From NCBI RefSeq assembly GCF_018873765.1, contig NC_057924.1, positions 6,200,001 to 6,264,000 of the forward strand: a DNA stretch of 64,000 nucleotides. The letters are read 5' to 3'. The translations under genes and the position numbers were made by a program. Below are positions 1 to 64,000 of this stretch, in pieces. Below the pieces are notes generated by a model, which saw nothing but the letters and a program-made list of their open reading frames with translations, was not told the origin of the DNA and did not search any database. This stretch comes from Telopea speciosissima. Taxonomy: Eukaryota; Streptophyta; Magnoliopsida; Proteales; Proteaceae. Each line of letters begins with the position of its first letter. Within the stretch, counting starts at the first letter, position 1.

Positions 1-344
1 AAATGTATTAACTCCAAATTGGCAACAAGTAAGCAATGAAAAAGAAATAATACAGCATGGTAAAACCATGATTACAATAATTTCCAATTGAAAATGGATG
101 CAACAATGTAATAGACCTAATGAAACCTAATTCCATAACTTGATGAAAAGATTATTAGTTGAATAATATAACAAAATGTGATTGATGGCCCTACTGTTTA
201 GATTATGAATTATTCAGAATATAAAATCCAGGAACTCCAGTAATCCAGTTGTCCTTTCCCTTCTATTTACTGTATCTGAAGCCCTTTAACATGGTTTCAA
301 GTGGAGTCAAAAAATGGCATGATATGGAATAAGAAGTAAGAACA

Positions 345-553
345 CTCCCCCCCCCCCCAACCCGGGAATTTTTATCACCTGCGGTTCCCCTGCCCGGTAC
401 GGTTCCCTAGTGCCTCTAATAAAAGGGGGGTGGACCTCACCCGGGCAGTGTGTTCGGTCAAGGGGTGGAATGGTCATTTCAGCCCCCCTATGAGAGGAAC
501 TGCACAACCGTACCGGTCAGCAAACCTCAGGGGATAAAGGTCCCCCCACCCGG
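345..553. repeat. Imperfect fold-back repeat in SS3 intron
   Basis: The two ends are inverted copies: TTTATCACCTGCGGTT near 370 pairs with a reverse copy of TTTATCCCCTGAGGTTTG near 525-545. Both arms continue into CCGGTACGGTT. A C-run sits at the left edge, and the centre holds the word GGTCATTTC seen in many other hairpins here. It lies upstream of the first visible SS3 exon, so it is presumably intronic. I could not fix exact ends or a target duplication. Confidence 0.5.
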
Positions 554-958
554 TGTTTCAGGAATTTGAAGGCGTGAAATGTCTGGTCGCAATCAACATC
601 CAAACAACCATGCAAAAATTTTGTGTCATTTTTATAGAAACTAGTCCATACTTTAGTTTAAGATAACGTGGTAATATTTTTCCTCAATTTCTTAGCACAA
701 AAGTCTTGTTAGCAACTCGGACATAAAAAAGTGGTTCATGCCATTAATGACTTGCATCCAGCACATTGAATCAATTGTACATTTCTGTAATTCTAACTGG
801 ATTTTCTTTAGACCTCTTGAATCTGTCTCATTATACCATGTTAATGTATAATTGAAGTTGATGTTTCAGCATGGGGAAGAAGGCTCCCTGGATTTCCATA
901 CAAATGTCTTCGATCTGGTCTCATTATAATTCACTCACCTTTGTAAGCTACTGTGCAG

Positions 959-3900
959 GTATCCGACACTTATTCAAAAGAGGTTTCAGGAAATTCAGTG
1001 ATTGCCCCTCACCTCCATAAATTCCATGGTATTTTAAATGGAATTGATCCCGATATCTGGGATCCGTACAATGATAAATTTATTCCTGTAAGTAATTTGA
1101 AATACATCTTTTGGAATGAAATTCCTGAAATTTGTGAACCATGGTTATCTCACTCTATCTAGATTGTTCTGGTCCATTGGATAATACTGTACAATGTAAC
1201 TGGGAATTCCACATGTTTGTAGTAGTATACAGAATGGGAAAACAAAGTCTTCTGGAAAATTGAATTTCCCTTAACATTACTCTAACTATTTATTAAGAGC
1301 ATGGCGGTGGAAGTGTGTAAGCCATATATCCATAAACTGCAAATTGTGTCCAAATCTACTTAATCTTAGAAATGAAGGATTTGGTTTGAAAACTCTCTTA
1401 AATTTTTTGTGACTATTGAGGTCAGGAATGTTAGGCAGTGGCTTACAAAGGGTTCTGGTGAGAAAAATATTGGCACAGTTGTCAAGCTTCTACTCCTATG
1501 TGGTGACTCTGGGTTGCTTCTTGTGAATTGAATTGCTGGTTCACAACAATAAGTATCTCTAGATGAGGATAGAATAGAAGAGACTGGATTCTCATTAGCA
1601 ATTAGCACATTTTACTAACCATCTGAGAAATTTGTAGATTCACGAAAAATGTTCAAATTAGTTTCGATAGACTAATATTGTAGTTATAGTAACATTTTTG
1701 TGTCTTTGTTTTCTGCCATATTTTACCAGTTGAAACCAGGCTACGATTGCAGTAGACATAATGTCTCTAATTTTTCTAGGATTATTCCTTCTGTTGGAAT
1801 TTTTAGGTTTTTCAGTTATTCTAATAATGTCATAAGAGTTTTTTTTTTTTAAATTCTTGGGCCTACTTGTTTTATAGTTATCCAAAATCTTGTTATGGAA
1901 AGTCCAAAGAGGTGTGTAGATGCCAATGTCATGTATTAGAAGTGCCTTTTGAATAAAGCAAATGGGTCTTGACCTGTTCCTAGAAAAACTGGAATGGAAT
2001 CAGTTTTTTTTTTTTTTTTTTTTTTCCTGTTTCATTGTTATCATTTTTGAGAATCAAAAACATTTTTTTAAACCAATATGTTCCTTCAACATAGGAGCTG
2101 AATTAGTGGTTTTTTTTATTTTTTTTTCATAGTTTATCATTTTTTTAGAATAAAAAGTATTCATTTTTTTAACCAATATGTTCCTTCAACATAGGATCAC
2201 TTTCCTTGGTCAAAAAAACAATATAATTGTCTTCCAAAAGCAAGGGTGAACATTGCTTATGATATTGAATGGAGTGTCATCTTACTTCGAGCGTAAAAAT
2301 TTGAGCATATTTCTATTTAGAAGTTCTGGTCGTTGGTTATTGTGGTTTGTGACTGAGGTATATAATGCATGTCATTTCAGATATCTTACACCTCAGAAAA
2401 TGTGGAAGAAGGTAAAAGGGCTGCAAAGGAAGCCTTACAGCAAAAGCTTGGTCTGAAGAGAGCAGAAGTTCCTTTAGTAGGAATCATCACTCGCTTAACT
2501 GTTCAGAAAGGAATTGATCTTATCAAGTATGCAATCTCGCGCACACTTGAGCGCAATGGACAGGTTGTTTTCTCTCTATTTTCATCACGGATAAGAAGCA
2601 CTGACACATTGATATGTCTGGTGTTTTCCGCCTGTGAAAGATAAAGAATTTAGTGGCTTTAGTCTCACTTAGCAGCTGGCCTTGTTGAATTCATCCTTAC
2701 CATTCACTTTGTTTCTCTCCCTTCAGTATGCTACCTGACAAATGTGAAATTGTGTTGTCCTGTCTGATGTTGTCAATTTCTTTTAATGATACTGTGTGTA
2801 TGTGCGCATGCATACTTGTGCATGTGTAATGCATCTATTTACTGATAGAAAACAATGTTGATGGCAGGTTGTATTGCTAGGTTCAGCTCCAGACCCTAGA
2901 ATACAAAATGAATTTGTCAACCTGGCAAATCATTTGCACTCTACACGTGGCGACCATGCGTGTCTTTGTTTGACCTACGATGAACCTCTTTCACACTTGG
3001 TATGCTCTCATCGGTTAAGTGGTTATCCTTCTATGTTTGAAGTTGCATTTGTCACTCTCCATGAATAATATAGCACCAGCAATCACTAATCCCCATGCTT
3101 TTTCTCATAGATATATGCAGGTGCTGATTTCATTTTAGTCCCCTCAATTTTTGAGCCTTGTGGACTGACACAACTTACAGCAATGCGATATGGTTCAATA
3201 CCTGTTGTTCGTAAAACAGGAGGTATGTTGATACTTTATGTTGCTCTTTCTCACATGTTTCCAGCTAATCTCCTGTAGGGTATTTGTTATCTGGAATATA
3301 TACCACCTTTTGAAGCCACCACACCCTCCTCTTCTCTAATATTGAAAAAACCCTTGTTGGAGCCTGGAGGATTCAATGAAACGTAAACTGTCAGGTTTAT
3401 TGGAGCCATAAGAAGAGTTATTGATGATCTTTAACCGACTTCCTGGACTTGGCTATTCTTCCCCATTCCACTCCAGAGAATAGGAGCGATGGATCCCCTA
3501 TTGCAAGATGTGTGTCGGGAAGAGAAAACACACTTGTTTATAACCTTAGGCATTCCTAATCCATCAAAGAATGCAATCTCCTAAATTTAGAGAATCTGTA
3601 TTAAGTTGGGCTTTTTTTTTTTGGCTAACGAGGAAACCCTTGAACCTGCCCAGATTTACGGTTAAGGCCCAAGGGAAATCGCCAGTTACACGAAGCCTCC
3701 CACCACCCCAGGTAACGCTTCATTCGTGGGGACTTGAACCTGGGACCCCATGGCCGAAGCACATCGTCCTAAACCAGCCGCAAATCCACAGGGGCTTATT
3801 AAATTAGGCTTGAATTTAGTCACTCTGATGAGGTATGTTCCCTTGGCTGCACTGGGTCTTCTTCTTGCCTACCATGAGAACAGGATGTTAGTACAACCCT

Positions 3901-5289
3901 AGGACATGGGTTTTAGTGGTTGAGTAGGAATGGAAGTCACAATGAATCATTCAAGATTGCACCTATTTATAGGTTGGGAGGGGGATCGCTACCAGGCTGC
4001 ATGGCCCCTGCACCATTGTTTGGGGGGGGGGGGGGTTCAATGAGAGCTTGCATGGGGGCATCCAACAAGGGTGGGATTTTTCATTTCACGGGAGGTGGGG
4101 CGGTCATTTGGCCCTTCCTATGTCTCGGTGCAAGCGCCACACAGCCTTGCAGCCTTTTTTTTTTTTTGTTCCCTTATAGCTTTTGCTAAGTTAAGCCAGA
4201 AATTTGAAGTGTCAGCATATTAGTAGGGTAAATATTCTTAATTTTCTTTTGCTTCATGAGATATTCTGACTCCCCAAGTTAGGAAAGGAAGTCATTTCAT
4301 GTGGGGTTCTGCAGTAAACTCTTACAGCCGTAGCCATTTTTTTGCTGGAAACAGTCGAGTATGTAACAGTGGACCATTTGTGATTATTTCTTCTCACAGG
4401 GCTATATGATACCGTATTTGATGTTGACCATGATAGTGAGAGAGCTCAAGCACAGAGTCTTGAAGTAAATGGATTTAGTTTTGATGTAGCTGACAATGCC
4501 GGTTTAGATTATGCTCTCAATAGGTAAGTAAATGTATTTCTATTTTCTTTTCGTATTAACAGATCTTGTAATATGCTTGTCTTGGTTGCTTTTACTATGA
4601 GACTAGGAGGAAGGTCCTAGTTTCGGTTGTGTAGACCATGAAGTTGAGCTACCGACCCCACCCTTTGTATGTTCAGGAGGATGGGATCCCCTGTTTACTT
4701 AACAAGGATATCTTGTCAGTGCCCTGTTCTTTTCTGTTTTGGTGTTTTATCTCTTCAATCAGTTGCATCCTCTGTTCTATCTTCTCCTATTGGACATGTC
4801 AAAATGGAACTGGCAATCTCACCAGAGGACTAAGTTGAATTTTGCCCCATCAGTTTTTAGTGAAATCATCACATGGTCTGGTGTTTCCGCAGCTGATTGG
4901 TTGTCTGTGCTTATTAGAGAACTACCCAAAACATGCGTAAATATTCATCCTTACTGCTTGTTGGATTGTGGATAGAATACTTGGTTGTGGGTAGAAAATT
5001 CCATGGTTATTATCCACGTGCATTCAATGTGCATATCTTCCAGTTTGCAATGAAAGCAGCTAATAATAACTGTAACTATGACTGAGTTTATTCCATAGTG
5101 TTTTCTTCTTATTTTCTTTTTCTTTAACATGAATTTTTATTCTACAAATGGTCTTACAGAGCAATCTCTACCTGGTACGATGATCGAGATCGATTTAACT
5201 CATTATGCAAGACAGTGATGGAACAAGACTGGTCCTGGAATCGACCTGCACTAGACTACATGGAACTCTACCACACAGCTTGCAAATGA
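959..5289 (+). CDS. SS3: Starch synthase III, C-terminal six exons (5' part outside window)
   Basis: Plastid ADP-glucose:glucan glucosyltransferase (GT5) that elongates amylopectin chains. Exons read directly with GT/AG junctions and continuous frame: 959-1087, 2381-2563, 2868-2999, 3111-3222, 4400-4523, 5160-5289 (TGA), giving 269 residues. The product opens [12 protein letters not shown] and has [17 protein letters not shown], then [37 protein letters not shown], the [14 protein letters not shown] block, and the KTGGL motif split across the exon 4/5 junction, ending [17 protein letters not shown]. These are hallmarks of the GT1-like C-terminal half of class III starch synthases. The starch-binding repeats and N-terminal catalytic half must lie 5' of the window; I found no further exon in 1-958. 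The frame is open throughout, so the gene is probably functional. Compared with the family as I recall it, D replaces P in VSPTYS, and TVQKGIDL replaces THQKGIHL. The large introns carry a SINE, fold-back elements and a short duplication. Confidence 0.95.
2071..2196. repeat. Short direct duplication in SS3 intron
   Basis: The word AACCAATATGTTCCTTCAAC with flanking T-runs occurs at 2071 and again at 2171, a 100-bp period. It lies in the intron between the first two visible exons and looks like a local tandem duplication without coding effect. Confidence 0.7.
3640..3795 (-). mobile_element. tRNA-derived SINE-like element, minus strand
   Basis: Read on the minus strand it has a GGTTTAGGACGATGTG stretch, then a B-box-like GGTTCAAGTCC, then a GTGGGAGGCTTCGTGTAACTGG segment resembling the conserved 3' part of plant SINEs. 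It lies in SS3 intron 4 (of those visible). The A box is poor and no target duplication was identified, so the SINE call is moderate. Confidence 0.5.
3966..4185. mobile_element. Fold-back MITE copy in SS3 intron
   Basis: It shares its interior with the bounded elements at 35104 and 36263: CATGGCCCCTGCACC, GGGGGCATCCAACAAGG, then GGTGGGGCGGTCATTTGGCCC. A G-run near 4020 and a T-run near 4155 are internal. The exact ends and target duplication were not resolved. Confidence 0.55.
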
Positions 5290-5484
5290 GGCAGGCCAAA
5301 CTTGTGCATGAACTAAAAGAGACAGATAGATCCGGTCCAATGGATCGGTTTGTACAGGCCAAACGTACATTGCCATATATTTTGGTTTATCATTTAATAC
5401 AGAATGGCTGCAGGTGATTCCATAGTCTTAGAAGTGCAGAAACCCTTGGTGTTAAATTTTCTTCCATTTGTATTGGTAGTTTAG

Positions 5485-5490
5485 AATAAA
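5485..5490 (+). terminator. Candidate poly(A) signal for SS3
   Basis: AATAAA lies 196 bases after the SS3 stop codon, in AT-rich DNA. A second AATAAA-like site is near 5573. Plant poly(A) signals are loose, so this is only a candidate. Confidence 0.4.
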
Positions 5491-5874
5491 GATAAGTATA
5501 ATGATGTAGTCCAGAGGGCCCATTGCTCTTGGATGAAAATTGAAATATTCATTGCTATCTTTTATAGTTAACATAATAAAAGTGATAGAGTCTTTCCCTG
5601 GCTGATACTTTATCTTTTAGCTTGTATCTTCCTAACTTATGTAGAAGGGACATTTTGGATCAGTGATGCAGAAGAATCAAAGAAGTGGATTTGTTTGAGA
5701 AGAAATAAGCTTTGGTCCAATGGGTTTTGATGTATTGGGTCATTTTAATTAGCCTATGTTAACACTAAGAGTTAATACTATGTGATTTACATTATTAATT
5801 AATTTAAGCTGGAATCTTAGTTGAAATAGAAGTTATTTCAAGTCTTTTATTGGTCAATTGAGTAGTTAGGTTGA

Positions 5875-6015
5875 TTAGTATATCTCTCTCCTCCCCATAT
5901 GAAAAGACACCTCTGCCCCCTTGTTTTGAGGAGGAGAGAGAGAGAGATACACTTGGGAATGCTGGCGTAGGCCGCGCTCCCAGACAGAAAACTACTTTCC
6001 AACTTAGGGAGAGAG
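5875..6015. mobile_element. Fold-back MITE, 5'-truncated copy
   Basis: TATCTCTCTCCTCCCC pairs with GGAGGAGAGAGAGAGAGATA around a CATATGAAAAGACA loop, followed by the GGGAATGCTGGCGTAGGCCGCGCTCC arm. This is the same family as the full element at 60507-60675, but the outer part of the left arm is missing. Confidence 0.6.
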
Positions 6016-6185
6016 TTCTCTGTGGGGGAGTGTGTGCCCTGCATCCTGTGCCCAAACACCAAAGGGGTGAAATGATCCACGCCCATGAAAGGCGGTAATG
6101 ACTGCCTTGTTGATATCATAGCCAGTGCTCCCATTGGCCCTATGTGTGTGAAGCGGGCCAAGGGGCCATGCTCCCCCCCTAGAGA
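6011..6185. mobile_element. Fold-back MITE adjoining the previous one
   Basis: GAGTTCTCTGTGGGGGAG on the left pairs with CTCCCCCCCTAGAGAACTC on the right. The interior has CCCATGAAAGGCGGTAATGACTGCC, the reverse-oriented core seen in other hairpins. No clear target duplication was found. Confidence 0.55.
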
Positions 6186-6929
6186 ACTCTTGCCCTGTTA
6201 ATCCATAAAATTTCAGATCAATTTATGGAGATTTGAGAAAATAATGATTTGAACTAGAAACCTAGAATAGAGAATATTACTTGATGCATATATTGAGTTG
6301 AGAACTAGAATTTGAAGAGTATGATTAGGAAAAAAATAAGAACGAATACGAAAAAAAAAAACCAAGAATATCTACCCTACTAATATGCTGATATTTAGGA
6401 GTGTTCCCTACGCTTCTATGACTAACTTCGCATGTTCTACACCCTCCAAGTGAAAGATCAAAAACCCCATAAAAAACACATGGAAACCTTCTTTGTGTTG
6501 CAACGCACCTCCAACCCACACACCAAACCAGTCGGTGGAGCAAACCTTTAAATAACCAAGTTATTAAAAAGAGTATAATCAGTGCACAATGTATGTAGTT
6601 TTACCCTCACACCCTTCACATAGATCGCAATGGAGCAACCTTCCTCCTTAAATAGCCACGTTATTAATCCTAATATTACTTAAGATGTGTGTCATAATTA
6701 AAATCTGGAATCAAAACCCAATTGACAAATTTGGAGAAGGGAATCCACGACTTGATTGACCAATTCACGCTTCATTAAGATATTTTTATTTTGATACCTT
6801 ATACAATATATAAAAAATCTAATGGCAGCTAAGATATTTTTTTCGGTGCAGTATGGCGGGCTAAGATGGGACCCTAATTTTGTGAGCAGGTGGAGCCCAG
6901 TTTATTTTGCTCACATTAGTAAACTCTTA
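6186..6929. other. Gene-free AT-rich stretch
   Basis: I see no coding exon, tRNA or bounded repeat here. A segment near 6615-6645 (ATCGCAATGGAGCAACCTTCC) resembles the minus-strand 5' part of the SINE at 51421 and may be a SINE remnant. Confidence 0.5.
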
Positions 6930-7200
6930 CTAAAGTGAAAAGGGAAAATTTTTACCCCTCTTTTTGTTAAGAAAACAACGCTCAAAGTAGTGATTTGCAA
7001 AAGAAAAACCTAAATAGAGAGCACACAACGCACAACACAGAGATTTACGTGGTTCAGCCCCAAGATGGAAGCTACATCCATGGTCGAGCAGTAGAACAGG
7101 TTTCACTATTTTTCTCTGGATTATGTTACAAACCCTCATAACCCTATCTCAAAGAGATAAAAACATTATATAGGGAAGCCTTAACCCTAGAAAGTACAAA
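6930..7200. repeat. LTR-retrotransposon-like fragment
   Basis: Contains GAGATTTACGTGGTTC followed by AAGCTACATCCATGG and later ACCCTATCTCAAAGAGAT. The phrase around TTTACGTGGTTC is common in plant Copia-type LTR regions, as I remember it. No second LTR, primer-binding site or coding domain was seen, so this is a scrap at best. Confidence 0.35.
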
Positions 7201-7559
7201 AGTGCCCATGGCCCAAAATTATCAAAAAAATAGGGTTGGATCAAAACATAACATATGGCTCAAAAGTACTCATTTCGAAGATTTCGACGAGCCCAACACA
7301 ACTCCACGCCAAAGACCCCGCCATTTTTTGCATTCTGAGGTCGTTTTGAGGCCGAAACGATCGTCCGAAGGTCTTAACCGCACTTTTTGGACCAAATCAG
7401 GCTTCACCAACAACACTTTTCTCCTCTTATTTTAGTGGGTAGAGAGCAAAGAGACATCAGGAGACAGATTTTCTTCTCTTTCCCCCTTTTAATCTCTATA
7501 TCTAATACGAGGCTTTCTTAGTTCTTTCCCCATATTTTATCTGCTATCTTATATAGGCA

Positions 7560-7825
7560 GAACATGGTTTTAGTGCTTCGTATCAGAATGGCTATTGGTA
7601 ACCTTCAAAATTGATACGATATCGATATGGTATTGGTCTGGATTGGCTGTATCGAACAAAATTACCTTTGAATCTCTTTAAAAAATGAGTTTTCTGATCA
7701 TTTTACCCTTTATCCATTTTGTGCTATTAATACGATATCGACATGGTAGCGATTTCAGTGACTAGTACAATCGGTATGTATCGTCCAATACGATACCGAT
7801 ACTTAGAACCATGAGGCAGAAGGCA
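7560..7825. repeat. Degenerate GATACCGATAT-type dispersed repeat
   Basis: Words such as GATACGATATCGATATGG and CCAATACGATACCGATAC recur, with a central TTTGATCATTTTACCCTTT-like phrase (here CTGATCATTTTACCC). Similar blocks occur at 27850-28110, 28140-28390 and 33980-34170. It is probably a non-autonomous dispersed repeat family. Confidence 0.55.
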
Positions 7826-8248
7826 AGCATTGTCTAAAGTTTAAAGCCTTGGTCCCAATTTACTACTAAACAAGTCCGAACCAATTAAATACTTGTGTGA
7901 AAAATTCGAGTGATGTGGAGAGATGGAAGGTTTAAGGAAACTGCTTCAACGGGTGATCCTTCGAAAGAATAAGTACAACGAGGGTGATCAGAATGTCAAT
8001 TCGCAGAGAGGAAGATCGACTAGCCAACAAAAGTGGTTATTGACTATTTAGGTTTTAGGGCCTTCTATGACTCAATTTTGTTGGGTTTTCATTACCATTA
8101 CACTTTATCAAAGAGAAAAGGAACGTGTCAACGACATGATATAAGTGTTTTGCTTATGGAAGAGGGTTGGATAAGCCGCCAGTATTTTATCAAAATAAAA
8201 GGTAGGCCGCCAGCTCTAGGTTAGGTAGCAGCTGTGCCCAATGGGAAG

Positions 8249-8396
8249 GGATCGAGATCCTCTGACACACATTGTGCGGCTGGGGGGCTTTGATCACACC
8301 ACCGCACACATCTGGTGTAGTGGCACGTGGATCGAGGCCTCCTCAGCCAAATGATGTACGTTGGACATCATCCCGCGCGGGAGAGGATCTCAATCC
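8249..8396. mobile_element. Mutator-type fold-back MITE, 148 bp
   Basis: It begins GGATCGAGATCCTC and ends GAGGATCTCAATCC, an inverted pair. It is flanked by the 9-bp direct repeat AATGGGAAG at 8240-8248 and 8397-8405, both copies identical. No coding capacity. The 9-bp duplication is the basis for the Mutator-type assignment. Confidence 0.75.
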
Positions 8397-8780
8397 AATG
8401 GGAAGGGCAGGTGATCATTTCCATAAGGGAGTGAGAATGACATGATAGACAGACACATGCTAGGTAAGCCGCCCACTTACCTTGCCTTTTCCTTTTGCTT
8501 ATATACGGGATGATGGTCCTACATATTTCCTAGTTGCCTAAGTGCAAAGTGACGCAGGAGCAAGAGAGTGTCAAAATTAAATATTCAAGAGGATTCTTTG
8601 AGCAAGCGGCATGGGGGAGCGCATTAATAAAATGTAACAAAATGACGTTGTATATAGGAGAGTATTGAGGCCATTTCATAGGAGGAGCGAAATAGACACA
8701 GACATGAAAGTGTACCAGCCGACTTGCTCTGAGAATTGTGAATGGCTAATATACAGTAGATTTGTGAATGACTTTAGAGG

Positions 8781-8905
8781 GTAGGCCTTGATGCAACAAT
8801 AATGTTGTTCTATTGTGACTTTGTAGTTGCTGCAAAGTGGGGGTAAGACTATAAATTATGACCCTCCCTTAACCACATAGTGACGGGAGCCTCGTGTAAT
8901 GATTA
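8781..8905 (+). mobile_element. tRNA-type SINE copy
   Basis: GTAGGCCTTGATGCAACAATAATG aligns with the A-box segment of the SINE at 54118. It is followed by GGGGTAAGACTATAAATTATG and GACCCTCCC, then GTGACGGGAGCCTCGTG, the conserved plant SINE 3' domain. The B-box segment is eroded. Confidence 0.55.
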
Positions 8906-9639
8906 CATCGGTTTTTAAAAAGTTATGAATGGCTTCAGAACATGGATTTTTAATACATTAACATAGATATACATGCCTTTGAACAATGGAAACACCCTTT
9001 GATCCAATAAGATTGTTAAGTTTCAAACATTTAAGTACTGAGGCATCAAGAGGGTATTTCTAGACTTATACTAAAACCATACAGGGTTTGTTAGTGGATC
9101 TTAGGATGGTGAGGTGAATCGTCACTCTGCGAAGGAAAACTTTGTTCAATAAAAAATGAAGAAAATTTTTAACCACCTCTTCATCCATCATGATGTGATT
9201 CCACCATTGGACCATTGGACTCCTCGAGGGTCAATTTAATCATTAAACGCCCACCTCTTATTATATATTGTTAAAAATACCTCTCCTACTCCAATCCAAG
9301 ACTCAAATTAGGGTTGAGAGGAATCACAGCCCATAAAAATTCCTTTGACTCAAAACATACTCCAAAGTCCCATAGGGTGGCTTTCTTTAAAAGAGTGCTC
9401 TAACAATATTCAAATTTGAGAATTGGAACTTTTGGATCGAGCATGAATTCAAGGGATTCAAATTAGGAGCCTTTCCCATAGGAGAAGGATTTGGTCCCCT
9501 AATGAGTCAATAACTATACAATGATATCCTTAATTAAACTAATCCAATCTTACAACCCAAGGTGTATAAATGGCTAACCTGAAATTAGATTGACTTATAT
9601 ATTAGTTACCACCGATCTACTATGAGCATGGTTTAAGGT
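8906..9639. other. Gene-free stretch
   Basis: No open exon, RNA gene or bounded element seen; AT-rich unique-looking DNA. Confidence 0.4.
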
Positions 9640-10130
9640 ATCTCTAACCATATCAAGGTCTTAGTCGATACCAATATCAATATATATCGGTTGATCAGTC
9701 TATATTGGTTCGATATAGCTAGTCTGAATCTTTCTCTCTCCCATCTAGAGGTGTCAATCTTGGGACTGAACCGGTTAAACTGGCCTGGATTGAACCAAAG
9801 TCTTATTGTGCCATTTTTTATTGGAGTATTAGGGTATTACGATCCCAAAATCGAATCGAACCACACCCAAAACCGAAAGAACCTAGCACTAAACTGAAAC
9901 TGGCTCAAAACCCAGATCAAAACCAAAACCAAACTAATCTACCCTAATCTGAAACCGATAACAATCCAAAACCCATTAAAAATTATATTTTTTTTATATT
10001 TTATATAAATGTGTATGTTAAACCGGACCAAAACTGAAGCCTTTGATCGATACTGACTGATATGTGTCGGTATCCGGTATCAATTTTGAAACTGACGAAT
10101 ACCCAATCCGATACCGTGAAATAAATCCAT
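9640..10130. repeat. Degenerate CCAAAACCGAA / GATACCG repeat block
   Basis: Starts with TATCAATATATATCGG-type words, then from about 9747 CTAGAGGTGTCAATC followed by runs of AACCGG, AACCAAA and AACTGAAAC. The CTAGAGGTGTCAA edge resembles edges of similar blocks elsewhere in the window (25125, 53230, 54235). Confidence 0.5.
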
Positions 10131-11111
10131 GTCCAGGAGAGATGGGAGAAAGAAAGATTCATTCCCACTTGTTAGTGAATGCATGGGACCCAAGAATTTT
10201 CCAGTTCAGCATCTGACGCTTACGACCACTTATTCTTTTGGTCGCAGATTTTTCATAATTTTATAAGAAATTATCTTTCTTTGACTGAACCATTGCACAC
10301 TTGGGAGCTCTGTAGCAGTGTCTGTGGAGAAGAGACTGAGATTCTAAACCTTCTTTCTTCTCCAGTTAGGAGGTTTTTCAAGCTGTTCTTCACTTCTACC
10401 TATCTTTCTCTCTCTCTCTGTTTTGAATCTTTAGTAAAGAACCTATTCTTTTTTTTCTTTTTCTTTTTTGCGTTTGGGTTGAAGAACCTATTCTTGTTTT
10501 CGATGTTTTCTCACATTTTATTGGTGAAAGAATCGTGCAGGTCTTGATCGCTTTAATGGATATTGATTTAAAACGTTACAGAAATCTGCGTTACAGGTCA
10601 GACTAACAAATCCGTCTTCTCCACCTTTTTACAAGTCATCGGTCTCTGCAGAATTTTTAGTAAGGTAAAATTCCGAGAACAGTGAAACGCCTCATGGAAA
10701 CTCGAAAGATTAAGAAAATTTGAGTTCTATCAAACCAAGGATTTCTATTTTCTTAAGGAGGAGGATCACATCGTTCTTAGTAGCTGCTTCTTAGCCTTTT
10801 TTCAGCCTCACCTGTCTCGTTCGGTCGAATTGGCTTTTGGGATTTTTGGTATATCCACAATAACTGAAACCCAGAAACCCCCTTTGAAGCTTGAAGTTTT
10901 CCAAGGTAAGGGGAGAACAAATCATCTTTTTCTATCTTATTATTCTCTTTTATTGTCGATTTCGTGAGATACCCGTTTAAGAAATCAATCCAAATTACTT
11001 GAAATTGGTGATTTTGGGGGATTTCAATCCCGGGAAAGGCAGATTCGGGGTTCCCCCCATAGTCCACTTTTTCCCCTTTCTCTCTCTGGGTCGCAAATTC
11101 TGTAGCACTAC

Positions 11112-11119
11112 TTTATAGG
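11112..11119 (+). promoter_or_regulatory. Possible TATA box for the S40 gene
   Basis: TTTATAGG lies 163 bases upstream of the start codon and just upstream of a pyrimidine-rich CT tract typical of plant 5' leaders. Other AT-rich options exist. Confidence 0.3.
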
Positions 11120-11281
11120 CATCTTTGAAAAGCTCCCAGTTTTTAGTCTTTCTCTCTCTCTCTCTCCCTCGTTGCGTTAATATTGCAGAGAACCACCAAA
11201 CTCATCTGCATAACCTGAAGCTTCCCTCCTCTCCTTCCTTGTCACTATTTTTGCGTTTTCAGAGGGATCAGAGTGTCAGAC

Positions 11282-11851
11282 ATGGCAGGTAGGTATAACT
11301 TTTTCAACGCTGGTAGCGGTGTGAGATCAATCAGAGGCGAAGAATTTGAAGAAGAAGATGTTTGGTCGGTTGCTATGGACATAAACAACTTTACTGGCAA
11401 GGTTAGAAAACCCAAACTGGAAAAGTCCTCTGTTTCTTCTAGTCCAACTGTAAGACGCCTACCAAGTGCTTCAAGAATGATCCCAAAGACTAACAATTCA
11501 TCGGAGTCTCAGGAGGCCAAGGTTATGCAGCAATATTCAGCACCTGTGAACATACCAGACTGGTCTAAAATCTATCGGAAGAATCCAAAGAAGGAAGCCG
11601 ATGATAGCTTTGGGTATGGTGGATCTACTGTACGTTATGGTGGGGGATTTGAAGGAATTAATGGTGATAGTGATGATGCTAATGATGATCATGAAGATCT
11701 TATCCCACCCCATGAATGGATAGCTAAGAAGCTGGCAATGACTCAGATTTCTTCTTTCTCTGTGTGTGAAGGTGTTGGGAGGACACTGAAAGGGAGAGAT
11801 CTCAGCAAAGTAAGGGATGCTGTTCTTACCCGAACTGGCTTCATAGAATAA
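11282..11851 (+). CDS. Senescence regulator S40 family protein (DUF584)
   Basis: Single-exon gene of 189 codons. The open frame extends 9 bases upstream, but the first ATG is at 11282, so the product starts [16 protein letters not shown]. An acidic FEEEDVWSV segment (residues 20-30) and a Ser/Pro-rich middle are followed by [15 protein letters not shown] (about 88-105) and an acidic stretch. The C-terminal block runs [13 protein letters not shown] and then [24 protein letters not shown], which is the hallmark of the S40/DUF584 family. Members known from barley and Arabidopsis are nuclear proteins linked to leaf senescence and stress; the exact biochemical role is unknown. The leader is CT-rich. 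No frameshift or truncation is visible, and the length is within the family range. Confidence 0.92.
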
Positions 11852-12700
11852 CAACCCACCTTCAGTTTATTTCATGGCATGCATTGGTTTACTTCATTTT
11901 ACTTTCTTTCTTTTTTGGGTTTTTCATGATCATATCTGGATTAAAATAAGGAATAAGAAACAAAGAAAAAAGATTGTGCAAGTGGAAGCACTGTAGAGTT
12001 GAGAGATTTGGGATCTTGGGTGGAAGATTTGTAATGGTTGTCACTTGTCAGTGATTTATTGTTGTGTATGATGGGGAGGTAGGTAGCCCCTGAAATTTTG
12101 TTTTCGCCATTTATAAATTTGATGAACCTTTGGCTTTTTTTGTTTCCATGTTGGTACTTCTGAACATGATATGTTAGGTTTCAAGGTCATTTGTCTCTAT
12201 GTTATGGGGATAAAGATACTTTTCAACTCGAACTCCAACTCTTTTCCAATCACTTATTCAATTGCAAGGAGCATAGACACGTATTTTCATGTATTGATGA
12301 TAGGTATAGGGGTACATGTTCAAGTTCTCCTAACCGTTGAATGGGTAGTTGATGAGGGTCTAAATCTTCTGTTATGATGTTTCTACCTTAAAAATTTGTC
12401 CATATGTCCGTGCATCATTAAGGGATAGTGTTGGCCTCTACACATACAAAAAAAGGCTGGCATGTGGAGGTGTTCCTATGTACAACAAACAGATTGCACT
12501 ATAGATGGTGTTATTAATTGAAGATGAACTAGTGCGGTGGTATATTAATATAGGGAGAGGGTTGGGCATGATGTTGGTTTTCTTGGAGTTAGCAGTTGTG
12601 CCCAATGGCGAGAGGGATGATGATCGCAGGAGGGTCATTTTCGTAAGAGATGGGAGAGAGAGAGAGACTATATATATACAAGATACTAAGTTATACTAGT
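11852..12700. other. S40 3' flank, no further gene
   Basis: Contains the S40 3' UTR and AT-rich DNA. A segment near 12590-12660 (GTGCCCAATGGCGAGAGG, GGAGGGTCATTTTCG) resembles the core of the fold-back elements, but no arms could be paired. Confidence 0.4.
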
Positions 12701-12702
12701 GA

Positions 12703-12845
12703 AGGTTGCACTTGGCGCGTTGGTCAAGTGTTCACTTCCTGAATGCTTGATCACGGGTTCAAACCTTGAAAACAATCTCTTTGCAAATAAGGATAATATT
12801 GCATATATTTGATCCTCCCCAGACCCTGCTAAACGAGGAAGCGAA
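12703..12845 (+). mobile_element. tRNA-derived SINE copy
   Basis: A-box-like GGCGCGTTGGTCAAGTG, B-box-like CGGGTTCAAACC, then AACAATCTCTTTGCAAATAAGG and TGATCCTCCCCAGACCCTGC. The order matches tRNA-derived plant SINEs. The 3' end with GTGCACTGGG is missing or diverged. Similar 5' wording (TTGGTCAAGTG.TCACTT) recurs at 28440. Confidence 0.65.
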
Positions 12846-13188
12846 GCTATACTAATGGAAAATGCTTCTTGTTGAAACTTTCCTCTAATCCCATTTATGT
12901 TCTGTTTTTTTTCCTATTTATGGAGTATATAGGAATCCCACTAATGTCCAAGTGAGCTTTAGTCAGAATCTTAGCTCCATCTCCAGTCCACTTTACTTAA
13001 TTATTCCACGGTTAGGTTTGAGAACTTACATAAATAATCACATCTACGTCACTTTCTGAACACAAAAGGAGAAGGGAAAGTTGAATTACCTCAATTCCAC
13101 TTTTCTCACCTATATTCGGGCACATGGTAATCATGTTTAAATGGAATTTTTTTCCTTTACTTTAAGGGGGAGGAGAGGAAGGGGAACT

Positions 13189-13189
<1 letters not shown>

Positions 13190-13233
<44 letters not shown>
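13190..13233. repeat. (CT)n microsatellite
   Basis: About 22 uninterrupted CT units. No gene is attached to it. Confidence 0.95.
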
Positions 13234-13237
<4 letters not shown>

Positions 13238-14387
13238 GTACAAGATGTGGAGCATAGGACTTTCTACCTTCCTATAAAGAGAATGTTTTGTTTTTTTCCA
13301 CTGTGAAAAGAAACCCACCTCTACAATCCCATGATTTCTCTTTTTTTATACTTTGAATGTTTTAAGTGGCCTTCACACCGTTCCTGGTTTCTCATCCAAA
13401 CGCTGGAACCCATGAGTGTAAAGAGTCTCTCTTCACCGTGGATAAAGGAACTACAATATCTTGAAAGCTTTTTAATCACAAAGTTAGAAAAATGTTACAA
13501 ATTGTTATGTGCCTACTTGCGTTCAATCTAGTGTATGGTCGTTAGATTAGGTCAACCTAACTAGTATGGGATAAGTTAAAGGATTTCATTTAATGTGTTC
13601 CATTAACTCTGAAGCTTTAACGTATCGATCAAGTACCTAACACAAATATTTTGAGCCTTTGGGCTAAACACTAATGACGTGTTTGTGGTTGAGATTCGAA
13701 CACCTGTTTTGACTTATACATCGGGTTGGCATTTTATCATAAAGCAAATGAGCATCGAGAACCTCATGGGGCTATCATGCAAGGATGTACCAATGCAGTA
13801 CTCTCAGTGATCGGATCACCCCCTTGCCAACCTGAGCCAACTTCACAATCGAATCCTGATACTACTACTACACATTCCTACTTCAAATTTCATACCTTTT
13901 GGATCAAGTTTTCTTTTTCTCATTCGTGGGTTCTAGTGCTTCAATGGGACTTCCGATTGTAGTGACAAGGGTACTATAGACAGTCATCACATAAGAGGAG
14001 TAATTATGAGATCGCAACAGTGGGTAGGTAAATAAAAACTCTCTTAATTTCTTTTTGTTCTTTTTTGTTTTTCCAATTAGCGAAGAATCAAATTTTATCA
14101 AAGAAGTTTAGCACTCCTTAGATGCAGATTATGATATAAAGAAATGAAAGGGGAAGAAAAAAGAGAGTGTTTTCCTTCACCTCTAGTAGATGGTTCATCC
14201 ACAAATCTAATATTCATCAACTCCCCTGCTAGTTGAATGTCCGAAATACCTTTCAAATCATTATGATATTTATCTCACATCCATTAGTGTCATTTCCGAA
14301 GTTGAAGGAATTCCTTCTTTACTGTGATTTGAGAAAAATTCAGTAAAATAAACATGGGAAAAAGAACTCTACTCAAGAGGGTGGCTT
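13234..14387. other. Gene-free stretch
   Basis: Short open frames only, with no recognisable protein; no RNA gene or bounded repeat seen. Confidence 0.4.
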
Positions 14388-14512
14388 ACACTAGCACTCC
14401 AGGAGCCTATCTCTCTCCTCTCCATATGAAAAGATGTGTCCTTATTTTGAGGAGGAGAGAGATAAACACATGGGAGTGCTGGGCTAGGCCACACTCTCGG
14501 ACGGAAAACTAC
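14388..14512. mobile_element. Fold-back MITE, truncated copy
   Basis: CCTATCTCTCTCCTCTCC pairs with GAGGAGAGAGATAAACAC around CATATGAAAAGATG. The right arm GGGAGTGCTGGGCTAGGCCACACTCTCGGAC is complete, but the left outer arm is cut short. Same family as 60507-60675. Confidence 0.6.
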
Positions 14513-15255
14513 ATCACAAATTTTTTTTAACTATATTGAGATCTTTTTTCTACCAAAAGGGCTTATTTTATCATTTCTTTTAGAGTCATTTAGATTGATT
14601 CTTGTTAGAGTGATTTTTATCTACCTACGACCGAGGGGTCATCAAAACACTACCGTTTGTTCCAAAAACAACAGCCCCTTAGCACCTTGGGACTAGAGTA
14701 GGGGACGGCCCTTCGCATAGGCAATAGCAACACCGACTCTACAAAGTCATAATCGAATCTTTTCCTTGGCTTTCCTTCATTCGTGAATAAGAATTCAAGG
14801 GCGTGAAGCTGCAAATGGAGTTTGCTGGAGCAAGGTAGGGCACCACAGACAAACGTAGGCAACAAGCGAGAAAACTATAGTGTGCTAGCGCCCCCAACAA
14901 GAGAAGTTGATCATAGAGCACCCTACATAAAAGGGCTTTAGCGCTTCAACCTAAACAAGCAACAGCCCTACTAATTCCTTATAAGGACAATATATAGAGG
15001 TCACAACCCAAGTCGTTTTGCCCTGTTGAGGAGCCGAGAGACATAAATAAAGCCACAACAATTAAAACCAACCAGCCAAACAAATCCAAATATACATCTA
15101 CATAGGTTTTAAGTTTGAGATTTGTACGGTGGGAGTCGGTTGCAAGTCTTTTTCGTTAGGTATTACAAACCAAGTACTACACCAAACATGTAAGATGTGA
15201 GGACTGAAGAGGGAGAGAGAAAGAGAAAGACCAAATTTGTTAGATGTGAGGAGTA

Positions 15256-15286
<31 letters not shown>

Positions 15287-15811
15287 CACCAAAACATATG
15301 GTGAAATAGATATTGCTAGTACCAACTACCAAGTGTATCTCCATTCTTCAAGACGAGGAACAAAGAATCCTAATTAAAACAAGTAGAGCACCAGATTAAC
15401 CAAAGATTCACATCATATTGTGATTCTTCTTTCATATGTTAGGAATGATCCCATAATGATGGACCTTGGATGACTTCATATACCAATTGAATCTCTTCAC
15501 TTTTCCTATTTAAGAAAAGGAGAGCATCACATTCACTATAATTCACATCATCGTCATTTCCGACCTTAATATTTCTTGGAAATATGTATCTCACATCGGC
15601 TAACCCTGCAACATCGGATCAGTTCATATGCCATTTGGTTTTTTTTTTTTTTTTTTTTTTTTTCTTCATTTAATAGCATAAGCTTTTGAATTGGATTATT
15701 TAACATAGAATTAAAGCCATACGACCCATTTATGTTACTAATACATATGTATATACCAATTCAAAAAAAGAGGTCACATGAAGAGAAGTATTGGGAATAA
15801 TTTCACATACA
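14513..15811. other. Gene-free stretch with GA microsatellite and T-run
   Basis: Holds a (GA)n tract at about 15258-15286 and a 24-base T-run near 15640. The frames at 14650-14921 show no family resemblance. Nothing else supported. Confidence 0.45.
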
Positions 15812-15858
15812 GAGACCTCGCAGTGGCGGAAGCCTCGTGCACTGGGTACGCCCATTAT
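15812..15858 (+). mobile_element. SINE 3' end (conserved plant SINE domain)
   Basis: GACCTCGCAGTGGCGGAAGC then CTCGTGCACTGGGTACGCCC matches the strongly conserved 3' segment shared by many angiosperm SINEs. The upstream part is not recognisable, so it is a 3' fragment just downstream of the GGPPS small-subunit gene's 3' end. Confidence 0.65.
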
Positions 15859-15888
15859 ATTTCCAATGAAACCTCCTAATTTTTAACC

Positions 15889-16812
15889 TCAAAGTTTTAT
15901 TGAATAGTGAAGAATGCTTGAAACGTTCTCAACCATTGGTTGATTATTGAAGCATTCCAATTCCTTTAGAGCCAAGGATCTAAGGCTCTCCGCTATTTCC
16001 TCTTCTTGTCCACCATGATCACCAACCGTTGATGTCACCATCATCCCATGTATCATCCCCGCATAGCGTCCAAACCGTCTCAGGCTCTCTATTTCCTCTT
16101 TAGTAGCTCCCCCTAAGATGGCCCCACACGCAGCTCCACATGCGTAGAGCAATCCTTCTTTCTTCTCATCAGTATCACCGTCCGATGTTGATCCACTGCA
16201 CCGTAACTGCAGGTATTGTTCCTTCACCATTCCTTGTGCACCCATTGCACGTGTGATCTCAATGATCACTTTCAAGATCCGTTCTGCTATATCATCATCT
16301 AGACGGTGATGCTCTGAGGGTCTAGCTAACAATTCGTACCCGAAACTTAAGATGCCATCACCCGTAAGGAGCTCGATGCCTGCAGGGTATGAATGATGGT
16401 GGTCCCTATTTTTAGTGGGCCCCACCCCCTTGGGCCGATCCGATAGTGGGAGGCGCTGGTGCACCACTGTTGCTGCATTCATGAGATGCAGCGCTGAGGC
16501 TGCAGGGATGGCTTTTTCCGGTTGGCCTCCGACGAGTTCGCAGGCGGCGACGGTTAGGGCTGGAGCCATGGTTGTTGGGGTGGAGAAGACCAAATAGTGC
16601 ATGGGCTTGTACACTAAAAAGGGTGGGCGTATTTGGACGGCTTGCTTGAGGTGGGCTTCGATGTCGGCGCTTATGGAAGCCCAGTATGATTGCTGGTTCT
16701 GTGGCATAGCGACCTTCATGGGTTTATTATGATTCTGGGGTAGTGAAAGGTGAGGAGCTTCGGTAGAAAGAGAGGTCATGAGATGCCTCAGAGGTGCTGC
16801 TGAGCCTTCCAT
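15889..16812 (-). CDS. GGR: Heterodimeric geranylgeranyl diphosphate synthase, small subunit (type II)
   Basis: Intronless gene of 307 codons. It belongs to the polyprenyl synthase fold but lacks both Asp-rich catalytic motifs: where the first should be it reads MNAATVVHQRLPLSDRPKG (111-129), as in the non-catalytic plastid small subunits that bind a catalytic GGPPS and steer product choice towards chlorophyll and carotenoid precursors or GPP. Supporting blocks are VAACELVGGQPEKA (88-101), GIELLTGDGILSFGYELLA (145-163), ILKVIIEITRAMGAQGM (179-195) and ACGAACGAILGGATKEEIESL (224-244). The second CxxxC motif is present (C225-C229). At the first site only one Cys remains (TVAAC, T87-C91). The region 198-222 appears shorter than in relatives. 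The N-terminal about 40 residues are rich in Ser/Thr/Pro and poor in acids, consistent with a plastid transit peptide. The start is the first ATG after a CT-rich leader. Note that the Arabidopsis symbol GGR derives from an old misnomer (reductase). Confidence 0.9.
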   Translation of the reverse strand: MEGSAAPLRHLMTSLSTEAPHLSLPQNHNKPMKVAMPQNQQSYWASISADIEAHLKQAVQIRPPFLVYKPMHYLVFSTPTTMAPALTVAACELVGGQPEKAIPAASALHLMNAATVVHQRLPLSDRPKGVGPTKNRDHHHSYPAGIELLTGDGILSFGYELLARPSEHHRLDDDIAERILKVIIEITRAMGAQGMVKEQYLQLRCSGSTSDGDTDEKKEGLLYACGAACGAILGGATKEEIESLRRFGRYAGMIHGMMVTSTVGDHGGQEEEIAESLRSLALKELECFNNQPMVENVSSILHYSIKL

Positions 16813-16925
16813 TAGAGCTTGGAAGAGTGGGTGAATGGGAAAGAGAAGAACTGAAACTCAAGTGAGCTCGAGTCCAGAGGAGACGAGTGAATGAAGCTGA
16901 GAAGACAAGAAGAGAGGGGCTCTCT

Positions 16926-16933
16926 CTTATAGA
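16926..16933 (-). promoter_or_regulatory. Likely TATA box of the GGPPS small-subunit gene
   Basis: On the minus strand TCTATAAG lies about 114 bases upstream of the ATG and is followed by a GA/CT-rich leader, a common plant core promoter layout. Confidence 0.5.
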
Positions 16934-17159
16934 CTTATCTTCAAGCAGGTTGAGTCCCAGCAATCCTTGTTCCCCAATAGGCAATGGTGGTGGTGGGATC
17001 CTTTACTGAACTGCTGTACTGGCAAGCTCTTTCCATTTTAATAATGGAAAGGGCACCCCCATGGAAGGTTCAAATCTGTCCCACCCCTCCCCATGTGGAT
17101 AGCAGATCCGAACTCGAGTATCAATATGTATCCCTTTTATTTTCATAATGGCAATAAGT

Positions 17160-17340
17160 AGCGACTCCTGTCCAGCACCTTGTCGGGGCTGCATGTGCAG
17201 CGCCGGACATAGTGAGGCTTGAAAAGACCGCCTCATCCCTGCCCAAGCACCTTGCCTGAGCAGGGGTGAGGCGGTCTTTTCACGTCTCGCCAAGTCCGGC
17301 GCTGCACATGCAACCCGGGAAGGGTGCTGGACAGAATCTT
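17160..17340. mobile_element. Fold-back MITE with long GC-rich arms
   Basis: Left arm CTGTCCAGCACCTTG and GCATGTGCAGCGCCGGAC; right arm GTCCGGCGCTGCACATGC and GGGTGCTGGACAG. The inner part AAAAGACCGCCTCATCCC pairs with GGGTGAGGCGGTCTTTT. No target duplication identified. It sits 227 bases upstream of the predicted GGPPS-subunit TATA box and could influence that promoter. Confidence 0.7.
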
Positions 17341-17343
17341 TTT

Positions 17344-17690
17344 GGGGATTGGGCTCCTTTCCTTGGAGGGCATTGCCCATTGAGTGGCCAATGAGGCATC
17401 CAAAGGCTGGGATATGTGCAGTAGAACCCGTATACAGATCGTCTACGGCCCAGTTGCCCGTAGCAGCCTGTGCAGCGCAGACTGGGCCGCGCGTGCAATG
17501 ATCGCCTTACCCCCTGCCCAGCGCCTTGCCCGAGCGGGGGTAAGGCGGTCATTGCGCTCATAGCCCTGTCACCTCACACAGACTGCTACGGGCAGCTGGG
17601 CCGTAAGAGATCTGGATCCGTAGAACCCAGCCTTTGGATGCCTCATTGGGCAATGCCTTCCGGCTTCCACCAAGGAGAGGAGCCCAATCC
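17344..17690. mobile_element. Fold-back MITE interrupted by another MITE
   Basis: GGATTGGGCTCCTTTCCTTGG and CCAATGAGGCATCCAAAGGC on the left match, inverted, GCCTTTGGATGCCTCATTGG and CCAAGGAGAGGAGCCCAATCC on the right. The arms are separated by the complete element 17430-17619 plus its target duplication. Removing that insert restores a compact hairpin, so the insert is younger. The arms resemble those of the element at 30256-30419. Confidence 0.7.
17430..17619. mobile_element. Mutator-type fold-back MITE, 190 bp, nested
   Basis: Flanked by identical 9-bp direct repeats GTAGAACCC at 17421-17429 and 17620-17628. The arms contain AGATCGTCTACGGCCCAG and CTGGGCCGTAAGAGATCTGG, with inner GCCTTACCCC and GGGGTAAGGCGGTCATTGCGC. 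Same family and nearly same length as 19236-19423 and 49808-49995. Confidence 0.85.
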
Positions 17691-17697
17691 AAGTAAA

Positions 17698-17870
17698 TGG
17701 GGAAAATTTTTGCTACACTTGTAGCTACAAGGCTGGCAGCAAAGGAAATGAAATAATTCACTTTCCCTTTGGGTTCATAAATACCCTCTTAGGTTTTAAT
17801 ATTTTCTAAAATAGAAACCCTTGGCTGCCAGCCTTGTTGCAGGAAGGACTACAAATGTATCAGTAAAACT
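17698..17870. mobile_element. Fold-back repeat
   Basis: Starts GGGGAAAATTTTTGC; the arm CTACAAGGCTGGCAGC pairs with GGCTGCCAGCCTTGTTGC on the right, with CACTTGTAGCTAC and GGACTACAAATGTA further out. Ends are approximate; no target duplication fixed. Confidence 0.55.
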
Positions 17871-17892
17871 TCGTCTAGTAAGTGGGACACAT

Positions 17893-18035
17893 GTTTGAAG
17901 GACTCAGCTCATGTTCACGTATCAGAACATTCTTGTACACCTGCAAGCCATCTAGATGGAATCTACTCCTCCTCTAGATTCCATCTAGATGGCTTGCAAG
18001 TGTACAAGAACATTCTCGTACGTGAACCTGAGTCG
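17893..18035. mobile_element. Long near-perfect hairpin
   Basis: GTACACCTGCAAGCCATCTA then GATGGAATCTA pairs with TAGATTCCATCTAGATGGCT then TGCAAGTGTAC. The pairing extends to TTCACGTATCAGAACATTCT and AGAACATTCTCGTACGTGAA. Arms are over 50 bp with few mismatches and a very short loop near 17968. It looks like a young fold-back element whose transcript would form a long hairpin. Confidence 0.7.
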
Positions 18036-19225
18036 GCTTCATCCATAGATGTCAATCCCAAAATCGTCCAGTTTAATTAATGGGACCAAATCTATGTCTC
18101 AATCTTGATTGTTAATCAAGGTAAGACAATTTTGGTTCCTAAACAGTTCTAGACACTATAGAAAAGGGAGAGGAACATTAATGGATCCTAAATGGTTCAA
18201 TTATTAATGTTGTATATTTTTTTTCTACCATAGATCTAAGTTGTTCCTTAATTTAAAAAAGAACTTAAAGTATGAGATTGTGATGAATTTCATGGTTTTA
18301 TTTCTTCAAATTCTTTAAAGAAATAAACAAGTTCTTATATGGTTGTAGTACCAACATAGTTACAAATCTAGGGTTCATAAGCTAAAACTTCCATAATAAG
18401 CGAAAAAGACCACCCAAACACGTTCAACTACACTCTTAAAAATTGAACACAATAACATGAAATATACCCTTTGAAACAATACCGACGGCTCCAGTTCCAT
18501 ATGGTACTTAATCGATATTTTGGTACTAGTACCATTAGAATCCCATCCTAAAACCCTCTTGTCCCATTTATTAAATAATACTAAAATTAGATCTCAATGC
18601 CATCATGCTTATTAATTTAACAATCTTGTACTAGGTTTTAACGGGACTTTTGATTTTGATTCCAAATTAATATCGTTGGGAAAAAGTTCTTCATTGTGGT
18701 AGGATACACCAATCATTATTCTTTTTAATTTATTGTTCCTTCCAATTCCTCATATGGGAGCAGAAATGATTATCTTACCCCCTGCTTAAAAACACTGTCT
18801 AAGGTGGAATCGACTCCCCCTATTAAAGGAATTGGAAGAATTGGATATGCCCGTGAATTGAAGGTGATAATTATTCTAAGATACAACAGCACGATAGTAA
18901 CTTTTTTCTCTCTCTCCTCATCATGTAAAGCCACGTATTAACCACCATGTTCCACGTTTTCATTTCGTACAGAATATCCATAAATAAAGGAAAAGAAAGT
19001 CCCAATTATAGAAATACCCTCATGATACTTTCCAGCCTTTTGATTTGGATGGGTGATGTAACCACTGCCTACCTTGAAGAGAGTGTTACAAGTTTCATTC
19101 TCAATAATTTAAGTTTCTTTTCATCTTTTTGGTTGCTATCTGACATGGCAAGCCAATATGCCAAGTGGAAGAAAAAAAAATTCGAGACTACCACATGAGT
19201 GTAGAAAGGGTCGCGAATGATTGAC
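18036..19225. other. Gene-free stretch
   Basis: AT-rich DNA with only short frames; a short GATATTTTGGTACTAGTACC-like segment near 18510 belongs to the degenerate dispersed repeats. Nothing else supported. Confidence 0.4.
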
Positions 19226-19235
19226 TGTTAATCCA

Positions 19236-19423
19236 ATTTGGATCCTCTACTGCCGAGTTGTCTGGTAGGACTGTGCTGTTTAAACATGGTACTGCACGTA
19301 ATGTTCGCCTTATCCTTATCCAAACGTCTTGCCCAAGTGAGGGTAACGTGGTCATTGCACGTAGCACCGTGTCTAGGCAGGACGGTCCTATCGGACAGCT
19401 CGGTAGTAAAGGATCTGGATTCC
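19236..19423. mobile_element. Mutator-type fold-back MITE, 188 bp
   Basis: Flanked by the direct repeat TGTTAATCCA at 19226-19235 and 19424-19433 (identical; 9 or 10 bp depending on the edge). Arms GGATCCTCTACTGCCGAG and CTCGGTAGTAAAGGATC; core TTCGCCTTATCC and GGGTAACGTGGTCATTGCACG. Family of 17430-17619 and 49808-49995. Confidence 0.82.
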
Positions 19424-19669
19424 TGTTAATCCATCCCTGCACTATTAGTGTATCCAATGTTCCTTTTTTCATTTGTCCTCCAATAAGGTTTGATATCATT
19501 GTTTCAAAAATCGATTTTGGATAGGCCGAATTGGTCAATTCAAACTCAAATCGATTGTGATCTTTTTTCTACTTTGACAATTTGGAATTCATATGAATGA
19601 TACCATTAACCACATTGCCATTTGTGTGACGTGCAGACATAGAGGGGAACCCATTCCCAAAAAAAATTT

Positions 19670-19844
19670 GGGAAATTTATACGTACCACCCCTGAGGTTT
19701 GACAAAAGGATATTTTCACCTCCCAATTTTGGAAAATTCTGTGTACCCCCCTGAGGTTTGCAAATGGTAACAAATAAACCCATTCCGTTAGTTTATGCTT
19801 AACACTATTAAAATCAAAAGATAAAATGACAAAAATGCCCCTTC
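19670..19844 (+). repeat. Left terminal inverted repeat of the Pack-MULE
   Basis: High similarity to the reverse complement of 21513-21684 for the first about 130 bases (including GGATATTTTCACCTCCCA and TTTGCAAATGGTAACAAATA), weaker up to TGCCCCTTC at 19838-19844. Confidence 0.8.
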
Positions 19845-19939
19845 AAGGGAAAAAAAAAAAAAAAAAAAACGTGCAACTCATCTTTCCCAATTGGATGAGT
19901 TACAGGTATCCCCATCGATTGCTCTATCTATGGCTTCTA

Positions 19940-20218
19940 ATGGAACACTTCAAGCCTGGCAAAGAGCTTGAAACACTTAAGTTGAAGGGATCTAAATCAG
20001 AGCACAAAAATAATGACGCAGTGACGACTGATGAGGATTTGGATTTGACGAACCGGTGGAGAACCATCAGGAAGGTTGAGGCGCCAGTTTCTGTTTCTGA
20101 AAATATTGACGAAGAGGTTCTTCTCCTTCTCGCCACCTTTGAATCGAAATCACCGTCTCTTTCTTCAATTAAAACACATGACAGCGTTTATTATTCGTCC
20201 ACTGAAGCTTCCCTTTGA
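19940..20218 (+). other. Unidentified open frame inside the Pack-MULE
   Basis: 92 codons from ATG 19940; product begins MEHFKPGKELETLKLKGSKS, is hydrophilic, with an acidic VTTDEDLDLTNRW part and a Ser-rich tail. I recognise no family. It may be a captured gene fragment or chance frame; a GC- and codon-use check against real genes would help decide. Confidence 0.3.
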
Positions 20219-20526
20219 GCCTTAGCCGCGTCAGATTTCCATGACAGACACCTGTTCGAATATGGTTAGGGTTTCTTCCTCGCGTAATTCCTATCTTTGA
20301 TTCTTTTATCGTTACACACACACAGACAGAGACGAACGAATTAACTTGAGGAACCGAAACATTTCGATTTGTTTTTGTTATGTTGTAATAATAAAAAACA
20401 GAGAAATCTTAAGGTTGCAGAGGGAGAGGTTTTTGCTGAGAGAAGCTCTACTTTCTCTTTTTTTCTTCAGTGATGAATAGCCAACAGCTATCGATTTCTC
20501 AAAAAACTAAGAGCAACCTATTTCGT

Positions 20527-20685
20527 TCAGAGAGGTTTTTCAATAAAACCTAAAAAAAAAAAGTTAATCTTGCCAGTTACCACCTGGTCTTTATTTGTTA
20601 TTCTCAGAGAGAAGAAGCTTTTCAGTAAAACCTAAGAAAAAGCTAATCTTGCAGGTTACAACCTGGTCTTTATTTGTTATTCTCT
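20527..20685. repeat. 79-bp tandem duplication inside the Pack-MULE
   Basis: The phrase ACCTGGTCTTTATTTGTTAT occurs at 20582 and 20661, each preceded by an AAAACCTAA...TTAATCTTGC-like segment. Two units with moderate divergence. Confidence 0.7.
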
Positions 20686-20699
20686 GTTTTAATCCTTTT

Positions 20700-20975
20700 T
20701 CCAGCTCTGTTCAATCTCTCTTCTCTCTATCGTCCTCTGTCTTATTCTCTGTATTAATCCAACTCTGTTCAATCTCTCTTTCTCTCTGTCGTCCTCTATC
20801 TCTGTTGTTTGAGTCACTACTCTGTTTTTTTAGCTTATCTTCCACACCACCACCTCTTATTCTCTGTTTTAATGAATTTTTCAGCTCTGTTCAATCTCTC
20901 TTTCTCTCTGTTGTCCTCTGTCTTTGTTGTTTGAATCCCAACTCTGTTTTTTCAGCTTATCTTCCACACCATGTC
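20700..20975. repeat. Pyrimidine-rich imperfect tandem repeats inside the Pack-MULE
   Basis: CTCTGTTCAATCTCTCTT recurs at about 20705, 20763 and 20885, and TTTTTT(C)AGCTTATCTTCCACACCA at about 20827 and 20948. The 122-bp unit is duplicated, and the strand is strongly CT-biased like a 5' leader, which suggests a captured and amplified UTR or promoter segment. Confidence 0.65.
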
Positions 20976-21186
20976 CACTAAGAGTTCTCGCAGTTGCAGC
21001 TCGTTGCAATGAGATGAGGCTCAAGGCTGGTGATCAGGTCTACTCAATTCTTTTCTTCTTTTTTTGTTCCAACTGTTAGGTTCAGTTTGATGAGATTTGT
21101 CTATAAAACTTCGTAGCTCAAGATCTGATATTGAATTTGAAACCCTAACTCGTAACTCAAAGAATTCCAGAAGAGATCTCAGAGAA

Positions 21187-21465
21187 ATGGCGAAGTCGAA
21201 GAACCACACTGCGCATAACCAGTCACACAAGGCTCACAAGAATGGAATTAAGAAGCCCAAGAGGCACAGACACACATCCACCAAAGGAATGGCTCCCAAG
21301 TTCTTGAGGAACCAGAGGCATGCTAGGAAGCACAACAACAAGACCGGTGGATCCGGGACCGAGCAGAAACAAAAGAAAAACCCTTATGGTTTTGAAACCT
21401 GCAACTCATCTTCCCCAATTCGATTGGGGAAGATGAGTTGCAGGTTTTTTTTTTCTCTTTTATAA
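21187..21465 (+). pseudogene. RPL29: Intronless 60S ribosomal protein L29 (eL29) copy with extended C-terminus
   Basis: Frame opens [20 protein letters not shown], followed by [13 protein letters not shown] and [16 protein letters not shown], the near-complete eL29 sequence, a small basic protein of the large ribosomal subunit usually about 60 residues in plants. Here the frame runs 92 codons: after [11 protein letters not shown] it continues into [13 protein letters not shown] and then into palindromic element DNA, stopping at TAA 21463-21465. Two normally invariant positions look changed (A for D in KGM-D-PKF, H for Y in NQR-Y-A). No intron interrupts the coding part. It sits wholly inside the Pack-MULE, so I regard it as a captured copy. 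It could still be transcribed, and the frame is open, so pseudogene is a judgement. Confidence 0.8.
21395..21447. repeat. Perfect 25-bp palindrome arms, 3-base loop
   Basis: AAACCTGCAACTCATC and TTCCCCAAT are followed by TCG and the exact reverse complement. It overlaps the end of the RPL29-like frame. A decayed related hairpin (GTGCAACTCATCTTTCCC and GGATGAGTTACAGG) sits at the opposite end of the element near 19871-19907, showing it belongs to the element's sub-terminal DNA. Confidence 0.9.
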
Positions 21466-21512
21466 GGGTAATTTTGTCCATTCACCTCTTTTTTTTTTTA
21501 AGGTTCTTCTTA

Positions 21513-21684
21513 GAAGGGCAATTCCGTCAATTCAAGTCTAATTTTGAACAGTGTTAGTCATGAACTGACGGAATGGGCTTATTTGTTACCATTTGCAAAC
21601 CTCAGGGGTACACAGAATTTTCCAAAACTGGGAGGTGAAAATATCCTTTCATCAAACCTCAGGGGTGGTATGTGTAAATTTCCC
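21513..21684 (-). repeat. Right terminal inverted repeat of the Pack-MULE
   Basis: Inverted partner of 19670-19844; ends GGTATGTGTAAATTTCCC at the element edge. Confidence 0.8.
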
Positions 21685-21839
21685 AAAAAATTCACTTCCC
21701 CCTTGTAATCCATTGGAAACAAAGTTATCAAGAAAACTTTATGAACATGTTGTCTATTGCTTGTGTAATTATTAAGTTGTTTTTCACTCCAACCCAATAT
21801 AGCACACATCAGAATAACCATTTGAAAATGATCAAGGCC

Positions 21840-22690
21840 AATCAAGGTCAGTCAGGCTCGACCCTGAGGGCGGGTCAGGGTTGAATTTTTTTGATCCCGA
21901 GTCAGGGTCGGGTCGGGCCTGGGCCTAACTAAGGGGATTTAGGGTTGGGCTAAGGTTCTATAAAGTCCGGCCCAACCCGATCCTGTTGCAACCCTAGTTA
22001 AAAACAATGGTTTATTTAACTGACTATATATCTCTTTTTCTCTCCCAAACTTCGATCGACTTGATTCTTTCATCAACGCAAAGCTGACTCTTAGAGCTAC
22101 ATTTCTCATGATATGATTTTCAACCTAGGTTCAATGCACGGACCTGAAATTGAGCTACAAACTGAAGCATCTAATGAAAAGGGTTTCTAAAGCGAAGACT
22201 CTCAATTTCGACTGAGCATGCATCCCCCCAGTAGTGTGTTGGTTAGGGCTGCAACGGGGTTGGGTTGGGTCAGGCCAAGCCTTTTAAAACCCCAGCCCAA
22301 CCTTAACTCCCCTTAGCTGGGCCCAAGCCCGGCCTGGCCCTGACTTAGGGCCAAAAAATCCAACCCTGACCCACCCTCAGGGTCGAGCCGAGCTAACTCT
22401 GATTGACCCTGACCATGGGAGGGAAGGGAGATGCATGAGCTGGCTATGTTGGGGAAAAAGAAGAAGGAAAAGAAAAAAAAAAAAAAAAAAGAAATACCAT
22501 GAAGAAGAAGAAGATAGGGTCAGGTTAGGTCGAGTCGGGCTCAACCCGAGACCTCAACCCTGGCCTAGTCCGACCCTAACTCAGGGCCAGAAATTCCCAA
22601 CCCTGACCTGCCCTCAGGGCAAGATATCTCAACCCAAGCCCTATTTAGGCTCAGGTTGGGTCAGGGCCAAACTTGCACCCCTAGTGTTGA
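21840..22690. repeat. GGGTCGGG / GGCCCAACCC-type degenerate repeats
   Basis: Two blocks of short words (GGGTCGGGTCGGGCC, GGCCCAACCCGA, CCCTGACCC) occur, with edges TTGCAACCCTAG near 21990, TTAGGGCTGCAACGGGG near 22240 and TTGCACCCCTAG near 22672. The two arms of the second block are rough inverted copies. No coding signal. Confidence 0.6.
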
Positions 22691-22840
22691 TTGTATTAAC
22701 AACAATGAACAACACTATAGCCAAGCCATTCTTCAATAAATGTGTTATGGTGTATGAATTTGGAATTGATGGTGGATGATATATCTTGGAACTTATAATG
22801 GGTTGTGGAATATATATATATATATATATATATATCTATG

Positions 22841-22883
<43 letters not shown>

Positions 22884-23040
22884 TTAATATTGGGTCAAGG
22901 CCGGCTCGAGCCGTCAGAGCCAAACTTGCAACCCTAATGTTGGTTGTATAGACAACAACGAACAACACCATAGCCAAGCCATTCCTCAATAAATGTGTTA
23001 TGGAGTAAGAATTTGGATTTGATGGTGTATTTTTCGACAT
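22691..23040. repeat. Duplicated segment with (AT)n tracts
   Basis: ACAACACTATAGCCAAGCCA then TTCTTCAATAAATGTGTTATGG at 22710 recurs almost unchanged at 22963, a roughly 253-bp period. Between the copies are two (AT)n tracts (22811-22834 and 22843-22880). A GCCAAACTTGCA(A/C)CCCTA phrase precedes both copies, so this is a tandem duplication of repeat plus flank. Confidence 0.65.
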
Positions 23041-23539
23041 GTATTTTTGTTGCTAAAAACTATGTCTTGGAGCTTTGAGTTGTGGAATATCTATGCATTA
23101 ATATTGGATGCTATAGTTGTTTTGAACATTAGATGCAAGTATTCAAGTAATAATTCCTTAATTTTTATGAGTATACCCTTTTTTTTTCGTCTCGTTTCTT
23201 TTTTGAAATCTATACGTTTAAATTTTGTACCGTACCATTCAAAGTTTTGCACCATTTAAAACTCAATACCATTCGGGCTTTTTTATTTTTTTTAATTTTT
23301 TTTATTTTTTAATTTTTTTTATTTATGCTTCCTGTTTCTGCTAATTATGTTCCTTCACATAAGATACAGATACGGGAGATAATATTCTATTACAATGTCC
23401 TTTTGCACGTTCAGTTTGTTTCGGTTGCAACTTATCATATATGGTTCGGGATGGTATCACATCCCAAGTTTATCTTTGGATTCAAAGTTGGAATTCTTTC
23501 TCTGACAATTAGAAGCAGATTTATAAGGAAGAATCTTCG

Positions 23540-24240
23540 GTGTGCTCCTTTATCTATTGGTACTTGTGGTATGCTCGCAATGACTTCTTATTCTCTCGCA
23601 AAAGGTGGACACCAATGGAAGCAATTGATGTTGCACAATGGGCGTGTGATGAGTTTCTCTAGTCAGCCTCTCCTCCTACTATCTCGCTTTCGTTACAGCC
23701 TCCCTTATGGAACCCACCACCTCCTTCGGTTTACAAACTTAATTGTGATGCCTCAATAATTAAGGACAAGCAATGTTGGGGGGGGGGGGGGTTTCTCATC
23801 AGGGATCACTTGGGCGCTTTTAAGGTTGCTGTCTCCAACCCGATTCCGTGTGATAACGTCTTAATCAGTAAAACTATGGCAATCAGGGAAGGTTTACTTG
23901 AAGCAATCTCTAAAGGAGCTTATAGTTTGATCGTTGAAAGCGATATGGAGGTCGTCTTGTTCCTGAAATCATGCAATAGTCGTCCAAATTTGCAAGTTCT
24001 TTCCATCACTGATAATATTCGGCATCTTCAATCTCTGTTTGATAGTTGTAATTTTTAGTTTATTCCAAGGGCAACTAATTATTTAGCTGATGCTCTTGCC
24101 AGGAGGGCCCTATCCTTAACGAGTAGGATTGTTTGGCCTAATTTCGATCCATGTTTAACTGGCCAGTTGGTTACAGTATCCTGGAGTGTAACTCGTTTAT
24201 CTGAGTGAATTTTCCATTGCCAAAAAAAAACAAACAAAAC
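23540..24240 (+). pseudogene. LINE 3' fragment: RNase H-like domain with two stops
   Basis: One frame reads WYARNDFLFSRKRWTPMEA and WACDEFL, then stop (23660-23662). It continues YKLNCDASIIKDKQCWGG, FLIRDHLGAF, TMAIREGLLEAISKGAY and LIVESDMEVV, then stop TAG (24056-24058), followed directly by FIPRATNYLADALARRAL and a final TGA at 24206-24208. The order D (NCDAS), E (IREGL), D (ESDME), D (LADAL) matches the four catalytic acids of the RNase H domain in plant non-LTR retrotransposons. An A-rich tail starts about 24221. It is a 5'-truncated, dead LINE copy; the intact frame apart from two stops implies moderate age. Confidence 0.8.
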
Positions 24241-24600
24241 AAAATCGAACCGACCAACCCGATCAAACAAACCCAAATTGAACCAAACGTGTTTGATTCC
24301 TCATTAGATCGACTCAGTTTGGGGTATTATGAAACAGTTTCAACCGCATCGAACTAATCCAAACCAATACAAACCCGAAAAAAAGCAGGAGGGAAAAAAA
24401 ACCATATTTTTCCTATAATTGCTTTTATATACACATGATAAACTGAACCCAATATCAAACAGATGAAAACCCATTAAGAAAAATCGAAAAACCCAAACTA
24501 AACCAGACCAAAACTGAAACCAAAATTGAGCCTTTTCTTATCTAATCGGTTTCGATTTGACCCAATCCAACCCAAAGACCGATTCAGTCCGACCGAAACC
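24241..24600. repeat. CCAAACCGAA-type degenerate repeat
   Basis: Dense AACCGAC, AACCAAAC, AAACTGAAACC words directly following the LINE tail. Same class as 9760-9990 and 52950-53230. Confidence 0.5.
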
Positions 24601-24884
24601 CGTACAGAAGAATTGAGAGAGAAAGAGAGAGATGCTTTCCTGATCAGATGCACATTTCAATAGAAGACAAGAGAGTAGGGGTGGCAATACCCGATATGGA
24701 CCAACAACATGATATCACAATTCCTAACAAAATACTTGTTAAGTCATTGTTGAGGTCTTTACCAAAAAACAAAAAGTCATTGTTGAGGTTAGTATCGTGA
24801 GGTGTGGCTTTTGGTTTCGGTCCCATTTCAGTTTAACACGAAATGAACACCTAGGGCCCATGGGGCCATGGACCCATGGGGACA

Positions 24885-24939
24885 GGGACCAACCTATGAA
24901 GTCCCATGTTAGATAAATGGGACTTCATAGGTTGGTCCC
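24885..24939. repeat. Perfect 23-bp inverted repeat, 9-base loop
   Basis: GGGACCAACCTATGAAGTCC plus CAT, loop GTTAGATAA, then the exact reverse complement. It stands alone next to a CCCATGGGG-rich segment; possibly the core of a fold-back element. Confidence 0.9.
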
Positions 24940-25089
24940 AAATTGGAGTACTAGAAGAAATGTCACTGAACCAGCCCAATCACTAATGGGATGGGCTAGA
25001 TGGCCATGCAACTCCGGCCCACTTAATCATCGAGTGGGTTAGGATCAAAATTTGTGTTACAACCTACAACCTTAAGACACCCTAGCCAT

Positions 25090-25470
25090 ATCCCCTACAG
25101 CTTACAAGACATGAGATACAACTAGGGGTGCAATCCGGCTGGGCTGGGGTGATCTTTCAACCCTAGGTTTCCTTAACTCAGCCCAGATCCAGTCCAGCCC
25201 AAGTTCGAGCTTGGATATCTCAGTCTAGGCGCAGCCCCGCCAGGCTTTTCCCAACCCTGCCCGGCACTAATAAACCTTATTTGGTTGGGCTAGGCGGGTT
25301 GGCCCTAATTGACCCTGGCAACCCCTATTTTTACTATTTTAGGGTTAAACAATGCCAGGTTGGTTGGTTACCCTTGTTTTTTGACTGTATGTATACAGAA
25401 CCAGGTCAGGCCGGGTCGACCCTATAACCAGCCACAATTTAGTCCCGACCTAACCCACTCCCGGGGATGA
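25090..25470. repeat. GGCTGGGCTGGG / CCAGCCCAA degenerate repeats
   Basis: Starts ACTAGGGGTGCAATCCGG near 25122 and has a closing GGCAACCCCTA near 25317. Word-like interior; same class as 21840-22690. Confidence 0.55.
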
Positions 25471-25506
25471 AGAGCCCAGCCCAAGCTCTATCAGGCCATC
25501 AGGGAA

Positions 25507-25648
25507 GGATTTTTATCCGCTACTGTAGCTACAGCGCTGCTATACTCATCGTGTGGCACTTCAGGTGCCATGTATGCCATGTAGGGCCTGCTGTGCATAC
25601 ATGGCACCTGCAACACCGCACGATAAGTACAGCAGCGGATAATGATCC
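25507..25648. mobile_element. Mutator-type fold-back MITE, about 142 bp
   Basis: Ends GGATTTTTATCCGC and GCGGATAATGATCC. Flanks ATCAGGGAA (25498-25506) and CTCAGGGAA (25649-25657); with edges shifted by two bases the duplication is a perfect TCAGGGAAGG. Inner GGTGCCATGTATGCCATG pairs with CATACATGGCACC. Related to the insert at 32226-32341. Confidence 0.75.
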
Positions 25649-25659
25649 CTCAGGGAAGG

Positions 25660-26372
25660 CCTTAAATGTGTATACAGTAATAAAGAGCATTTGGGATTGA
25701 GAAGTCAACCTTATATATAATAGATGCTCATGCAATCTCTGGAACGTAAGATCAGTCAAGCATAGTGAACACCGTTAGATCATAGATGAGACTTCTAGTA
25801 GTAGCCCTTCTTAGAACAAGTCAATCTTTTTCTCCTGATTTGTAGGGTCCAAAATTACTTTCATTGATTAACTTCAACCACCACATCAAGTGTCTTGTCT
25901 GACTTTCTCCTTTTTTATATTTATTTATTTGAAAGGAACTTGCTCATTTTCTTCAACTATCACAGGGCTTCGACAGATCATACGGTTCTGATGGACCAAT
26001 CACAACCACTTCTAACTAAAGGTTTGGTACATGGGGACCAAACAGAAAAAATCTCTCCAATCTAATCCTCTCTGAGGGGGGTACCGCAGCAAACCATGTG
26101 TATGAATAACTTTTGTTAATGATATGATGATAAGTCACTTTCAATTGAAAACCCTTTTAAAATTCAGGACTACGGGGATAGTGCACAATAATGATTAGAG
26201 TATTAAAGCGTGTATGGATGTACATGGGGATGCATTCTAATACATGGGAAAGTATGTTGGTTGGATTATGCTCTAAAATTTGACATTTGGTTAATCCAAA
26301 CCATGTATTACCTATCCAACAATCAGAATTTGATGAGAATTTGTCAGATCTTTATATGACAGAATAGAAAGA

Positions 26373-26411
<39 letters not shown>

Positions 26412-27849
26412 CGGATGAATGCAAAGAAGATGAGAGATATTTTAAGAGATATGAGAGCGAAAAAAAAAAAATTTGCTTGATAAGATATTGTTTAAGAGAT
26501 AGTTTTGTTTCTAATAATTATTTAAATAAAAAAGTTGTGAATTTTAAAAATAAAAAATTTAAAAAAAAAACGTGAAACTTTCCTAACAAATAACTACATA
26601 GTGTGTGAAGTAAGTTCTCTAGTAAAAAATTGGATGAGAATATTGAGATAAGAAAAATGATTCATATAGCCAACTCCATTTAGTTGAGTATTTAAAAATA
26701 CTTATTTTTTTTTCTCTAATCTAAGATATATAAAATTTTAAAACTAATGGGAAATCAATATTTGAATACTTAAAAATTATAAAATAAAAAAAAATGTGAC
26801 GTGAGCAGCCCACCCTCCTTTAGAATGGAATGGACTGATATAGTAGCTACACACATTAATAATTGGATGAATTTTGTCTTAATTGTTGAGATAATGGTCC
26901 ACATCTACAGTGTATTATTATTATAAATTTTTTTTTTTTTGCAAGAACAGTTTATTATCTTAAAACTACTACTAATAAGAATAATTGAGTGAAGAAAACA
27001 AAAACCCTCCACTTCTTGTGGAAATTGATCAAACTTCAATTTAGGGAGGTCTTGTCTGAAGACTCTCAATATCTTAATTTTTTTTACGTATATTGTATAT
27101 ATTTATAGGGAAAAAGTTTTATATAACGTCAACTCAAAAATGAAATTGTACACTTCTTCACATATTACTGTTCATGTGAGGGTGTGACATGTCATAAATG
27201 TCCCTCCTCTTTTTGTCAGATTCCAAAGAAAGTTCCCTTATTCGACCAAAACTACGAACCCACTCCCATATTTATATACCACCAAATCTTAGGCCCCACT
27301 CAACATATAGATTCACTAAAATTCATAATGTTTTATGTAATACCAAAGCGTGGGGAATTATTTCCCAAAAAAAAAAAAAAAGGTGAGAATTTGAAGGTGT
27401 TGATGTTGAATGCCTACTAAAAAGTAAGTAAATAATAATTAAATATTAAAATAATAAATACATAAAATTTTAATTACGAACAATCACAAAAGGAAAACAA
27501 ATATTTTTCTTGCTATGTTGAAGGGTCAATGTTTTCCATGATGCGACTGTGGGATGTCACAAGAATAGGTGCTAGGTGCGTGCGCGTGGTTGACGATTTT
27601 ATATATAAGGGGCCCATTTGGATTGAGGAGAAAACAATATGTGTCAGTGTGAAATCCATTGGTCAGAATAAAAGAGGTGGTGAGAATGAATTCCCACATT
27701 GGGCATTGTGAGAATCTTACTTCCCTATCTAAAATTTATTTATTCTATCAAAAAATATTTAAAATTTATTTATATAATTACACATGATCTCACCATACAT
27801 GTATACATAATAAATGGGAGAGGGTTTCCTCTACCGCACGTTTTCTGAT
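25660..27849. other. Gene-free AT-rich stretch
   Basis: Contains a (GA)n tract at about 26379-26409 and long A/T runs. Frames here are short and without family resemblance. No RNA gene seen. Confidence 0.5.
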
Positions 27850-28390
27850 GCAGACATCCAAGGTGTTGGCATTAGTATTTATATCGATTTTGTCCAATAT
27901 TGATACCAATTTTCAATACGGTCAGCCGTAGCAGATTGAATTAGATCATTTTGTCCCTCAAAATATCGATACTTTGGTTTTTTTGATCATTTTACCTTCT
28001 TCTATGCCAATACCAATACCATGCTACGGTATCAATATCATATCGAGGATATCAATTTACATATCAGTCGATATAGCTGATACAAAACCGATACCTTGAA
28101 CCGTGCTCAATCCCATTTTTTAATTATAAGCATAATTTTAGTACACTGTATTGGAACATATAGTGGTTAACTTTGAAACCAATATGGTATCAGATCGGTA
28201 TTGGTACGGATCGTATTGGAAAATTTTACTCTTGATTCTCCTTTAAAAATGATTTTTTTGATCATTTTACCCTTTGTTTGTATTGTATCACTAATATGGT
28301 ATCAGCACAATATCAGGATCGATCACTTGTAAAATTGGTACGTATCACCCGTTACAGGCAGTACGATACCGATACCTCAATCCATGATTA
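27850..28390. repeat. Two GATACCGATAT-type degenerate repeat blocks
   Basis: 27850-28110 and 28140-28390 both carry the phrase TTTTTTGATCATTTTACC and surrounding GGTATCGAT/ATACCAATA words, as at 7560 and 33980, so they are copies of one dispersed family. Confidence 0.55.
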
Positions 28391-28432
28391 CAAGTGGCTT
28401 GTGATTAATGATAATGGACATGCTTCCCGTCG

Positions 28433-28540
28433 ATGATCGTGCTTGGCTTGTTGGTCAAGTGCTCACTTGTTGAATAATTAGTCACGGTTACCCAGTTAAA
28501 ATGCGAGAACCTTGTGCACTGGGTACGGACATGATTCTCG
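28433..28540 (+). mobile_element. SINE copy, internally shortened
   Basis: GTGCTTGGCTTGTTGGTCAAGTG (split around 28439-28461) and CTCACTTGTTGAATAATTAG parallel the SINE at 12703. The B box is altered (CACGGTTACCCAG). The 3' part AGAACCTTGTGCACTGGGTACG follows at once, so the middle is deleted. Confidence 0.6.
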
Positions 28541-30245
28541 TCCAAGGTGCAGTAAACTACATGCCTTCCCATGGTTAGGACTTTTTGTTTTTTTTTTTGG
28601 TAAATCCGTGATTAGGACTTTAGATCCTTTTTTTTTTTTAAATGGACCCAGGGTTAGGATCTTGTCCCCTCCCTCATATAGTAATTTGCTTTTTTGTGGG
28701 TATAACCCTCATATGGTAATTACCAATGAAGGTAAAGACAAAAGTAGGTCCAGTTTCAGCTTAAGTAAAAATAAAGATTGAAGGGCCTTGATTGGATGTT
28801 TTTACAAAAACACCCTTATTTACTTTTTTAACTTTATAAATCTGATTTTTTTTTTAAAAAACTTTTATAAAGCCGATCAAGGTGATACCACGGTTCAAAA
28901 GTTGTAGTCGGATCAGCAGAATCTGCCGGTCTGATCCAGAATGGTGTGGATGCTGATGATTCTAAGGTTACTTATGGTTAAGGTTTTTAAATTTGGAATC
29001 GAGGGTCAGTACTTATTGATTCTGATCTGGATTGGATTGAAATTGGTCCCAAAAACCCTATAATCGATCCTTCAAATTTGAACTAAACAATCCAATCCCA
29101 AAAAACCTAGAATCAATTGTTTTAGAATGACTGATTCTAATCCGAATCAACCGATTTGATCGATCCAATTTCAATTATTGAAATAGTGCTACTGATTGAT
29201 TTGGTCACCTATCGAGGACGTCAATGTTTTTCCTAATATATAAACATTCTCTGTAAGAAAAACAAAGAATCTCTGATGCAATCCCATTATATAATAAGCT
29301 TTGTTTACATTTTACATGTAAAGGATAAATTTTTTTTAAAAAATTTGTTTCAAATTTTAAGATATTCTTAAGGTAATAATTATTTTAAAAATTACTGAAA
29401 AAACTAATTTTATTGGGTGGACATATCCTCATCTGATGAATTCTGGTTCAGTCCAAACCGACCAAAGTGGTTTATCAGTTCTCTAGTTCTTGATTTCAGA
29501 GCTCATCTACTCAAAACCACATCCGTTCTTTTTTATTTACCATTTCTTGAAATCTCTCTCATAAATTAATTTATTTTAAAAAACTGGTTTAAGAAAAATT
29601 TAAATCACTCTCCTTATCCTTTTGTCATGGAAATACTCATCTGCACGGACTTCCACTTCAGAACAAGATTCACTGTCATCACTCATCAGTAGTTTCAGCT
29701 CTTAAAATCTTACTATATTTAGGATATGAAATATTTAAGTAGAGGAGTGGGCTTCCCAACAAGGGAGGAATCTTTCACGTCACACCAATCATAGTATAGA
29801 AAATGATTTCGTCAATAGGAGTCTATATTCACTGTTTTAAGAATCAGAATCAAATCCCAATTCCGACTGATTGGTACCTATGATCCTCGTATGGGAAAAC
29901 TCAAATGCCATGAAAATACGAAATCTAGGGCCAATCCAGGATGATTTTGATTCAATATGAATTAGAATCAGTCGGGACCAATCCGATCCTGATCAATGTT
30001 TTAAAAATCGAATTTGGATTAGTCGAAACAAAATCATTCATGACCAATCTCGATTTCGACTAATCTAGAATGGATGATTTTAGGGTTTTTGGAATTAGAT
30101 CGCTAGATTTTCAGATCTGAAGACTGATTTTTGGGTTTTTGAGTATGGACTGATTCAACCTCCGATTCCTTATTTAAAATACTTGATCCCAATTTCTTGT
30201 TTTGAATTTATATAGTCATGAAAAAGAGAATATGTGTATAAATCC
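28541..30245. repeat. Gene-free; GATTCNGATT-type degenerate repeats
   Basis: Blocks near 28880-29170 and 29830-30170 contain repeated GATTCTGATC, CGGATCAGC and AATCGATTT-like words together with TTTGGGATT and GATTTTAGGG phrases. The rest is AT-rich without features. Confidence 0.5.
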
Positions 30246-30255
30246 CAAATGATTA

Positions 30256-30419
30256 ACCCCACTCTAAGGATTCCAATGCCCAGAGAATGCCTAGTGAGAC
30301 ATCCAACGAAGCTGGACTGCTAGGCATGCTATGATGTATGGTCAACATGTATTCTGATGTATCCAATAGCTTGGCGTTATTGGATGCCTCATTGGGCACT
30401 CCTTGGGAGGACCGGATCC
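30256..30419. mobile_element. Mutator-type fold-back MITE, 164 bp
   Basis: Left arm GGATTCCAATGCCCAGAG and GCCTAGTGAGACATCCAA; right arm TTGGATGCCTCATTGGGC and GGGAGGACCGGATCC. Flanks AAATGATTA (30247-30255) and AAATGATTG (30420-30428), eight of nine matching. Confidence 0.72.
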
Positions 30420-30428
30420 AAATGATTG

Positions 30429-31630
30429 AGCTGTGAGAGAACATGCCAAAACAACTTCTGCATCGTTGAAGTGGAGATTTTTTTGGTTTTAAATAAATAA
30501 ATAATAAAAAATAATAAATTGATTGACAAGAATGCCCTCCTACCGGATGGTTGGGATGTCAGTTGGATTGTCGCTCGGAAGAGCAGATTGAGGTAGATAC
30601 AGCGGCAGAAGCCACCTTGAATACCTAAAAGAAAAAAGAAAGAGAGACCATGTAATGTTGACACGTGGCAGATCATGTGATGTGGGGTCATATGGCAGCA
30701 CATGTTTCAAGGAAAGCCACGTGAGTGAAGCTTTCATAAACGGAAGGCAAAGCCCACCAATAAGAGACTGTCACGTGACGAAAAGAGAGGTAATTCAGAT
30801 CGAGTCAGACTTTAGTATACCGATCTGTCTATCTAAGTAATCATCGTGAAGGAAAGAATAAAGAAGAACGACAAGCAGCGTGCGTGACTGAGTAGTTACT
30901 AGTAAGATTGTCTGTCTGGAATGGTGGAAGCCCAACGTGGAACATATTTGTTTATATACGGCCATTTGCTGTTTCAGTGAGTGGGACCCACCACCCTTGG
31001 AGAATTTTGCACCTCAAAAGGCTCATCAAACCTCATGGTGGTGGGCACAAGGGGTAAGGAATTCATTGGTTTAAAATATGGGATTGGATCGGTCAAATCG
31101 GCCATTTTGAGGAATCGATATCATCAATTCTGATTTTGGCTAACCCGGAGTAGTGTTTTTTTTTTTGGTTGAATACCCAACCCGGAGTAGTTGATTTTAG
31201 GATTTTTGGGACTGGGTTGCTAAAGTTTTAAATTTGAAGAGCTGATTCTAGGGTTATTGGGACCGATTTCGATCCCCGATTCTGAGGAATTGGTATACAA
31301 CTTGAGGCCAATCTCGATTTCGATCTATTCAAATCAACTAATCTATGTATGGATTCTAGGGTTAAGGCAGAATATCTGCGATTTAGCTTGATTCCCTAAC
31401 CAAAATCTATTCGACCCGATCCAATTTTCGATTCTGGGTTTTTACACCCTTCTAAAAGGTTCATAGAATAATATTAATTAGTTTTTGATGAATAAATAAA
31501 TATATTAAACCCCAAAAGAAGGGAGTAATATTAACTTTGATCATTTTATGTAATCAAATATATGATCATGACCGTCTCATGAATCAAATCATGGCGACGA
31601 GCTCAACATCATCTAGCATGGGGCAGATGT
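30429..31630. other. Gene-free stretch, part repeat
   Basis: 30430-31060 has no gene; it does contain several CACGTG/ACGTGGC words (30662, 30718, 30774) that could be G-box-like sites but have no gene beside them. 31070-31440 is a GATTCNGATT-type repeat block. Confidence 0.4.
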
Positions 31631-31875
31631 TGACACGTGGAAGGGGTGCCAATTGAACTGCACTCCTAACCTAGGACATCACATGTGCATCGCAGCTCAA
31701 GGGGTGTTGATCAAACAGCACACCCGAGTTGGGAATGATGCACATTGCATGTTCAATTGTCCATCGTATGTGCATGTTCATGTGATGTGTATCATTCCTA
31801 GCTTGATGGTACCGGCATAATCCGGCATCCCATCCACATGTCGACATCTGCCCTAGTGCATTGGAAAGGAACCGG
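31631..31875. mobile_element. Fold-back element
   Basis: GGGCAGATGTTGACACGTGG near 31621-31640 pairs with CCACATGTCGACATCTGCCC near 31835-31854; inner GGAATGATGCACATTGCATG pairs loosely with CATGTGATGTGTATCATTCC. No target duplication fixed; the left edge may lie about ten bases upstream. Confidence 0.6.
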
Positions 31876-32120
31876 ATCCAAATCATGGTCCTTGCATGTT
31901 AGCCACGTGTACTAAGGCAAAGTGCATCCATTTGGTACGAAGACTTGGAAGAAAATAGTGAGAAAAGAGAAAAGCGGCAAGAAAATGGCTTATATTTGGT
32001 TTTTTCCGGTAAAAAAGAAAAAGGCCATTAAAGGGGCAAAAGGTTGAAAATACCGTATGTCTGTTGACTACAATATAAAGGAAGGAACCATAATTACATT
32101 TCTGCCCTTTTCGTCTTTTC

Positions 32121-32455
32121 TTGTTGATTAATCGTTTTAGAATTTTGCTTTTTTATTTTTTATATTTTATACCCAGAACAGAGAACCGTTGTGCCCATAA
32201 TATTGCTAAATGGACTCTCTTGTATCCCTCTAGGGCCGCTGTTGTATTCATCGTACGGCGTTGCAGATGCCATGTGTGTCATGTGGGGCTCGTTGTGCAG
32301 ACATGGCACCTGTAGCGCTGCAGTTACAGCAACGGATAATGATCTGTGTGGTTTCTTCATTTCCAAATGACTACTTGAGATTGTATCTTGCTTCTTCCCT
32401 TTTTAGAAGTAATAAATCTCTTGCCCCGATGGCTTGCATAAAAAATTAAAAAAAT
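32121..32455 (+). pseudogene. LINE 3' fragment split by a fold-back insert
   Basis: Before the insert one frame reads FIPRTENRCAHNIAKWTLL, the C-terminal RNase H motif region of plant LINEs. After it another frame reads VVSSFPNDYLRLYLASSLF, typical of the LINE C-terminal tail, followed by an A-rich end near 32440. Only the extreme 3' end is present. Confidence 0.65.
32226..32341. mobile_element. Fold-back MITE inserted in the LINE fragment
   Basis: GGGCCGCTGTTGTATTCATC and GGCGTTGCAGATGCCATG pair with CATGGCACCTGTAGCGC and CAGCAACGGATAATGATC. Close relative of the element at 25507. Edges and target duplication not resolved. Confidence 0.65.
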
Positions 32456-34297
32456 TAAAAAATTGGTCATATTTCAAACAAGGGTTCTTATTAAAAATAA
32501 AAAAAAAGGCAAAAGATCATTGTTTGGCGTTTAGCCACCTGGATTTTAGTAATTGTTATTAGTATCGGTCTTTGTGAATAATGATCTAGATCGGTAAGGT
32601 TCACCCCCCCTCTTTTTAAAAAAAAATTAGATATATTTTTTTATATTTTTATCATTGTCCGTATCAATCCACCGATACGGGATTAGCTAGGAATTGATAA
32701 CAATCTTCATCAATACCACTATGAATTTGTCAATCCAGCGCCTTGATACCAATTTCTAAAACCATGGTAGCCACTGCATTAACACAGGGGCAAATGAGAG
32801 TGCATGTGGGTATCAACATGGATGGGCATTTTGATTTCACAGGGGTGTGATCGTAAACTTGTGGATTCTTGTGTCTAGGCACAGGAAAAAAAATCCGATT
32901 GTGTTACATGATCATTCTCCATTAATTCTGATTTGATTCTTGGCTTAATCAGGGTGTCCGAATTGATACCGATTCGTGATTGATACAGGATTGGTTGATG
33001 GGTATTGATATGATTTTTTTGATAGATAAATTGTTGCTTTGATTTGGAATCAGGTCAATATGACCGATGTTGTTGCACTAAATCCATGCCTATTCTTGAT
33101 TGGAATTATCTTGAAATCGGTCGAATTTGGCTTGAATTTGTCGGATTCATTCTAACTCGGTGAGATTTTATAGTTATGAGATTTTCTTATTGACACCTCT
33201 GAAGTTGTCAAACAAAGTTTTAATCTTGTTTTTTTAACCTTTTTAATATGATACATCATTTTATTTTTTTCAATTCAGAGTAAATATTGTCATTTGATAT
33301 ATGTCTTTAAAAATGTGTATGAATAACTTTTGTTATTGATATAATGATAAGTCAAAAACTCTTTTTATACCCCTAGTTTAAATAAATTTTAAAAATAAAA
33401 CAAAAGGCAATTAAAAGAAGATGCTAAATTGTAAATACTCGTAGACAATTCATTAACTATTAAACATTGATTCGGGAATAATTGGAATTGGCATCAATTG
33501 ATTCCAAGTCAAATTGACCAATTTCACGAATTTTGATCTTAACTTTCAGAACCCTTTTTCTTTCCTTAAATGGGTTGGGAGCAGAATTTGCACCATCTGT
33601 CTTTGGTCTAGTAATTTAATATTTTATGGGGAGACGGTTGGAGCATGTTGTCAGCATTCGATAAGCTAGCAGCATACAACAATCATAGAACTAGAAAAAG
33701 AAAAATAAGAGATTCTTTTCGAAAGAGAAAGAAAAGAGGAAGACACATGTTGGACACCTTGGCGTTGAAGCCAACCTTTTCCCTATTTTATGGGACAATG
33801 TTTTCCCTATGCCTCCTTAGATAGATTCTTGAGTCTCTCTCTCTCTCCTCCCTTTTATAATGACCTTCATACTCCCCCCCCCCCTCCATTTAATTATACC
33901 AAAAGGAGAGACTATCAGTGGGTATTTTTTGGTTGGTGTAGCTTCTGCACCTTGACATGAAACATTCTCATATATTTTATTTTGTTATAGATAAGGTTAT
34001 AGGTATCGATACTAATACAGATTCGTTGGATTTGGCCTGTATTGGACGGAATTTTAATACTGATCTACTCTTTGGTTGATACATCCGATTCATATTTGTA
34101 TTGTATTGGTATCGAGCGCTACTGATATTGATACATATCAGCTAATATATTGTTACGATACCAATACTTAGAACCATAGTTATAGATCATTTTCGCTAAG
34201 ATCGCCAAAGACTGCTTAGAGTTTTGAGTGCTTAATAACAGAATGTAAAATATAAACACACCATTCTTTTCTTGTTTGTGGGGGTGCTCATTGTTTG
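32456..34297. repeat. Gene-free; mixed degenerate repeats
   Basis: 32560-32770 and 33980-34170 carry GATACCGATAT-type words; 32920-33170 and 33470-33540 carry GATTNNGATT-type words. A fold-back core (GGGTATCAACATGGATGGGC and GTGTCTAGGCACAGG) lies at 32780-32895. A CT tract sits near 33835-33848. Confidence 0.45.
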
Positions 34298-34470
34298 GAG
34301 AAAAAAAAAACTGTGGGAGAGCGTACTGGCTGCGGTTAGATACACAAGCAAGTAAAATGACCACCTCACCTCATGAAAAGTGGAAATGCTGCCCCAAAAG
34401 ACACCCATTGGCCTATGAATATGCAGGGTCCATGCTCTCTCGCAAGAAACACTTGCCCTTATTGTTTTGA
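34298..34470. mobile_element. Fold-back MITE copy, inverted orientation
   Basis: On the minus strand GAGAGAGCATGGACCCTGC, GGCCAATGGGTGTC, CATTTCCACTTTTCATGAGG and TGAGGTGGTCATTTTAC occur in the order seen in 36263-36440. Outer ends GGAGAAAAAAAAAACTGTGG and CTTGCCC are approximate. Confidence 0.55.
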
Positions 34471-35094
34471 GGCTTTTATATCATTTTTCTAATCCCTAAA
34501 ATAAAATATCAGAAAAAAATTTAATGCCAAATTTAGATTACCTATTGTCAATAGACTTAAAAATATAGTGACAATAAGAATCCCTCTTACCAAAAAAAAA
34601 TGGTGACAATATCAAATACGAAATTCCAACCCTATACAAACGTGATCCGAAAATTCCGTGTTGGATTGGGTGAATTTGGGTTCAAGTTGACGCTACCAAA
34701 AAAAAAAGAGAAAGTTTCCCTATACCTTAGGTGAAAGAAAAGTACATCCATGAATATTGGTCATGAATTTTATTCACCCTTATGGTATGAAGTAGATAAT
34801 ACCCTTGTATTGTTCCTCGATGCACACTAGTCACTGCACACCATTTGAACCCCTTGGTCGACCATGGCCATGGGTGATGGAAAACTACCTAAAAAGAACG
34901 ACTCAAATTTGACTCAAAATCAGTCATTTTTGTAAGGGGAAAGTTTTTGCCACCAGAGACGGGTTCATTCATCATCATAGGATCTTAATTACTCCCCCCC
35001 TAATAGTATGAAATAAAAATTGCCCTTGCGTCTCATTTGAGCACCTTCGAACTTGGTGGTGAAGGAAAGTTTCTTCACTTTGTCCTTTTGATTA
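34471..35094. other. Gene-free stretch
   Basis: No exon or RNA gene seen; a GGGGAAAGTTTTTGCCACCAG phrase near 34938 resembles an element edge, but no partner was found. Confidence 0.4.
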
Positions 35095-35103
35095 TAAATT
35101 TTA

Positions 35104-35282
35104 GGCAAGAAGAATATTGCCTTATTGCATGGCTTCTACACCAGCGTGAGGGCCATTAAGGGGATGCACAAGGGCATCAATTAGGGGAATTTTTCATTTC
35201 TTAGGGGGCAAGGTGATCATTTTAGGGAAGGGGGATTGTGTCTAGGCACAGGCTGCACGCAACTAGGCATCGTTCTTTTCCC
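35104..35282. mobile_element. Mutator-type fold-back MITE, 179 bp
   Basis: Ends GGCAAGAAGAATATTGCC and GGCATCGTTCTTTTCCC; flanked by identical TAAATTTTA at 35095-35103 and 35283-35291. Core: GCATGGCTTCTACACCAG, GGGCATCAATTAGGGG, AAGGTGATCATTTTAGGG, then GTGTCTAGGCACAGGCTG. Confidence 0.85.
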
Positions 35283-35589
35283 TAAATTTTATCCTTATTT
35301 CATATCATTTTGTATTATTTTGGGAAATTTCGTGTCCATATAAACATTACCCATTCACTAATCGTGTTGTGTCATGTCATGTTCAAGTTTAGAGGCTCTC
35401 CCTTTCTTTCTTTTTTTTGTGGCCTATGTGTGGAAGTTTGCACATTATGCTTTATTTTTTGTTGTTGTTCAAGTCGAACCATTTTGTGTTGATGTATTGA
35501 AATGATCTAAATTTGACACAACAAAACCCGTTACCTCTCTTTTAAGCATGGCATGCTAACAACTTTTTTCCTTTTTCTAGTGTTGGTGT

Positions 35590-35815
35590 ATGAGTCACTC
35601 TCAAACATTAAACTTTTCTTCTGTATTAAAGAAATGTTCTTTGTTTGGAAGCGTGGCTCCTAAATCTGCGCAAGACCCAATAGATACCTCCCTTTTGATT
35701 CAATCTATCGGAGATGGACACAGGGAGGTAATTTTAATTATATTGAATCAGAGTGTAATGGATTCGATTTATTTTATTTTTTACAGTTTTTCCATTGCCA
35801 AAAAAATTGGATGAA
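35590..35815 (+). pseudogene. Possible LINE 3' tail fragment
   Basis: The last part (GATTTATTTTATTTTTTACAG then TTTTTCCATTGCCAAAAAAA, split here) shares the TTTTCCATTGCCAAAAAAA end with the LINE at 23540-24240. The upstream 170 bases give an open frame without recognisable domain. Low certainty. Confidence 0.3.
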
Positions 35816-35952
35816 AATTTTATTCACTCCATGACTTGAGTTTAGAGGATGAAGACTCACTAATGGATATGCATGCTCAAAATATTATGCAAACAAACTT
35901 AACAAATAGCATTACCAAAAAAAAAATTGGTGTAACACAAAATATGAAGAAA

Positions 35953-36062
35953 GAGTGAACGTACTCTGTGGGGGAGCGTAGGGGCCACAAATGCATGACA
36001 ACCAATGAGAGCGCACAATGGCGGGATGGTCATTTCGCTCCCCCCACAGAGAACATATTTCA
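35953..36062. mobile_element. Mutator-type fold-back MITE, 110 bp
   Basis: CTCTGTGGGGGAGCG and CGCTCCCCCCACAGAG arms; flanked by identical ATGAAGAAA at 35944-35952 and 36063-36071. Centre has GATGGTCATTTCGCTCCC. The shortest bounded element in the window. Confidence 0.85.
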
Positions 36063-36262
36063 ATGAAGAAAATAATTGATCAATCTATCGGGTTGGACTA
36101 AGAAGGACCGATTGATAAAAAAAACTACATCTCCTAAAAATGAAACCAGACCCTTTTATATACAATTGGTTTACTTTTAGTTTTATTTGAACGACCCTGG
36201 TTGGGACTACTAGTGCACACTAGGAAATGACACCCCTAGGGGGTATGGTCTTAATAATTAAA

Positions 36263-36440
36263 GGGGAAAAAAGACTATGACTAGGAGTGTAACTCTTGCA
36301 TTCAAACACATGATGACTCAAAACGATCCACCGTGCCCTATGAAAGGTAGAAATCCCACCTTGTTGATGCTTTCTCGCACCCTCCCATTGGCGTTCACAT
36401 TGGCACGGGGGCCATGCTCTTAGATAGAAAACCCTTCCCC
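36263..36440. mobile_element. Mutator-type fold-back MITE, 178 bp
   Basis: Ends GGGGAAAAAAGAC and (inverted) GGGGAAGGGTTTTC; flanked by identical ATAATTAAA at 36254-36262 and 36441-36449. On the minus strand the core reads AGCATGGCCCCCGTGCCAATG, GCATCAACAAGGTGGGA and CCTTTCATAGGGCACGG (first run split in the genome by no indel). Confidence 0.85.
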
Positions 36441-36449
36441 ATAATTAAA

Positions 36450-36708
36450 ATAATACCATGACGATGATAATCATCATAAACTAGTAGTGTTATGAGCAAA
36501 AGACTGCAAAACCACAAGATTTTGGGTATTTATTGAAGTCCATTGAGGGCATCATACAATTGATTGATATTTTTTTTGGTTATTTTTTTAACAAATGACA
36601 TAGAGTGAGAGGGCGGTAGCATATCCTCTCATGGCAGTTGGGCAGCAATTATAGAGTGAGAATGTGACTGAGCAATTTTGTGCAAAGGAGGGAAGCAAGG
36701 TCAATTCA

Positions 36709-36743
<35 letters not shown>

Positions 36744-37872
36744 TCTTTCGAGTTGGCTTAGAGAATCTTTGCCCATTTATTTTTATGAAATAATTGATAG
36801 CAACATAAGCAGCGTTTGATATGCATTCTTGGAATATGTTCTAAGTCCATTTCGCATTTTAAGATGATAAAAATAGTTGTTTTTATTATCCAAGAATGCG
36901 GAATCGACCTAGAATGCATTCCAATAATACATACCAAACACAACCTATGATGTGCATCTCAAATTTGTCATTTTTTTGGAAACCTCTCAAGGGAGGAGTG
37001 TCTACTAGACTTAGATTATCCAAATTCTTATAATGCCCCTGAAAATAATGGACACCTCTTTTTATCTTATGATTTTTATAATTAATCCTATTTGGACAAC
37101 ATGACAACTACCTATTAGAATTGAAACTCTTTACTTTTACACATTGTTTCATAATTGTTACACATGAATGATTTGTCCAAATCATTGCTCCATATCTTAG
37201 TTCGGGTCTTTCCATCCCATGTTATGTTTTTGTGAAATGCTAGGAATAATGTCATTCATAAAAAAAAGGTCACCCACCTCATCCTTGGAAGACCATTCAA
37301 CCTCTAGTGAAATCTATAATCACATTCAAATTAATGCCTTGTACACATTTTCATTGGCTACCGTTCTAGTGCAAGGACTGCACGACCATTTAGCATTCTC
37401 TTGCCCTTAAAAGAAGTTTAACTTTGTAATCATAATTAGGCAAACTCAGCTTTTATAGGCTTAGCTCATCACCTTGCCATCCTAAGTTCAAAGGGGTTTG
37501 GATTTTTTTTTTCTTTATTTTTGTTTTAATTTTCTTTTTCATCCAAAAAAGAATTGATCAAATCTCTGGTCTCTCTCTCTACTTCTTTCCTTCTCTTCTC
37601 TTTTAGGTGGCTTATCAAGTCTCAAAGTCTGTAGTTAGTAGAGGTTAGTGAAATGGTAATTAGTTTCTAATTTAAGTGGAGTTATTTAATGAAAAAATTA
37701 ATTAACATTTAACTAAGGAGTGGGAATGATAAACCGTATTTTAAATTTATTTTAGTTTAACTTTCAACTGTAGAAGGGCATTTATGTAATTGAGAAACTG
37801 TTACGAACAGTGACAGTATGACAGAAGCATTTAAAAATGGGAGGTTTGTTAAGGACAGGTTTGTAATTTTGA
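36450..37872. other. Gene-free stretch upstream of the galactosyltransferase gene
   Basis: Holds a (GA)n tract at about 36713-36740 and long AT-rich DNA; no exon or RNA gene recognised. Confidence 0.45.
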
Positions 37873-37880
37873 TATATAAA
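37873..37880 (+). promoter_or_regulatory. Likely TATA box of the galactosyltransferase gene
   Basis: TATATAAA lies 342 bases upstream of the start codon; DNA after about 37905 turns purine- and pyrimidine-rich in a way common for plant leaders (CTTTCTCTCTCTGTATCTC near 37995). Confidence 0.5.
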
Positions 37881-38221
37881 CTGAGCTGTTGGTGGGTCTT
37901 CTCAGTACTGAGAATCCTTCCCTGCAAAGGAGAGGAAGAAAGCCAGATGCTGGAATGAAAGCAGAGTAAAGAAGAAGTGAAGTAGAATCTATCCTTTCTC
38001 TCTCTGTATCTCTGTTATTCTGTCTCTGTTCTGATATCAATTCCCCTCCTTCAGCTTCAGATTTTCATTTCCAGAGCTTCATGTGATTCTGATCTTTGTT
38101 CTGAATTCTAAGGACATGGTTATTCGAATTTGAGACAGATTTTGAGCCCTTTTTGAAATTATAAAAGATGGGTTTTTTCTTTTGAAAGTCTGTGAGTTGA
38201 GTGACAGAAAGGACGAACGAA

Positions 38222-41200
38222 ATGTCTTTCAAGAACAAGTTAGCAGAGCCGCCTTCTAAGAGCGTAGTGTCTAGGAGATGGACCTTATTGTTTTGTGTCG
38301 GCAGCTTTTTTGTTGGAATGCTCTTCACTAGCAGGTATTTCGCCATTTGAGGTTTCTTCTTCTTGAGTTCCCACCTGTTTTATATCTTTAATGGGGTTTT
38401 TTTTTCCCTGGGGTTTGCTTGTGGTTTTGATTGGTTGGCTTAATTATGCGTCTTTTAAACTAAGTTCCGAATACCAAACTTATGTTCCTCTGAACTACTT
38501 AGTCCGGGGAGGAAAAATTCTGGGTCTTTTGTTTAAAATCTCTCTGGTACTGTTTCATATGGGTTTTGATTTTTCATGAGTAATTATAAAGTAATTGTCT
38601 ACTATATAAATTTTGATTTTCAATAATCTTGATGTGGTGATGCAGTTTTGAGTACTTTGAATTGGGTTATTGTTTCATATTCCTTCTGAGTTTCCTATTT
38701 CTCTTATTTCCTTCTTTCTTCTTCCTGTTCTATTGCAATTCTGTCCAGTCGGCCGTAAATGCAGGGATAGATCTGAATTGGGATTCCTAGTCTGACCCAA
38801 CCCCATAAAGCTCTTCTTCTACAATGATTAGGGAATCTACATGTGGCTGTCAGCATGTGCTTCAATTTGAATATTGTAGATACAGATCAAGGTTAATCCA
38901 ATTGTTCGACATCCCTTTTCTGCATTTCCATCTGTTCGTTACCGCATTTTTTTTTTTAATTTTTAAAATCTTTAATAATTATCTTAATGTCCCTACCTCT
39001 TTGAGTTCCCACCTCTCGGTAGATCCGTGTATTGCGCAAAACTTTGAATTAGTCTCTCTCTCTCTCTCTCTCTCTATCTGGTAAGGCAATCATATATATG
39101 ATATATCTGACCATACTGTAATCGTATTTATGTTATCTATAATTGGGAGCTACTCAATGATGACCTATGTGTTTCACCAATGGTCCATTTTCCATTTCCC
39201 TCCCATATTCCTTACTTTATTAGGTGTTTTATTTGTTTGAATACTTAATCAGTTGAGATTTGCTGTTGGATATGGCATCCAACACATTGGTCTGCCTTAA
39301 TACATCCAACACATTGGTCTGCCTTAATACTAATATTGTCTCTAATTTACTGTAGACTTGGTAATATCTGTTCAGAAAGGACCTCCCCCTCCCTTTCTCT
39401 CTCTCTGAATCTCGATATCAACAAGTTATTACATTACTCTTTGTACTCCAAAAAAATGTTTTTTCTGATTTTAAAGAAAGAGACTGTTTTATGTATGGTG
39501 TATTTATCAATCTCTTTTGGTAATAGAATGTGGGCAGTACCTGAAGCAACTGAGGCTAAAGGTATAATGAGGAATAGTGCAGAGGATGAAAAGCTAAAGC
39601 TAGTTTCAGAGGGGTGTGAGCCTAGATATGTGAGTAAATTTGTCCTCTTAACATTCTGTTTTATGTATTAAAGGATGTAAGAATAGACTTGTATCCTCAG
39701 ACAAGTACTTCGTATTCTAATTGTGTTTCTTTCTTTTCTTCCTTCATTCTTTTTCATCTTTGTCAGAAGGGCACAAAGCGTGAATCCAAGGACATTCTAG
39801 GGGAAGTTTCAAAGACTCATCATGCTTTACAGTAAGCCAAGATAGTTCTCGTTCCCCCCCCCCCCCCCCAACCCACAAAAAAAATCTTCTCCCTTTTTTG
39901 ATGGTTAGCTTGGACCTAGAGATGCTTCATAATCTACACTGATACTGATCTACAATGTACAATCACAAATGATATGCAGAACACTGGATAAAACAATTTC
40001 AAACTTAGAGATGGAATTAGCAGCTGCAAGGGCCGCCCATGACTCTATACTCAATGGATCTCCAATATCTGAAAACCAAAAGGTCTCTCAGTCCACAGGG
40101 AAAAGAAAATATTTGATGGTTATAGGAATTAACACTGCTTTTAGCAGTAGGAAGCGAAGAGATTCGGTTCGTGCCACTTGGATGCCACGAGGTTTGTGGA
40201 CTGATTCGTCGCTCTTATTTTCCTCTTGAATGCATTTCTTATGATTCTGCGTGTTGCTTACCTGAAGCTGATTTATTGCACTGGGTTTTCTCAAAAAATT
40301 GGAAATAGGTGAGAAAAGAAAGAGGCTGGAGGAAGAGAAGGGAATCATTGTTCGCTTTGTTATTGGTCACAGGTGGGAAGATTAATTCCTTCTAAATCTG
40401 ATTTCTATTATTACACTTGTTCCATGTTTTTATCTCTGGATTTTGTTGAACTTCATGGCTGCTTGATCATTCTTGTCTCATTAGTGTAACTGTGACGTTA
40501 GTTGTATTCAATGATTAGGACTGGAAAAGTGGCATTGGCATTTATTGATGAGAGAAATCATAGCCTTAAAAGTTATAGATTCAAGACTAGATAGTCCTAA
40601 TTACTTGAATTGTGACTTAGTGAATGAGTTCATTCGTTTGTTTGCCTCCGGGAGTACATGTGGGAGCCTGGAAGAGACAACCCTCATTAATCTATAATCA
40701 TGGTTCTCAGTTGGGATATCTTAGAACTGTCTCGTACTGAGAAAACTGTGACATATGAAGCCTCGAGTAGTTTGCAGGCCACCATAAATATTTGGGTTGA
40801 ACACTACACTTGAACCATTCCTAAGTTTGTGCATAGATTGGCATCGACATCTCAGCCTAACAGTTTTTGAGTTCAAACTTGTTAAGATTACAAGTTATTA
40901 GTTATGATTGGTTTCTCTTTTTCTTCAGAGAAATCAATTGAATTAAACATGCTAGTTTTTTAAGGAAAGATAAAATGTAGGAAGATGCTCTTTTGTCTAA
41001 AACTACTTTTTAGAGTGTTAAACAGATGGTGTGGTATAACTATCTTAGAATTTGAACCCACTTTTTGTGATCTAAAGTCAGCAGTATCTTTTTAGGATTC
41101 TCACAACCAAGATCTCTCCTCTGCCCATGCCCCCATCACTCGTTGACTATAATTCTGTCCACAAAGCCATCTCTGTGTTTGTGTTTTCTCTTTTGGCTTT

Positions 41201-44200
41201 CCTCTGTTATTTTGACCATGATCTATTGTACTATTTTCTTCACGCAAGAGATCACTGCCTGGTCTCGTGGCCCCTGTACCAGTGTGGGGGCCAATGAAAG
41301 TACATGCAGGGGCATCAACATGGATAGGATTTTTTATTTCACGGGAGCGGGGGCAGTAATTTAGCTATATTGGATAAGCTTGCTGTGTTACTTTTTTACA
41401 GATCTCTAACTGAGGCATTCAGGACCCTAATCTGAAATCATCTTTTCAAATGTTGGAATCTTGAGTTATTGGCTCAATCAGGTGTAACAACCAAAGACCT
41501 TTAAATTTTTTATTTTATTTATTTATTTATTGAAGATTAAAAGGAGGCAAACAAGCCTAAAGACCTTTAAATTCTAGTCATGAACATATATCTAAAGCAA
41601 GCTTAAGCTTTATCAACAGCCTTGGGAAACAAAATAGGATATTCTAGTTCTACTGACCTCCCCTCCCCCCCCCCCCCTCTAACAATCTTTTGTCAGAGGA
41701 AATCTACTAGAAGTTGTCATTTTTGAGTGACTTTCTATCTTGTTCTTCTGTGTTGCTCATTGAAGTTCTTTCCTTTTTTTATATTTAAATTTCTTCTTAT
41801 ATTTTACATTTCATGCTTAGTTTTTTACCTTGTTGGCTACTCTGCATCAAGAAACTTACTGCACTTCTATTTGAAGGGCACAGATAATTAGCTTAGATTC
41901 AGCCAAATGCTAGGTTTGTTTTTACTTATTTGTGGATGTTCATTCGAAATTTCAATGAATAAATTCTCTTTTAGATAAAAATGAGTATGCCTGATTTTGT
42001 ACTTTCCAAGGCCAATTGTTTGGCATGCTGAGTCCAGCCCTCCCTTTTCTGATAACAATTTGTGTCATGGGTGGTTTGCTGATAAAAAAGAAAAATAAAT
42101 CAATAAAGGGCTGATATACAATTCATTTCTTGTAAGTTACAAAATCTGAAGTTTCATGTAGCAGTAATAAGGCAACTTTTAATGATACTCTGGGCTTCCT
42201 TCAGTTAGTTGCACCAGTAAAGGGGGAGAAGGGAGCAAAAAAGAAAGGACTGTGCCACATGCTTTCCCTGAAAAGAAAGCTGTGGTGCAAGGCTCATGCA
42301 TTTAACTACGTCGATAACTTATATCAATGATGGCTCATCTGGATGAACTGTCTACTGCCACAAGTACATATGTCTGGTTTCTTGCAATCTCAGAATACCT
42401 TCTGTAAGCCCTCTTCCTCCAATTACAGTGGACGGAAATTTAGAAAAGAAGTTGTAAGGGCCTTTTAAGACCAACTTCTTCTACATTTGGCAAAATTTTG
42501 AGTTCTTTCTTGCATCCTTTTAAAGGATTTCCATGTGATCATGGGACAAAATAATTCATTAAAACCTTGATTTAGATTTTGATCTGATGGAGTAAAAAGC
42601 CTGATCTTATTGGTTGTTTATATATTAGAAACTCACTGCATCTATAATTAACACGCGACATGATTTTTTTTTCCCACAATTGCTTGCCTTATAATTTTAT
42701 GAGTATCAAAGTTGAAGAGTTGGATGAAACTTTGTATGTATGTCTTTTTTTTTTTGTTGGGGTAGAGGGAGGCTAAAGGTGGTTGCTAGCCACTAGGAAT
42801 TGATATAGTATCTTGATCATGTGTGCACAAATGTAAGGCTTCTTCCGTGCTGGTCTTAATCCTCATTAATAGACATATATTTTCATAATGAGGATCATGA
42901 GGTATGATTTCGATGAATCGAAAAACTAATTTTTTTTTTTCATTAAAATTTTCATCTTCAGTGCTACATCTGGTGGTATTTTGGATAGAGCCATTGAAGC
43001 AGAGGATAGAAAGCATGGAGACTTGTTAAGGCTGGTAATGTTTTTTGTCTTTTTTCTGTACGGCTTTTGTATTTCATTGTTATTGTATGCTGCTAAAGCA
43101 CACACTGAGAGCATTCTCATTTTTTGTTGATCTAAAAAGGACGTTACTGGTTGTCACTTGTTAGTGTATTAATAAGTTAATACTGTCGCAGGATCATGTT
43201 GAGGGGTACCTTGAATTATCAGCCAAGACAAAGTCCTATTTTGCTACTGCTGTTGCTTCATGGGATGCAGATTTCTACATCAAAGTTGATGATGATGTCC
43301 ATGTAAATATAGGTACAAAGGAAATGCTTATTATATATCTTTCCTTGTTCATGGGTTTGCAAACTCCTGTCCACATAGGGTGTTTCTTTCTTTTTTTTGT
43401 TGGAGAGAGAGAGAGAGAAAGAACTTTTGGACAAAAAAGGCTTAACATTGGTACTTTTTATACCAGTAGCCATGGTAGCGATAATTTCTTTCAAGTATCG
43501 TTGGTCAGCTGAGGCAGCTTAGACGTCCATGTTTTGCTATAATGCCACAATGGTCAATATGGGATTAAGGATTACTAAATCCTGTTTTTAAGTTGATTCA
43601 ACAGTTTTAGTCCTTGTGGTTTTTGAGTACAGTAGAGATATTGTGTGAGAAGCTCAATTTACCTTAACATGGTGAGATGCACCACTGAGGCTGTTGGTGG
43701 GCTCCATGTCTGTGCACTTACCATTGCCATATATCTTAATAGGTTTATTACAAAAAAAGATGATACAGATGATCCTCGTAGCTGTGCCACCAACATTTTT
43801 GTTTGGATTGTAGAAAAAATTGGAAAAAGGAAAAACAAAAAAGTATGACGTGACTGAAATAGATAAGCCTTCTTGTTGGTTGTTCAAGTGATGTATCCTT
43901 CATCAAGTGGGTTTTCTAATGGATGATCCCAATTGATGAGTGCAACTTCTAATTGATCTGTTTGGATGTGTGAAGAATCACCGTCATTGATTGCATACCA
44001 TGTTTCCTGATGTACGGCTGTACATCAACACCTTCCTCCAACAATCATGATGAGGTATTAAAAAATTGGATCAGGTAAACCGAATTCGCTGAGGCCGATC
44101 CTAATTATGGCTGATCCATGTACGGATTCTAGGGTTAGGGCAGAATCCAAGCAATTCTGGAAGATTACTAACCGATTCAGCCCGCTTCTGATCTGTGACC

Positions 44201-46360
44201 CGATTCTGGATTTTTGAACCCTGATCATGACAGAAACTGGAATTTTTTCCACTTTCTAAAATAGCTGGATTTCAAAAGTGTGCCCCATTCTTGTCGGGGA
44301 ATGGATTCTTCTCAAGTTCCCTATGGATATATCGTCTTGATTTAGTGTAGAAAATTGTTTTTAACTGGTCACATTGGGGGGGGGGGCATCTTTTGAGTGT
44401 TCTTAAGAAGATCTCACTCTGGCAAAGATTACGATACAATTGTTTATGTGAAGTAATTTCTGTTTATATAGTCTTTGTTGGTTCTTTGTCTCATTGATTT
44501 GCTCTCAAATTACTGCAGCAACACTTGGAGCAACTTTAGCTAGACACCGCTCGAAGCCCCGGGTGTATATTGGATGCATGAAGTCTGGACCCGTCCTCGC
44601 TCAAAAGTAAGCTATTCTGTCTTAAAGTGACTTTATTTTACTGATTTGGAAAATACTAATCATTGGATACTGACTCGCCATTGTCATGGAACAGAGGAGT
44701 TAGATACCATGAACCTGAGTATTGGAAATTTGGAGAGGAGGGAAACAAATACTTTCGGCATGCTACGGGTCAGCTATATGCCGTTTCAAAAGATCTGGCT
44801 ACCTATATCTCAATAAACCAGTAGGGTTGGCTACTTATAAAAGAGCTTTATGTCTAAATGGATCTGAAGTTGTTGACTTCATTCAGTTTTGCTTTTGACA
44901 GTTAACATGTATATATATATTTTCTCAGGCATGTGCTTCACAAATATGCTAATGAGGATGTTTCATTGGGAGCTTGGTTTATTGGCTTAGATGTGGATCA
45001 CATTGATGATAGAAGATTATGTTGTGGTACCCCACCAGGTAAATTCTTTATTTCTCATGATATTTTGAAATTTCTGTGCTTTAGAGTTGTTCGAAAATGT
45101 GTAGTGTTTGTACAAGCAGTTAACTTTTGATTGCTTTGAAAATTAAATGAAGTCCGAAATCTTGGGTCTGTGCATGGGTTGAATCATGTTGAGTTTTGCC
45201 CAACTCAGCATGGTTTCATGAAGAGAGGGTTGGTCTTAGGCTCAGCTCAGGTCACCTTAGCTTACTTATGTCTTGGGCCTAAGTAAGCCCAGATTTGCCA
45301 GCCTACAGAGTCTGATCCCAATTCAATTACATAACAACTTAGGTCTAAACTGAAATTAAAAATGGAGTTTTACTTGGACAGTTCAATTTTATAAGGAATA
45401 TTGCACCTGAGGGAGCCGAGTGTAAACTGAGCTAGAGCACCCTACTCAGTTGAGGACCTAGAAATTTGAGTCTGGTATTAAGATTTACCATATTAGACAT
45501 TTTAATTGTTTTTGATATAATATCTAAAGGGCTCAGGTCTAAATTAAGTGCAGCCCATCGTAGCTCATTCAAGAGGTGGAAACTGGAAAGTTGAGTTCAG
45601 GCATGAGTTATGGCACATGTAAGCCATGGTAGCTTCAGCTTGTTAGCAGCCTTACTGTGGATGTCATAAATCCCCTTTTCCTGCACAGTGTCTCTATTGA
45701 ACGTTAGAATTGTGTTCGTGTTTGGAACCATGCACCAATTTAGAATGTAATAAAGAAGGGATATGTATATTGGTGATTGAACCTGAAGCTGTGCGTGTGG
45801 CTAACCAATTCATCAAAAAATTTCTATTAGTGGGCTACCACCTGGATGTACCATTGCTTAAAATCATGCCTGATCAGATGATCTTAAAACTCTTTTGGAT
45901 GTTATGGAATTAAGAACCTACCTAAAGCCAACATTTTTAACTATCAATTAGCTTCTGTTTGGGGGTTGATATTTGAAGACTACTTATCCCCCACCCCTTT
46001 CTTTTCCGAAAGACTATTTGTTTCTGTTTCAGTCTGCTCAATCCAGGGGTGCTGATCAACAAAGCCCCTATGGATTGACCAGATGTTTGCTATAAGTGCT
46101 ACTCAGCACCCCCAAATGTTTCATCAAATTTATATTTTAAAAAATGTTGCTTTGGTAGTAGACTTAATATTTCAACACGAATTTGTTTAGTGATGGAACT
46201 TCTTACCTCAGATTGTGAGTGGAAGGCTCAGGCAGGCAATATCTGTGTTGCTTCATTTGATTGGAGCTGTAGTGGGATTTGCAAATCTGCTGAGAGAATC
46301 AGGGAGGTTCATCAGCGGTGTGGAGAAGGTGAAAATGCTCTCTGGAGTGCAGCTTTCTGA
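38222..46360 (+). CDS. B3GALT: Beta-1,3-galactosyltransferase, DUF4094 + GT31, complete, 11 exons
   Basis: Golgi type II membrane enzyme that adds beta-1,3-galactose to glycoprotein glycans. Exons with GT/AG junctions and continuous frame: 38222-38334, 39527-39629, 39767-39831, 39980-40191, 40309-40372, 42962-43034, 43192-43312, 44519-44606, 44695-44820, 44929-45038, 46212-46360; total 407 residues. Residues 1-19 are cytosolic ([19 protein letters not shown]), 20-36 a signal anchor, then the DUF4094 stem ([41 protein letters not shown]), then the GT31 domain: [65 protein letters not shown], the metal-binding DDD at 243-245 (KVDDDVHVN), [36 protein letters not shown] and [16 protein letters not shown], ending in a Cys-rich tail ([20 protein letters not shown]). 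Closest in memory to Arabidopsis B3GALT1-4 (probably B3GALT2-like); I cannot place it within that clade. Introns hold a MITE core and degenerate repeats. Confidence 0.96.
39273..39330. repeat. Short tandem duplication in intron 1
   Basis: ATCCAACACATTGGTCTGCC then TTAATAC appears twice back to back. Recent-looking, no coding effect. Confidence 0.85.
41256..41365. mobile_element. Fold-back MITE core in galactosyltransferase intron 5
   Basis: GGCCCCTGTACCAGTGTGG, GGGGCCAATGAAAGTACATG, GGGGCATCAACATGGATAGG and TTTCACGGGAGCGGGGGCAG match the interior of 3966-4185. Outer ends not identified. Confidence 0.55.
44050..44230. repeat. GATTCNGATT-type repeat in intron 7
   Basis: TGTACGGATTCTAGGG, GGGCAGAATCC, CCGATTCAGCC and CCCGATTCTGGA words; same class as 31070-31440, 47360-47480 and 48080-48240. 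Confidence 0.5.
45150..45680. repeat. GGGCTCAGGTC-type degenerate repeat in intron 10
   Basis: Words such as TTAGGCTCAGCTCAGGTC and GGGCTCAGGTCTAAATT recur; no coding content. It explains much of the long last intron. Confidence 0.45.
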
Positions 46361-46486
46361 GAAGCAGGCTGGAGTTCTTCCAAACTCAGGAAGAAGTGGC
46401 ATGAGAAGGAAAGCACACGGTGCGAGAGTCTTCCAGTGATATGTTGGTGTAGAAAATGTATTTAGTATCACAATGTAGAATTATAG

Positions 46487-46490
<4 letters not shown>

Positions 46491-46517
<27 letters not shown>
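46491..46517 (+). repeat. (GA)n tract in the galactosyltransferase 3' UTR
   Basis: Thirteen or so GA units, 130 bases after the stop codon and before the poly(A) signal, so it is likely transcribed. Confidence 0.8.
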
Positions 46518-46669
46518 GCCTTGCTCCTTGCAATGGGTTTTGCAATTTTAGCAGAGGAGACCACTCCTGAAGCAGCAAAAGGGAAGCAAGCAACAGGTTG
46601 TCACCACCATTCTTTAAATGCTTGGAAGGCCATTTTGTAACTTACTTTTGAGTGGCTACTGAGCTTCAT

Positions 46670-46675
46670 AATAAA
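46670..46675 (+). terminator. Candidate poly(A) signal of the galactosyltransferase gene
   Basis: AATAAA 310 bases after the stop codon, followed by a T-rich segment. Confidence 0.5.
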
Positions 46676-46759
46676 CGCCAATCTTTGAGGCAGCTTTTGC
46701 TGCCTTTTGTTTCATAAATTAGTGAAAGCTGTTTTAGGCTTTGATGGGTCTTTGCTCCT

Positions 46760-48300
46760 TTTCATTATTACAACTCAAATGGTGAGGAAGATGCTCTTTT
46801 GATTTCTTTCCTTGAGTGTGAAGATAACTCTATATCATTTCAGGATCGGATCTCTTTACCTACAACTCGGACAGCTATAAGACGCTTTGTCCCGGTGCAC
46901 CCACTCGGTGATTTTGATATATCACACATTCCATCTCTGGCAACCTCGGCACCACCTCCTAACTAAATAAACTTGCAATTAATGAAACAGTATAAGCCTT
47001 GAAGGCTTTTCTATGTGGATTGATGAATTTGGCAATTCAAATGTTGTGGCGTGATGGAGAATCATCGCTTGGATAGATCTCTTGGCAAATTTGGTGACCT
47101 ATCTCAGTCATAATCCATATTTATGTTCTTCCTCAAGAAGGGTATCTGTTGTTCAATCAACCTCAAATGGATTTCGCCTCTTTCAAACAAATCTCAAAGT
47201 ACTATCTTGATATGTAGAGAAGTTGAATTCATCTGAAAAATAAACCACGGCTACAAGATGAGATCGATTTTCTACTAAACTTGAACCCTTACATATGGAG
47301 TGTGCTGACAATGGCTTTCCTATTCAACTTCGTTGGAACTGCAATCAACTTTTGACTTGAGAGCATGGTTTCAAGAATTGAGAATCAGTCAATTTGGATC
47401 AGAATCGGCTGTGATCAATCCTGATTCTGGTTGGTCCGAGATGGCCAATAACTTGAGAGTTCTCATCCCAGGTTGAGTTTTCCAGCATAATGCATTGGAT
47501 CAAAGGAGACAACCTGTTTGACAGTGTTTCATAGCAATACACAATACAAAATTTGAGTCCTGATGAAGAACCATACTTTTGTGGTGTTATGACCCAAACC
47601 CAGATAAGGTACAAGGTGTTGTACTTACGACGAGTCGAGGGCCTTCTATTAGAGGTAACCGCGATCTCACGATCGTTGCCCGCGAGGGTGAGACCTTTTA
47701 CCTGCCATCTAGGTTGGGGTTGTCACACATAGTGAAGTAGGTGAATGAAGCCTTCCATTCTAAGCAAGACTATTCTAAGAAACTATGTATAAGTTTTCTT
47801 CCTACCAAAAAAAAATATAGAAGCTTTCTTGAAAAACAATGTGATACCCTCTTTAAAACCACATTTTTAAGTAATACCTATAAAGGCAATCCACCATGAT
47901 TGCTTTTAGCTAGCAGCCCTAAAGCAAGCGCACTTTCAACTATGTCCCAACCCCATAATCTCCCCCACTAGAGAGTAGAGAATGCTCCAATTTAGTGTCC
48001 TTTCAAGTGATTCCTTTCTCACTAACCAACAAACCCACTACTTATCCTTTCTACTTTCTTTAAACAAAAGTGTCCCTCACACAAGGGATCGGCTTCAGCC
48101 GATTCTGATTCAACCAGAATCGGTCAGAATCACTCTGAATCCTAGAAATCCAGTATAGATAGGCCAATTTGGATCAGCAAGAATCAGGATCAGGCTCGGC
48201 CGATTCGATCAATCCGATCCTGATTTTTTAAAACCCTGTTCTCACAGGAGTCGGTCCATGTGACAATGATATAGATTCTCATCTTATCTCCTTAAAACCC
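46760..48300. repeat. Gene-free; LTR-like scrap and GATTCNGATT repeats
   Basis: 47590-47725 holds ACGAGTCGAGGGCCTTC, GCGATCTCACGATCGTTGCC and GGGTGAGACCTTTTACCTGC then GGTTGGGGTTGTCACA, which resembles the edge of a plant LTR element ending TGTCACA when inverted. 47360-47480 and 48080-48240 are degenerate repeat blocks. 46760-47350 shows nothing. Confidence 0.4.
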
Positions 48301-48365
48301 CAGTTGCCATTATAGTTGGGTTGTCTTGCTTTACACTCAAAGAAAAGTCTAATTTGGATCAAAGC

Positions 48366-49089
48366 ATGTCAGCCTCAAAAATTCACCTCAGATTCATAGA
48401 TCTCTCTCTAAGGCTCTCTGTAATACCTCTTAGTGTTGCATCCATATGGCTCACTGTAACCAACAAGCAGGACAGCAGCATCTATGGAAAGCTAGAATTT
48501 AACAACCTCTCAGGGCTCAAGTAAGCACAACTCTCAAAATTTATATTTAATGTTCTTGGGTCTTCTCTGTTTTGTGAATGAGTGAATTCTTCCACAGGTA
48601 CATGGTCTGCATTAATGCCATCTCTGTGGGTTATTCCCTTGTGGCTATTGTTTCTTCGTGGCTCAAATGTCTATTAACTAAAGCTGGGTTCTTACTCTTT
48701 TCAGATCAGGTAGGTTCCTTTTTGTTACAAACCCTTAAAGAGGTTTTTGACTCTTCCCTTCCCATTCTTGGCTTTTTTATTTTGGTACTGAGGTTGCGTT
48801 TTGATTGTTGGGTGGGTTTGAGCAGGTTCTTACTTATCTGATGGTCACATCCACAGCTGCTGTGGTAGACTTACTGTACTTGGCCTACAATGGTGATACA
48901 AAAGTCTCATGGAGTGAAGCTTGTAGCTCTTTTGGAAGATTTTGCAATAGAGTGAAGGTGGCTTTGATTCTCCATGCCATAGCTCTCTTGTGCTTCTTTG
49001 CCTTGTCTTTGATCTCAGCTTTTAGAGTTTTTAGCAAGTTTGATCCTCCTTATGTTTCTTCTGAAGAAGTGGAAAGAGAAACTAGTTAG
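48366..49089 (+). CDS. CASPL2D1: CASP-like membrane protein, group 2
   Basis: Three exons (48366-48520, 48598-48709, 48826-49089) joined in frame give 176 residues. Four hydrophobic spans at about 11-31, 54-74, 88-109 and 134-156 match the MARVEL-like fold of CASP and CASP-like proteins, which organise plasma-membrane domains and wall deposition (Casparian strip in the founding members). The conserved charged residues are present: Arg in the first span (LRLSV, R16) and Asp in the third ([10 protein letters not shown]104). [17 protein letters not shown] and [18 protein letters not shown] are typical of the CASPL2 subfamily. The open frame extends upstream without ATG; the first ATG is 48366. 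The 2D1 label is a best guess from memory of the subgroup motifs, and the symbol should be treated as tentative. Confidence 0.88.
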
Positions 49090-49798
49090 TGCTAATGAGT
49101 GTCATATAGGGAAGTAGCTTTTCTTATGGTCTTACCTTAGAATGATAAAGGTACGTCATCCTTCTTATTGTTGAGTAAATTTTAGACCTTTTTTTTGTAT
49201 ATATACATCACCCTACTTATGGTTTTCCCTTGAATATTCTTTGAAGAACAAAGGAAAATTGAGACTTAAACTAAGGTATCATACCCAGTCACCCATAGAT
49301 ACACAAAATCCTATCTCTTGCCCCAATTCAAATTACAAAATAAAAGAGTAATCCTGATTCTGATTTAATCAGAAGTTGTGCAGTTTTGCCATGTGAGGGG
49401 CACATTTCCAATACATGCATGTCATACAGAATCTTTTGGCATCTTGCATGAACTCCTTGTAATAGGAGATAGGAAGATAAAAATTATTCTTTTGACAGTT
49501 TGATTGTGTGACATATTTGTATGAGGCTATTGGTTAATTCATTAGATTTTGGATTGAAGCCTCCAACATGATATCAGAGCCATGATTATAAGAATTGGTA
49601 TCGAGCATGGTATCAGTCTCTATCGATGTCGATTCAGTATTGATCTAGATCAGAGGTACAACCAATCATAAATGATTAGGGTCTTTTGCTCATTGATCTA
49701 CCTTTCTTTGTCTAGACCTGCTATGACCTCTCCTACCTGGCCAGCTTGTTCACCCTCTTCATTCTTGTTTATCCAAAGACCCAAAACCAACAAAGCCA
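49090..49798. other. CASP-like gene 3' flank, no further gene
   Basis: AT-rich; a short GGTATCGAGCATGGTATCAG block near 49595 belongs to the degenerate repeats. Confidence 0.4.
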
Positions 49799-49807
49799 TT
49801 GTGATGA

Positions 49808-49995
49808 CAACCCAGATCCTCTAAAGAGTGGGCTGCCCAATGGCCGTGCTGCGCAGACACAAGGTGGTGCACAATGACTGCCTTACCCCTGCCTGAGTGC
49901 CTTGCCCGAGTGGGGGTAAGGTGATCATTGCACACAGCCTTGTGTCTGCGCAGCACGGCCTTTGGGGCAGCCTGCGCCGTAGAAGATCTGGATCC
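49808..49995. mobile_element. Mutator-type fold-back MITE, 188 bp
   Basis: Flanked by identical TTGTGATGA at 49799-49807 and 49996-50004. Arms GGCCGTGCTGCGCAGACACA and TGTGTCTGCGCAGCACGGCC; core CTGCCTTACCCC and GGGGTAAGGTGATCATTGCAC. Same family as 17430 and 19236. Confidence 0.87.
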
Positions 49996-50004
49996 TTGTG
50001 ATGA

Positions 50005-51420
50005 AGCCATGATATCTCTAGCCATTAATGCACCTATGAGTTTATCAAAAAAAAATTAATGCACCTATGACATCACAAGCATTTAATGTCCTCTCCTCTC
50101 TTCCAATGGCTAGTTTCGCTTCCCTTTGAGGTTCTCTTGTGATGAATGAGTTCCCATTTGAATTTGAAGTCTTCATGTGGTGAATACTTGGTTGAGTGAG
50201 TTTCCGAGCGACCACAGAGTTAAGTGATTTTTTTTTTACCTTTGTTATCTTGTATTTAGTTCCTTATTTTTGCAATAGAACTCTTCTTTATTTTCTAATT
50301 TAGTTTTGAGATGCAACATATTGCTAGCGAGAGCTTGACTACCCTCCCTAACTTCCTTCACTATCGACCCTATATGTCTAACACTGAGGTTACTCCCAAT
50401 GACGAGTGGATGTCGGGAGTTATAGAGTTATAGCGGAGTTATAGCCCTACAATGGTTTGTTCTAGTCCTTGACGACTTCATATACTTGAGGGAGTTGAGG
50501 AGCTATTTCCACTATATGTCTTGAAGCTTTGGATTGGACCATCCAACACACATCAAAGTAATTGGTTCATAAATTTCATTCAAACAACTTGAACGATCTA
50601 AAATATGATTCAGGAAAAGATTTAGAAAAATAATTTAAAAAACAGTAATGATAAATGTAAATAAGCATGATTTGGATAAAAGGATTTAATAAAATGCTAA
50701 AGAGGTGGTATTCTACTGTAAACTGTGTTTTTTTTTTTAATTTAGAAGGAAGAAAACGTTTACTCTCCAACAATGAACGATCATAGAGGTATGGTTTGTA
50801 TCAAACCATGGTAGAAGTTGCTTCTAAGCTTTGAGAAATTATTGAAATGGCAGTAAAAAATCCAAATAATTCCAAAGGCCACATTATTCTCTCTCTCTCT
50901 CTCTCTCTCTCTCTATGGTGAGGAGGGGTGAAAGTGTTCTTGCAAGAGTTCCCTCGGCCTTCTGGGGCAAGAGGATAAAAAAATAGAGCACGAAAGTTGG
51001 CACATTGTGGGGAGGGGGGGGGGGAGAGGTGGGATTTTTGCCTTTCATGGGAAGTGGGGCGGTCATTTTGCCCCATCTATGTCTGGATGTAGGTGGTACA
51101 CTCCCCCATAGAGAATTTCTCTCTTTCAATTTAATAATAATTCAAAGTTGTACATATTGCATGTGTTGAGTTGTTAGGAGTTATAGAGTTATATATAGTA
51201 CCACATGTAGTTTGTTCTGATCCTTATGCCTTGTACACTTTGAGCAATATTCTTCATCTAATGCCTCAAGGTTTTGGATTAAATTATCAATTAAATTAAA
51301 CATGGATGATAAATTCCGTAATCGGTAAAGAATGTAAAGAAAATTTACTTGAGAAAATGAGAAGTTGGATACAAAAAAAAGTATTCAATATTACAAACAA
51401 TACATTCATCCATGACAAGA
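50005..51420. other. Gene-free; CT microsatellite and MITE core
   Basis: A (CT)n tract lies at about 50889-50914. 50920-51120 has a fold-back core (GGGGAGAGGTGGGATTTTTG, GTGGGGCGGTCATTTTGCCC and CTCCCCCATAGAGAA), but the left arm could not be paired. Otherwise no feature. Confidence 0.45.
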
Positions 51421-51595
51421 AGAAAAAAAGTGCACGAGACTCCCACCACTATATAGTCAGGATGATCATATTGAACGTAGCCTTACCCCTACTTTGCAAA
51501 AGACTGTTTTTCAACTTGAACCCATGACCATAAGTCGCAATGGAGTAACCCTACCTTTGCGCCGAAGGTATGCTCTGAGATTACCTTAAATAAGT
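51421..51595 (-). mobile_element. Near full-length tRNA-derived SINE
   Basis: On the minus strand: GGCGCAAAGGTAGGGTTACT (A box region), ATGGTCATGGGTTCAAGTTG (B box), GGGGTAAGGCTACGTTCAAT, then GTGGTGGGAGTCTCGTGCAC and a T-run. This is the complete order of plant SINEs whose conserved 3' domain ends CTCGTGCAC plus poly(T). The best-preserved SINE in the window. Confidence 0.8.
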
Positions 51596-52940
51596 AAGAT
51601 TCTTGACAAGAGATTAATTACCTTAAATAAGTAAGATCCTTCTTTCCTTCTTTCCTTCTTCATCATTGGTTAGCTGTACCCACATGTTTCATGTGCTGTA
51701 ATGGGGTGGCAAAACATCTCTCCCATTCATGGGTTCCACTAGTCTGTGATAAGAAACAAAAACTCTACCCTCAAAATCCCATTTTAGGGAAAATATCCTA
51801 AGTGTTCGACTTAGAATATACAAAAAACAGTTTTGAATAACAAAATCTTATTATTATTATTTTCTATGCAAGGATAATTCCCCCAACCTAACCCAACTTC
51901 CCTACATGCTATCAGTTGTAGGCATAGAGCTGGGTTATCCATCCTTGCTCTGCCATTGTTGTGGTACTTGCACAAAAAAAAAAAAAAAAAAAAACCTTGG
52001 TACCCACCTGTTGGATTAAATGCTTTAACAGTACCAATAAGAATATCACAAGGTGCCCTGATAAAAAAAAATGTTGTTGCAGAGGATTTGCTGCAAGGTA
52101 CCTTCTGAAGCTTCACCTTTGAACTTTGAACTTTGAAGAGAAGAGTTGGAGCTCAGCAATGGATAATCCTTCATCTTCATTTGATAAAAATTGCAGAAAA
52201 TAAAAAATGGGCCAAAGAAAGACAAAAAAAGAGGAAGTTAAGCCAGAAGACAATGTGAACGATTTGATTTCCAATATGAAGAACAAGAATGGAGAACCAC
52301 GTGATATTGGCACGGCTCAATCAAATAACAGAGCCCGAATCATAACGAGAACTGCTTTCTAATTGAACCGGACCAATATCCCGTTAAACCAATCCATTAT
52401 TCTAAGATTCAATCCTTAAAAAGCAAAGCTATACAGGTTCAAGATTCACACAAACCAATTATCAAACAAGTGATGAACAACAAGTTCTGTAAACAAGGAA
52501 AACAGAGGAAGAAATTAATGGATGGAAATGGGGGAAAACTGTGTTGTTCTGCAAGTGAAGCAGAGGCAAGTAAGGAAGGAACAAATGTTCCATGAGAATT
52601 TATCTTTTTATGAGAAACACAAGGGGAGTGGGGAAGAACTTAATTTGAAAGAAGTGCTGCATTAAATTCTACAACGACCCATCAGGAAAGGAGGTTGTGA
52701 GTATTAATTAAATGAAAAAAATTGGTACTAAAAATGGGATCATAATAAATAAGGAAAAGCTCACCGAATTACAATATATATTGGATTCCTCAGTGAGCTT
52801 TTATTTTAGTATTTATGAGATTTTAATGAGATTGCCGTGAAGAAGGGACATACAAGTTGGTAACTTTCTTATCAATCAGCTTTTCCACGAGGCCCAACTG
52901 CCAACCCAACTTCTAGCTTCCTTATTTCTGTCAATTGGTC
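51596..52940. other. Gene-free stretch
   Basis: A 38-bp direct duplication (ACCTTAAATAAGTAAGAT at 51583 and 51621) is present. Frames at 51811-52313 show no family resemblance. An A-run lies near 51974-51993. Confidence 0.45.
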
Positions 52941-53235
52941 GGTTGGTCTGATTTGAATCGATTTAGGAATGTTATTAAGATAAGTTGAATTTGGTTTGGT
53001 TCGATTCGAATTGCTCTTATAATTGGTTGGTTTAACGGATTCTTTTTTTGATCATTATTGGGTAATTATTGATGCGAATTCGGCTTTTCATACATATACA
53101 TTAAAAAATAATGGGAAAACATTTTTTTAATTTTTATCGGGTTTATTTTTTATTTTATAAGGATTTGGTTCGGTCCAATTTTCTAGTAAGTTTTGCCCGG
53201 TTCAATGGTTCAGGTTGAAAATTGACACCCCTAGT
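52941..53235. repeat. GGTTTGGTTCGATT-type degenerate repeat
   Basis: GGTCGGTTGGTC, GGTTTGGTTCGATTCGAATT and TTGGTTCGGTCC words; right edge ATTGACACCCCTAG near 53221-53234 matches the edges of the other degenerate blocks in inverted orientation. Confidence 0.55.
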
Positions 53236-54117
53236 TTTTCTTGTCTTTTCACCTTATTGACAAGGTTCCCTTTGGGAAGGGGTAGCAATAGCAAGGGTTA
53301 AATGGATAACCCATTTGATTCGAGTAATCAGATTCGTCTGTCACAACATGACAACAGTAATAGAAAAGACGAGGATGTAAGAAAAATAAGGGCAGAGGTT
53401 TTCCACAACATTAAAGTGTGATCATCATATCAATAAGAAGGTGAGATATAGATTTGTTCAATACTGAACGTTTTGCCTGAAGAGATGAGAGTGTCAAAGT
53501 AGACTCCACGACTCATTATGTAAAAGAGTGTATAAAAGAATCTTCACTTTGATATTAAAAAGAGAAAATAACACTGCCTAATCGCATGGCCACATGCCTA
53601 GGCATAGGAGTAAGCAAATTTACTGTGCTGCATCCGCATTGATATCCTGTGCACACTCTTATTGACCACATGTTGATACAAAAACCACACAACCAGACAA
53701 CGGTATCTTGCCCAAAAATTATCAACAAATTCAATACACATTCTTTTTTTATTTTTGGTAGAATCCAATACATAATCAAAAGCAAAATAATGGTGGTGGT
53801 CTCTCTCTATCACTGCTATAAACAACCACCGTAAGGGTTCTGTGAATCAAAAGATGTTGCAAGAGAGAAAGGGACCCAATGTGGGCCACATTCAAACCCA
53901 ATCCAGGCTCCTAATGGACCCCACATGCCACTTCATTTTATTTACAGAGGAAGCTATCGCGTGAGCTTTTACGTGTGTGGCATTAATGTGGGAGAATAGG
54001 AGAAATGCAGGTTCTTGTCTCTTAAAATTGAAATTTCATTCTTATCCAATCCAAGATGGTTTTTTATTTGGGAGAATATTTCTAGTTGAATAAGTTTAAA
54101 CATATTCATTAGACCAG
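53236..54117. other. Gene-free stretch
   Basis: No supported exon, RNA or bounded repeat. Confidence 0.4.
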
Positions 54118-54230
54118 ACGGTGGTCCTTGGTGCAACGGTAAAGATTGCTTCATTGTGATCAAGTGGTCATGAGTTCGAACTTGGAAACAGCTTTGCTTG
54201 AAAGCAGGAGTAAGACTGCGTACATGGTTT
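54118..54230 (+). mobile_element. SINE 5' part, 3' end missing
   Basis: GGTGGTCCTTGGTGCAACGG then TAAAGATTGC (A box), GAGTTCGAACTTGGAAACAG (B box) and GGAGTAAGACTGCGTACAT follow the SINE order and stop where the next repeat begins. The conserved 3' domain is absent. Confidence 0.7.
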
Positions 54231-54234
54231 CAAG

Positions 54235-54500
54235 TAGGGTTGTAAACGGATCGAATTCGACTCGGATAGTGCTATATCCGCATCCGCATCCGCATCCGAT
54301 TAGCTATCGGACGGATTCGGATAGTACTAAATGGATACGGATCGGATATTTTATCCGTTTACATGTAAATATAGCTTTTTGGATAGCTATAACCTATTTA
54401 TATCCGCATCTGTTTAGTTTTCGGACGGATTCGAATAGTATTAAACGGATACGAACACGAATACGAAAATGGATTTCGACTATTCATTTACACCTCTAGT
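54235..54500. repeat. GGATACGGATCGGAT-type element with matching ends
   Basis: Opens TAGGGTTGTAAACGGATCG and closes CATTTACACCTCTAG, rough inverted copies; the interior repeats CGGATTCGGATAGTA and TATCCGCATCCG words, with two similar halves. It abuts the truncated SINE, so it probably inserted into or replaced its 3' end. Confidence 0.6.
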
Positions 54501-54960
54501 TTCAGGTAGATCATATCAACGGTTTCGTATCGTTATTTGTTGTTTGATGGATACCATATTGGTGACTTATATTACCATATTATCCTTCCATGCGATAAAA
54601 CTTGGTGCTTCTATTGTGTGTGAAGGAATTGAATGCTTGTGTCGGTACTTGCAACAGGTACGCACAGCAGGGAATCTATTCTGTATGGGTATTAATGGTA
54701 GATCACACATTCGCACATAATTGAGTCTCACTGTCGTTGGTTCGTGTTTGGCAGGAGCATTTAGTGCTCATATTCCCTTCTTTCTTATTATTTTTCGTTT
54801 TCACATATTTCTACCCGATAATTTTCATTTATTGAGTCCACGGATCATGGTTTGAGCCTTTGAGGAATCAATATTAAGATGGAGCTTGGAATAGTCAATC
54901 TCACCACCCCACATGGTGAGAACCAATCAAATAGAATCTCTATATCTCTAACTCCTTTTG
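54501..54960. other. Gene-free stretch
   Basis: Short frames only; nothing recognised. Confidence 0.4.
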
Positions 54961-54964
54961 ATCG

Positions 54965-55095
54965 AGACCGGATCTTGTCTTTGTATAAATACCGCTCAAG
55001 GCCTTTCAGGACCATTCACATGGAATTCACTCCTCCCATGAGTCCTACAATGAATTTCATGTGAATGGCCCTGGAAGACCTTGGATGGTATTTGT
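54965..55095. mobile_element. Fold-back element
   Basis: TTGTATAAATACCGCTCAAG and GGACCATTCACATGGAATTC pair with GAATTTCATGTGAATGGCCC and CTTGGATGGTATTTGTACAA. Edges about GGATCTTG and CAAGATTC. No target duplication found. Confidence 0.7.
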
Positions 55096-55718
55096 ACAAG
55101 CTCAAGATTCGTGCTCTTTTTGATCACTGTGTCAATGAAGTGGAGATTTTATTTGATTGATTCTCACCATGCGGGGTGCTGGTTAGAGGATTCAAACTCA
55201 CAGACGAAGGTTGGAATTCTTATTAGAAAATGTGATGACAAATCATTGGTGGAAAGTCAAAAGTTGCCGAGTTTAAAAAGATCAATTTTTTTTTGTTTTT
55301 TTTTTATAAGACCAAAAGAAAAAAAAAAGATCAGTTTTTTAATAACAAGAAGACTGATGATTATTTGAAAAATTGAGGTTTTCCACCACTATATGGGTGG
55401 TTCCTTCATCATTTGTAGTTGATAATTGATATATCAAATCGAATCCTATGTAATGGCTTCCTTAAAATTGCATTAATTGAGAAGCTTTCCTTTATTTTTT
55501 ATATTGGAGTTGGGATTTCCTTTATTATTATTTAAGGGAGAGGGTTTTCCATGACGCTAATGTGTATGTGTGAGAGAAAGTAGGAAAGACAATAATAGTA
55601 AAGAACCTTATGTGATAGGGAAATACTAACCTGATATTGTGAGAAACTTTCCCTACTCTTAAACTCTCTTTTTCTTTTCTTCACCTTGGAGTGTGCTTAT
55701 TATGTGCTATTTTGTAAT
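55096..55718. other. Gene-free stretch
   Basis: AT-rich with T-runs near 55288-55306; no feature supported. Confidence 0.4.
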
Positions 55719-55727
55719 TATAAGTTT

Positions 55728-55885
55728 AGGAAAAGTTTTCATACACGATCGTGTAAACCGTGTATTTGAGAGGGTGGGAGTTTCAAGGCATTAATTAATG
55801 GGTGGGAATTTATGATTTTTCCAACTCTTTGTGAGAGACCCCCTCACATACACGGTTTACACGACTGTATATGAAACCTTTCCCC
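55728..55885. mobile_element. Mutator-type fold-back MITE, 158 bp
   Basis: Left AGGAAAAGTTTTCATACACG and GTGTAAACCGTGTATTTGAG; right CTCACATACACGGTTTACAC and CATATGAAACC-like TATATGAAACCTTTCCCC. Flanked by identical TATAAGTTT at 55719-55727 and 55886-55894. Confidence 0.87.
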
Positions 55886-55894
55886 TATAAGTTT

Positions 55895-56576
55895 CTAGTT
55901 TGTTTACACCAAAAGTAAATGATTGGCACCCTTGATTTACGAAATTGTTAGGCTGTGTTTGATTGGAAGGAAAATGGAACTAAAATAAAATAAAAGAATT
56001 TCTAACTTAAAAGCTTACTAAATATAGTAGTTAGATTTTTCTTCTCCTTTTGGTATTTTTTATTTTTAAATTTTTTTTTTGCATGAATGAAAAATATATT
56101 CAATGAAACAAAAGAAATTTCTCCCCAAAAAAAAAAAGGGAGAAAGAACATGTAATTAAGAAAGAAAGAAGAAAATTAGGAGAAAACTCCACCACTAAAA
56201 CAACAATTTATCCCTATAACCGAACGACTGAAAGGGAAAACTGAAGAGGTTACAAAGGACAACCACAACTGAAGAACTGCAAAAAGTTCAAACCAAAAAC
56301 CCACAACAGCCTAACTGTTCCTTTCGATAATTACTTGGTTTTGAATAGGAAAAAAGAGTTAAGTAATTTATTTGAAAGTTACCAATGAAAAAAAAATTAG
56401 TTGAAAGTTAGGATATTTCAGGGTTTTCTTCCACATCACTATGCTTAGTGTAGTATATTGTTTCGCTATTTGTCAAATGATGTGATAGAAGACCAGGCAA
56501 GCATATCATTGGTACAGTTTCAGCTTTAAAATGATAAGAGAAAGTAGCTAACACTATCCAAAAAAAAAAAAAGTCA
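55895..56576. other. Gene-free stretch
   Basis: AT-rich, with A-runs; nothing recognised. Confidence 0.4.
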
Positions 56577-56585
56577 TTTTGTATT

Positions 56586-56737
56586 GAGAAAATTACAAAA
56601 AAAAACCCTTGTAATTTGAAAAAATTATACTGATCCTCCTCAAAATTACATTCACCTCCCCTTTGGAGGGGTAGACAATTTTGAGGGGTATCGGTGTAAC
56701 TTTTTCAAACTACAGGGGTGATAAACGCAATTTTCCC
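56586..56737. mobile_element. Mutator-type fold-back MITE, 152 bp, Pack-MULE-like ends
   Basis: Flanked by identical TTTTGTATT at 56577-56585 and 56738-56746. The ends (inverted right end GGGAAAATTGCGTTTATCAC then CCCTGTAGTTTGAAAAAG) share the layout GGGAAA...ACCCCTG.(A/G)GTTTG with the 2-kb Pack-MULE. The interior has CCTCAAAATT inverted pairs. Confidence 0.85.
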
Positions 56738-56746
56738 TTTTGTATT

Positions 56747-57451
56747 TTATATTCATCTCGTTTGATGATATTTTGGCAGTTTTACTAAAACTTTGAATCA
56801 AAGTTTGAGCAACTTTCATTTCTTACTTTGGACAAAAATTTGACCACTGAGATGTATGTGGGATCCTCTATCACGTGGACTAACTCATATACTGCCAAAT
56901 GACAATAATGAAACATTATACTTCACCAGGCATAGTGACACCTAGAAAGACTCAATATTTCATAAGATTTTTATTACTTATATGATTATTATTACAAGTC
57001 TCTATTTTCTTTTTCATGTTGATTTCATTTATCTTTCATGTATCCTAACAAAGTCATAGGAAAAAAAATCAATGGCTCTTCTCAAGTAAGTATATCCGAA
57101 TCTCCAAATGCATTTCATATCTAATTTTAGAAAAAATAGTTTAACTCATTTTATCCTTTGCGTATGCCTGATGTGTTAATGAAGATTCAAGAACAATTAG
57201 TGTAATTAAAGAATTTTCCAACTTGGATGTGTGATACTTAACCACCCCCTCCCCCCACCCTCACCCCCCCAAAAAAAAATCTGGATGTGTGAGAGGTCCA
57301 ACATATTGAAAAATTAATGATATTGGAGTGAATCATGATTGGTCATATCATTTTGAAAATTTTAGATACCTTTTTAAAAATAATTCCAACAATAGTTGGA
57401 TATCATGATATTATTTACATAAAGATTCCTCCTAACTGAAATGTTTAGTAT
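56747..57451. other. Gene-free stretch
   Basis: A C-rich run near 57243-57269; otherwise nothing recognised. Confidence 0.4.
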
Positions 57452-57461
57452 TATATCAATA

Positions 57462-57597
57462 GGAGAATGTTCTCTGTGCCGCAACGTAGGCTACGCCTAG
57501 GCACATGGGCTTGCCACTTAGGGGGGCAGGGTGGTCATTGTGCCCACCCACATGTGCCTGGGCGCAACCTTCGTTGCGACACAGAGAACAATGCCCC
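57462..57597. mobile_element. Mutator-type fold-back MITE, 136 bp
   Basis: GTTCTCTGTGCCGCAACG and CGTTGCGACACAGAGAAC arms; flanked by identical TATATCAATA at 57452-57461 and 57598-57607. Core GGGCAGGGTGGTCATTGTGC. Confidence 0.88.
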
Positions 57598-57607
57598 TAT
57601 ATCAATA

Positions 57608-58967
57608 TAGCTAATCTAACTTTGTTTTAACTTTTATTTGATGTTTCATTAACACAACAAATCCAGGAAGGGTGTGCAGTCCATAGTACATGTCTTCTCA
57701 CAAAGACCAACATTCTCTCTCTCTCTCTCTCTCTCTCTCCCTCTTCATTAATCATGTGAGTCCCTTTACATATGAACCGTAATGCATTCCCTTCCTTTCA
57801 CCCACTGACTTAATGTGTAAGATGCCAATATACCCTAACAGTGTATCTATTCCTTCACCCCATAAATAATTTGAAAGTTGAAATTTTTTAGTAGTAGTTA
57901 TCATTATCATACCATCTCTTCATCGATCCCTTCATCTTAGAGGAGAAGCAATCTCATTTGAGGAAATATTTATATTAACAAGAAAGTCTAAATCTCTTTA
58001 TTGGTAGAAAAGATTCCCAATGGATTATATATGATTATGTTTCCTAGAATGAGGTGATCACTTGGTCAATGAAGTGTTATCTTCCAACTCACAATAATTC
58101 AGAATCAATAATCGAACACACACATGACCTGTAGCTTAGTTGTGATTATTACAACTTAGTGATGCTCATTCAAGCAAATCAACATCTACTTGGCCTACCA
58201 AACAATCATCAAGACATAATCCTCTAAACACAATCGTTTTCAGAAGAGATAGATGCATCATCCCCTGCACTAGTCCCCTAGTTATGAGGGTCCTGCTTCC
58301 ATTGTCACTTAGTTTCACTTCCCACTTCATGTACTTCAATCTCTTTTCCTCCACTTATTCAATGTGGTTTGAGTGATAAGAAATCCCTTTTTGACTCCAA
58401 TATTTGTAATGAGTAATGATCTCTATATTTACGAGGATTAAATTTTCCGGTAAAAAGCAAAAAAGTTACACATAAAGTTTGGATCGAGATTCCTCGAGCC
58501 ACGGTGAAGGTGGAATTCTCTCTCCGATGGCCATCATTGGTGTGAGATGGGAATAGGGAAACATTGAAAAGTATTTTTGATATTCAACACATTTTGGGGG
58601 ATGGGGGAGGGGGGGGGGGGAAAGGGAGTGAGTATTGATGACCTTAGATGCTTGGGTGTTTCCTTCACCATGGATGAAGGAAAGTTTTGATTATATTCCC
58701 TTGATGGTGGTTTTTCTTCAGCTATGATGAAGGAGGTAATCCTTAGTAAGATTGGATGAGTGTCATAAATGACGAAGAGACATTTTGGACCTTCGACTAA
58801 GTAAAAGAAGTAATAATGGAGGTCAAATCGTAGGTTTTCCTTTTTCCTATGGTGGAAGATGTAGACACAAGAACTTCTAAGGATGCTAAAAACAAAATGG
58901 GAATAGTAAACAACAATCATACAACGCAAGGCTTTACATGATTTGACAAAATTTAACTACATTCATG
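57608..58967. other. Gene-free stretch with CT microsatellite
   Basis: (CT)n at about 57714-57739 and a G-run near 58608-58620. The long minus-strand frame at 58534-58929 has no recognisable domain. Confidence 0.45.
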
Positions 58968-59415
58968 GTGAGATGAGACCTGCTTCACTATCAATGGAGA
59001 ATAGAGTTACAATTTTTCGTCCTTACGTCTCTCTGATCATATTATAAAGAATAAATTCGTTACAATTCATAGCAACGTTCTATAGATACACTTTACCAAA
59101 ATGCAAGCAATAGAATACAAGACATCGTACCCCTGTACCCCTAATAGAGGAGAACTTCCTCTTGCCCCCTTGTCAAATCAGAAATTCCTTTAGAGTGAGA
59201 TGAGACCTGTTTCACTATCAATAAAGAATAGGGTTATAATTATCTATCCTTACGTCTCTCTGATCATATTATAAAGAATAAACTCATTACAATTCATAGC
59301 AGCGTTCAATAGATACACTCTATCGAAATGCAAGCAATGGAATACAAGACATAGTATCCCTAACAGAGTAGAACTTTCTCTTTTTCCCTTCCCAAACCAG
59401 AAATTCCTTTAGTAA
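58968..59415. repeat. 227-bp tandem duplication
   Basis: GTGAGATGAGACCTG, CTTACGTCTCTCTGATCATA then TTATAAAGAATAAA, ATGCAAGCAATGGAATACAA-like and CAGAAATTCCTTTAG occur in the same order in both units (starts 58968 and 59195), with roughly 10 per cent divergence. Non-coding. Confidence 0.85.
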
Positions 59416-60119
59416 AGGAAAAAAAATTCAGATTTGGGAAAGGGGATGAAAAGAAGAGAAAAGAATGAGGGACGAAGACGATGGACTAAAGTTGAAAATA
59501 ATGGGGCCGATCTGTCATGTCATACTCGTAACATGTGCTGTAAGCTTCAGACATGTATGAAGAGGTTCACTTCTTAAGAGTTATCAATCACATGAGTGTC
59601 TTATTAAGTTTAACTATTCAACCTTTTTATTGAAAAAGTAATGCAGATACAGAGAGAGAGAGAAACATATATAGGCCAATACAGAATAAAAACAAACCAA
59701 AGTGATAAAGCCAAGCACCGAATATACTCCTCTTTTATTATTAATTTGGAACTTGAGCATCTGAGATAGGATACAATTTGACAACTAGTGAAGGCCATTG
59801 TTTAACCATCTTCTTGACTTGTAATGCTCAATCACTCTTTCATCCCCAGAAAAAATGGTAAAGTTTTCTTCCACTCATAGAAGAGGGTTCATCCACCATC
59901 GATCTTAAGGTTCACAAACTCTTTTTAGGGTTTTAGTATATTCTAAAATACCTATTTCTATCTTCTCCTGCCCCTCGGTGAATGACTCATTCGTTGTGGA
60001 TAGAGGGAAACTCGGGCTTAAAAATAAACCCTGATATGAAACCTCAAAATCTTATTAAATCTTTTTTATGTGGGGTAAATATGTTACTAAATTCTATCTT
60101 TACACATAAGCAGGGAAAA
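59416..60119. other. Gene-free stretch
   Basis: No exon or RNA gene recognised; a short GA tract near 59651. Confidence 0.4.
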
Positions 60120-60290
60120 CTAAGAATAGGGTTTAAAAACCCAAAATCGAGATCTGATTCGGTCCAATCGATTGATCAGGATCTGTGAGGAATCAGTACG
60201 AATCGACTCAAATATGCCCAAACTCTAGTTTTTGGAAAAGGAACAGGTCAAACCAGCCGATTCAATCCTGATTTTTGAAACCCTGATTAA
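60120..60290. repeat. GATCTGATTCGG-type degenerate repeat
   Basis: ATCGAGATCTGATTCGGTCC, GATCAGGATCTG and CCGATTCAATCCTGATTTTT words; same class as 48080-48240. Confidence 0.5.
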
Positions 60291-60506
60291 GAGAAGTGTT
60301 ATCATAATGGACAATAGTGATATTTCTAGTTTTTATTTTTTGTTTTTTTAATTCTTTAATTTGATAGAGGATAAGAAAGGGACCAGCCTGGTTCAAGTGC
60401 AATGGAAAGCAAAAGCCTTAGAGAAGAAAATGACAACCAACAGAGAAATATGGAGAGATACTGAGCTCACAACAACCATCAAATTATAACTTTGACATTA
60501 ATTAAT

Positions 60507-60675
60507 GGGAAGTAGTTCTCTGTCCGGGAGTGTGATCTATGCCAGCACTCCCATGTGTCTATCTCTCTCCTCTTCAAAACAAGGGGGTAAATGTGTCTTT
60601 TCATATGGAGAGGAGAGAGATAGACTCATAGGAGTGCTGGCATAGGCCACACTCCTGGACAGTGAACTTTCTACC
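60507..60675. mobile_element. Fold-back MITE, 169 bp
   Basis: Left GTTCTCTGTCCGGGAGTG and CTATGCCAGCACTCCCATG, right CATAGGAGTGCTGGCATAG and CACTCCTGGACAGTGAAC, with CTATCTCTCTCCTC and GAGGAGAGAGATAG inner arms. Flanks TTAATTAAT (60498-60506) and TTAATTAGT (60676-60684), eight of nine. Reference copy for the partial ones at 5875 and 14388. Confidence 0.8.
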
Positions 60676-60684
60676 TTAATTAGT

Positions 60685-61009
60685 TTAAGGAAATCCAAGT
60701 GACTTTCACAACCAACAGTTAATTGACTGCTGATTTATTAAATTTGGAGAAAGTATTCCTCAGCAAGATTGGAATTAGGGCAGCTTTAACAGATATTAGT
60801 AACCAATAAGGCAAAGATTTCATGAATGTCCCAAATATCTATAATCTAAAAAATTAAAAGAGGACCCAAATTTTATAGATGGGTAGACTCCAATGTCGGT
60901 TATCTACGTGTCAAATTTCAATTCAAAAGAAACTCATCATGTGATAAAATAAATCTATAAAAAGCTAGAGACTATGTGAAGATGCATGGATATATGTGGA
61001 CAATAGAAA
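60685..61009. other. Gene-free stretch
   Basis: Nothing recognised. Confidence 0.4.
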
Positions 61010-61195
61010 TATTTCCGATTTAAACGGTTCAATTTGGTTTAAATAAATGGTTTCAGTTTAGTTTTGATTTCACAAACTAGAACCTTTTAATAAACAGTTA
61101 GGTTTCGATTTCTATCAATTACACTCTGAACCGAATCAAATTGAATCGTTTAAACCAAAACTGCACCGTTAAATTGAACTTGAAACCATGTAATT
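61010..61195. repeat. Degenerate GGTTTAAACC-type inverted repeat
   Basis: TTTAAACGGTTCAATTTGG at the left pairs loosely with AATCGTTTAAACC and TTAAATTGAACTTG at the right; the interior has repeated GGTTTCAGTTTAG-like words. Confidence 0.5.
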
Positions 61196-61726
61196 GAAAA
61201 TCTAGAGACGACTATGTAGAGTATTTGATTGAGCTTGAGTCTACAATTTGACATGTGACTAATTCATAAGATGTACAACTAATCTAATGGTCAATTGAAC
61301 AAACCCAATTATCCAATGAATCACATTTGAATGGGTCAGGTTAAATGAATTTTCCTCTTATATAATGGAAATACTTTATAGTAATTAAACTTCTTTAAAT
61401 GGAATCCTTTTAGATAATAGTAAGCTTGAATCTGTTCTAGTGTTTCATGTTTGATTTATTGAACTGTTCTGGGTCCCCAAGCCTTTATGTTTCACATGTC
61501 TCCTTTAAATGGACATATAAAAAGTCCATCAGGACCTTGTACCTCCAGTCCCCTTAAATGGAAACTGAAGACTTACTTTGGAACTCTATTGCTCCAAATC
61601 CACATTTTGTTTGTCCAAAAATCTAGGGTTTTCAAATGGCAAATAGTACTATAACAATATAAATGCAAAAAAAGAAAAAGAAAAAGAAAAAGTTGGACTA
61701 GTCAACTCATAATTGAGAGGTTACAA

Positions 61727-61762
<36 letters not shown>

Positions 61763-62373
61763 ATGAAAGTGTAATCACACAAATCACACATCAATCCCAA
61801 AAGATTAACCGAACTTTTGGGACTGTGGAATGACGAATATACACAACACACACCACAGTTACAATACTATTTGAAGAACATTTAAAATAGGAAAAACCCC
61901 ATTCCTATCTCCATCAAAATAATTGCAATAGAAGTACTACACCACACCACACAACACAAGTGACCACTTTGTTAACCAAATTATAAGTTCCTAGAAGTCC
62001 CAAAACCCTAAATTAATACAAGTATTTTACTCTCTAAACATAATGGAAACAGAGTAATTAACCCTATCTCTTCCACTGAGATCTTTTATCCTTTTTCTCT
62101 TACCAGTACGATCGAACCCTCTTCATATACTGTTCTCACGTGAAAACCTTATCCGTACAATACTGACTCTTACTTCATTTGGGTCTCAAAATTCTAATCA
62201 GATAACCTACTAAGATTTGGTTGTTTAGGAACTAAAAGAAAAGGACCACACGAACAACTAAGTAGTTGTACAATGCATGAGTTTCTTTTCCGGCGATCAA
62301 TAATACTTCAACCATGATTTTCCGGCCGGCGACGAGGCCGGCCAGCTTTCGCATGTTTAAGTTCTAACCTTAA
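61196..62373. other. DVL gene 3' flank, no further gene
   Basis: A T-run at about 61730-61760 followed by TGATGAAAGTGTAATCACAC; otherwise AT-rich DNA. CCGGCCGGCGACGAGGCCGG near 62322-62341 is a GC-rich partial palindrome just past the DVL stop, probably in its 3' UTR. Confidence 0.4.
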
Positions 62374-62550
62374 TTAATATTCTCCATACTTTTGCCAGCA
62401 AAGTAACATCACTACACATCTCCTGAGAATGTAGAACCGAGCCCTTTGCTCCTTTGCCTTGGCAAGACATCTCTTCTTCAAGCTTGAATTCTCTTCTGAG
62501 CTTTGCTCCTTCTTCATCACCTCTTGTCTTGCAGTGTTCTTGGAGGACAT
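62374..62550 (-). CDS. DVL: DVL/ROTUNDIFOLIA-like (RTFL) small peptide
   Basis: A 58-codon intronless frame from ATG at 62550 to TAA at 62374-62376. The N-terminal half (MSSKNTARQEVMKKEQSSEE) is charged and unlike other proteins. The C-terminal part KEQRARFYILRRCVVMLLCW is the RTF domain that defines the DVL/RTFL family of plant-specific peptides, which sit at the plasma membrane and limit polar cell proliferation when over-expressed. Conserved features present are the KEQRAR(F/L)Y start, the RRCV core and the CW pair. The upstream in-frame region is GA-rich leader. An ATG at 62559-62557 is followed at once by a stop and could be a minimal upstream frame. Short length makes such genes easy to miss, but the motif match is strong. 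Confidence 0.88.
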   Translation of the reverse strand: MSSKNTARQEVMKKEQSSEENSSLKKRCLAKAKEQRARFYILRRCVVMLLCWQKYGEY

Positions 62551-62625
62551 GTCTCACATCTTGAAGGAGAGAAGAGAGAGAACTGAGATGGGCTTAATGG
62601 GAGCTTCAGTTGGTAAGACCTGAAC

Positions 62626-62657
<32 letters not shown>
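62626..62657. repeat. (GA)n tract upstream of the DVL frame
   Basis: About 15 GA units, 76 bases 5' of the DVL start, so on the coding strand it is a CT-rich leader or promoter tract. GGGCTTAATGG and GAGATGGGCTT phrases recur around it (62589, 62664, 62767), a local imperfect repetition. Confidence 0.75.
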
Positions 62658-62661
<4 letters not shown>

Positions 62662-62819
62662 GAAATGGGCTTAATGGAAGCAACAGAGGAAGTTTAATAA
62701 TCTTGACTCTTGAGGGGTAGGGAAGACCTGAACTCGGCCAGGAAGAAGAGAAGTGAAGAGAATTGAGATGGGCTTCATGAGAGAGCTTGAGAGGAAGTTT
62801 AATAATCTAAAGGGGGGTG

Positions 62820-63552
62820 GGGGCCTTATTGGTAGAGATTAGAATTAACCATCATGGTGGGCTTGTCATGGGCCCACAAAGTTCTCTTACAAATTGGCTA
62901 TTTTCTTGTGGTGGGTTCAATTAGGGGGTTGTGTGGAAGTGAAGACTACGGAGTCATGACTCATGACAGTCTATTGGGAGTTTTCTCAATCCAGTGTTTG
63001 TCTTTTACCAAAGTAACCTTTTGACATGTTCTCAATAAATGAGACCCACCACCAATGAAGTTTATAGCCACATATTTTGGTGAAAGGAATCCTAAAGAAA
63101 ATATCTAACTAATGAACAAATCCAAATTTTTTAGAGATTATGATCCAATATAATTTAATTTTTGGTAATTTAGATATTAAAAATAATAATGAATAGTGGA
63201 AATCATAATTTGCAAAGCAAGTATATATATCAAAATAGTTTAGAAGTTTTACAATAAATTATTGAAACATACATATCTAATCAAAATAGTTTAAAAGTTT
63301 TACAATAAATTATTGAAACATACAAATTCATACATGGAAAAAGTAACACCATAGTGCAATTTCTCTCTCATATGATTTTTTATATTATTATTTTCTTTCT
63401 CTTGTTCTAAATAAGTGAACCACATGTGGTGATACTTTTTCAAGACAACCATTGATGTGGCATTGTGGGCGTGCATATTCCTCCACACACTGACGTCATG
63501 GGGAACACTCTTCCTTATGATATAAAATGTATATTCATGTTTATAATTTTAC
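62820..63552. other. Gene-free stretch 5' of the DVL gene
   Basis: AT-rich; TTTAGAAGTTTTACAATAAA then TTATTGAAACATACA occurs twice (63239 and 63290), a 51-bp period duplication. No gene recognised. Confidence 0.5.
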
Positions 63553-63733
63553 GGGAAAGAGAATGCTATTTGGGCACGTACAATGTGCTTCGTTGCGCCC
63601 AGACACAAGGGTGCGCAAAATGATTGCTGCACCCCTAAGATTTTCTACTTTTTCATGGGGGTGCGGCGGTCATTTCGTGCATCCATGTGGTCGGAGGAGC
63701 AGTACATCACACGTGCCCAAGTACCATTCTTTC
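63553..63733. mobile_element. Fold-back MITE
   Basis: GGGAAAGAGAATGCTATTTG then GGCACGTAC on the left pairs with CACGTGCCCAAGTACCATTC then TTTCTCC. Core GGTGCGGCGGTCATTTCGTGC. A convincing target duplication was not seen at these edges. Confidence 0.65.
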
Positions 63734-64000
63734 TCCTTACTTTTATATTAAAATAATAAAGATGAATATAAAATACAAAAGAAAAGGTTGAGTATACCAT
63801 AAGCTAGCACCCTCTCTATCTCTCTCTCTCTCTCTCCCCCTCTTTAAAATGACTCCTTTACCCCTCATAGGGTAAGGAATATTCTAGTTATCCAATACTT
63901 AGATTGGCCAAATTATCTCTCCAAATGAGAGAAATAGCTTCCCATTAGTTTTAGTACATGGAAATATGGAATGCTATATTGTGCTGCTTACATACGAATT
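63734..64000. other. Window end, no feature except CT tract
   Basis: A (CT)n tract at about 63811-63842; otherwise AT-rich DNA. Confidence 0.4.

Follow-up and report, generated by a model that had tools for sequence, protein, structure and literature searches.

How a plant DNA transposon came to carry a gene for a ribosomal protein is the question raised by a 2,015-bp segment (positions 19670-21684) of the window, by which we mean the whole 64,000-nucleotide stretch of Telopea speciosissima DNA analyzed here (C9:6200001-6264000). An earlier note, made from this stretch alone, had read the segment as a Pack-MULE, that is, a Mutator-like element (MULE) carrying host-gene cargo, in this case a captured ribosomal protein L29 (RPL29) gene. 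The genome searched comprises 822,943,500 bases in 1,287 contigs (approximately 823 Mb). L-numbers denote loci fetched from this same genome, and C-numbers denote its contigs.

The window element and its family

The segment is bounded by terminal inverted repeats (TIRs). The left TIR (19670-19868, plus strand) opens with GGGAAATTTATA and matches many elements of the same family. It was aligned with the right TIR (21489-21684, minus strand, read from 21684 to 21489) over 199 bases at 82.9% identity (E = 1e-53), where about 175 bp had been claimed, and over their outer 83 bp the two ends show 94% complementarity. Comparison of the flanks revealed the 9-mer AAAAAATTT on the left (19661-19669) and AAAAAATTC on the right (21685-21693). 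These presumptive target-site duplications (TSDs) are identical at 8 of 9 positions, confirming the single mismatch noted previously, and together give the target site AAAAAATT(T/C). Of 35 open reading frames (ORFs) of at least 25 aa listed around the element, 3 internal ones were scanned with Pfam, and no transposase domain was found in them, as the earlier reading had also noted. At approximately 2.0 kb, the element is too short to hold a full transposase, and in this it has the non-autonomous makeup of a Pack-MULE.

Several other features of the window were recorded. Beside the element, at 21828-22416, lie two inverted-repeat pairs with arms of 64 and 97 nt, rich in GGGTCGGG/GGGTTGGG, with related direct copies nearby. 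Long open frames are found at 11219-11848 (plus strand), which by eye we take to resemble an S40-type senescence regulator, and at 15892-16857 (minus strand), which by eye presumably resembles a geranylgeranyl diphosphate synthase small subunit; the element is situated approximately 2.8 kb upstream of the latter. A MIR171_1 precursor (Rfam) at 52291-52392 scored above the gathering threshold on both strands, with 85.9 bits on the minus strand and 59.8 bits on the plus strand.

A genome search with the left end, in which 40 of 2,168 candidates were scored, gave a match for all 40, the window included; the end sequence of the family is GGGWAATTTACA. Twenty of the 39 matches outside the window were fetched with their surroundings, and in 19 of these 20 a second, inverted end was present within approximately 1.1 to 2.1 kb. 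The same ends therefore recur across the genome, and the long TIRs characteristic of MULEs are seen both here and in the window (199 bp, 83%). Exact 9-bp TSDs flank 19 of the 25 elements measured, compared with 0 of 600 controls in which left and right flanks were mispaired; when one mismatch was allowed, the corresponding figures were 21 of 25 and 8 of 600. This length falls within the 8 to 11 bp that an excerpt of PMC6446971 gives for MULE target-site duplications. The sample consisted of the window, 19 of the loci L009-L028, L031, L032, L033, L038, and L039, leaving out L034 and L040 (in each of which one end lies at the limit of the retrieved sequence), L019 (one end), and L043-L046. Poor TSDs were found at L011 (3 mismatches), L014 (7), L024 (6), and L038 (8), the last being entered as a miss with its ends perhaps misplaced. 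Among the nine RPL29-bearing elements with measured flanks, six have exact TSDs, the others being the window (1 mismatch), L011, and L014.

The interiors of these elements were then compared. Two further multi-copy groups, L013/L018/L027 and L020/L024/L025, were recognized beyond the RPL29 lineage; each of the remaining eight elements that were fetched has no more than 22% of its interior in common with any other element. A Pfam scan of cargo ORFs matched host families in 5 of 10 cases and no family in the other 5. The matches are fragments of an aquaporin (MIP; L021, 501-2392), a P450 (L023, 501-1866), an LRR protein (L026), a GT47 protein (L016), and a legume lectin (L028). The aquaporin frame runs into a likely retained intron and resumes in another frame, and the L021 cargo appears on this basis to be unspliced, with one intron kept. 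Such varied host-gene pieces among elements with the same ends indicate a Pack-MULE family. The window element is a non-autonomous Mutator-like element in a large family of this kind, and its earlier assignment as a Pack-MULE is upheld by the TIRs, the 9-bp TSDs, the multiple copies, the varied host-gene cargo, and the presence elsewhere of RPL29 genes that lack these ends. The search for TIR copies with other cargo, which had been recommended at that time, is answered by the five elements with host-family matches.

These data also bear on the notion that no transposon is involved and that a duplicated RPL29 gene is enclosed in an inverted repeat by chance. In its favor, the TSD of the window, taken alone, is A/T-rich and imperfect; nothing else speaks for it. 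Elements that have the same ends and exact 9-bp TSDs but differ in their cargo speak against it, and the probability that we attach to a free-standing gene with chance repeats is negligible, the family data having ruled it out.

Among the fetched loci, no autonomous element sharing these ends was encountered. L019 has a single end in 8.6 kb and ORFs of 100 to 152 aa in which nothing was recognized by eye. Transposase genes matching PF10551 are abundant (150 of 827 candidates were scored), and none was linked to these ends; the model also matches in 3 of 14 control genomes. A tree of 13 right ends gave little resolution, with L038-L040 versus the rest as its only supported split, and the distances of the window in this tree (0.11 to 0.20) are probably inflated by the deletion that the window copy has undergone.

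The RPL29 cargo and its candidate parent genes

The RPL29 frame of the window starts at the ATG at 21187 and matches Pfam Ribosomal_L29e (E = 3e-22); its best PDB match is plant 60S L29 (4v7e; E = 5e-25). The frame had been correctly recognized before, but its native stop has been lost. A 54-nt deletion between two GGATCCGGGACCGAG repeats removed this stop, and the ORF (21187-21465, 92 aa) continues for 33 residues past codon 59 in sequence of the element (21364-21465).

A genome search with PF01779, in which all 26 candidates were scored and 0 of 14 control genomes matched, identified 12 RPL29 loci. Two are genes with introns, and the other 10 are spliced copies, each of which lies inside an element (the window, L009, L010, L011, L012, L014, and L031-L034), so that RPL29 is five times commoner inside transposons than as genes in this assembly. 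These 12 loci are the combined yield of the PF01779 search and a search with the cargo sequence, in which 40 of 1,065 candidates were scored. The two genes are located on C7 (53.56M; L029) and C4 (67.2M; L030). Each has two GT-AG introns, one in the 5' untranslated region (5'UTR; 92 bp in C7 and 89 bp in C4) and one in the coding sequence (CDS; 124 bp and 121 bp, respectively), at positions identical in the two genes. The comparison of introns with the parental genes, also advised by the earlier note, revealed that the exons are joined exactly at both intron positions in 10 of 10 element copies. In the window, the junctions fall at 21182/21183, within the 5'UTR (21141-21186), and at 21288/21289, within codons 1-59 (21187-21363). 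When the elements were queried with the RPL29 introns, even the best hit (14 nt, E = 0.048) was unconvincing. Since both introns are gone exactly at the splice junctions, we infer that the RPL29 cargo is derived from processed mRNA. The idea of a captured host gene thus holds as regards the capture, but the thing captured is a spliced copy.

The absence of introns is what would be expected of a processed retrocopy; the poly(A) tail and TSD of its own that mark the LINE type are lacking. The cargo also departs from the usual Pack-MULE property of being genomic-derived and intron-bearing. Retention of introns is usual in Pack-MULE cargo and is not part of the strict definition. Consistent with a Pack-MULE, RPL29 genes exist elsewhere without TIRs: no element ends (at least 30 nt, E 1e-4) were detected in 2.4 kb at the C7 gene or in 2.3 kb at the C4 gene. 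Between the majority CDS of the elements and that of the C7 gene, 4 of 186 sites differ, 3 of them synonymously and 1 nonsynonymously, and the 5'UTR of the elements is visibly further from both genes than the CDS is. Based on these comparisons, the parent is likely to have been either the C7 gene before a recent change or a third RPL29 gene that has been lost; because the 5'UTR diverges more than the CDS, the lost third gene may be the true parent.

The divergence of the 5'UTR from both genes would also fit a lost intermediate, namely, a free-standing RPL29 retrogene that was captured by a MULE and has since disappeared. This is a version of the explanation that we favor, not an alternative exclusive of it, and it calls for known steps only (retroposition and then genomic capture). 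Against it, every intronless copy among the 12 PF01779 loci sits within an element, a count that a badly decayed or unassembled copy would escape, decayed copies being below the reach of the search. We give this version even odds.

Joints, structural types, and the route of capture

RPL29 is present as cargo, as had been described, but it is not there alone: the cargo is chimeric, with at least three pieces. Comparison with other elements delimits a left module (19870-20168), a block of internally repeated, CT-rich, leader-like sequence (20182-20968), and fragment X (20968-21141), which is 91 to 92% identical to L035-L037 and adjoins the RPL29 5'UTR. The RPL29-bearing elements were sorted into structural types A (window, L010, and L031), B (L009, L014, and L032), C (L011 and L012), and D (L033 and L034). 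Positions 19670-20168 are common to the window, L009-L012, L014, L031, and L032, and positions 19670-20217 are common to the window and L038-L040; the last 56 nt of the left module (20113-20168) also match L035-L037. The block 20182-20968 occurs in type A, with a part of it (20256-20637) in L038-L040, and is related to sequences at C10:54585k (L041) and C10:13421k (L042). Of RPL29, L038-L040 keep only the 3' end, joined at AAG. The alignments suggest that type B arose from type C when approximately 441 nt were deleted at a short repeat of GAA, and that type A arose from type B by uptake of the block. In type C, fragment X remains collinear with the three loci L035-L037 for 595 bp. As L035 and L036 match family ends or the palindrome described below, they may be elements themselves and not the source gene of fragment X. 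We also noted that types C and D have the same RPL29 start nucleotide with unrelated sequence to its left, and that the left cargo of L033/L034 (L033, 544-1242) contains, by eye, a possible start MENRMPTVQGNLK followed by an apparent unspliced intron.

The joints of the RPL29 copies were informative. Nine of the 10 copies have the region of the native stop TAA and approximately 14 nt of 3'UTR; next comes a 31-nt piece copied a second time from the CDS end, which leads into element sequence. In L033 and L034, 23 nt of the CDS start stand directly before the RPL29 5'UTR border. The right-end module is also found without RPL29: at the join, L043 and L044 agree with it in every letter, and L045 and L046 align with it starting at that point. 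Comparison of the right join (GAG/AAACAAAAG) with its RPL29-free counterpart (ACAG/AAACAAAAG) revealed a 2-nt AG match. Neither a poly(A) tail nor an inner target duplication was present at the RPL29 3' end in the elements.

Direct LINE-type retroposition of RPL29 mRNA into an existing MULE, followed by amplification, would account for the exact splicing of both introns. However, the copy ends shortly into the 3'UTR with no poly(A), what follows is a re-copied piece of CDS and not a target duplication, and the right-end sequence resumes at the AG match; we regard this course as unlikely and rejected it for want of poly(A) and an inner duplication. Backward jumps, short microhomology, and the absence of poly(A) are in line with template switching and not with insertion of the LINE type into the element, which suggests that the joints were made by switching between templates and not by retroposition.

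We favor, with a probability of roughly 0.85, a non-autonomous Pack-MULE with a processed RPL29 copy in its cargo, presumably joined by template switching and amplified in trans. In such a scheme, DNA synthesis in an ancestral element undergoing repair or stalled replication would have switched onto reverse-transcribed RPL29, the template being either a since-lost retrocopy or free cDNA. At least one backward jump would have occurred during copying of RPL29, and synthesis would have returned to the element's right end through the 2-nt microhomology. Transposase acting in trans would then have amplified the chimera, and later deletions and exchange with sister elements would have produced the structural types. 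The narrower proposal that gap repair or stalled replication of the MULE took up the mature RPL29 message directly, with cDNA or RNA as the template and no genomic retrocopy in between, is one that we consider doubtful.

Further inspection of the ends revealed a conserved palindrome of approximately 50 nt at the inner TIR edges, formed by AAACCTGCAACTCATCTTCCCCAAT and its complement. Of 27 elements, 21 have a stem of at least 15 nt with no more than 2 mismatches on the left, and 22 have one on the right; in the control, one shuffled left-side sequence per element, the longest stem was 11. In the window, the RPL29 cargo sits between a decayed left palindrome region (19867-19911, with boundaries drawn by eye and a best stem of 10) and a right palindrome with perfect arms of 25 nt (21395-21447). 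A role for the palindrome in fork stalling or breakage is speculation.

State of the copies and comparison with known systems

A stop-terminated frame of 59 to 62 aa is kept in 7 of the 10 copies, and two are truncated, L010 by a premature stop at codon 43 and L033 by a frameshift. Compared with the majority sequence, codons 1-59 carry 18 nonsynonymous changes, 10 synonymous changes, and 1 stop, where random placement gives 10.9 ± 2.5 synonymous changes. Changes common to copies were entered once; the initial count of 31 events held two from the run-on (window codons 60 and 61), and restriction to codons 1-59 left 29. Twenty of these 29 are C-to-T or G-to-A. In type A, changes of this class affect 16 of 280 CG sites (5.7%), 26 of 507 CHG sites (5.1%), and 35 of 1,648 CHH sites (2.1%), with other changes at 52 of 6,122. 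C-to-T decay biased to CG and CHG is expected of methylated plant transposons.

The substitutions among the element copies look to be in keeping with neutrality. Together with the C-to-T excess at CG and CHG, this makes a functional protein from them unlikely, and the window copy is one decayed descendant, probably methylated and silent. A new RPL29 gene family, with copies that yield protein and are maintained by selection, would accord with the frames retained in seven copies and with the 92-aa run-on of the window. It is at odds with a synonymous fraction equal to the neutral expectation, with the lesions in L010 and L033, and with decay of the methylation type; we deem it highly improbable and set it aside, as no purifying selection was seen. 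The earlier suggestion of possible continued expression of the gene from its own leader is not supported: the leader carried is approximately 45 nt of 5'UTR with no RPL29 promoter, the native stop of the window copy is gone, two copies are truncated, and the substitutions look neutral.

Pack-MULEs of rice were reportedly treated by Jiang et al. in 2004. An excerpt of PMC12030055 describes the class in rice, maize, and Arabidopsis. Like those elements, that of Telopea has long TIRs and 9-bp TSDs, has shown no transposase, and occurs in multiple copies with chimeric host-gene cargo; unlike them, with their genomic fragments, it carries a complete spliced CDS. Spliced cargo is unusual because what cut-and-paste transposons copy is generally taken to be genomic DNA and not mRNA, and here ten of ten transposon copies of RPL29 link a DNA transposon to an RNA-derived template. 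By titles and the starts of abstracts, the literature searched held no report of a plant MULE with spliced cargo, although one may exist in print. In the available portion of PMC8277862, animal Pack-TIRs (FoSTeST) resemble the present case in template switching with microhomology and in re-mobilization. That portion also reports that MER20 holds the retrogene ARF6 almost completely, which according to its authors could also be a second retroposition. In the same survey, captures of multi-exon genes that had no introns were set aside as presumed retroduplicates, so that by its design, as set out there, the combination of a DNA transposon with an RNA-derived template was filtered out.

The closest precedent seen is a hAT element of Pseudocercospora fijiensis that, according to an extract of PMC6710886, contains an intronless histone H3 sequence, for which its authors propose capture of a transcript or retrocopy. 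As described in that extract, there too a two-intron housekeeping gene was taken without its introns and amplified, and the copies decayed. That system involves a fungus, the hAT superfamily, decay by RIP, and mostly the third exon only, whereas in Telopea the carrier is a plant MULE and several copies have near-complete ORFs. The cut points, the re-copied snippets, and the inner-edge palindrome allow a direct comparison of the capture mechanism among relatives. Pack-MULEs are known as a class; the intron-free RPL29 cargo is the new point.
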